Positions 1 to 39,785 of a stretch of DNA of 39,785 nucleotides are shown piece by piece. The stretch is from Ectobacillus panaciterrae DSM 19096 (lineage in GTDB: Bacteria; Bacillota; Bacilli; Bacillales; Bacillaceae_G). Under the pieces are notes generated by a model. That model worked only from the letters and a program-made list of their open reading frames with translations. It made no database searches and was not told the DNA's origin. Where the stretch lies: NCBI RefSeq assembly GCF_000430785.1, contig NZ_AUMR01000052.1:1-39785 (forward strand), in the 5' to 3' direction. A program made the translations under genes and the position numbers. Within the stretch, counting starts at the first letter, position 1. Each line of letters begins with the position of its first letter.

Positions 1-156
1 AGAGTTGAGTATAGGCTCATGAACACTTGTGTATGCGCAGATTTTAGGCGTTATTTACCGCCCTCGTTCTTACGCTACACTTATGCGCTATTTGTTTACA
101 AAAAAGATTGAACGCTCATATCTCGATACTAAAAACGTTGATTTGACGGGTATGCG

Positions 157-510
157 TTAGCACTGCTCCGGCGTACCTGCATTTGTTGCCGTTTTAAAAG
201 AAGAGCCGCACCCGCATGTCGCGATGGCATTCGGATTGTCGATCGTAAAGCCGCCGCCAAGCATGGACTCCTTATAGTCGATTTTCACGCCTTTTAAAAT
301 GGGCGCATCTTGTTTATCAATGACGAATTTTACACCGTAAAATTCCAATACATCATCGTTTGCACCAGCTTCTTGTTCAAAACCTAAGCCGTAGGAAAGA
401 CCGCTGCAGCCGCCTCCCTTCACCGCAAGACGCACATACTGCTCTCCTTCATCCGCTTGCTTAATCATATCTTGAATTTGGTAAGCTGCTTGTTCTGTTA
501 CAATAATCAT
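157..510 (-). CDS. yutM: A-type iron-sulfur carrier (HesB/ErpA family, YutM-like)
   Basis: A 117-residue protein of the HesB/IscA/ErpA family, which binds or delivers Fe-S clusters to target apoproteins in the cytoplasm. The three family cysteines are present: C35 in a GGGCSG context and C99/C101 in the C-terminal CGCG motif. The ATG is preceded by AAGGAAGGTG at good spacing. Length is normal for the family (about 105-120 aa), with a slightly longer tail ending in a cysteine. It lies just downstream of dapF on the same strand, as yutM does in Bacillus subtilis. With the NifU-like protein at 5648 and the SUF operon at 17344-22497, three Fe-S biogenesis units lie in this window. The family call is firm; the client proteins are not visible from sequence. 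Confidence 0.92.
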   Translation of the reverse strand: MIIVTEQAAYQIQDMIKQADEGEQYVRLAVKGGGCSGLSYGLGFEQEAGANDDVLEFYGVKFVIDKQDAPILKGVKIDYKESMLGGGFTIDNPNAIATCGCGSSFKTATNAGTPEQC

Positions 511-573
511 AGAAACACCTTCCTTTCTTATTCCATTATACCTTCTTCTTTATACCCTCTCAAACAGAGCGAC

Positions 574-1428
574 TTAATAGTAGTATATGCCAGTGCAAAT
601 CGTTTCAGCAGGGCCCTTCATCAATACGTTTCCATCTTCTGTCCACGTAATAAATAGATCACCCCCGGCAAGATGCACCGTAATCTCGCTGCCTTTAGCT
701 ATCTTCTCATTTAAAACAGCAGCCACAACCGCCGCACACGCACCTGTACCGCATGCTTGTGTTACGCCTGATCCTCTTTCCCATACGCGAAAATGCATTT
801 CCGTACTGTTTATCACTTCAATAAACTCTACGTTCACACTTTCCGGGAACAATTCATGCGTTTCCAGTACCGGGCCCAGTGTTGTAAGCGGCGCTTTTTC
901 AATATCCTCCACAAACATAACCGCATGCGGATTTCCCATAGAAACGGCCGTGATATCATAGCGCTCTCCATTGAACAAGAACGGCTCAATAATGAATGGG
1001 TCTTCGCCTTCCCCGAGCATCGGTATATCGATGCGCTTCAGACGCGGCTGCCCCATATCAATTGTTACGTATCGAACACGCCCTGCTTCTTCTGTTACTT
1101 CGGCTTTAACAGGTCCAGATATCGTATCAATTAAGAATACTGTATCATTCACTAGTTTATGCTCGTAGGCATACTTGGCTACACAGCGCAAGCCGTTACC
1201 GCAGCTTTTTGCTTCAGAGCCGTCTTTATTAAAAATTCTCATTTTCACAGGAGCATTTTCTGACGGACAAACAAGGATCATGCCGTCTGAGCCGATTCCT
1301 GTATGAATATTAGATACCTGGCGGGCTAACTCCGGCAGCATATCTTCTTCTAACTGCTCTTCAAATAGATTAACATAAATATAATTGTTTCCTAACCCAT
1401 GCATTTTCGTAAAAGAAAATTGCTTCAT
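574..1428 (-). CDS. dapF: Diaminopimelate epimerase
   Basis: Converts LL- to meso-diaminopimelate in lysine and peptidoglycan precursor synthesis, using a two-cysteine acid/base pair. Both catalytic cysteines are visible: C76 in SCGNGLRC and C226 in ACGTGACA. The N-terminus has the family opening [10 protein letters not shown] start at the ATG at 1428 (284 aa, normal length): it has a GGAG nine bases upstream and the [14 protein letters not shown] start fits the family. The frame extends five codons further to a TTG at 1443, but that start would place the GGAG inside the gene. The first glycine motif reads GLGNN rather than the commoner GLGND. It is on the same strand as yutM, about 60 bp upstream of it. 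Confidence 0.96.
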
Positions 1429-1520
1429 TCGCTTCCACTCCAAAAATTTTTATTGTTCTAAGTATAAAATGAGTGATTTTGGAACACAATAGAAATATCC
1501 CCCGTTTCTCATAATAAAAA

Positions 1521-1548
1521 AGAAAAGTCCTCTTGCCAGGGCTTTTCT
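1521..1548 (-). terminator. Rho-independent terminator (can act both ways)
   Basis: A 10-bp stem (1521-1530 with 1539-1548, one G-T pair) and an 8-nt loop, flanked by T-tracts on either strand. It lies upstream of dapF, so on the minus strand it would stop transcription coming from the yuzB side. Confidence 0.7.
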
Positions 1549-1644
1549 TTTTTTGCTTTCGTGCGTGTCCTCAAATGAACATTCCCGCAATTGCCACACG
1601 TCTGAATGCCCAGCCCGCAAAGATCGCTGCCCAAACAAGCCGCC

Positions 1645-1824
1645 TATATATAAATGATTTATAATTTCGACGTTTTCATTTGCTATTTCGAACAAAACGG
1701 CATGGGCACTTACTTCCTCTCTCTGGTTTACCCTTGCATGGACCAAGGGTTTGACCGCTTCTGCACGCCGCCGGATGCTCTCGCCCCACTATAAAAAGAC
1801 GATTTTTTTATTCAGTTATATATA
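1645..1824 (-). repeat. Intergenic repeat family R, copy 1
   Basis: One of five copies of an about 150-180 bp element (others at 8971, 22732, 30986 and 36313). This copy has both AT-rich inverted ends: TATATATA at the left and TTATATATAG at the right, next to a TTTATTCAG sequence. The inner core includes GCAAGGGTAAACCAGAGAGA on the minus strand and a following GTGGGGCGAGAG-like block. It is the most diverged copy in its second half. Together with the sequence on either side it fills the 494-bp gap between dapF and yuzB; I see no gene there, only the terminator at 1521. Size, inverted ends and intergenic dispersal look like a non-autonomous mobile element (MITE). Confidence 0.85.
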
Positions 1825-1917
1825 GTTTCCAAAGGACGCTCATATACGTTCATCTCGGTTATGATAGTCCTTTTTAGATTTTTCCAATCGCTCGTCTTTT
1901 ACTCTTTCCAAATGAAA

Positions 1918-1938
1918 AAGCACTGCTGCGCAGTGCTT
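1918..1938 (-). terminator. Terminator overlapping the yuzB stop codon
   Basis: Perfect 9-bp stem AAGCACTGC/GCAGTGCTT with a 3-nt loop, followed on the minus strand by TTTTTC. The stem overlaps the stop codon of yuzB. Confidence 0.8.
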
Positions 1939-2176
1939 AAAACATCGGATTTTCTTCCAAATGATCATATATATTTTTAATCAGCTCATCCGGCGTGCTG
2001 CCTGTTACTACTTCTCCGTTCACCATCGCATACGGTCCCTCATAGCAAACCCCGCAATAGCCGAGACAGCCATACTCAATTACATCCAGATTCGGATCCT
2101 TTTCCAGCACCGCACGCGCTTGCTGCGATCCGTTTGCCAAGTTGCTTACGCAAAATTCGATTAATGGCTTGAACAC
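1937..2176 (-). CDS. yuzB: YuzB-like DUF1450 protein
   Basis: Small conserved Bacillus protein of unknown biochemical role. The segment [11 protein letters not shown] followed by a cysteine cluster ([14 protein letters not shown]) is the hallmark of DUF1450. Four cysteines in a short protein suggest metal or redox chemistry, but that is inference. I choose the GTG at 2176 (79 aa): a GAGGTG box lies six bases upstream and the resulting length equals the usual size of about 78 aa. The open frame continues to an ATG at 2245, but that extension has no family resemblance. Position between dapF and the yutJ homologue matches the Bacillus order. Confidence 0.88.
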
Positions 2177-2275
2177 TTTTTTCACCTCGCTACTATCGTT
2201 ACTGTAAACCGTTTTATAAAGCTCGTCAACTTCTTTGTTTTTCATATATATCTTTCGAAAAGGTACAGATATACA

Positions 2276-2304
2276 TTGTTATTTTTTCACGAATTCGTTA
2301 TAAT
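2276..2304 (+). promoter_or_regulatory. Sigma-A-type promoter of yutJ
   Basis: TTGTTA (2276-2281), a 17-bp spacer and a perfect TATAAT (2299-2304), 84 bp upstream of the yutJ start. It is the clearest vegetative promoter match in the window. Confidence 0.7.
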
Positions 2305-2388
2305 CTTGATGGGTAAAGTTCAAAAACTTTTTGTATAAACAAATTTATGATTAGGCGATTAATTCTAAATGCAAAGGAGCTATCCATC

Positions 2389-3453
2389 ATGAAGCACCTC
2401 GTTATTCTCGGTGGCGGATACGGTGGAATGAGAATCTTACAGCGTCTTCTTCCTAACCTTCCGGACGATGTCCAAATCACACTTATTGATAAGGTACCAT
2501 ATCACTGCTTTAAAACAGAATATTACGCCTTAGTTGCCGGAACTATTTCAGAGACACATATTCGCATTCCGTTTCCGGAGCATCAGCGTCTTTCCGTTAA
2601 ATACGGTACGATTGTTAACATAGACCTTGATGCTCATTTAATAGAGTTACAGCACGGAGAAACTGTAGCTTACGACAATCTGATTATCGGCCTAGGCTGC
2701 GAAGACAAATATCACAACGTTCCTGGGGCGAAAGAATACACTTGCAGCGTACAATCCATTGGAAAATCAAGACACACATATCAGCAATTGAACGGTTTAA
2801 CGCCAAATGCAACAGTCGGTATCGTCGGCGCAGGCTTAAGCGGTGTTGAAGTTGCGAGCGAACTTCGTGAAAGCCGTCCTGACTTAAACATCCTTCTATT
2901 TGACAGAGGCGATCGCATCCTGTCTATGTTCCCGGAAAAGCTAAGCTATTATGTAGAAGATTGGTTTGTAAAAAACCGTGTCACAATCATTCGAAATTCT
3001 AATATTACGAAAGTAGAGCCTCGTGCTGTGTACAACCATGAGGAAGCTATTTCATGTGATGCTATTGTATGGACTGCCGGCATTCAAGCGAGCACAGTTG
3101 TGCAGCAGATGCCTGTTGAGAAGGATAGCAGCGGGCGCGTAATTTTAACGAAATATCACAATATCCCTGGATATGAAAATGTATACGTGCTTGGCGATTG
3201 CGCAAGCCTTCCACATGCACCTTCAGCCCAACTTGCAGAAGGACAAGCAGAGCAAATTGTATCTGTTATGCAAAAGCGGTGGAACAACGAAGAGCTTCCA
3301 GAAGAATTGCCTGTTATCAAATTAAAAGGTGTTCTCGGATCTCTCGGCAAAAAACATGGCTTCGGTTTACTCGCAAACCAAGCTCTGATGGGACGCGTAC
3401 CTCGCTTACTTAAATCAGGCCTCCTCTGGATGTATAAACACCATAACGGTTAA
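2389..3453 (+). CDS. yutJ: NADH dehydrogenase-like flavoprotein (YutJ, type II NDH family)
   Basis: A 354-residue pyridine nucleotide-disulphide oxidoreductase of the type II NADH:quinone dehydrogenase family. These are single-subunit, FAD-containing, peripheral membrane enzymes that pass electrons from NADH to quinone without proton pumping. The N-terminal FAD fold shows ILGGGYGG (residues 6-13), a second Rossmann motif reads VGIVGAGLSGVE (about residues 144-155), and a late GDCAS motif contacts FAD. The start is the ATG at 2389 with AAAGGAG nine bases upstream; the frame extends upstream to 2347 but lacks an RBS. Length matches B. subtilis YutJ. Whether it really reduces quinone is not shown by sequence. 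Confidence 0.9.
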   Translation: MKHLVILGGGYGGMRILQRLLPNLPDDVQITLIDKVPYHCFKTEYYALVAGTISETHIRIPFPEHQRLSVKYGTIVNIDLDAHLIELQHGETVAYDNLIIGLGCEDKYHNVPGAKEYTCSVQSIGKSRHTYQQLNGLTPNATVGIVGAGLSGVEVASELRESRPDLNILLFDRGDRILSMFPEKLSYYVEDWFVKNRVTIIRNSNITKVEPRAVYNHEEAISCDAIVWTAGIQASTVVQQMPVEKDSSGRVILTKYHNIPGYENVYVLGDCASLPHAPSAQLAEGQAEQIVSVMQKRWNNEELPEELPVIKLKGVLGSLGKKHGFGLLANQALMGRVPRLLKSGLLWMYKHHNG

Positions 3454-3473
3454 TGCGAAAAACCGTCCGATTC

Positions 3474-3642
3474 TTTTTAAACGGGCGTAGAGCACCTGCA
3501 GAATATAGTAGCGGTCAAATCCTTTAAGACACTCTCCCTGTGTCTTTTTACTAAGCACATAGGCTTGTTCTTTTGTATGCCGCATACTGCGACATACAAA
3601 AGAATGGAGAGCGCAGAATTTTATAAATTCTTATCTTTTAAG
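3474..3642 (+). repeat. Intergenic repeat family C, copy 1
   Basis: About 170 bp, alignable along its length with the minus strand of 7840-7992. Shared blocks include CTTTTTA at the start, the segment ATAGTAGCGGTCAAA, then TGTCTTTTTACTAA, then AATGGAGAG and finally GAATTTTATA. This copy differs by a longer middle that forms a 12-bp perfect stem (3568-3579 with 3593-3604). It occupies most of the gap between yutJ and fetA. No coding potential is seen. Confidence 0.75.
3526..3549 (+). terminator. Possible terminator inside repeat C1
   Basis: AAGACAC/GTGTCTT stem with a 7-nt loop followed by TTT. It may end yutJ transcription. The left arm is not conserved in the other C copy, so this may be incidental. 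Confidence 0.4.
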
Positions 3643-3672
3643 AAAAGCTTCGCCTGACGGCGAAGCTTTTTG
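3643..3672 (+). terminator. Rho-independent terminator after yutJ/repeat C1
   Basis: Perfect 12-bp stem AAAAGCTTCGCC/GGCGAAGCTTTT with a TGAC loop and T-run, ending before the fetA ribosome binding site. Confidence 0.85.
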
Positions 3673-3751
3673 TGCCGTGAAGCAGGTTTCTGTCTCATTC
3701 GTTCCGTATTTGTTACCATAACACTAGCTGCCGCAGAAAGGAAGTTTGGAC

Positions 3752-4396
3752 ATGTTTACACTGCAAAATGTATCTTATAAAGATATTTTACATATCCCTG
3801 AGCTTACCATCCAAGAAGGAAAGGTTACATGCATAATCGGCGAAAGCGGAAGCGGCAAAACGACGCTGCTAAAAATGCTGAATGATATGCATTCACCTGA
3901 TAGCGGGACAGTCTTGTATCGAGGAGAGCCAATTTCTTCATACTCACCTATACAGCTCAGAAGAGAAGTTGTTATGCTCGGGCAAACACCTCCTATTTTT
4001 GAAGGAACAGTAAAGGAAAACCTTCTGATGGGCTTATACTTTTCCGAAAAATCCGCTGCAAATGAAAAAGAACTGCATCGTGCGCTGCAAACCGTTCACT
4101 TGGAAAAATCATTAGAGGATAATGCAGAACAGCTGTCAGGCGGCGAAAAGCAGCGGCTTGCTTTGGCGCGCGTGCTCCTGATGGATCCAGCTGTATTTCT
4201 ATTGGACGAACCTACTTCTGCTCTGGACGAGAACACTGCGCATATCGTCATGACACAATTCATCAAAGAAGCAAAGGATAAGAAGAACACGGTCATTATG
4301 ATTACTCATTCCCGTACCCTTGCAGAAGAAGCTGCAGATGATATGGTGGAAATTAGTAAAGAGCATGGCGCCGTAAGAAAGGAAGTTTCCAGGTGA
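3752..4396 (+). CDS. fetA: ABC transporter ATP-binding protein, FetA/YbbL type
   Basis: A 214-aa ATPase subunit. Walker A (GESGSGKTT, about residues 31-39), signature LSGGEKQR, Walker B followed by DEPTSALD, and the switch histidine in ITHS are all present. The partner membrane gene overlaps its stop codon (GTGA overlap) and belongs to the FetB family, which in Escherichia coli FetAB is linked to iron export and peroxide resistance. The ATG at 3752 has AGAAAGGAAG upstream; a TTG two codons earlier is the only in-frame alternative. The substrate is inferred from the FetB partner. Confidence 0.82.
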   Translation: MFTLQNVSYKDILHIPELTIQEGKVTCIIGESGSGKTTLLKMLNDMHSPDSGTVLYRGEPISSYSPIQLRREVVMLGQTPPIFEGTVKENLLMGLYFSEKSAANEKELHRALQTVHLEKSLEDNAEQLSGGEKQRLALARVLLMDPAVFLLDEPTSALDENTAHIVMTQFIKEAKDKKNTVIMITHSRTLAEEAADDMVEISKEHGAVRKEVSR

Positions 4397-5169
4397 AGGG
4401 CGTAATTGAATTACAAATTTGGCAGTTAGGTGCCGCTTATATTTTCATTATCATTTTAATCGGTCTTGTGCGTTGGATAGGCATTCCGCGCGAAAAAGAG
4501 ATTACCATCGCAACGCTTCGCATGACGATTCAGCTTGTACTTGTCGCCTATGTTTTAACTTACATATTCGATCATAAAAATCCGATTTCTACCATTTTTA
4601 TTATGATCTTAATTGAAACTTTTGCTATTCTGAATGTTTTTAAAAGAGTGCAGCAAGGGTTAACAAAGTCATTAAAGCATGTCATCATCATTTCCATGGT
4701 TGCGGGTACGTTCGGTCCGCTGCTGTTCTTTATCTTTATTGTCATAGCTCATAAACCTTGGTATGACCCGCAATACGTTGTTCCTATTACAGGAATGATC
4801 ATCGGCAGCGCAATGACCGGTATCTCACTGGGAGCGCATACGCTTTTACACGGAATGAAAACAGAACGGGGTGCTATAGAAGGCGCGCTGATGCTTGGGG
4901 CAACACCGAAGCAAGCGGCCCGTCCTGTTGTAAAGCAAGCTTTTGATGCGGCCATCATGCCGACCATTAACTCTATGGTAGGAATGGGCCTTGTCACTTT
5001 GCCAGGGATGATGACAGGGCAAATTTTATCCGGGGTTTCCCCTCTAGTCGCAATCGAATATCAAATCGCTATTATGTTAGGGCTATCCGGAAGTGCCTCT
5101 CTGACGGTTATGCTATTTGTTCAGCTGGGATATAAAACGTTCTTCAATAAGAGAGCACAGCTCAAATAA
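4393..5169 (+). CDS. fetB: ABC transporter permease, FetB/YbbM (UPF0014) family
   Basis: A 258-aa integral membrane protein with about six to seven hydrophobic segments and the family core GMIIGSAMTGISLGA and EGALMLGATPKQA (the latter like the coupling helix that contacts the ATPase). It starts at a GTG that overlaps the fetA stop by four bases, with AAAGGAAG upstream, so translation is probably coupled. The FetAB pair is known in E. coli as a putative iron exporter; the same role here is an inference. It is followed at once by a strong terminator whose stem overlaps the stop codon. Confidence 0.82.
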   Translation: MKGVIELQIWQLGAAYIFIIILIGLVRWIGIPREKEITIATLRMTIQLVLVAYVLTYIFDHKNPISTIFIMILIETFAILNVFKRVQQGLTKSLKHVIIISMVAGTFGPLLFFIFIVIAHKPWYDPQYVVPITGMIIGSAMTGISLGAHTLLHGMKTERGAIEGALMLGATPKQAARPVVKQAFDAAIMPTINSMVGMGLVTLPGMMTGQILSGVSPLVAIEYQIAIMLGLSGSASLTVMLFVQLGYKTFFNKRAQLK

Positions 5170-5200
5170 GAAGCCTGTTTAACGAACAGGCTTCTTATTT
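5168..5200 (+). terminator. Terminator after fetB (bidirectional)
   Basis: Perfect 12-bp stem AAGAAGCCTGTT/AACAGGCTTCTT with a 5-nt loop, overlapping the fetB TAA. On the minus strand it also lies just past yuzD and may serve both convergent genes. Confidence 0.85.
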
Positions 5201-5239
5201 ATATTTGAAAGTGACCTTGCTCAGGTCACTTTCAAATAT
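5201..5239 (-). repeat. 17-bp perfect inverted repeat across the yuzD 3' end
   Basis: 5201-5217 is the exact reverse complement of 5223-5239 with a 5-nt loop that contains part of the yuzD stop codon. The right arm encodes the last residues of YuzD (KYLKVT). It has no adjacent T-tract; it sits next to the bidirectional fetB terminator. Confidence 0.75.
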
Positions 5240-5532
5240 TTATCAATTTCTTCATATACATCTTTCAAACGCGGGTTTCCTTCTCCGACAATTTCTGTAT
5301 TCACAAGCACAACCGGGTAAAATAAATCCTCATCAATGACGCGCTGCGTAAATGCTCGTTTCTCTTCTTCCGTCTGCTCTTCGAAAATGTCGATATATTC
5401 AAACTGAAATGAATGTTCCGGATATTTACGGCCCACCGCTGCCTGCAGCCATTCAAATGTTTCAACTGAAGACGGCATCCCGACACAGCTGGCACAAATC
5501 ACCTTTGCCCCGTATACACTGATTTTCACCAT
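5221..5532 (-). CDS. yuzD: YuzD-like DUF1462 protein (thioredoxin-like fold)
   Basis: A 103-aa conserved Bacillus protein. The N-terminus MVKISVYGAKVICASCVGMPSS has a beta strand followed by a C-x-x-C pair (CASC), typical of thioredoxin-like folds, and a later YPVVLVN strand. Its biochemical role is unknown to me. The ATG at 5532 follows GGGGAGGGG by five bases; the frame is open eleven codons further upstream but those codons contain the RBS. It is divergent from the NifU-like gene, next to fetB. Confidence 0.85.
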   Translation of the reverse strand: MVKISVYGAKVICASCVGMPSSVETFEWLQAAVGRKYPEHSFQFEYIDIFEEQTEEEKRAFTQRVIDEDLFYPVVLVNTEIVGEGNPRLKDVYEEIDKYLKVT

Positions 5533-5592
5533 ATTTTCCCCTCCCCAAGAGTTGTCCTGATGCATATACTAAAAAACGCCAGTAGTATAGAA

Positions 5593-5621
5593 TAGATTTT
5601 TCTCCTTATACTGATTATAAT
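5593..5621 (+). promoter_or_regulatory. Probable promoter of the NifU-like gene
   Basis: Perfect TATAAT at 5616-5621 with a weak TAGATT 17 bp upstream, 26 bp before the start codon. Confidence 0.45.
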
Positions 5622-5647
5622 AAAATTGAGGAAAGGAGTCGATAATA

Positions 5648-5884
5648 ATGGAAAACCAACAAATGTTTGAGCAAGTTGAAGAAGTATTAGATAAATTACG
5701 TCCGTTCTTGCTTCGCGACGGCGGAGACGTAGAATTGGTAGATATTGAAGAAGGCATCGTTAAGCTGCGCCTTATGGGTGCTTGCGGCAGCTGCCCAAGT
5801 TCTACAATCACATTAAAAGCAGGTATCGAACGCGCGCTTCTAGAAGAAGTGCCTGGCGTTATTGAAGTAGAGCAAGTTTTCTAA
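5648..5884 (+). CDS. yutI: NifU-like Fe-S scaffold/carrier (YutI)
   Basis: A 78-aa protein equal to a stand-alone NifU C-terminal domain. The C46-G-S-C49 motif, which holds a [4Fe-4S] cluster between two monomers in this family, is intact (GACGSCPSS). AAAGGAG lies nine bases before the ATG, and a TATAAT sits upstream. It works with SufU/SufBCD and the A-type carrier in cluster delivery in Firmicutes (family knowledge). It is monocistronic, with a good terminator right after it. Confidence 0.92.
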
Positions 5885-5911
5885 TTGCAGCGCTCACCTT
5901 GCCTGCATTGA

Positions 5912-5940
5912 AAAGAGACCTTTAGCAGGTCTCTTTTTTT
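5912..5940 (+). terminator. Bidirectional terminator between yutI and yutH
   Basis: 9-bp stem AAAGAGACC/GGTCTCTTT with a 7-nt loop and a T-run on the plus strand; lies between two convergent genes. Confidence 0.8.
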
Positions 5941-6943
5941 ATATGCTGAGCCAATCGATTTCTCGAATTCCCAGCTTCTCGATAGGAAGACGAATCATCT
6001 TATAAAAACCGCCTAAAAATTGTTCAGTTTGCTTAGCCTCACTAATAATTTTTTCCAAATGATCTTGATAGATACTTTTTTGTTCTTCGTTTCTGCTCAA
6101 ATAATAGCCTTCTACCGTTTCAAAGTAGCGCAGCGGAAACAGCAGACGGGCAAATAAAAGCCGCCAGCCGAATGCTGATAATGGACCTTCGCTTTCATAG
6201 TCCTGCAGAAACTGCATGATGATTTCTTCGGCTTCATTTCCAGATTCTTCATATGTATGACGAATCCACTCGGCCAAATCGCGGCTTGCATGATCATACA
6301 CCCATTCAACCGGCACCTTCAGCCGCTTTGTCCTCTGCCATGTTTGAGGAGTAAACCGCTGCTGGCATATAGTTGCCGCATCCGCGAGCTGCGGTTCATC
6401 GTCCAACTCTGTATCCACTACATATTGAATCGCATTTTCAGCTAATCCTAAGTAATAAGGGAAGGAATCAATAAACAATTTCTCGAATGAAGTAACAGGG
6501 TGATTCGCAAGGCGCCCCTGCCAAAATTTTTCGAGCTGATCAAGGCGTTTCTCCCAAAGCGCTCTCCATTCGCCGATACGGCTCAGCTCAGTAATTTCAT
6601 CAGGATACAGCCTGCCCCTGCGGTGGAACAAGGCAAGCTCTTTTCCTTCGCTTACTGCCTGTCTGTCTGCTTGCCTCATAGCCCTCAGCAAGCAGTAATT
6701 TGTATTTTGAATTTCGCTTACATAATATCCTTGTACGTTTGGGACAAACGAAGCGATGGACAAATCTCCCTGCTCCATCATAAAATCGCTGAGCTTTTTC
6801 ATTTCAACAAGCTCTTCCTCCTGAAACTTGCCGACAGGAACGAGGAAGTACACCTTGTTGCGAATCCAAAAGCTTTGATAGCCGCCGAGCATAGACAGCT
6901 CATTCACTTGCATCTGATAGTGCTCAAACAGCTCGTGTTTCAT
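5939..6943 (-). CDS. yutH: Spore coat-associated protein YutH (CotS/kinase-like family)
   Basis: A 334-residue protein resembling the YutH/CotS family of spore-coat-associated, aminoglycoside-phosphotransferase-like proteins. The expected catalytic HGDxxxxN loop is replaced by WVYDHASRDLAEWIR, so kinase activity is doubtful and a structural or pseudokinase role is likelier. GGAGGTG lies five bases before the ATG. It is divergent from yutG and convergent with yutI, as in B. subtilis. Function is inferred from synteny and general likeness, not from a defining motif. Confidence 0.75.
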   Translation of the reverse strand: MKHELFEHYQMQVNELSMLGGYQSFWIRNKVYFLVPVGKFQEEELVEMKKLSDFMMEQGDLSIASFVPNVQGYYVSEIQNTNYCLLRAMRQADRQAVSEGKELALFHRRGRLYPDEITELSRIGEWRALWEKRLDQLEKFWQGRLANHPVTSFEKLFIDSFPYYLGLAENAIQYVVDTELDDEPQLADAATICQQRFTPQTWQRTKRLKVPVEWVYDHASRDLAEWIRHTYEESGNEAEEIIMQFLQDYESEGPLSAFGWRLLFARLLFPLRYFETVEGYYLSRNEEQKSIYQDHLEKIISEAKQTEQFLGGFYKMIRLPIEKLGIREIDWLSI

Positions 6944-7067
6944 GCGCCCACCTCCGCTATTATATATATGAGGGGCGGTTTGATTTTAATAGCCCTTTCG
7001 CTCCAAGCCCGCTCACATAATAAGACTGTCTCACGTATACAATATTAAAAAGAAAAAAGGTGATACG

Positions 7068-7559
7068 ATGAACAAAGGAAACCAAATCGAAGAAAAAGCA
7101 CTGGAATTACTGAAGCAGCGCAGCGTAAAAATAGAGGACATTGCAGAGCTCGTCTACTTCTTGCAGGAAAAATATCACCCGAATTTAACAATAGAAGAAT
7201 GCCGCTATAATGTGGAGCGGGTACTGTCCAAACGTGAAGTGCAAAACGCTCTCATAACAGGCATTCAGCTGGATATGCTTGCGGAAAAAGGCATGCTTGA
7301 GGAACCGCTGCAAAGCATCGTCAAGCGTGATGAAGGCTTATACGGCATTGATGAGGTCATCGCTTTATCCATCGTAAACGTATATGGTTCCATCGGCTTT
7401 ACGAATTTTGGTTATATCGATAAACTAAAACCGGGAATTTTAAAGTTTTTAAATGATAAATCCACAGGCTATGTACACACATTCCTTGATGATATTGTAG
7501 GCGCCATCGCCGCTGCAGCATCAAGCCGCTTAGCGCATCGCGCGGCCCATTCAGAATAG
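7068..7559 (+). CDS. yutG: Phosphatidylglycerophosphatase A-related protein (YutG)
   Basis: A 163-aa protein of the PgpA-like (PF04608) family. Segments IEDIAELVYFLQEKYHP and YGIDEVIALSIVNVYGSIGFTNFGYIDK, and the C-terminal DDIVGAIAAA, fit the Firmicute YutG subgroup. That group lacks the clear membrane anchor of proteobacterial PgpA, and its true substrate is uncertain. Start ATG with AAAGGTGA at good spacing. A tandem pair of repeat-A elements begins directly after its stop codon. Confidence 0.82.
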   Translation: MNKGNQIEEKALELLKQRSVKIEDIAELVYFLQEKYHPNLTIEECRYNVERVLSKREVQNALITGIQLDMLAEKGMLEEPLQSIVKRDEGLYGIDEVIALSIVNVYGSIGFTNFGYIDKLKPGILKFLNDKSTGYVHTFLDDIVGAIAAAASSRLAHRAAHSE

Positions 7560-7687
7560 AAAAGCGCAGCTGGCTCGTTCAGGTGCAGAACCAGAGGTTC
7601 TCCCCCCAAAAAGGCGCTTTTTGCCTTTATGGGGGAGGTTCTCTGGTGGCAGCACCTAGCCGGCGGAGCTGGACACCAAGAAAAGCG
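7560..7687. repeat. Structured repeat family A, copy 1
   Basis: About 128 bp with a long imperfect hairpin. Pairs from outside in: GGCT (7572) with AGCC (7658); AGGTGC (7581) with GCACCT (7652); CCAGAG (7591) with CTCTGG (7641); a GTT/GTT internal loop; CTCCCCC (7600) with GGGGGAG (7631); and an apical AAAGGC/GCCTTT stem (7610/7623). It is bounded by AAAAGCG sequences, with GGAGCTGGACACCAAG before the right one. It starts immediately after the yutG stop codon. Confidence 0.88.
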
Positions 7688-7813
7688 GGACCGGCTCGTT
7701 CAGCTCCCTCTGGAAAATGTTCTTCACCATTAAAGCCGCTTTTTGGCAATACAATGGGGAAGGTTATTTTTCAGACGGGAGCTTGCCGGTGGAGCTGGAC
7801 ACCAAGAAAAGCG
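7681..7813. repeat. Structured repeat family A, copy 2
   Basis: In tandem with copy 1, sharing one AAAAGCG boundary. The ends match copy 1 (CGGCTCGTTC on the left, GGTGGAGCTGGACACCAAG on the right), but the stem sequences are quite different and still pair. AGCTCCC pairs with GGGAGCT, TCTGGAAAAT with ATTTTTCAGA, and CTTCACCATT with AATGGGGAAG. The same GTT/GTT internal loop (7719 and 7763) and the apical GCC/GGC stem are kept. Confidence 0.85.
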
Positions 7814-7839
7814 CAGCCTTCGAGGTGCAGAATCAAAAC
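7807..7839. repeat. Repeat family A, truncated left end (copy 3)
   Basis: Begins AAAAGCGCAGCCTTCGAGG and matches the first about 27 bases of the copy at 10999, then breaks off where repeat C2 begins. Confidence 0.65.
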
Positions 7840-7992
7840 TTTTTTATAAAGTAAGAAAGTATAAAATTCCGTGCTCTCTCCATTCTGTTCGCAGGATGCA
7901 CAAAGCTGTTTAGTAAAAAGACACAAGGGAGGGGCGAAGGGTTTGACCGCTACTATACTCGGCAGGAGCACTATGCCCATCTAAAAAGAATC
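7840..7992 (-). repeat. Intergenic repeat family C, copy 2
   Basis: On the minus strand it aligns with 3474-3642: CTTTTTAG start, GAGTATAGTAGCGGTCAAAC, TGTGTCTTTTTACTAAAC, AGAATGGAGAG and GGAATTTTATA. It is about 15-20 bp shorter in the middle, where C1 has its hairpin. It truncates repeat A copy 3. No gene is seen in 7560-8066; A1, A2, A3, C2 and the yutF terminator account for nearly all of it. Confidence 0.75.
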
Positions 7993-8029
7993 GGGTGGTT
8001 TTTGTCCGGTTTCTCTCATTTTTATCAAA

Positions 8030-8062
8030 AAAAGCATGACAGCTTATTCGTCATGCTTTTTA
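8030..8062 (-). terminator. Terminator of the NagD-like gene
   Basis: Perfect 11-bp stem AAAAGCATGAC/GTCATGCTTTT with a 9-nt loop and flanking A/T runs on both strands. Confidence 0.85.
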
Positions 8063-8066
8063 CGCC

Positions 8067-8837
8067 TTATATCTTCTCCAGCCACTCCGTCAAAGAATGA
8101 ATGACATGAGTAGGCTGTGTGTTATATTCTGTGAGCTTCTTCGGTGTTGTCACGCCCGTATGCACAAGGAGCGTATCTATACCTGCATCAATACCTGCCA
8201 AAATGTCCGTGTCGTAGTTATCTCCCACCATTAACGTATCTTCCTTACCGATGCCGATTACCTTCAGAGCTTGCTCCATAATGATGGACTCCGGCTTGCC
8301 TATAAAAACGGGCTGCACTTGTGTAGAAACCGCTACTACCGAGGTTAAAGACCCGTTGCCCGGCATCAAGCCCCGCTCAGTCGGAAGTGCAATATCTCCG
8401 TTTGTGGAAATGAAAACTGCGCCGCGCCGCACAGCCAAACAAGCCTTCGCAAGCTTTTCATACGTAATTTCACGGTCAATCCCCATAATCACATAATCCG
8501 GGTTTTCATCGTCAAACGTAAATCCTTTCTCTTCCAAAGCCGCTTGCAGCCCTTCTTCCCCAATCATGTAAATTGAAGCGTTCGGATTACGCTCGTAAAT
8601 ATAGTTAGCAGTCGCCATGCTTGTCGTGAAGATATGCTCCGGTGTTGCGGGAATATCGAGACTCATCAGCTTCCCCGCAACCTGCTCCGGCTTGCGGGAA
8701 GAGTTATTTGTGACAAATAAGTAGGGAATATTGTTTTCCGCTAATACCTTCACGAAATCGCTTGCCTCTTCAATTTTCTCTTCGCCCCGGTACATAGTTC
8801 CGTCCAAATCAATTAAATATGCTTTATATTTTTTCAT
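8067..8837 (-). CDS. yutF: HAD-superfamily phosphatase, NagD-like (YutF)
   Basis: A 256-aa class IIA haloacid dehalogenase-like hydrolase. Motif I is DLDGTMYRG (nucleophile D10, acid D12), motif II is FVTNNSS, and motif IV is MVGDNYDTDI with GKPES before it. Relatives dephosphorylate small sugar phosphates or nucleotides in the cytoplasm; the substrate cannot be read from the sequence. AAAGGAGC lies eight bases upstream of the ATG. Located between repeat clusters, on the same strand as yutE but separated from it by a terminator and repeat R2. Confidence 0.9.
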   Translation of the reverse strand: MKKYKAYLIDLDGTMYRGEEKIEEASDFVKVLAENNIPYLFVTNNSSRKPEQVAGKLMSLDIPATPEHIFTTSMATANYIYERNPNASIYMIGEEGLQAALEEKGFTFDDENPDYVIMGIDREITYEKLAKACLAVRRGAVFISTNGDIALPTERGLMPGNGSLTSVVAVSTQVQPVFIGKPESIIMEQALKVIGIGKEDTLMVGDNYDTDILAGIDAGIDTLLVHTGVTTPKKLTEYNTQPTHVIHSLTEWLEKI

Positions 8838-8895
8838 AATTTGATGCTCCTTTGTATGTATGCTCTCTTTTTATAATAACCTGTTTGTAAACAGA

Positions 8896-8924
8896 AAAAA
8901 ACGCTTTGGCACAAAGCGTTTTTT
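8896..8924 (-). terminator. Bidirectional terminator upstream of yutF
   Basis: Perfect 12-bp stem AAAAAACGCTTT/AAAGCGTTTTTT with a GGCAC loop. Lies between yutE (read through repeat R2) and yutF. Confidence 0.85.
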
Positions 8925-8970
8925 CCAGAATAAGGAATTGCAAAACCTGGGGCATGTCTAGCTCACCAGC

Positions 8971-9141
8971 TATATATGAGTGAATGATAATTTCGACATT
9001 TCCATGTGCTATGTGTAACAAAAAGGAAGTATGATATGCTTCTTCTCTCTGGTTTACCCTTGCATGAAACGAAAGGTTTAACCGCTTCCGCACGTCGCCG
9101 GATGATCTCTCCCCACTATCAACGGTTTTTTTATTCACTTG
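8971..9141 (-). repeat. Intergenic repeat family R, copy 2
   Basis: Left end TATATATGAGTGAAT and right end TTATTCACTT form the inverted ends. The core matches the other copies, for example AGATCATCCGGCGACGTGC and GGTAAACCAGAGAGAAGAAG on the minus strand. The right end lies only a few bases beyond the yutE stop codon. It fills the yutF-yutE gap together with the terminator at 8896. Confidence 0.85.
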
Positions 9142-9144
9142 TTC

Positions 9145-9585
9145 TTATGAATTCGTGAACGCGGATACAGGACCGAGCTCTTGCTCAAGATAGCGACGAA
9201 TACAGGCAGGATATGCTTGAATCGTGGCGATGTGTTCTTTTAATGTATCTAACACTTGTTCGTGCTGCATTTGAATATAATCTTGCACAAGTACTTTTCG
9301 CAGACGCACAATCGTTTTCAATTGTTCTCCTTCTTGTGCATCAACGACCTTTTCATCCATCAAAATCTCGATGATGTCTTCATAGCTGCCTGGATCGCGC
9401 ATAATAAATCCATCAATCATCGCATTCCCGACATCCAAAACAGAGTCTACCATTAAATGAGCGATACGCTCTAATGCATATTTTTCTATTGGTGTTGCAT
9501 ATTCTTCCGTAGATAAGAATACTTCTGTTGCTTGTTCTAAGCATTGCAGTGTTTGCTCAATTTTTCTGCGATCAACAAAGTACAT
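9145..9585 (-). CDS. yutE: DUF86/HepT-like protein (YutE)
   Basis: A 146-residue all-helical protein of the DUF86 (HepT-like) family. Conserved blocks ERIAHLMVDSVLDVGNAMI and FIMRDPGSYEDIIEIL are typical. HepT toxins of HepT/MntA modules use an R-x4-H-x-Y active site; here the same place reads RKVLVQDY, with glutamine for histidine, and no MntA-like nucleotidyltransferase is adjacent. A toxin role is therefore unlikely. GAGGGTGA precedes the ATG by four bases. Same relative position as B. subtilis yutE. Confidence 0.82.
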   Translation of the reverse strand: MYFVDRRKIEQTLQCLEQATEVFLSTEEYATPIEKYALERIAHLMVDSVLDVGNAMIDGFIMRDPGSYEDIIEILMDEKVVDAQEGEQLKTIVRLRKVLVQDYIQMQHEQVLDTLKEHIATIQAYPACIRRYLEQELGPVSAFTNS

Positions 9586-9745
9586 ATCGTCACCCTCTAA
9601 CTGGAAATTAAAGCACTTTCAATAAACTTTCATCCTTATTGTACTTCTTTACCAGTAAAAAATCGACTATTTTCCAAATTCCCCTTTTCTTTTTTCTCTG
9701 TTATAGTTGTAATGGTTGGATTTCTGAAATTGGAGGAATGTCATT

Positions 9746-10717
9746 TTGGATCGTGAACTAGCGTTAGAAATTGTTCGGGTAACAGAAGCCGCTGCTCTTG
9801 CTTCTGCTCAATGGATGGGACGTGGCAAGAAAAATGAAGCAGACGATGCAGCTACAACCGCCATGCGTACCATGTTTGATTCTGTGAACATGGCTGGAAC
9901 AGTCGTTATCGGAGAAGGCGAGCTTGATGAAGCGCCGATGCTGTATATTGGAGAAAAATTAGGGACAGGCAACGGACCGGAAGTGGATATTGCTGTTGAT
10001 CCGTTGGAAGGTACAAATATTGTCGCAAAGGGACATGCGAACGCAATGGCTGTTATCGCTATCGCGGATAAAGGCAATTTGCTGCATGCACCGGATATGT
10101 ATATGGAAAAAATCGCAGTCGGGCCGAACGCGGCTGGGAAAATCAGCTTGGATGATCCGATTGAAACAACAATTGAAATTGTAGCAGAAGCAAACAATAA
10201 GCGTATTCGTGATTTAACGGTTATCATTCAGGAGCGCGATCGCCATCAAGAACTAATCGACCGCATTCGTGCCAAAGGAGCACGCGTAAAGCTGTTTGGA
10301 GACGGCGACGTGGGTGCTTCTATCGCAACGGCGCTGCAATGGACAGGCATTGATTTATTTGTCGGCACCGGCGGCGCACCGGAAGGCGTAATTTCTGCCG
10401 CTGCTTTAAAATGCTTAGGCGGAGAAATGCAGGCTCGCCTCGTTCCCATGAATGAAGAGGAGGAAGTACGCTGCCGCCGCATGGGCCTTGAAGATCCTCG
10501 CCAGCTTCTGCACATGGAAGACTTAGTAGCAGGCGATGACGCAATTTTCGCAGCAACAGGTGTATCCTCTGGCGAAATGTTAGAAGGAGTAAAGTTCCTT
10601 GGAGGAAACTTGGTAGAGACACACTCCATCGTTATGCGCGCCAAAACAAAAACAGTGCGCTACGTAAAAGCGCACCATCATTTAGATCATAAGCCTTACC
10701 TAAACTTAAACATCTAA
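9746..10717 (+). CDS. glpX: Fructose-1,6-bisphosphatase class II (GlpX)
   Basis: A 323-aa GlpX enzyme that hydrolyses fructose 1,6-bisphosphate to fructose 6-phosphate in gluconeogenesis (cytoplasm, Mn/Mg-dependent). Signature segments: [15 protein letters not shown] (about 56-70), DPLEGT (85-90, metal and phosphate site), GDGDVGASI, and [20 protein letters not shown]. The start is TTG at 9746 with GGAGGA about nine bases upstream; the nearby ATG is out of frame. Length is standard. It is followed after 14 bp by the DUF3055 gene, which is probably cotranscribed. Confidence 0.95.
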
Positions 10718-10731
10718 AGGAGCGGGGAAAT

Positions 10732-10998
10732 ATGGGAGAACGTTTTTTTCTGTATGATGATACGATTGCAACACAAACGCGTTTCATAAGCTTTATGGGG
10801 GAAAGTCAGCGCCATGACTTGGCATTGATGTTCTCTGACCGCTATTACGGCAAAGTATTGGTTCTTGATATTCTAAGAAACAAATTCGCCATTATCGGTA
10901 AGGATGATTTGGACGAACCTGGCTATTTAGAATTCGCTTATAACCTGGATGAGGAAACAGCGGAAGAGCTTCGTTTGTTCTTGTATGAAGTGATCTAA
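10732..10998 (+). CDS. DUF3055-family protein
   Basis: An 88-aa cytoplasmic protein that I assign to DUF3055 from its overall sequence (FLYDDTIATQTRFISFMGE and YYGKVLVLDILRNKFAIIG). Function is unknown. AAAGGAG lies before the ATG, and the 14-bp distance to glpX implies one transcript. Repeat A copy 4 begins right after its stop codon, just as A1 begins at the yutG stop. Confidence 0.8.
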   Translation: MGERFFLYDDTIATQTRFISFMGESQRHDLALMFSDRYYGKVLVLDILRNKFAIIGKDDLDEPGYLEFAYNLDEETAEELRLFLYEVI

Positions 10999-10999
10999 G

Positions 11000-11247
11000 A
11001 AAAGCGCAGCCTTCGAGGTGCAGAACCAGAGGTTCTCCGCCCTTAAAGGCGTTTTTTGCCTTTATCCCGCTCTAAGCGTCCGTAACTTAGATGTTTAGAC
11101 AAGGTAGACAAACGGACGCTAAGAGCCCGATTGATTCAACTAACATCTGTGGAGGAAAAACACCTCCACAGATGAAGTTTCATCTTATGCGGCGGAGGTT
11201 CTCTGGTGGCAGCACCTAGCCGGCGGAGCTGGACACCAAGAAAAGCG
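11000..11247. repeat. Structured repeat family A, copy 4, interrupted
   Basis: Same hairpin as A1: AGGTGC (11016) with GCACCT (11212), CCAGAG (11026) with CTCTGG (11201), GTT/GTT loop, and apical AAAGGC/GCCTTT (11045/11058). The inner stem here is CTCCGCC (11035) with GGCGGAG (11191), a compensated change relative to A1. About 120 bp of other sequence (11064-11187) is inserted between the apical stem and the right arm. With the yutD terminator it accounts for the gap 10999-11325. Confidence 0.85.
11064..11187. mobile_element. Two-hairpin element inserted in repeat A4
   Basis: Contains a 15-bp stem with one mismatch (11069-11083 with 11112-11126, GCGTCCGT/ACGGACGC core) and a perfect 12-bp stem (11144-11155 with 11163-11174, CATCTGTGGAGG). 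A TTTAT at its left edge and CTTAT at its right may be an imperfect target duplication. From memory its second hairpin resembles a repeat common in B. cereus-group genomes; I could not verify that. Confidence 0.6.
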
Positions 11248-11292
11248 GAGCCGTTTAGAAACATCTTAAAACTTTAGACTTACTTATCCTTA

Positions 11293-11334
11293 CAAAATAA
11301 AGCGTGCAAGCTAAGCTTGCACGCTTTATTTTTT
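11293..11334 (-). terminator. Terminator of yutD
   Basis: 17-bp perfect stem (11294-11310 with 11316-11332), loop CTAAG, T-rich on both sides. It overlaps the yutD stop codon. Confidence 0.88.
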
Positions 11335-11625
11335 CACCTTTTTCAGGACAAAATGCGCACATCCGAAATTACAGAATTCGTATAAATACTCCGATAACGT
11401 GCTGATGCGTGTGTCATAGGTGGCACGCTGATTCTGATCATCAAAAAAACCTCGAAGGCGAAGCTGGTTGTAGCCCCAGTCCCCTACAATGTAATCATAT
11501 TTATTTAAAATTTCCGCATAGCGATCTTTAAACGCTTCCTCGTTAAAACCATTGCGGTACTCCTGTACGATTTCATAGCACATATTATTTACAAAAACGT
11601 TTTTCTTCACCTCATGCTTTTCCAT
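11326..11625 (-). CDS. yutD: YutD-like DUF1027 protein
   Basis: A small conserved Firmicute protein (99 aa from the ATG at 11625). The motif YDYIVGDWGYNQLRLRGFF is characteristic of YutD. Function is unknown. AAAGGA lies eleven bases before this ATG; a TTG three codons upstream (11634) is an alternative but sits almost on the RBS. Divergent from the lipoprotein gene yutC, as in Bacillus. Confidence 0.88.
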   Translation of the reverse strand: MEKHEVKKNVFVNNMCYEIVQEYRNGFNEEAFKDRYAEILNKYDYIVGDWGYNQLRLRGFFDDQNQRATYDTRISTLSEYLYEFCNFGCAHFVLKKVKK

Positions 11626-11745
11626 CTTCCGCAAATTCCTTTCTGAACAGTATTATCCTAATCCTATCACAAAGAAGGGCAGCCAACAATTTCTAAGTTG
11701 AAAAAGTCCCTCATGACAAATGATAAGGATAAGGAGGTGGAACCA

Positions 11746-12372
11746 TTGAGAAAATTTCTGGCTGTGATAATCTCCAGTTTCTCGTTGCTCACGGCATGCC
11801 AAGCGAACAATGCCGCTGCAGTGAAGAAAAAAGATGTCCTTAAACAAGAAGAGGGAAGCAGCGTCCTTCTTTCCAATAAAAAGGACATTTATGAAAGAAA
11901 ACCGCTGACAGGTAAACGCAATGCAGATTACAGCACAACGAAAATGGGTTATTCCCGTATGCAAAAAAGCAATGTGACAAGCGCGAATGATACGAGCCGC
12001 ATTGCTTATGTAAATCGCGGAAACCTTGCGAATATCATTACCGACCTGGAAGTAAAACTGCCTGACGTAACAGATGCCGCTACACTTGTAACAGACGATG
12101 AAATCTTTGTTGTATATCGCGCCAATACAACGGATCCGAAGCTCGTTGCAGACCAAGTGAAAAAGACCGCACTTTCGGTCGTACCAAGCTACTATCACGT
12201 ATACGTATCTACAGAAACAAAGCTTATGTCTCAAATGGAAGGACTAAAATCCGGCAGACTCAACGACAAAGAGTATACACAAACGCTTGATATGCTTATT
12301 ACAGAAATGCAAAAAAATCCACATATTAACAATCAGCAAAGTGACACCATGCACAACATGATCAATAAATGA
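11746..12372 (+). CDS. yutC: YhcN/YlaJ-family sporulation lipoprotein (YutC)
   Basis: A 208-aa predicted lipoprotein. I choose the TTG at 11746: AAGGAGGTGG lies five bases upstream and it yields a proper type II signal peptide (RKFLAVIISSFSLLTAC, lipidated cysteine at residue 18). The frame upstream of it is open but would bury the signal. The body (NRGNLANIITDLEVKLPDVTDAATLVTDDEIFVVY) matches the YhcN/YlaJ family of forespore-associated lipoproteins. It would be anchored outside the membrane. Role in spores is inferred from the family. Confidence 0.83.
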   Translation: MRKFLAVIISSFSLLTACQANNAAAVKKKDVLKQEEGSSVLLSNKKDIYERKPLTGKRNADYSTTKMGYSRMQKSNVTSANDTSRIAYVNRGNLANIITDLEVKLPDVTDAATLVTDDEIFVVYRANTTDPKLVADQVKKTALSVVPSYYHVYVSTETKLMSQMEGLKSGRLNDKEYTQTLDMLITEMQKNPHINNQQSDTMHNMINK

Positions 12373-12404
12373 ACAAGCAGCTGAGTAATCAGCTGCTTGT
12401 TTTT
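12372..12404 (+). terminator. Terminator after yutC (bidirectional)
   Basis: 13-bp perfect stem AACAAGCAGCTGA/TCAGCTGCTTGTT with a GTAA tetraloop and T-run. Lies between yutC and convergent lipA. Confidence 0.88.
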
Positions 12405-12416
12405 CGAATCGAAAGC

Positions 12417-13313
12417 TTAGTTAGCTTGGACGCTGTTTTCTTGCGCGGATTTTACTTGCTCATCTGCATGGTAAGAAGAACGAACGAGCGGGCCAGCTTC
12501 ACAGTGACTGAAGCCTTTGCTTAATGCAATCTCCTTCAGCTCCGCGAACTCGGCAGGCGTCCAGTACTTTACAACCGGCAAATGCTTTTTAGAAGGCTGC
12601 AAGTATTGTCCAAGCGTAAGGATATTTACGTTGTTTGCACGCAAATCATCCATTGCTTCAATAATCTCTTCTTTCGTTTCGCCAAGACCAATCATGATGC
12701 TGGATTTCGTCGGAATGTCCGGCTGCATTTCTTTCGCGCGGCGCAAAAATTCAAGAGAACGGTCATACTTCGCTCTTGCGCGAACGCGGTCTGATAAGCG
12801 GCGAACCGTTTCAATATTATGGTTTAAAATATCCGGGCGTGCATCCATCAGCATTTTCAGGTTTTCGTATACGCCGCCCATATCAGACGGAAGAACTTCG
12901 ATGGATGTGAATGGATTTTTACGGCGTACTGCACGAACAGTTTCAGCGAATACACCGGCACCTCCGTCTTTTAAATCATCACGTGCTACTGCTGTAATGA
13001 CGACGTGCTTTAAATTCATGTCTACAACAGAATCTGCCACGCGCTCCGGCTCTTGCAGGTCAAGCTCTGTCGGCAAGCCCGTTTTCACGGCACAGAAACG
13101 GCAGGCACGTGTACAAGTATCGCCTAAAATCATGAACGTAGCTGTGCGTCGAACGGCCCAGCACTCATGAATATTCGGACACTTTGCTTCCTCACATACC
13201 GTATGCAGCTTCTCAGACCGCATCATACGTTTTAAATCGTTATAATTTTCATTCGTATTCAATTTGATTTTCAACCATTCCGGTTTACGCATATGCTCAG
13301 TTGCTTTTGTCAT
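12417..13313 (-). CDS. lipA: Lipoyl synthase
   Basis: A 298-aa radical SAM enzyme that inserts two sulfurs into octanoyl groups on lipoyl domains. The radical SAM cluster motif CTRACRFC (C67, C71, C74) and the N-terminal auxiliary cluster motif C40-x4-C45-x5-C51 ([12 protein letters not shown]) are both complete. The ATG at 13313 has GCGGAGTG upstream and gives the normal N-terminus; the frame is open 24 codons further but without family support. It depends on Fe-S assembly (SUF operon here), and GcvH at 32815 is a plausible substrate. Confidence 0.96.
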
Positions 13314-13488
13314 ATTAATCACTCCGCACTCTAGAATAGCTCGTTTCACTTCTTCCACTTTAACATATATATTGCAGAGAAACAAAAGGAAATGCTCAAT
13401 TATAGCATTTTACCATTCATTTACTATTATGAAATAGCGTGTAAATCTCACACTATAGATAGCAACGCCTTGGAAAGGAGATTATTCT

Positions 13489-14532
13489 GTGTTAAAAAAA
13501 CTGTTCCTTCTCATCTGCATTAGTTTGCTTCTCCCTTTGGGAAAAGTATACGGAGAATATGATGAGCATTTGATTTATAAAGAGTTTGACCCGCAAACTG
13601 TTTACGGGCAGTATGATCCGCAAGCTGTCTATAAAGAAAGAATGGCTTTATATAAAGAAATGGAAGCAATCTCGTTCGTACCTTGGGAATATTATGCAGC
13701 AGTTGATCAATATGAGCGAAATGTACGCGCGGTAAGGCGGGATATACCTAAAAAAGAAAACGGTGTAATCTCTATTTATTTCAAGCCGGAAATATGGAGC
13801 GGACTTATCAACCCCAATACGAATGACAAAAATCCATACACAATAGGACTATTTGGGGGTATCGGCTTAGACGGCGATGGTGACGGCTACGCAGATCAAA
13901 CAAACGATAGGGATGTTCTTTACACAATGGCCACCATCCTGAGTCATTTCGGAAACGACCGTGACCACATTAAAATTATGCTGTGGGAACATTACAAACG
14001 GGCAAAAACAGTCGAAATAATTACAGGCTTTGCGAGAATGTACAAGCATTACGGCCGGATCGATATTGAAGGAAACGCATTCCCAATGCCGATTTACAGC
14101 ACGCACAGCTACCGCAGCACATTCGGGGCCCGCCGGAGCTTCGGCGGACGGCGCATGCATGAGGGAACAGACATTTTTGCCGGATACGGAGTGCCGGTTC
14201 GTGCCACTTGCTATGGCATTATTGAATTAAAGGGATGGAATCGTCTTGGCGGCTGGCGCATCGGCATCCGCGATTTACAAAACAACTATCATTACTACGC
14301 CCATTTAGGCGGATTCTCAAAGGAAGTGCAGGTAGGCCAAATTGTGGAACCAGGCAAAGTCATCGGCTTTGTAGGAAGCACAGGATACGGTCCTCCCGGC
14401 ACATCCGGCAAATTCCCTCCGCATCTGCACTATGGAATGTATAAAGATAATGGCTATACAGAGTGGGCATATGATCCGTATATCCATCTGGCAAACTGGG
14501 AGCGGCAAGAGCGCTTGCAAAAAAGGAAATAA
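13489..14532 (+). CDS. lytH: M23 metallopeptidase, LytH/YunA type
   Basis: A 347-aa secreted or membrane-tethered endopeptidase with an N-terminal hydrophobic segment (KKLFLLICISLLLPLGKVYG) and a C-terminal LytM/M23 domain. Zinc ligands are visible: H224 and D228 in RMHEGTD, then H312-x-H314 in PPHLHYG. In B. subtilis, LytH is an L-Ala-D-Glu endopeptidase acting on spore cortex peptidoglycan. The start is GTG with AAAGGAG eight bases upstream. Just after the signal there are near-repeats of a YDPQxVY motif (residues about 23-50). Flanked by yunB, as in Bacillus. Confidence 0.9.
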   Translation: MLKKLFLLICISLLLPLGKVYGEYDEHLIYKEFDPQTVYGQYDPQAVYKERMALYKEMEAISFVPWEYYAAVDQYERNVRAVRRDIPKKENGVISIYFKPEIWSGLINPNTNDKNPYTIGLFGGIGLDGDGDGYADQTNDRDVLYTMATILSHFGNDRDHIKIMLWEHYKRAKTVEIITGFARMYKHYGRIDIEGNAFPMPIYSTHSYRSTFGARRSFGGRRMHEGTDIFAGYGVPVRATCYGIIELKGWNRLGGWRIGIRDLQNNYHYYAHLGGFSKEVQVGQIVEPGKVIGFVGSTGYGPPGTSGKFPPHLHYGMYKDNGYTEWAYDPYIHLANWERQERLQKRK

Positions 14533-14536
14533 GAAG

Positions 14537-14568
14537 CTGAGCACGGGAACCGTGCTCAGTTCTTTTTT
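14537..14568 (+). terminator. Terminator after lytH
   Basis: 10-bp perfect stem CTGAGCACGG/CCGTGCTCAG with a GAA loop and TTCTTTTTT; convergent with yunB, whose last codons it overlaps on the 3' side. Confidence 0.85.
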
Positions 14569-15320
14569 GGTGCAGGCAGAGCGGGACTCGCTCCTTCTTT
14601 TCCGCCGTTATAATAATCCGGAACTTTTCCTTGAATAACATGAAGCGCAACTGGCACATCTGTTTTGACAACTGTTTCCTTTGTCTCAAATGGGATGATA
14701 ACCTGCATGGTCACCTCTACTTCCACTAAAACTTCTACCGCTGTAGTATTAATGCCGTATGCTTTTATATTAGGCTTGACATTCGTACGTACATGCCCAA
14801 TTGTTGTAAAAGATACGGGAATTTTCGGTCCTAAATTTCCTATTAATGCATTCTTTGTAATTTGCCCAAGCGGGACGGCAAATAGAACTCCGTCATTCTT
14901 TAGATTCTTAGCTAGATTGATGTTCGAATCGCCATGAATGCCAAGCTTCTCTGTTTCTCCTCGCTCTGCCATGTTTAAATACTTCTCTACGGATGCAGTA
15001 ATGGAAGTAGAGATTGAATTGACAATCTCCGCATTGACATCAATAGCAGAAACACTGCCTTGATTATCTGTTTGCGCTGTAATCAGTTTGTCGACTTGAA
15101 ACCCTTTTTTAACTTCTTCGTTTACTGCCTTCGTAATGATAAGCGTAGCAAGACGATTCGTTTCCATCTTTGCATATGTCATCAGCGTCGGTTCAATGCT
15201 TTTGTTAATAATCCACAGTCCTTGAATTGTTAAAATTAAAAAAATAAAAAATGAAATGGCTAACACATGCCGAAACGGGAGCGGCCCTCGCCGAAAGCGT
15301 GATGTACGAAATGTGCGCAA
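14556..15320 (-). CDS. yunB: Sporulation protein YunB
   Basis: A 254-aa protein with one N-terminal transmembrane segment (HVLAISFFIFLILTIQGLW, about residues 18-36) and an extracytoplasmic body. The body includes the YunB-like core INLAKNLKNDGVLFAVPLGQ and GPKIPVSFTTIGHVRTNVKP. It is a sigma-E-controlled sporulation protein in B. subtilis (family knowledge); the mechanism is unknown. The start appears to be TTG at 15320 with GGGGGGA six bases upstream. The N-terminus is rich in arginine. Same strand as yunC and yunD. Confidence 0.85.
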   Translation of the reverse strand: MRTFRTSRFRRGPLPFRHVLAISFFIFLILTIQGLWIINKSIEPTLMTYAKMETNRLATLIITKAVNEEVKKGFQVDKLITAQTDNQGSVSAIDVNAEIVNSISTSITASVEKYLNMAERGETEKLGIHGDSNINLAKNLKNDGVLFAVPLGQITKNALIGNLGPKIPVSFTTIGHVRTNVKPNIKAYGINTTAVEVLVEVEVTMQVIIPFETKETVVKTDVPVALHVIQGKVPDYYNGGKEGASPALPAPKKN

Positions 15321-15370
15321 AAAAATCCCCCCTTCTTACTCCATATGTATGCAAGAGAGGGGGACAATAT

Positions 15371-15673
15371 CTAAATCATTTTCAACAATGCGTCTCTGCC
15401 GATAGTACCAGCTGTTATGCCGAGATGTTCCGCTTCATATGTGACGGACTCTAACGGCGCATCAAGAAGCTGCTCGATTGTACGCACGCCTACAGCTCTC
15501 CCTGCAATAATGCCGCGATCCTTCAGCTTTTCATTTAAAAGCGCCACATCGAGGGCACCGCACATAATATATCCTTTATCGCTCATTACGGCCAATAGGT
15601 TCGTTTTTGGCAGCTGTACGCTTACTGCTAAAAATGTATGTCCTTCAATTATAATCGGTTCTAAAGCCATCAT
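15371..15673 (-). CDS. yunC: YunC-like DUF1805 protein
   Basis: A 100-aa protein with the DUF1805 pattern KTNLLAVMSDKGYIMCGALDVALLNEKLKDRGIIAGRAVGVRTIEQLL. Function is unknown. A GAGGAG box lies upstream of the double ATG. It sits between yunD and yunB on the same strand, as in B. subtilis. Confidence 0.88.
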   Translation of the reverse strand: MMALEPIIIEGHTFLAVSVQLPKTNLLAVMSDKGYIMCGALDVALLNEKLKDRGIIAGRAVGVRTIEQLLDAPLESVTYEAEHLGITAGTIGRDALLKMI

Positions 15674-15724
15674 ACTTCTTCACACTCCTCTCCCTCTATC
15701 TGTATGAAGAGGAAAAACTGTGTG

Positions 15725-17140
15725 TTACGACTTTACAGAAGTACTCATTCGAACGAGTTTGTCTTGCAAGACATCTCTTAACAGCTCTGGCATAAAATAA
15801 TGCTTTTCCTGTACTGTCGTCAATTCAGGATAGATATAGCCGAACGTAAACATATCGATGGTGCCGACAGAATAGAGACGTTCCGGTTCCAGCGGCTCTC
15901 CGTTTATAAGCACTTCCTTCAGCAGCAGCTTGTTTCCGGGAATCGTATCTGGAATCACTTCGACGCCTTCATAAATCATCTTTCCCATCACCTTGCCGCG
16001 GAAGCCGAGTCCCTTCACTTCAAGCAGTTCCGTTTGCGGGCGCCGCGCTTTTATAATGACCTCACGCAATGTTTTTCCTTTTATAAGAAGCTTGCACGGA
16101 TTAATCGGATGCGGACAAATGCGGTGTATATCTCCTCTTGTAACGGGACCTTTTGGCAGCGATTCAAGCAAAACACCAGCGTTCACCATTCCAATTTCCG
16201 CCCCGCACCAATCTTTTAAAGAAGAGGCCAGCAGATTCGCAAAAGCCGTTTCGGAAAACCAATCCATTTCTAAATTTTCCTTTAGTTCTAAAACTTGTTC
16301 TTTCATAATGTGTTCGCTTTCTGCTTGCAGCACATCCAAAATATCTTCCTCTTTTGTATAGCCGCCAAGCAGAGTTGCGGAGATCGCGCGGGCATTTTTT
16401 TGCACAGCTCTTTTTGTATTCTTATCTATATACAGCTTTACATGTCCTACATACTGTCCCCACTTGCCTACACAGCATAGCAGCGTATCTTGCACCAGCA
16501 ATCCGCTCTCGAAAAAGTGATGCGTATGTGCACCAAGAATCACATCTATATCATAATGCTCCGCTACATACTCATCTGCGGTACGGCCCAGATGTGAGAG
16601 AAGGATAACGACATCAGCTTGTTCCCGCACCTCCGCTAAACACTCCTCTAATGCCGCAACCGGATCGGTGATTTTCCAGCCAAGCTGGGAATAAAAATCC
16701 GGATACTCTACTGTAACGCCTATAAACGCAAGCTTGATTCCTTCAGGCAATACTTGAATCTCATACGGTTTTACCCAACGCGGCCGCGTACCATCCGGAT
16801 AAAATAAGTTGGCAATAAGAACTGGAAATGCAGCTTCATCATACAGATGGTCCAAATCCTCTTTGGCAAGCGTGATTCCTTCATTGTTGCCGATTGTAAT
16901 ATAGTCGTAGCCAGCTTCATTTAAAAGCTTTACGTTTCCTTTTCCAGCGGTTGCTTCTGAAATAACATGAAATCTATCCAGATGATCGCCGATGTCCAGT
17001 ATGAACACGTTCTCTCCATTCTTTATATGGCGTTCTTTCTCTTGGCGCATAAAATGAGAGATTGGCTTCCAATTTTCAAAATGGCTATGTAAATCATTCG
17101 TATGATACAGGTGAATCGTAATATTCTCATCTTTCTTCAG
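15725..17140 (-). CDS. yunD: Metallophosphatase/5'-nucleotidase family protein (YunD)
   Basis: A predicted two-domain enzyme (metallophosphatase, then 5'-nucleotidase C-terminal domain) of the YunD family. An ATG at 17050 would give 441 aa but would lose the first metal motif. Reading the same frame upstream recovers IHLYHTNDLHSHFENW, containing the D-x-H metal ligands, before a TAG at 17147. No ATG, GTG or TTG lies in that stretch; a CTG at 17140, nine bases after GAGGAG, is the best candidate and gives 471 aa. The other motifs, GDHLDR, TIGNNE, LLSHLG and LGAHTHH, are intact. Alternatives are an ATT start or a sequence error that hides an ATG just downstream. No secretion signal is seen, so it is probably cytoplasmic. 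Confidence 0.82.
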   Translation of the reverse strand: MKKDENITIHLYHTNDLHSHFENWKPISHFMRQEKERHIKNGENVFILDIGDHLDRFHVISEATAGKGNVKLLNEAGYDYITIGNNEGITLAKEDLDHLYDEAAFPVLIANLFYPDGTRPRWVKPYEIQVLPEGIKLAFIGVTVEYPDFYSQLGWKITDPVAALEECLAEVREQADVVILLSHLGRTADEYVAEHYDIDVILGAHTHHFFESGLLVQDTLLCCVGKWGQYVGHVKLYIDKNTKRAVQKNARAISATLLGGYTKEEDILDVLQAESEHIMKEQVLELKENLEMDWFSETAFANLLASSLKDWCGAEIGMVNAGVLLESLPKGPVTRGDIHRICPHPINPCKLLIKGKTLREVIIKARRPQTELLEVKGLGFRGKVMGKMIYEGVEVIPDTIPGNKLLLKEVLINGEPLEPERLYSVGTIDMFTFGYIYPELTTVQEKHYFMPELLRDVLQDKLVRMSTSVKS

Positions 17141-17304
17141 AAAAACCTACTCCTCTCATCACGAGTTTGTCCAAAAGCTTGTACATTCTTAAATACGAGG
17201 TCAAGAGAAAGAAACCTGTTTGAAGAATTGTATTATTTCTAAAGTATGTTGTTTGTAAGAACTTCATTATAAGAAACCTAAAACAATTTTACCACAATAC
17301 AAAG

Positions 17305-17328
17305 AAGGGCCCGCTAAAGCAGACCCTT
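17305..17328 (-). terminator. Probable terminator after sufB
   Basis: 10-bp stem with two wobble pairs on the minus strand and a TTTA loop, followed by a T-rich stretch. Weaker than most here. Confidence 0.6.
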
Positions 17329-17343
17329 TTTGTATAGAAAAAA

Positions 17344-18741
17344 TTAGCCAATAGAACCTTCCATTTCAAACTTAATCAGACGGTTCATTTCTACTGCATA
17401 TTCCATCGGAAGCTCGCGCGTGAATGGCTCGATGAAGCCCATTACGATCATTTCTGTCGCTTCTTGCTCAGAAATGCCGCGGCTCATAAGGTAGAATAGC
17501 TGCTCTTCGGATACTTTTGATACTTTTGCTTCGTGCTCAAGGGAGATATTGTCGTTCATAATCTCGTTGTACGGAATCGTATCAGAAGTGGATTGATTAT
17601 CCATAATTAACGTATCGCACTCGATGTTCGAGCGGGAGCCTTCAGCTTTACGGCCGAATTGAACGATACCGCGGTATGTTACTTTACCGCCGTGCTTCGC
17701 AATAGACTTCGATACGATGGTAGAAGATGTATTTGGCGCAAGGTGAATCATTTTTGCACCTGCATCCTGATGCTGTCCTTTGCCGGCAATTGCGATAGAC
17801 AGCGTTAAACCGCGCGCACCTTCGCCTTTTAAGATAACTGCAGGATATTTCATTGTAAGCTTAGAACCGATATTTCCGTCAATCCATTCCATTGTAGCGT
17901 TCGCTTCACACACGGCACGCTTCGTAACTAGGTTGTAAACGTTGTTCGCCCAGTTTTGAATTGTTGTGTAACGGCAATATGCATCTTTCTTGATGATGAT
18001 TTCTACTACTGCGCTGTGAAGAGAGTTTGTTGTATAAACAGGAGCCGTACAGCCTTCTACGTAGTGAACATGTGCACCTTCGTCTACGATGATTAACGTA
18101 CGCTCAAACTGTCCCATGTTTTCGGAGTTAATACGGAAATACGCTTGCAGCGGTGTATCAACCTTTACTCCTTTTGGAACGTAGATGAAAGAACCGCCGG
18201 ACCAAACTGCAGAGTTTAACGCCGCGAATTTGTTATCTGTCGGAGGAATGACTTTTCCGAAGTGTTCACGGAAAATGTCCTCGTTTTCTTTCAATGCGCT
18301 GTCTGTATCTTTAAATACAACACCCAGCTCTTCTAAGTCTTCCTTCATGTTGTGGTATACAACTTCAGATTCGTACTGAGCGGATACGCCCGCAAGATAT
18401 TTCTGTTCCGCTTCCGGAATACCAAGCTTGTCAAATGTCGCTTTGATTTCATCCGGCACTTCATCCCAAGAACGTTCGGACTTCTCAGACGGCTTTACGT
18501 AATACGTAATTTCATCAAAACTTAAGTCAGAAAGATCTCCGCCCCATTGCGGCATAGGCAGTTTGTAGAAGTGATCTAGAGACTTTAAGCGGAAGTCGAG
18601 CATCCACTGCGGCTCACCCTTCATGCGGGAGATTTCTTCTACGATTTCTTTTGTTAAACCGCGCTGCGCACGGAAAATAGAAACGTCCTTATCTTTAAAA
18701 CCATATTTATAATCGCCAATATCAGGCAGTTGTTTCGCCAT
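17344..18741 (-). CDS. sufB: Fe-S assembly scaffold protein SufB
   Basis: A 465-aa SufB, core of the SufBCD scaffold on which nascent clusters are built. The sequence is complete and standard: the central [15 protein letters not shown] segment, the EGCTAP motif, and the C-terminal [24 protein letters not shown] with GFIEPF. AGGAGGG precedes the ATG. Last gene of the sufCDSUB operon, 24 bp after sufU, followed by a terminator. Confidence 0.97.
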
Positions 18742-18765
18742 TTCGTTTTCCCTCCTTCTAAAGCA

Positions 18766-21699
<2,934 letters not shown>

Positions 21700-21714
21700 G
21701 TGTATCCTCCTCGC

Positions 21715-22497
21715 TTACGCTTCTTGCTCTGCTTCGTCTTCGATGCCTAGTTCTTTCTTAATCCAGTCATAGCCTTCTGCTTCTAAACGGTGTGCAAGCT
21801 CAGCACCGCCAGATTTTACAACGCGTCCGTTCATCATTACATGCACATGGTCAGGCGTGATGTAGTTTAATAGGCGCTGATAGTGCGTGATGATTAAGCA
21901 GCCGAAACTTTCGCCGCGCATTTCATTGATACCTTTCGATACAACCTTTAATGCGTCGATATCAAGACCGGAATCGATTTCGTCCAAGATCGCCAGCTTA
22001 GGCTGAATCATCATTAATTGAAGAATTTCGTTACGCTTCTTCTCACCGCCGGAGAAACCTTCATTCAAGTAACGCTGTGCCATTGCAGAATCCATTTCCA
22101 AGAAGTCCATATTTTTGTCCAATGTACGGATGAACTTCATAAGGGAAATTTCATCGCCTTCTTCACGGCGTGCGTTCATTGCAGAACGCAAGAAGTCTGC
22201 ATTTGTAACACCGCTGATTTCGCTTGGATATTGCATTGCCAAGAACAGACCTGCGCGAGCGCGTTCGTCAACTTCCATTTCCAATACATCTTCTCCATCA
22301 AGCGTAATGCTTCCAGACGTTACTTCATATTTTGGATGACCCATGATCGCAGAAGATAAAGTGGATTTCCCTGTTCCGTTCGGACCCATAATTGCATGGA
22401 TTTCTCCGCCCTTCACTTCCAGGTTAACACCCTTTAAAATTTCTTTGCCATCGATGGATACATGTAAATCCTTGATTGTTAAAGTAGAACCAGCCAT
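21715..22497 (-). CDS. sufC: Fe-S assembly ATPase SufC
   Basis: A 260-aa ABC-type ATPase that drives conformational change in SufB-SufD. Walker A GPNGTGKST is at 38-46, followed by the FSGGEKKRNEI signature, Walker B LAILDEIDSGLD and ITHYQR. First gene of the operon, with GGAGG before the ATG and a long upstream region carrying a promoter and a hexamer array. Confidence 0.97.
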   Translation of the reverse strand: MAGSTLTIKDLHVSIDGKEILKGVNLEVKGGEIHAIMGPNGTGKSTLSSAIMGHPKYEVTSGSITLDGEDVLEMEVDERARAGLFLAMQYPSEISGVTNADFLRSAMNARREEGDEISLMKFIRTLDKNMDFLEMDSAMAQRYLNEGFSGGEKKRNEILQLMMIQPKLAILDEIDSGLDIDALKVVSKGINEMRGESFGCLIITHYQRLLNYITPDHVHVMMNGRVVKSGGAELAHRLEAEGYDWIKKELGIEDEAEQEA

Positions 22498-22548
22498 TAC
22501 AATACCTCCAGTTTTCTCTATATGAATTCAAAATCTAACTGAAAACTT

Positions 22549-22577
22549 TCTCATTCTCATTTTATTCTCATTCTTAT
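22549..22577 (-). promoter_or_regulatory. Hexamer array between suf promoter and sufC (candidate operator)
   Basis: Plus-strand hexamers TCTCAT (22549), TCTCAT (22555), TCTCAT (22666 minus 100, i.e. 22566) and TCTTAT (22572) form two tandem pairs 5 bp apart. They lie just downstream of the -10 box, where a bound repressor would block transcription. The arrangement is reminiscent of hexameric Fur-type sites (ATTATC-like units), but the units differ from the canonical sequence. The regulator is unknown. Confidence 0.4.
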
Positions 22578-22604
22578 TTTATATCAAATAAAAAGATATA
22601 TCAA
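22576..22604 (-). promoter_or_regulatory. Candidate promoter of the suf operon
   Basis: On the minus strand: TTGATA (22604-22599), 17-bp spacer, TAAAAT (22581-22576), about 80 bp upstream of sufC. Confidence 0.5.
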
Positions 22605-22731
22605 ACCGCAGAAAAATGTAACAATATTTTCACACATTACCCTTCAGAAAGCTTCACGCTCAATATTATCTACATTTTTTCCTATTATAAAGCAAAAGGG
22701 TAAATTTTCATCAGCCTTCTTTTGTTTTTAC

Positions 22732-22904
22732 TATATACAAGTGAATAAAAAAAACGTTGATAGTGGTGAGAGATCAAAAGACGTGCAGAAGCGGTCAAAC
22801 CTTTGGTTCATGCAAGGGTAAACCAGAGAGAAAAGCATGCAATACTCCCTTTTGGTTGCACCTAGCACATGGACATGTCGAATTTATCATTCACTCATAT
22901 ATAG
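22732..22904 (+). repeat. Intergenic repeat family R, copy 3
   Basis: The only copy in the forward orientation. Ends: TATATACAAGTGAATAAAA at the left and ATTCACTCATATATAG at the right, an inverted pair. The core has GTGCAGAAGCGGTCAAACC and GCAAGGGTAAACCAGAGAGA. It lies between the suf promoter region and the gnd terminator; no gene is seen in 22498-22963. Confidence 0.87.
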
Positions 22905-22931
22905 GTGTGCAATTAATAGGGGTAAAAAAAC

Positions 22932-22955
22932 AAGCACCTGCTTCTGCAGGTGCTT
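22932..22955 (-). terminator. Terminator of the gluconate operon
   Basis: 10-bp perfect stem AAGCACCTGC/GCAGGTGCTT with a 4-nt loop, followed on the minus strand by GTTTTTTT. Confidence 0.88.
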
Positions 22956-22963
22956 TATAATGA

Positions 22964-23863
22964 TTAGTCGTTTTCCACAACCGCATGTCCGCCAAACTGG
23001 TTGCGAAGCGCTGCCACGACTTTGCCGTGGAACGTATCTTGTTCAAGAGAACGATAACGCATGAATAGAGACATTGCGATAACTGGTGCAGAAGCTTGCA
23101 GCTCGAGCGCCGTTTCAACTGTCCATTTTCCTTCTCCAGAAGATTGCATAACGCCTTTAATGCCGTCTAAGCGAGGGTCTTCTGCAAAAGCGCGTTCTGT
23201 GAGTTCCATGAGCCAGCTTCGAATTACGGAACCATGTGACCATACGCGCGCTACTTCTTGGTAGTCAAAGTCAAAGCCGCTTTTGTCCAGCACTTCAAAT
23301 CCTTCTGCAATCGCCTGCATCATGCCGTATTCAATACCGTTGTGCACCATTTTCAAGAAATGTCCACTGCCCGCTTTACCAGCATAAGAATAGCCTCCTT
23401 CAAGCGCTAAATCTTTGAACAACGGTTCAAGATCTACGAATACATCTTTGTCTCCGCCGATCATTAGACATGCGCCGTGACGCGCACCCTCCGTACCGCC
23501 GGAAGTGCCGACATCCATGTAATGAACCCCAAACTTTTCAGCCTCTTCGGCACGACGAAGGGAATCTTTATAGAAGGAGTTGCCTCCTTCTATAATAATG
23601 TCGTTTTTTTCAAGCATTGGATACAATGTTGCAAGGACGTCATCGACGATTTGCCCTGCGGGAACCATCACCCAAATGACGCGCGGCGAGGAAAGCTTGG
23701 ATACCATTTCTTCCAAAGTGCTCGCTGATGAAATACCGAGGCTTGCCGCTTTGTCTGTAAGCTCCTCATTTACGTCGTATGCTACGACTTCGTAGCCGTC
23801 TTCATAAAGATGCTCTGCCAACGGAAATCCCATTTTTCCTAAACCGACTAATCCTAGTTTCAT
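22964..23863 (-). CDS. gnd: 6-phosphogluconate dehydrogenase, short (GndA/YqeC-like) form
   Basis: A 299-aa oxidative decarboxylase converting 6-phosphogluconate to ribulose 5-phosphate. The Rossmann motif GLVGLGKMG starts at residue 4, and GTSGGTEGARHG, KAGSGHFLKMVHNGIEYG and the C-terminal substrate region are intact. At 299 aa it belongs to the short, probably NAD-dependent class, not the about 470-aa NADP enzymes. Last gene of the gnt cluster, 18 bp after gntP and followed by a terminator. Cofactor preference is inferred from the subfamily. Confidence 0.9.
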   Translation of the reverse strand: MKLGLVGLGKMGFPLAEHLYEDGYEVVAYDVNEELTDKAASLGISSASTLEEMVSKLSSPRVIWVMVPAGQIVDDVLATLYPMLEKNDIIIEGGNSFYKDSLRRAEEAEKFGVHYMDVGTSGGTEGARHGACLMIGGDKDVFVDLEPLFKDLALEGGYSYAGKAGSGHFLKMVHNGIEYGMMQAIAEGFEVLDKSGFDFDYQEVARVWSHGSVIRSWLMELTERAFAEDPRLDGIKGVMQSSGEGKWTVETALELQASAPVIAMSLFMRYRSLEQDTFHGKVVAALRNQFGGHAVVEND

Positions 23864-23881
23864 TATTATCTAACTCCTATC

Positions 23882-25237
23882 TTATACAAATAAATTTAGT
23901 AGAGAGATCAATCCCAGTGCCACAACAGAAATGATTGTTTCCATTGCAGTCCATGTCAATAACGTTTCTTTTACAGTCATACCGAAGTATTCCTTAATTA
24001 ACCAGAAACCGGAGTCATTCAGGTGAGACAGGATTAAGGAGCCTGCACCTGTCGCCAATACAAGCAGCTCCACATTCGTTCCTGGAATAGTAGCGGCAAT
24101 CGGCGCTACTATTCCTGCCGCTGTCATCATGGATACAGTTGCAGACCCTGTCGCTACACGGATAAGTGCCGCAATTCCCCATCCCAATAAAATAGGGGAG
24201 ATGCTCGAATGCTTGGCAAACTCAGCAATTTGTGTACCGATACCAGAATCTAATAATACTTTGTTAAACGCGCCTCCAGCACCGATGATAAGCAAGATGC
24301 TCGCTACAGGACCTAAGCAATCATTCGCGAATTGCTGCACCTTATCTTTAGAGAAGCCGCGTACATAGCCAAGGCTGAAGAAAGAAAAGATCGTTGCAAC
24401 TAAAAGCGCTGCAATTGGATCCCCAATGAATTTTAATGCTTTTGCAAGCTGCGTTGTTTTATCAAGTGTTACATCTGAAATAGATGCACTTAACATTAAG
24501 ATAACAGGAAATAAAATCGTAAACAGCGTGATTCCGAAGCCCGGAAGATCCTTCGCTTCTTTATGCAGCACAAGCTGGGAAGCGATTTCTGCCGGTACCT
24601 CTTTTTTAGGAAGACGCTTGCTGATCCATTTTCCGTAAAGCGGACCTGCAATAATGGCTGTTGGAAGACCAACGATTAAAGAATATAAAATAGTGATCCC
24701 TACATCTGCCTTAAAGATACCTACGGCAGCCATCGCAGCCGGATGCGGAGGAACAAGGCCGTGTACAACGGAAAGACCTGCTACAAGCGGAATTCCAATT
24801 GCAATAAGAGAAATTCCTGTTTCCATTGCGATTGTAAATACCAACGGAACCAATAATACAAAACCGACTTGGAAGAATACCGGAATTCCTACTAAAAACG
24901 CAACAAACATCATTGCCCAGTGAACATTTTTTTGGCCGAAGCGGTTAATAAGCGTTTTTGCAATACGCTCCGCGCCGCCTGACTCCGCCATCATTTTTCC
25001 AAGCATTGTACCTAGAGCCAGCACGATTGCCAAAAAACCTAATGTGTTGCCAAGACCTGCTTTAATAGAATCTATAATGCCCGGCTTATCCGGCGCAATC
25101 GTTGTAAGAGGCATTCCCATTGCCAATCCCACACCAACCGCCGTCAAGATCAGAGAAACAAACGGGTGAAGCTTCGCCACAGTAATTAAAAGTAACAGTA
25201 CAATGACTGCCGCAACAACAATTACAATCCCCATCAT
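23882..25237 (-). CDS. gntP: Gluconate permease (GntP family)
   Basis: A 451-aa polytopic membrane protein of the GntP family, which imports gluconate with protons. Family blocks: GVGLAMGMPL, MMAESGGAERIAKTLI, HGLVPPHPAAMAAVGI, IRVATGSATVSMMTAAG and HLNDSGFWLIKEYFGM. It starts at a double ATG after AGGGGG and lies nine bases from the gluconokinase stop. Fine substrate range (gluconate or a related sugar acid) is set by context. Confidence 0.93.
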   Translation of the reverse strand: MMGIVIVVAAVIVLLLLITVAKLHPFVSLILTAVGVGLAMGMPLTTIAPDKPGIIDSIKAGLGNTLGFLAIVLALGTMLGKMMAESGGAERIAKTLINRFGQKNVHWAMMFVAFLVGIPVFFQVGFVLLVPLVFTIAMETGISLIAIGIPLVAGLSVVHGLVPPHPAAMAAVGIFKADVGITILYSLIVGLPTAIIAGPLYGKWISKRLPKKEVPAEIASQLVLHKEAKDLPGFGITLFTILFPVILMLSASISDVTLDKTTQLAKALKFIGDPIAALLVATIFSFFSLGYVRGFSKDKVQQFANDCLGPVASILLIIGAGGAFNKVLLDSGIGTQIAEFAKHSSISPILLGWGIAALIRVATGSATVSMMTAAGIVAPIAATIPGTNVELLVLATGAGSLILSHLNDSGFWLIKEYFGMTVKETLLTWTAMETIISVVALGLISLLNLFV

Positions 25238-25246
25238 ATAATCCCC

Positions 25247-26785
25247 CTATAATTTACGTTGAAATGCCGCAATTGCATCAAATTCATCTTTCAAACAGTT
25301 ATATAACCGTTCGTACATATAAAACAGTTCTAAGTATACAGACGTGTTTTCTTTGTTCGGTACATGATGATGCTTAATTTCAATCCAATCCTTGATCCGT
25401 TCCAAAGAATCGATTTCTCCAATCGCATATAATGCTACTGCCGCCGCTCCTAAAGCGGAGGCTTCGTGACTCTCCGGCACGAGCAGTTCTTTCCCTGTCA
25501 TATCAGACAGCATTTGCCGCCAGAACGGCGATTTCGCAAAGCCGCCGGATACGCGAATTTCCTGAATAGGACCTGTCAAATCACGAATCGCAAGCGCTAC
25601 TGCGTACACGCTCATGCAGACGCCTTCCATAACAGAGCGAATAAAGTGCTCACGCTTATGATGAAGACTCAGTCCGAAAAATGTACCGCGCGCGTTTGCG
25701 TTCCAATAAGGGGCGCGTTCACCTGACAAGAATGGAAGGAAAATCAATCCCTCCGAGCCAGCCGGCACTTTTTCAGCGTATTGCGTAAGCAGCTCGTACG
25801 GATCGATGCCGAGTTTTCTAGCCACCTCTCGCTCCGGACTGCCGAATTCATCGCGTAGCCAACGCAGTAAGATGCCTCCATTGTTCGTTGGACCGCCAAT
25901 CACCCAATGGTTGTCCGTAAGCGCGTAACAGAAGGTTCGTCCTTTCTCATCCGTTTTTTGAACAGGAGAAATAGTTCGAACTGCCCCGCTCGTACCGATT
26001 GTGATGGCTGCTTCACCCGGAGATATAGCACCTACACCGACATTTGCAAGTACGCCATCGCTTGCACCTACCACAAACGGCGTATCCGGGGAAACTCCCA
26101 TTTTGTTCGCAAACTCTTGTTTCATGCCTATTAAAATGTGAGTCGTCGGAACAGGATCGGACAAATGATCGCGTGAAATACCGACAAGCTGCAATACTTC
26201 TTCGTCCCAATCAAGCGTATCAAGGCGAAGCAGCCCGGTTGCCGAAGCGATAGAATGATCAACAATATAAGTGGAATATAGCTGATATTGCACATACTCC
26301 TTAATGGATATGAATTTGTAAGCACGCTGGAAAAGCTCCGGCGCTTCCTCCTTCATCCAAAGAAGCTTCGGAAGAGGAGACATCGGGTGAATCGGCGTTC
26401 CCGTACGTTTATAAACTTCGAGGCCATTCATATCCTTTAAAAGGCGGTCTGCCTGCTTAACGCTCCGATTGTCTGCCCATATGATGGAACGGGTAAGAGG
26501 CTGCCCCGATTGGTCTACGGCTATCAACGAGTGCATCGCTGTGCTGAAGCCGAGCGCAAGTATATCATGCGGAAGTATATTTGCATTTTGAATGGCAATG
26601 CTTATGCTTTCAACGACCGCTGAAAAAATTAAATCCGGATCCTGCTCGGCCCAATCCGGATGAGGCTTAATAATCGGATAATCGACTGCATGCGAAGCGA
26701 TTACTTTGCCGCGCTCACCAAATATGACAGCCTTAGTGCTCGTTGTTCCGATATCTACCCCGATGACGTTCCCCCTAGTAGTCAT
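25247..26785 (-). CDS. gntK: Gluconokinase (FGGY family)
   Basis: A 512-aa FGGY carbohydrate kinase that phosphorylates gluconate at O6. The ATP-binding start VIGVDIGTTSTKAVIFGE, the mid segment GASDGVLANVGVGAISPGEAAITIGTSGA and the late VSGGFAKSPFWRQMLSDMTG match gluconokinase of the Bacillus gnt operon. AGGGGGAGATG lies upstream of the ATG. A cre-like site lies in the 233-bp leader. Downstream permease and dehydrogenase complete the route to ribulose 5-phosphate. Confidence 0.93.
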   Translation of the reverse strand: MTTRGNVIGVDIGTTSTKAVIFGERGKVIASHAVDYPIIKPHPDWAEQDPDLIFSAVVESISIAIQNANILPHDILALGFSTAMHSLIAVDQSGQPLTRSIIWADNRSVKQADRLLKDMNGLEVYKRTGTPIHPMSPLPKLLWMKEEAPELFQRAYKFISIKEYVQYQLYSTYIVDHSIASATGLLRLDTLDWDEEVLQLVGISRDHLSDPVPTTHILIGMKQEFANKMGVSPDTPFVVGASDGVLANVGVGAISPGEAAITIGTSGAVRTISPVQKTDEKGRTFCYALTDNHWVIGGPTNNGGILLRWLRDEFGSPEREVARKLGIDPYELLTQYAEKVPAGSEGLIFLPFLSGERAPYWNANARGTFFGLSLHHKREHFIRSVMEGVCMSVYAVALAIRDLTGPIQEIRVSGGFAKSPFWRQMLSDMTGKELLVPESHEASALGAAAVALYAIGEIDSLERIKDWIEIKHHHVPNKENTSVYLELFYMYERLYNCLKDEFDAIAAFQRKL

Positions 26786-26864
26786 GCTTCATCTCCCCCT
26801 CATGTTGAAATATAATCCAAAAACGTTTCTGTAATAAGTATGAGTTAATAAGAAGAAAGTGATA

Positions 26865-26878
26865 TAAAGCGCTTTCAT
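26865..26878 (-). promoter_or_regulatory. cre-like site upstream of gntK
   Basis: Minus strand reads TGAAAGCGCTTTAT, 12 of 14 positions of the CcpA cre consensus (TGWAANCGNTNWCA). Suggests catabolite repression of gntK-gntP-gnd. Confidence 0.65.
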
Positions 26879-26916
26879 AAAAAGTATATAAAATATTTTT
26901 CCATTAATCAATATAA

Positions 26917-26936
26917 ATGAAGAAAATTTTTTTCAT
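26917..26936. promoter_or_regulatory. Imperfect inverted repeat between regulator and gntK (candidate operator)
   Basis: 20-bp inverted repeat ATGAAGAAAA/TTTTTTTCAT with one mismatched pair. Its GAAA/TTTC half-sites resemble the 12-bp palindrome at 27920. A candidate site for the RpiR-type regulator. Confidence 0.4.
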
Positions 26937-26993
26937 CTCGTTTAAAATCCTTATGCTTATTCACAATAATTCCATACAGAAAGAACAAAAAGA

Positions 26994-27020
26994 AAAAGCA
27001 GTGCGCCCTGCACTGCTTTT
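26994..27020 (-). terminator. Terminator after the RpiR-type regulator
   Basis: 11-bp perfect stem AAAAGCAGTGC/GCACTGCTTTT with a 5-nt loop, overlapping the regulator stop codon. It separates the regulator from gntK transcription. Confidence 0.82.
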
Positions 27021-27864
27021 ACAGCCGTTTCATGGAGATTACTTCCCGAATTGTCAGCAGGTTTTGAAGCGTTTCTTCCTGCCGTTTTAACGAAACGCCA
27101 ACGAAGAGCGTATCCAATAATCCGAGCTGCGCAAGGCGGGAAGAGCTTGCTTCTGTCCGAATTTCCGTTTCTCTTGTAGACGTATAAAGGGTAACATCAG
27201 CAAATTGACTGAGAGCTGATTTTTTGTAGCTTGTAATTGCAATAATAGCCGCTCCTTTACTCTTTGCAACCTTTAAAGCTTCCAATAATTCCTTATTGCT
27301 GCCGGAATGGGAAATACCAACAACCACAGCTCCTTTCGGGAGGAGACCTGCTCCCATGATTTGAAAATGAGAATCTCCGTGTGCAATGCATGGAATACCT
27401 GTCCGCATGAATTTGTGGTACGCATCCTCCGCTATAATGCCTGAGCCGCCTCCTCCATAAAATTCGATGCGCGAAGCGTTCGTCAAGAGCGTAATAGCTT
27501 GATCCAGCATTCCGCTGTTTATAAGTGAAAGGGTATCATATAATCCTGTGATATGCGCCTGAAACACCTTATTGGCAATCGTCTTCACATCGTCTTCCGG
27601 CGATAATTCTTCATGAATGTTTTGAACCGGCGTACGCACGATTTCTTGTGCAAGAGAAATCTTCAAATCTTGAAAACCTTGATAGCCGAGCTGTTTGCAC
27701 AGTCGGAAAATAGTTGCTTCTGAACTGTTTGTTATCTCGGCAAGCTCGGTAATGGATTTATGCACTACGTCCTGCGGATGCTCCACAATATGCTCGGCAA
27801 TGCTGCGCAGCTTCGGCGAAAGCCCTTGTAAAGCCGCACGTATTTTTCCAATTCCGCTTGTCAT
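27019..27864 (-). CDS. RpiR/MurR-family transcriptional regulator of the gluconate genes
   Basis: A 281-aa regulator with an N-terminal HTH_6 domain (SITELAEITNSSEATIFRLCKQLGYQGFQDLK, about 37-68) and a C-terminal SIS sugar-phosphate-binding domain (GGGGSGIIAEDAYHKF; VVVGISHSGSNKELLEAL). Such proteins sense phosphosugars, and 6-phosphogluconate is the obvious candidate here (inference). B. subtilis uses a GntR-family repressor at this place, so the regulator type differs while the R-K-P-Z order is kept. AAGGAG precedes the ATG. A palindrome in its leader may allow autoregulation. Confidence 0.88.
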   Translation of the reverse strand: MTSGIGKIRAALQGLSPKLRSIAEHIVEHPQDVVHKSITELAEITNSSEATIFRLCKQLGYQGFQDLKISLAQEIVRTPVQNIHEELSPEDDVKTIANKVFQAHITGLYDTLSLINSGMLDQAITLLTNASRIEFYGGGGSGIIAEDAYHKFMRTGIPCIAHGDSHFQIMGAGLLPKGAVVVGISHSGSNKELLEALKVAKSKGAAIIAITSYKKSALSQFADVTLYTSTRETEIRTEASSSRLAQLGLLDTLFVGVSLKRQEETLQNLLTIREVISMKRL

Positions 27865-27919
27865 ACTTTTATCTCCTTCGTATCTTGTTTGTTTTATTGT
27901 ACATAATTATAGAAAAAAG

Positions 27920-27931
27920 AGAAATATTTCT
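27920..27931. promoter_or_regulatory. 12-bp palindrome in the regulator leader
   Basis: AGAAATATTTCT, a perfect palindrome 56 bp upstream of the RpiR-type gene and close to TATAAT-like sequence. Candidate autoregulatory operator. Confidence 0.35.
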
Positions 27932-28011
27932 ATGATGACGGAGAAAGTTAGTAAAAAGATTTTCCCCTCATCAGTTTAAAGCTAATCCTAACAAATCCCA
28001 ATATAAAAACA

Positions 28012-28050
28012 AAAAAAGATCCCAAACTGAACTGGTTTGGGATCTTTTTT
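28012..28050 (-). terminator. Terminator after metQ
   Basis: 16-bp perfect stem (28012-28027 with 28035-28050), 7-nt loop, T-runs on both strands. Confidence 0.9.
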
Positions 28051-28054
28051 GTTC

Positions 28055-28864
28055 TTATTCGCTGACAGGAAGAACAGCACCTTTGTATTTTTCTTTAATA
28101 AAGTCTTGAATCTCTTTAGAATGAAGCACATTCATAAGCTCTTTAATATCTTTTCTGTTTTCATCACCTTTACGAACGGCAATAATGTTCGCATATGGAG
28201 AAGAAGCAGATTCGATTGCGATTGCATCTTTTGTTGGATTTAATCCTGCATCAATTGCATAGTTTGCATTGATAAATATAGCATCGCCTTCGTTATTTTT
28301 GTATATTTGTGGCAACAAACCTGGGTCAATATCTGTTTTAAATTTTAAGTTCTTTGGATTTTCTGCAATATCGTTTAAAGTAGCTTTCGTAATGTCTACG
28401 CCATCCTTAAGCTTAAGAATTCCTTGTGATTGCAATACAGCTAACATACGGCCGCGCTCCGCCACGTTGTTGCTCATAACAACCATTGCACCGTTTGGCA
28501 AATCTTTTAAGCTTTTATATTTTTTAGAATAAATACCTAGCGGCTCGATATGAACTTTACCAGCATTAGCAAGCTTATATCCTTTTTCCGCTTCTTCCTT
28601 CTCTAGGTAAGGAATATGCTGGAAGTAGTTTGCATCTATTTCTTTATCAGCTAACGCTTTGTTTGGCAAAATATAATCTTGGAACTTTCTAATTTCCAAA
28701 TCAATTCCTTTTTTCGCTAGAATCGGTTTTGCTTGTTCAAGAATTTCAGCATGAGGCACGTTAGACGCACCAATTACTAATTTATCTCCTTGTTGTTTTC
28801 CTCCGCAGGCTGCGAGTGCGAATACAAACATAGCTACGATAGCAGACAATAACAGTTTCTTCAT
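28055..28864 (-). CDS. metQ: Methionine ABC transporter substrate-binding lipoprotein
   Basis: A NlpA/MetQ-family lipoprotein (269 aa from the ATG at 28864) that captures methionine outside the membrane. The lipobox is LAAC with cysteine 20. The core KFQDYILPNKALADKEIDANYFQHIPYLE is diagnostic. The frame also opens at a TTG four codons earlier, too near the GGGAG box. Last gene of metN-metP-metQ, about 95 bp after the permease. Controlled by the S-box upstream of metN. Confidence 0.95.
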   Translation of the reverse strand: MKKLLLSAIVAMFVFALAACGGKQQGDKLVIGASNVPHAEILEQAKPILAKKGIDLEIRKFQDYILPNKALADKEIDANYFQHIPYLEKEEAEKGYKLANAGKVHIEPLGIYSKKYKSLKDLPNGAMVVMSNNVAERGRMLAVLQSQGILKLKDGVDITKATLNDIAENPKNLKFKTDIDPGLLPQIYKNNEGDAIFINANYAIDAGLNPTKDAIAIESASSPYANIIAVRKGDENRKDIKELMNVLHSKEIQDFIKEKYKGAVLPVSE

Positions 28865-28958
28865 CGTATCTGACAACTCCCTTTTTAGAAATATTTTGAA
28901 TTATATAGTTATAAGAGCTCCAGCGCTGTTAGCGCTAAAGCTTTTATCGCTAAATCTT

Positions 28959-29624
28959 TTATCGTTTATCGATTCGAGTGGTAATCATATCCCCTATCCA
29001 TTGCATAATAAAGACAATGATAAGAACAAGTACAGTTGCTACGAATGTAATATCGTTATTCGAGCGCTGAAACCCTTCTAAATAGGCTAATGTTCCAAGC
29101 CCGCCGGCTCCGACAACACCTGCCATGGCAGTATAACCGACAAGCGCGATAGTTGTAACCGTAATACCTGAAACAAGTGCAGGCAGTGATTCTAGAATTA
29201 ATACTTTAAAAATGATTGTACTTGTTGTAGCTCCCATTGCTTTTGCAGCTTCGACTACGCCTTTATCAATCTCACGAAGCGCAATTTCTACCAAACGGCC
29301 ATAAAAAGGAGCCGCTCCTATAATCAAAGCAGGAAGTGCCGCATTTACGCCCAGCATTGTACCGACAAGGAGCTTTGTGAATGGAATCAATAAGATAATC
29401 AGGATGATGAATGGAATAGAACGAAAAATATTCACAAATGCTCCAATTACCTTATTCACTGCTTTGTTCTCCCATAGGTTGTCCTTAGAAGTCATAAATA
29501 ATAACAGCCCTAACAATAATCCAAGAACAAATGTCGCAGCTGCGGAGATAATTGTCATGTACAACGTTTCCCATACCGCTTGTCCCATCGCTGTCCAATC
29601 TACATTAGGAAATAAATTATGCAT
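28959..29624 (-). CDS. metP: Methionine ABC transporter permease
   Basis: A 221-aa membrane subunit (MetI/MetP family) with about five membrane segments. The ATPase-contact EAA loop is VVEAAKAMGATTSTIIFKVL, and VGAGGLG follows. The ATG at 29624 lies seven bases after GGAGGTG and overlaps the 3' end of metN by eight bases, so the genes are coupled. Partner of MetN and MetQ. Confidence 0.95.
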   Translation of the reverse strand: MHNLFPNVDWTAMGQAVWETLYMTIISAAATFVLGLLLGLLLFMTSKDNLWENKAVNKVIGAFVNIFRSIPFIILIILLIPFTKLLVGTMLGVNAALPALIIGAAPFYGRLVEIALREIDKGVVEAAKAMGATTSTIIFKVLILESLPALVSGITVTTIALVGYTAMAGVVGAGGLGTLAYLEGFQRSNNDITFVATVLVLIIVFIMQWIGDMITTRIDKR

Positions 29625-30642
29625 GTGCAATCACCTCCATCTCTACCTGCTGCTGCTCCATAAAGGAAATCGCCTTTTCAATTTCTTCTGCAGGACCGTT
29701 CAGTTGTACAATTAAATTGCCGTATGAGCCATTCGGTGTTTGTGAAATTTTCCCTTGCAAAATATTCACTTCGATATTGCTCTTGCGGATCAACTCATAA
29801 ATAAACGGCTGCTCAATAGATTCTCCGATAAACTTCAATCGCACTACTTGACCGCTTGGATACTTCTCAGTCAAATGTTCAATCGCTTCGTTTGTATCTA
29901 TAGAGTCGGTAATTTTCTTCACGAAGCGCTTCGTAATTTCTTGCTTCGGATTACGGAACACCTCCAAAACATCACCCATTTCCACAATGCTTCCCTTTTC
30001 CATGACTGCCACGCGATCACAAATCTTTTGGATTACATGCATTTCATGTGTAATCAGGACAATCGTTAAACCGAGACGCGCGTTGATATCAAGCAATAAA
30101 TCTAAAATTTGATCCGTTGTTTCCGGGTCAAGCGCCGACGTTGCTTCATCGCACAACAACACCTTCGGATCGTTAGCAAGCGCACGAGCAATCCCGACAC
30201 GCTGCTTCTGTCCGCCGCTCAGCTGAGATGGATAGGCATCTTCTCTTCCTTCCAATCCAACGAGACGAATCAATTCATCTACGCGCTCTTGACGCTCTTC
30301 CTTTCTTACTCCCGCAATTTCTAAAGGAAATGCAATGTTTTCACGAACTGTACGTGACCAAAGCAGATTAAAGTGCTGAAAAATCATGCCTATTTCTTGA
30401 CGTGCTTCCCGCAATTCTTTTCCAGTAATTGCTGAAATGACACGGCCTCCGATTGTGATGCGGCCGGACGTCGGCTTTTCAAGCTGATTCAGCATACGAA
30501 TTAACGAACTTTTTCCCGCCCCGCTGTATCCGATAATCCCAAAAATTTCACCTTGACGAATTTCTAAATTTGCATCCTGCACAGCCGCTACATCGCCATG
30601 CTTAGCACGATAAATTTTTTGAACCTTTTCCAGTAAAATCAT
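29617..30642 (-). CDS. metN: Methionine ABC transporter ATP-binding protein
   Basis: A 341-aa ATPase with Walker A GYSGAGKSS (38-46), signature LSGGQKQR, Walker B with DEATSALDPETT, ITHEMHV, and a C-terminal NIL domain (about 265-341) that in relatives binds methionine and inhibits transport. GCGAGGTG precedes the ATG. First gene of the operon behind an S-box riboswitch. Confidence 0.96.
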   Translation of the reverse strand: MILLEKVQKIYRAKHGDVAAVQDANLEIRQGEIFGIIGYSGAGKSSLIRMLNQLEKPTSGRITIGGRVISAITGKELREARQEIGMIFQHFNLLWSRTVRENIAFPLEIAGVRKEERQERVDELIRLVGLEGREDAYPSQLSGGQKQRVGIARALANDPKVLLCDEATSALDPETTDQILDLLLDINARLGLTIVLITHEMHVIQKICDRVAVMEKGSIVEMGDVLEVFRNPKQEITKRFVKKITDSIDTNEAIEHLTEKYPSGQVVRLKFIGESIEQPFIYELIRKSNIEVNILQGKISQTPNGSYGNLIVQLNGPAEEIEKAISFMEQQQVEMEVIAHA

Positions 30643-30711
30643 GACTTTTCACCTCGCTTAGATTATAAATATCGAGTTACAACAGCTGCTCGCCGCAGCT
30701 TGTTCATTACA

Positions 30712-30748
30712 TAAAAAAAACCTTTCTGCGCATGAGCAGAAAGGTTTT
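30712..30748 (-). terminator. Regulated terminator of the S-box leader
   Basis: 13-bp perfect stem AAAACCTTTCTGC/GCAGAAAGGTTTT with a 6-nt loop and eight T residues on the minus strand. Placed between the aptamer and metN, as an S-box expression platform. Confidence 0.9.
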
Positions 30749-30767
30749 GAACAGTCGTCAAGAAGCC

Positions 30768-30881
30768 TTTCTCTCATCTCTCAAAGCATTCGCTTTGCAG
30801 GAATTGGCACCATTTCAACATTTGTTGACGGTTGCCGGGCTTCACAGGGCGCAGTCCCTCCACCTCTCTTGATAAGAGAAA
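30768..30881 (-). ncRNA. SAM-I (S-box) riboswitch aptamer
   Basis: The minus strand shows the canonical order: P1 arm TTTCTCTTATC, then AAGAGAGGTGGAGGGACTG, GAAGCCCGGCAACC, a P3 hairpin, GGTGCCAATTCCTGCAA, a P4 hairpin, and the closing P1 arm GATGAGAGAAA. It is followed by the terminator at 30712. High S-adenosylmethionine should favour the terminator and switch off metN-metP-metQ (established S-box mechanism). Confidence 0.97.
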
Positions 30882-30985
30882 ATCAGACACGTTTGCCTGA
30901 TTTATTGTATATGAATAATGTTGCATTACATGTTTTGAATTCTACCAATCACGGATTATAATGTCAACAAAAAAATAATATTTTT

Positions 30986-31166
30986 TATATATGAGTGAAT
31001 TATTCGACATGTCCATGTGCTACGTGCAACCAAAAGGGAGTATGGTATGCTTCTTCTCTCTGGTTTACCCTTGCATGAACCGCTACAAAGATTTAACCGC
31101 TTCTGCATGTCGCCGGATGATCTCGCCCCACTATCAAAAGACGATTTTTTATTCACTTAATATATA
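30986..31166 (-). repeat. Intergenic repeat family R, copy 4
   Basis: Left end TATATATGAGTGAAT, right end ATTCACTTAATATATAG; core with CTCTCTGGTTTACCCTTGCA on the plus strand. Complete. It sits between the S-box promoter region and the yusD terminator and accounts for the gap together with them. Confidence 0.87.
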
Positions 31167-31202
31167 GATTCTTTTCATTACTATCATTTATCTTTCAAAA
31201 AA

Positions 31203-31229
31203 AAAAAGTGCAGCATTTGCACTTTTTAG
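31203..31229 (-). terminator. Terminator after yusD-like gene
   Basis: 10-bp stem AAAAAGTGCA/TGCACTTTTT with a 5-nt loop and A/T runs on both sides. Confidence 0.82.
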
Positions 31230-31231
31230 AA

Positions 31232-31576
31232 CTACGCTCCCATTTCAAAAGGCTTGCATATGTGGAATAAAGATTCCAGCAAAAGAAGAGTTCGATACGT
31301 TCCCTTATACTCTCCTCTTCTTCTTCGCAGCAATACCTGCAGCCGGACCGCTCCCGTTACAAGCTGTTGCAAGTCTTCCTCTTCTTTCAAATGCAGTATA
31401 TCCGTTCCGTACATTTCTTTCGAGACTTGTAAGCCTTGTCTCGAAAGACGAAGCGTACAGCACTCTTCACGAAACTGCACGCATACAATTCTTTCTTGAA
31501 TAGGAAGCAAAGGAATTACATGGTCCTGTGTATTTGCATAGTGAACAAAAGCCGCTAACGAAGGGTAGAGCTTCAT
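31232..31576 (-). CDS. YusD-like hypothetical protein
   Basis: A 114-aa protein (ATG at 31576, GGGAG eight bases upstream; a GTG three codons earlier is possible). It has no motif I recognise. It is cytoplasmic by composition, with an arginine-rich stretch (VLLRRRRGEYKG) near the C-terminus. Its place between metN and the thioredoxin-like gene equals that of yusD in B. subtilis, so the name rests on synteny only. Confidence 0.6.
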   Translation of the reverse strand: MKLYPSLAAFVHYANTQDHVIPLLPIQERIVCVQFREECCTLRLSRQGLQVSKEMYGTDILHLKEEEDLQQLVTGAVRLQVLLRRRRGEYKGTYRTLLLLESLFHICKPFEMGA

Positions 31577-31701
31577 CTCAATCACTCCCGTACAATGATT
31601 GCTATATATTTTCCACTTTTGTACGAGGTGTTCCTTGTATATTCGCTCGACAAATGCTGTGTCAGTCTCCTATATTTCCCAAGAAATATGTCGAGGTATA
31701 A

Positions 31702-32013
31702 TTACGACACAAGGGGCTTCAGCTCATAATACAAATACTCTACAGACTGAAATGCATAAATTCGTTTTATTATTTCGCCACGCTGAAATACAAGCAAGCA
31801 CGGAACACTTTCAATTTCATAATCTGCCGCCAAGTGCGGTGCATAATTTAAATCAATCATGCCAATATGCAAATTCGGCAAAGCTGCTTCTGTGACTGTT
31901 AGCATTTTCTTGGCTACTTGGCACGTCCCGCAAAGCGGCGTGTATACATATACAACAGTCAGTTCATCATGTTTTACTCGCTCGATAACTTCGTTTCCTG
32001 TCAAATCAACCAT
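31702..32013 (-). CDS. yusE: Thioredoxin-like protein (YusE)
   Basis: A 103-aa thioredoxin-fold protein. The redox motif is CGTC in VVYVYTPLCGTCQVAKK, and the cis-proline loop is ESVPCLLVF. It lacks a signal peptide, so it is cytoplasmic. I choose the ATG at 32013, five bases after AAGGATGG; an ATG three codons upstream overlaps that RBS. Directly downstream of the Toprim gene with a short gap, so probably one transcript. Confidence 0.85.
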   Translation of the reverse strand: MVDLTGNEVIERVKHDELTVVYVYTPLCGTCQVAKKMLTVTEAALPNLHIGMIDLNYAPHLAADYEIESVPCLLVFQRGEIIKRIYAFQSVEYLYYELKPLVS

Positions 32014-32027
32014 TTTACCCATCCTTG

Positions 32028-32369
32028 CTACAAATATTCTGTATAAATGTCAATGTCCGCTCCTAATAACACACTCGCCAGATGCTGCACAGGAGCAGTA
32101 GCTACTTCCCGGTACGCCCGATCGATGTATAAATGCTCGGCCTGCGGAAACTCACGCTTAAATTGTTTACGAAGCTTCTCGCCAGACTCATCTGCATCTA
32201 CGAGTATATATACTTCTTTATCAAAAAATTGCTCAATCATCTCGTCAAGTTTCGATAAGCTGATCGTGCCATTTGTGCACACAATTGCCACCGGCTCCTT
32301 GATAAGCGTTTCAATCTTTTTCTTGTCGGATTTCCCTTCCACAATTATCACTTTTTCCACTTCTGTCAT
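32028..32369 (-). CDS. yusF: Toprim-domain protein (YusF)
   Basis: A 113-aa stand-alone Toprim domain. The glutamate motif VIIVEGKSDKKK and the DxD motif YILVDADESGEK that bind Mg are intact. Relatives occur in primases, topoisomerases and RNase M5; the short Firmicute YusF form is uncharacterised, as far as I know. A GGTGATG box precedes the ATG. Paired with yusE. Confidence 0.85.
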   Translation of the reverse strand: MTEVEKVIIVEGKSDKKKIETLIKEPVAIVCTNGTISLSKLDEMIEQFFDKEVYILVDADESGEKLRKQFKREFPQAEHLYIDRAYREVATAPVQHLASVLLGADIDIYTEYL

Positions 32370-32593
32370 TGGGCATCACCTGACTATTTGGACTATAATA
32401 CAACTTTAGTATATAGTATATTCTTTCTTTACGTGTTGTTTCCTGTTTGTTTTTTGCAATGCAAATCCAATGGAGCTTTTTTTTATTAAATTTCCCTTTT
32501 CTTTTTAAACTACTATGACTTACTTCTTATTATAATAGAAATGAAATTTCATGAAGAATACTTTGAATTACGCAATAACATTTGATAAACTAA

Positions 32594-32776
32594 TCGCAAA
32601 ATTTCCCTTATATCCAAAATACTTTCAGCGGTATTTCCTTCTTCGATCAGCTTGCAGGCAACGGCTGGATTCGCCAAGGCATCAACGAAGGCAAATCTTT
32701 AGAAGAAATGGAAACGAAGTGGCAGAGTGAATTGGAAGGTTTTTTGGAAATCCGCAAACGGTATTTGTTGTACTGA
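32594..32776 (+). pseudogene. 3' remnant of a NamZ/DUF1343 exo-N-acetylmuramidase gene
   Basis: An open stretch after a TAA at 32591, with no start codon or RBS. It encodes about 60 residues with segments ISFFDQLAGNGWIRQGI, SLEEMETKWQSELEGFLEIR and a terminal KRYLLY before TGA. This pattern is the usual C-terminus of DUF1343 (NamZ) cell-wall hydrolases. The rest of the gene is absent, and the sequence further upstream to 32370 is AT-rich with nothing recognised. A decayed gene is the best reading. Confidence 0.6.
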
Positions 32777-32782
32777 CAAAAA

Positions 32783-32812
32783 AAGAGACAGCTATGGGAG
32801 CTGTCTCTTCTT
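32783..32812 (-). terminator. Bidirectional terminator after gcvH
   Basis: 11-bp perfect stem AAGAGACAGCT/AGCTGTCTCTT with a 5-nt loop and seven T residues on the minus strand. Confidence 0.88.
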
Positions 32813-32814
32813 CA

Positions 32815-33198
32815 TTAATCTTGATTTGTCATTTCTTCGTATTGCTCTGCAGACATTAAGTTTTCGATTTCGCTCGCGTCGGAAGCTTCTACTACAATCA
32901 TCCATGCTTTTTCGTACGGAGATTCGTTTACAAGCTCAGGGCTGTCGCCTAATTCAGTGTTCACTTCTAAAACCTTGCCGCTTACAGGTGCATATAGCTC
33001 AGAAACTGTTTTTACAGACTCAACGCTGCCAAACGGCTCGTTCGCTTTCACCTCTGCGCCAGCTTCTGGAAGCTCCACGAATACGATATCGCCAAGCTCG
33101 TGCTGTGCGAAATCTGTAATACCGATAACCACTTTGTTGCCGTCAACTTTTAACCATTCGTGTTCTTCTGAATAGCGTAATTCTTTAGGAATGCTCAT
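32815..33198 (-). CDS. gcvH: Glycine cleavage system H protein
   Basis: A 127-aa lipoyl carrier that shuttles the aminomethyl group between P, T and L proteins and, in Firmicutes, also relays lipoyl groups. The lipoylated lysine is K63 in [10 protein letters not shown]. The ATG at 33198 follows GGAGGGG by six bases; an ATG five codons earlier overlaps that RBS. Other gcv genes are not in the window, as is usual in Bacillus, where gcvH stands apart. Confidence 0.96.
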
Positions 33199-33258
33199 GT
33201 AAGTCCCCTCCATATGAATGTAATATTATGTAAATACCTAATTGGTACTTCTCCTGTA

Positions 33259-33615
33259 TTATAACCACATCTTTGCAAATTGTTCTTCGTTGAAGCCTGC
33301 TGTTACTTTACTGTTATCCGTGACGATCGGCCGCTTAATCAGCATGCCGTCAGACGCGAGCAATTCCAGCATCTCATCTTCACTCATCGCTTTCAGTTTA
33401 TCCTTTAATCCAAGCTCACGGTATTTCATGCCGCTTGTGTTAAAAAACTTTTTCAGCTCCAATTCGCTGTTTGCATGCAGCTGCTTCAATTCCTCTTTAG
33501 ACGGCGGCGCCTCCACAAGGTGAACAGTTTCATACGCAACGTTGTTCACATCTAACCATTTCTTTGCCTTTTGGCACGTTCCGCATTTCGGATATGTATA
33601 AAATGTTACTGTCAT
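33259..33615 (-). CDS. yusI: ArsC/Spx-family thioredoxin-like protein (YusI)
   Basis: A 118-aa ArsC/Spx-like protein with CGTC in the N-terminal active-site motif YTYPKCGTCQKAKKWL and the C-terminal LIKRPIVTD segment. It may be a reductase or a regulator of the Spx/MgsR kind; the sequence does not settle this. The ATG at 33615 gives the normal family N-terminus; a longer frame to 33705 has no family likeness. The RBS (GGGTG) is modest. Position next to gcvH fits yusI. Confidence 0.87.
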   Translation of the reverse strand: MTVTFYTYPKCGTCQKAKKWLDVNNVAYETVHLVEAPPSKEELKQLHANSELELKKFFNTSGMKYRELGLKDKLKAMSEDEMLELLASDGMLIKRPIVTDNSKVTAGFNEEQFAKMWL

Positions 33616-33857
33616 TGTTTCACCCACTTCTTCTTTATGTCCTATTTTACCATAGACATATACATTTTTCATGCACGGCGACTTTCTCATAAACTCTATA
33701 TACATTCGCCGTGTCTTTTACTTATCCTGCAAAATTTTCAATTTTACTATACAATATTTTTCAGAAAAAACTGGCATACACTAATAGCAAAACGGAGCAA
33801 AAGGGAAAAATACATTAAAACATTTGTGAAGGGGCGCAAGGCAGTAACACTCTGGCT

Positions 33858-34280
33858 ATGTGCAGCATGGGATGTAACATGGACAAAAATTTGTTAATTA
33901 GTGCAGCAAAGAAGACACTATTATTCGTACAACGGGCAATTGTTGTAATCTTTTTGTCTGTGCTGGTTTTGGGTATTATTGGGTTCACCATAAAGTGGAG
34001 CAAACTCATTTTCCAGCCAGAATCCATACTTACTGATTATCATCCCATTGTAGATGATATATTTTCTATACTAGTCGTCTATGAGCTTCTGGAGTTATTT
34101 CGAACTCTTTCGCCGAATCGTCTGATGAGCATTGTCTTACTTGCGCTCGCCCGTAAGATTGTTCTCTCTTCAGATTATTCACATATCCTAGAAGAAGTAT
34201 TATCTTTTGCGATCTTGCTAATCGTTCGGTTGCTATGGCAACGATTTAGCGAAAAGAAGAAAGGTACATCGATGGAATGA
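33858..34280 (+). CDS. PsiE-family membrane protein
   Basis: An about 130-140-aa protein with four predicted membrane segments and the PsiE-like core PIVDDIFSILVVYELLELFRTL. PsiE was named from phosphate-starvation induction in E. coli; its role is unknown. Three in-frame ATG codons (33858, 33867, 33879) compete. None has a strong RBS, and the last gives the most family-like start (MDKNLLISAAKK). It is followed by a terminator and has its own intergenic space, so it is probably monocistronic. Confidence 0.72.
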   Translation: MCSMGCNMDKNLLISAAKKTLLFVQRAIVVIFLSVLVLGIIGFTIKWSKLIFQPESILTDYHPIVDDIFSILVVYELLELFRTLSPNRLMSIVLLALARKIVLSSDYSHILEEVLSFAILLIVRLLWQRFSEKKKGTSME

Positions 34281-34325
34281 TGTAGATATTTGCTGGCGTT
34301 GGGGCGGACCCCATTCTGCACAAAT

Positions 34326-34356
34326 AACAGAATCGCTATATCGCGATTCTGTTTTT
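34326..34356 (+). terminator. Terminator after the PsiE-like gene
   Basis: 11-bp stem AACAGAATCGC/GCGATTCTGTT with a 6-nt loop and T-run. Confidence 0.85.
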
Positions 34357-34484
34357 CATTCTCTATCTGTCGCTATCTTTCTGCAAAAAAAAGCAAACTT
34401 CTGTACAGGCTTCTCTCTCTTTACCGCTAATTCTATCGTTATTTGTATAAAATCATAGAATTGTTTTCATCTTTATTTATCTAC

Positions 34485-34514
34485 TTGCAGCATAAGATAA
34501 TCTTGCCGTATATT
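34485..34514 (+). promoter_or_regulatory. Candidate promoter of the neutral protease gene
   Basis: TTGCAG (34485-34490), 18-bp spacer, TATATT (34509-34514), 22 bp before the start codon. Moderate match. Confidence 0.4.
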
Positions 34515-34536
34515 ACATATTTCAGGAGGCTTATGA

Positions 34537-36174
<1,638 letters not shown>

Positions 36175-36180
36175 CAAATG

Positions 36181-36219
36181 AAAAAACAGGTTGCAGCGTA
36201 CTGCAACCTGTTTTTTTAT
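36181..36219 (+). terminator. Terminator after the neutral protease gene
   Basis: 16-bp perfect stem (36181-36196 with 36201-36216), CGTA loop, T-run of seven. Confidence 0.92.
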
Positions 36220-36312
36220 AGATTCACTTTTAACTGCCGAACAAACCAACATGAAATCCTCTGCTTCTCTTTCCCGATTTTCACACTATTTATTTTCCGA
36301 TTGGAAGAAAAT

Positions 36313-36464
36313 TATATATGAGTGAACTATAATTTTGACATTTCTATGTGCTATGTGCAACCAAAAGGGAATATTGTATGCTTCTTCTCTCTGGTTTGCC
36401 CTTGCATGAACCACTACAAAGGTTGAACCGCTTCTGCACGTCTCCGGATGATATCTCCCCACTA
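36313..36464 (-). repeat. Intergenic repeat family R, copy 5 (one end missing)
   Basis: Left end TATATATGAGTGAAC and the full core (CTCTCTGGTTTGCCCTTGCA on the plus strand) are present. The sequence stops after CTCCCCACT, where the ROK-gene terminator begins, so the AT-rich right end and its TTCAC arm are absent. It lies between the convergent protease and ROK genes. Confidence 0.85.
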
Positions 36465-36491
36465 AAAAAAACCCGCACATTACATGCGAGG
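36464..36491 (-). terminator. Terminator after the ROK kinase gene
   Basis: Minus strand: 6-bp stem CTCGCA/TGCGGG (one wobble) with a 7-nt loop, followed by TTTTTTT that abuts repeat R5. Confidence 0.65.
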
Positions 36492-36500
36492 TCCATACTC

Positions 36501-37400
36501 TTATTTCCCTGCTTCTACCGGATACAGCTGCAAGTGATGATACAACGCTCCCAATACACCGGCATCATTCATGAAATAGCAGCGTTCAACCGGAATATTT
36601 TTACCGAACGTATCTAATCGTTTTACCCGCCATTCCAACTCCGTAAATAAATCATCACGCTGACTTACCGCACCGCCAAGCAAAATTTTATTTGGATTCA
36701 GGATGAAGAAAAGATTGTAGATGGCAATAGATAAGCTGTCAAAAAACAGGTTCATTTCATGACGGGCGTGCGGATCTCCCGCTTCATATGCTTGAAATAC
36801 GTCTAGTCCCGTTACTTGTTCAACGGACAATCCTTTATACTTCGCATACTTCTCACGTAAACTCAGCATTGAACCCGTACGGCTCAGGATGTTTTCGTTC
36901 GTTGTGTTGTTTTGCAGCCCTTGCGTAATCATGAAGCCGAACTCCCCTGCCATAAAGGAGGATCCGCGATACAGCTTGTCGTTTAAATAACAAGCTCCGC
37001 CCACTCCGGTTCCAATTGTCATACAGAGAAAGTCCGTTTCGTTTTGCGCGTTTCCTTTCCATTTTTCAGCGAGAGCCACACAGTTCACATCATTTTCGGC
37101 GCTCACGGGAAGGTTCAGTTTTTCTTCCAGATACTCTTTGATGTTGAATCCGTTAAAATCCTCGATGGATCCGCCGAATTCGATATAGCCGCTGAAGCAG
37201 TTCACGAAGCCTGGCACGCTGAGAGCGACGCCGGCCAGATTTTCATACTCTTTCGCCTTTTCAATTAAGCCGTCCAGGATCGTTTGTCCGCTATTTCGGT
37301 CGGAAGGAAACTTTCCTTTATCGAGGAAAGTTCCCGTCTCATCCAAAACCGCGTATTTAATATCCGTGCCGCCGATATCAAAAGAGATATACCGCTTCAT
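36501..37400 (-). CDS. ROK-family sugar kinase, possibly beta-glucoside kinase
   Basis: A 299-aa ROK kinase. The phosphate loop is FDIGGTDIKYAV (D8), the catalytic base is D104 in AENDVNC, and the ATP region is IGTGVGGACYLNDKLYRG. The zinc-binding CxCGxxGCxE motif of typical glucokinases is absent (that region reads EFGFMITQGLQNNTT). BglK-type beta-glucoside kinases also lack it, as I recall. It lies 24 bp after a GH1 phospho-glycosidase on the same strand, so phosphorylation of a beta-glucoside or its product is the natural inference. A GGGGCGAAGGGA stretch precedes the ATG. Confidence 0.78.
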   Translation of the reverse strand: MKRYISFDIGGTDIKYAVLDETGTFLDKGKFPSDRNSGQTILDGLIEKAKEYENLAGVALSVPGFVNCFSGYIEFGGSIEDFNGFNIKEYLEEKLNLPVSAENDVNCVALAEKWKGNAQNETDFLCMTIGTGVGGACYLNDKLYRGSSFMAGEFGFMITQGLQNNTTNENILSRTGSMLSLREKYAKYKGLSVEQVTGLDVFQAYEAGDPHARHEMNLFFDSLSIAIYNLFFILNPNKILLGGAVSQRDDLFTELEWRVKRLDTFGKNIPVERCYFMNDAGVLGALYHHLQLYPVEAGK

Positions 37401-37424
37401 TCCCTTCGCCCCTATACTGGAAAT

Positions 37425-38912
<1,488 letters not shown>

Positions 38913-38942
38913 TCAACCAGTCCTCCTCTCTCATTTTATTTT

Positions 38943-39785
38943 TTAGAACCAATATATGTTTTGAAACCTCCAGATTAACGTTACAGGTTTCAATCCATAA
39001 CGCTTTAGAATCTTACCATCTGTCGTGGTCATATTACATTGCCTTTTCTCCGGATAGAGAGCTGTGATATATGCGTCATATGTTTCTCCATTTCGTTTCG
39101 TATAACGTACAACATCACGATGACGGAATCCAGACACTTCTTCCCTCCTTGCCCGGCTCCTTCTTCGCAGGGGCTTGATGAGCCAATCCTTTATCTCACA
39201 TTGCGTAGATTTTACCTTTAGACCGGTAATGACAATGGCGTCATTACTATGTGACTTGGGAATATCCCAGTCGATTCGTTTATTGGCTGTGTCCCCGCCT
39301 GTTGTAAGAAAAACAGGCGCAATACCTTCTAACTCCTCACGCAAATACTGTTTCCCTTGCATCACATGCTGCGCATCTCTTGTATACACTTGTCTTCCGT
39401 TGATTTTGGCATATAAAGCTTCCTTATAATCCAGTTCTTTGTTTGTCACATCCTGATGACAGGCCTGACACAGGGTGATGAGATTATAAATGCTGTCAGC
39501 ACCTTGTAATCGTTTAGGATGAATGTGATGCGCTTCTAAACGGCACCCGTTCTTTCCACACATTTGACATGCATAGTTGTCACGAAGCAGGGTTGCCTTC
39601 CGTAAGTTTTCATCCAGACGGTTGCTCTTCTGATATTGCCAATTGGATGGCTTGCATCCTTCTGTCAGAGCACGCACATCGATATAAACATCTTCTAGAT
39701 AGATTCGATTGATGCGGATCCATTTGCCAAATGTTCGAACGGTACGAAGAATCGCTTCTCGTTTCTGTTTAATGGTAGGAGGAAT
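38943..39785 (-). CDS. iscB: IscB-type RNA-guided nuclease, C-terminal part (5' end beyond window)
   Basis: The frame is open from the window edge (39785) to TAA at 38943: 280 residues without N-terminus. In order: a RuvC-II-like segment (RINRIYLEDVYID, about 39720), an HNH domain with two CxxC zinc pairs (CQMC, CQAC), AHHIHPKR and NLITLCQACH (39456-39570), then a RuvC-III motif KSHSNDAIVITG (about 39222-39257, with the catalytic H and D). A basic C-terminal region (KPLRRRSRARREE; TTDGKILKRYGLKP) would be the target-adjacent-motif-interacting part. This order matches IscB, the transposon-encoded ancestor of Cas9. The HNH rules out IsrB. The bridge helix, RuvC-I and omega-RNA gene should lie beyond 39785. 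Confidence 0.87.
   Translation of the reverse strand: MPPTIKQKREAILRTVRTFGKWIRINRIYLEDVYIDVRALTEGCKPSNWQYQKSNRLDENLRKATLLRDNYACQMCGKNGCRLEAHHIHPKRLQGADSIYNLITLCQACHQDVTNKELDYKEALYAKINGRQVYTRDAQHVMQGKQYLREELEGIAPVFLTTGGDTANKRIDWDIPKSHSNDAIVITGLKVKSTQCEIKDWLIKPLRRRSRARREEVSGFRHRDVVRYTKRNGETYDAYITALYPEKRQCNMTTTDGKILKRYGLKPVTLIWRFQNIYWF
38963..38991 (-). repeat. Inverted repeat near the iscB 3' end
   Basis: Perfect 7-bp arms GAAACCT/AGGTTTC, loop of 15 nt that itself contains the palindrome TAACGTTA. It lies within the last codons of iscB. Could be part of a transposon right-end structure or chance. Confidence 0.35.

Follow-up and report, generated by a model that had tools for sequence, protein, structure and literature searches.

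What gene runs off the end of contig C38 in the Ectobacillus panaciterrae DSM 19096 genome, and why does the sequence stop there? The window, meaning the whole stretch of DNA that was analysed, is this entire contig of the host genome (G000), 39,785 nucleotides ending at position 39785. On its reverse strand, the C-terminal 280 codons and the stop codon of an iscB gene are found at 38943..39785; this frame of 280 residues contains zero internal stops and is open at the contig end, where the 5' part is lost. The best explanation, to which we assign a probability of about 0.78 as a whole, is that the feature is one copy of a repeated IscB (OMEGA) mobile element whose N-terminus and omega-RNA lie past the end of the contig. 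Such an element would derive its guide from the flanking DNA, target Shine-Dalgarno sequences, keep the neighbouring gene translated through its right end, and move in trans. It is an ordinary IscB when judged by its protein and an unusual element when judged by its site and its ends.

The IscB fragment, its copies and its RNA

The earlier note proposed an IscB-type nuclease from an HNH domain with a double CxxC, followed by the RuvC-III motif KSHSNDAI with key residues intact, and database comparison agrees with it. The tail of the RRXRR domain (PF14239, 1.7e-6) is matched at residues 1-53; with the alignments, this places the end of the RRXRR/RuvC region, including the RuvC-II glutamate of YLEDV (codon 39693-39695), at 39627..39785 on the reverse strand. 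The HNH domain with its two CxxC pairs (PF01844, 5.4e-11) is at residues 73-116 (39438..39569, reverse strand), and alignment to HfmIscB locates KSHSNDAI at residues 177-184 (39234..39257, reverse strand). Both CxxC pairs, the HNH histidines, the YLEDV glutamate and KSHSNDAI, which we take to be the catalytic residues of the IscB family, are conserved in alignments with relatives. The closest solved chain to the window protein is HfmIscB (9k2z, 9.3e-91), with TbaIscB and further IscB chains next; against the full-length protein P0001, HfmIscB reaches 2.5e-144, with residues 4-414 of 417 aligned.

Against the NCBIfam guided_IscB model NF040563 the fragment scores 155 bits (1.9e-45), below the cut-off of 175. 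The match starts at profile position 124, hence the N-terminal part is missing from the window protein. Three full-length relatives are matched from position 1, with 287, 277 and 288 bits, so the profile search supports the assignment, with the window fragment as a partial match. The missing N-terminus, with which the earlier note expected the gene to begin, is visible elsewhere. The RuvC domain is split around the HNH, with RuvC-II, HNH and RuvC-III in the window, and RuvC-I (IDDGSK/VDDGSK) with most of RRXRR in copies C33 and C45 of the same genome and in full-length relatives. The RRxRR arginine-rich bridge helix is found in relatives, and positions ~104-121 of the RRXRR model are unmatched anywhere in G000. 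In the members read, the N-terminal motif is LxPT (x = S, T or D) and the literal letters PLMP are absent; HfmIscB, which is filed as an IscB, likewise has no PLMP and has LAPT. Judged by its sequence, the window protein is an IscB, distinct from a stand-alone HNH protein.

A pattern scan of genome contigs identified eight relative loci, two of them cut at contig ends. Three are in Bacillus taeanensis (G070), which belongs to the same order as the host, and the others are in Bacillus sp. FJAT-14578, Bacillus sp. 03113, a Lachnospiraceae genome and Clostridium bowmanii. By profile search at E <= 1e-40, six genomes, the host among them, are positive in a sample of 398 from the phylum. In nine Staphylococcus phage records the match spans 98-99% of the query with 50-56% identity; there is one truncated copy in addition, and 13 viral contigs contain iscB relatives. 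Nine stretches of viral contigs fit a pattern of AAGG plus the left tip: five contigs already found, one new iscB copy (L214), and three (L215, L217 and L220) that were judged to be chance. The pattern without GG gave three stretches, every one in contigs already known, and two other patterns gave none.

Among the relatives, dN/dS is 0.05-0.28 in the eight of 11 iscB pairs that yielded a value (one of the 11 is saturated and two have a dS of ~0.85-0.99), which suggests that the nuclease has been kept. These sequence comparisons show the iscB of the relatives to be under purifying selection. An IscB of another clade is present three times in the congener G002 (L039, L043 and L045); these loci were compared as a contrast with element ends not fixed, and the Shine-Dalgarno pattern described below was not seen there.

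The right end of the element is present at 13 places in G000, the window included, although C92 and C96 could be a single site, given the flank that they share. The matches have the 3' end in common and vary in how far they reach toward the 5' end. Five copies (C33, C24, C54, C37 and C17) are internally deleted: C33 retains both the 5' and 3' ends of iscB, C24 consists of ~365+156 bp, C54 of ~144+112 bp, and C37 and C17 are similar. Contig ends cut off the window copy, C120, C96, C108 and C113, and in C92, C42 and C60 the right end alone is visible. A further copy of ~120 bp is found at C2 (locus L130), and another left end enters a run of N upstream of a gene read as citrate synthase. The iscB gene is seen complete nowhere in G000, with one copy masked by a run of N. 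Most likely, the window contig ends at 39785 because the element is a repeat that was collapsed.

An omega-RNA upstream of the gene was predicted in the earlier note, and a HEARO-like RNA was found 5' of iscB in C45, a sibling copy (L026; 50 bits, full model, E 3.5e-7). At E <= 0.05, HEARO is matched over its full length in five of the 13 loci given (L026, L038, L165, L057 and L164), with E-values of 3.5e-7 to 0.0056 and all below the Rfam gathering score of 83; the other eight loci have no match. At gathering thresholds HEARO is absent from the window and from six sibling loci, of which the looser search matched one, L026. In one phage record a HEARO has been annotated by its depositors. The prediction therefore holds for a sibling copy and for relatives, at scores under the gathering score. 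The stretch between the left end and iscB is taken as a divergent HEARO RNA, and its guide would be the left-flanking DNA of the element, which ends in AAGG. Two loci of genome G294, L136 and L137, retain the stretch that holds the RNA in other copies and have lost iscB; Rfam gave no match there, and they sit directly ahead of pfkA and an HU/IHF-like gene. In the region upstream of L050 (C13 of G000), a stretch ahead of an IS200-like transposase gene looks, by eye, like an omega-RNA.

Junctions in the Shine-Dalgarno region

In the window, the non-coding right end of the element occupies 38868..38942 on the reverse strand and finishes in ..ACCAGG (last base 38868), an end common to other copies. 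GAAACC follows, and then the ATG of a GH1 beta-glucosidase gene (37428..38861, reverse strand, stop codon excluded; best match TIGR03356, 5.6e-138, just below the cut-off), giving a gap of 6 nt. An ATG opening at least 40 codons is located 4-14 nt 3' of the right end at 35 of 44 distinct sites, which comprise 13 in G000, 16 from nine other bacterial genomes, three in Staphylococcus phages and 12 in viral contigs. For comparison, 222 of 1625 AGG and 100 of 674 AAGG outside ORFs of at least 100 aa pass the same test (14-15%), a background taken from 29 loci, window included, from which neither native Shine-Dalgarno sites nor the elements were removed. A looser first start-codon control (19-21% background, GG-containing cores) was replaced by this ATG-only test with an ORF mask.

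The 44 sites are the 45 right junctions listed after removal of one duplicate. Outside the count are L154 (its junction is that of L152), C96 (its flank is that of C92), L061 (ends not placed), L214 (unread at the right end), L134 and L135 (decayed right ends), L165 and L166 (insertion at a coding site), and copies of which only the left end is present. Six of the nine sites that do not pass (C60, L056, L058, C54, C113 and L160) have GTG, TTG, ATT, an ATG with a short frame, or a spacing slightly beyond the range, as read partly by eye, while for C108, L055 and L060, three of the 44, no convincing start is seen even by eye.

The left tip is preceded by GG in 46 of 46 copies, by AGG in 43 and by AAGG in 31, where the left boundary was placed after GG by us. 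A pattern containing GGAGCT was used to find 14 of these copies, which are for that reason not independent evidence for GG; the other 32 were found without it. At its right end the element finishes in its own GG, mostly AGG. The junctions of the family are thus at GG, mostly AGG or AAGG, and mostly in the Shine-Dalgarno region just ahead of a start codon. For the AG at the left junction of the window type, comparison with congeneric orthologues favours an element origin at C37, is ambiguous at C33 and is undecided at C2. A search for a TAM in the right flanks gave no strict motif.

The genes right behind the copies include those for DNA polymerase I (polA) in G436, for 6-phosphofructokinase (pfkA), an HU/IHF-like protein and MtaB (mtaB) in G294, and for an acyl-CoA ligase and a CobW-like GTPase in G000. 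One of the ten such proteins given, that behind L054, has no family at 1e-15. Among the matches listed from PMC titles and abstract openings, a source outside which preprints and most subscription papers fall, no IscB or related element at ribosome-binding sites is reported, and this absence is no proof that no such report exists.

Natural filled and empty alleles are present in sequenced Staphylococcus phages, which makes guide, TAM and homing directly testable. The native Shine-Dalgarno is split at AAGG by the element in JDF86, compared with phiSA_BS1 and PSU4, and in Golestan, compared with PSU4 and phiSA_BS1; in RSM-J51Sa, compared with phiSA_BS2, it is also split at AAGG and the element is internally deleted. 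At the right ends of Golestan and RSM-J51Sa the element's AAGG is joined to the remaining native bases, and at the right junction of JDF86 there are three extra bases. In the Silviavirus comparison, of two filled and two empty records, the copies (L165 and L166, at ~2150-2280 and ~3740-3800) interrupt a RusA-like resolvase gene just after its start, in an A-rich stretch. Here the right junction provides a new start region, and the repeated stretch has a synonymous serine codon swap relative to the empty L170 and L171, as if escaping the element's own guide. With a guide from the left flank, IscB probably cuts unoccupied target sites, which would favour retention or homing of the element; an occupied site would be safe because the element separates the guide match from the TAM.

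The right end and its hairpin

Two types of right end are found. In type 1, the tip is a stretch ending in AGG that reads as a Shine-Dalgarno with the native bases after it; its members are the three phages, 11 of the 13 viral contigs, L055, L059, L065, L066, L067, L136 and L137. In type 2, that of the window, the element terminates in a hairpin; its members are the G000 copies, L054, L056, L057, L058, L060, L138-L140, L143 and the viral L150 and L162. In L055 of B. taeanensis, the GGAGG after the iscB stop reads GGATG, and the right tip is AAGGAGG instead of ACCAGG.

The window hairpin (38869..38920, reverse strand) has 17-nt arms with one mismatch, and AGGAGG, a strong Shine-Dalgarno-like sequence, is one base before it (38922..38927, reverse strand). 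The distance from there to the ATG is 60 nt in linear sequence and 8 nt with the hairpin excluded. A spacing script scored both an ATG and, 1-7 nt ahead of the hairpin, a Shine-Dalgarno-like sequence in 13 of 23 hairpin-type copies; in these 13 the linear distance to the ATG is 48-101 nt and the distance without the hairpin is 7-14 nt, with C37 measured to a nearer ATG than in the start-codon test. Three of the 23 (C60, L056 and L058) were scored for the Shine-Dalgarno-like sequence and not for the ATG, and seven were scored for no such sequence. Variants that the script does not count are present in six of the 23, GGGGAGG in C120, C92, C108 and C42 and AAGGAG in L150 and L162, and C113 was missed owing to its position.

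The fold is seen across the family. With arms and register chosen by hand, 176 of 187 arm cells pair in 17 copies, eight of them from G000, against a mean of 145 and a maximum of 163 when the arms are shuffled between copies (2000 trials). In ten representatives 100 of 110 arm cells pair, against a maximum of 92 in 13,660 derangements. The paired changes in the arms, in excess of every shuffled set, indicate that the hairpin has been maintained. In phage T4 genes, a hairpin can unite two halves of a ribosome-binding site.

The right end may keep the downstream gene translatable by two routes. In one, the AAGG at the element tip would join the remainder of the native Shine-Dalgarno. In the other, that of the window type, the folded terminal hairpin would bring AGGAGG, at its foot, to 7-14 nt from the start codon. 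A wider proposal, made tentatively and at slightly less than even odds, is that the family is specialised on Shine-Dalgarno sites, that it carries a portable ribosome-binding site in its right end, and that the copies without iscB turn 5' leaders into guides. The element would then split the ribosome-binding site from its gene and the hairpin would fold the distance away, such that even genes like polA tolerate an insertion at their start, and L136 and L137 would make host 5' leaders into guide RNAs usable by an IscB made elsewhere. Mobile elements must land without killing their host, which introns do by splicing out. This IscB family seems to have found a translational solution: it lands on a ribosome-binding site and supplies another. 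Should this hold, it would be a natural case of a structured spacer separating the Shine-Dalgarno from the start codon, tolerated by many unrelated genes.

Mobilisation and alternative explanations

The earlier note left the element as either domesticated or mobilised in trans. No transposase gene is present in the copies read end to end; this, with the many copies, some as short as ~120-520 bp, fits mobilisation in trans and tells against domestication. Movement would be driven by a transposase encoded elsewhere. Y1_Tnp is matched in eight of the ten relatives searched, and the IS607 model above cut-off in six of ten genomes; G000 has eight Y1_Tnp matches, all outside the element, and G000 and G436 have one IS607 match above cut-off each. 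G294, a single contig with five copies of the element, is matched by neither Y1_Tnp nor IS607 at E <= 0.001, and G512 has no Y1_Tnp at E <= 0.001 and IS607 matches solely below the cut-off. The Y1 and IS607 TnpA candidates were compared with the element as possible mobilisers, and their ends gave only matches of 14-18 nt, taken as chance. In G436, the locus L142 has a left end and the 5' part of iscB broken off near Y1 transposase remnants with many stops.

Like the OgeuIscB (7xht)/HEARO systems, this family has RRXRR/RuvC, an HNH with CxxC, a RuvC-III and an upstream RNA, but it differs from them in having LxPT rather than PLMP, HEARO matches below the curated score, and sites that are mostly Shine-Dalgarno sequences. 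Viral occurrence is common to both: in the excerpted text of PMC9755519, over 16% of the fragments encoding HEARO nucleases are given as likely viral or prophage-derived, and only a few HEARO nucleases as being near TnpA. The IS607 family and group B IStrons resemble it in the GG of the target, described for IS607-type elements in the excerpted text of PMC4227781, and, by eye, in AT-rich complementary stretches near both ends. Unlike them, it has iscB and not tnpB, and no serine recombinase gene in the end-to-end copies; unlike IStrons, it has no group I intron among the Rfam matches for the loci given. The IS200/IS605 elements resemble it in the right-end hairpin, in a tip similar to the target, and in the lack of a clear target duplication in two of the three empty-allele pairs, whereas it has no Y1 TnpA in end-to-end copies, nor in G294 and G512 at E <= 0.001.

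It may be that AGG or AAGG alone is required, with selection leaving the survivors at Shine-Dalgarno sites. On this account, which is possible but which we doubt, the transposase needs only the core, genic insertions are removed by selection, and the AGG at the right end is a cleavage signal with no role in translation. The invariant GG before the left tip is in line with it, as is the coding-site insertion in one phage group. In IS200/IS605 elements, too, tip motifs resemble the target. It is harder to reconcile with the 35 of 44 insertions that precede a start codon, against 14-15% of AGG and AAGG outside long ORFs, and with the 13 of 23 hairpin-type copies in which a Shine-Dalgarno-like sequence precedes the hairpin by 1-7 nt and has an effective spacing of 7-14 nt. 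The use of GG targets by IS607-type elements, as given in the excerpts of PMC4227781, also speaks for a simple core.

A homing element that needs no transposase, where IscB cuts the empty site and repair through short AAGG homology copies the element in, would account for the five copies in G294, which is without a Y1_Tnp or IS607 match at E <= 0.001, and for phage allelic sites that are filled in some and empty in near relatives; the synonymous serine swap in Silviavirus would be expected if uncut sites were favoured. This is nevertheless improbable, as homing alone does not give copies at unrelated sites in one genome, a transposase could have disappeared or have diverged too far, and Y1_Tnp is found in eight of ten relatives and IS607 above cut-off in six of ten genomes. 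It also seems unlikely that the window copy is dead, a functionless remnant truncated at its 5' end. Five siblings in G000 are internally deleted, three more are a right end alone, and the N-terminus of the window copy is out of view; yet its truncation point is the contig end, its visible motifs are intact, and the relatives are under purifying selection.

Two other structured RNAs were matched in the DNA around the copies. A SAM riboswitch (RF00162, 89.7 bits) is present in the window at 30771-30878 on the reverse strand, and a cspA leader (RF01766, 78.9 bits) lies in the DNA flanking the copy of Bacillus sp. FJAT-14578 (L057, 874-1354).
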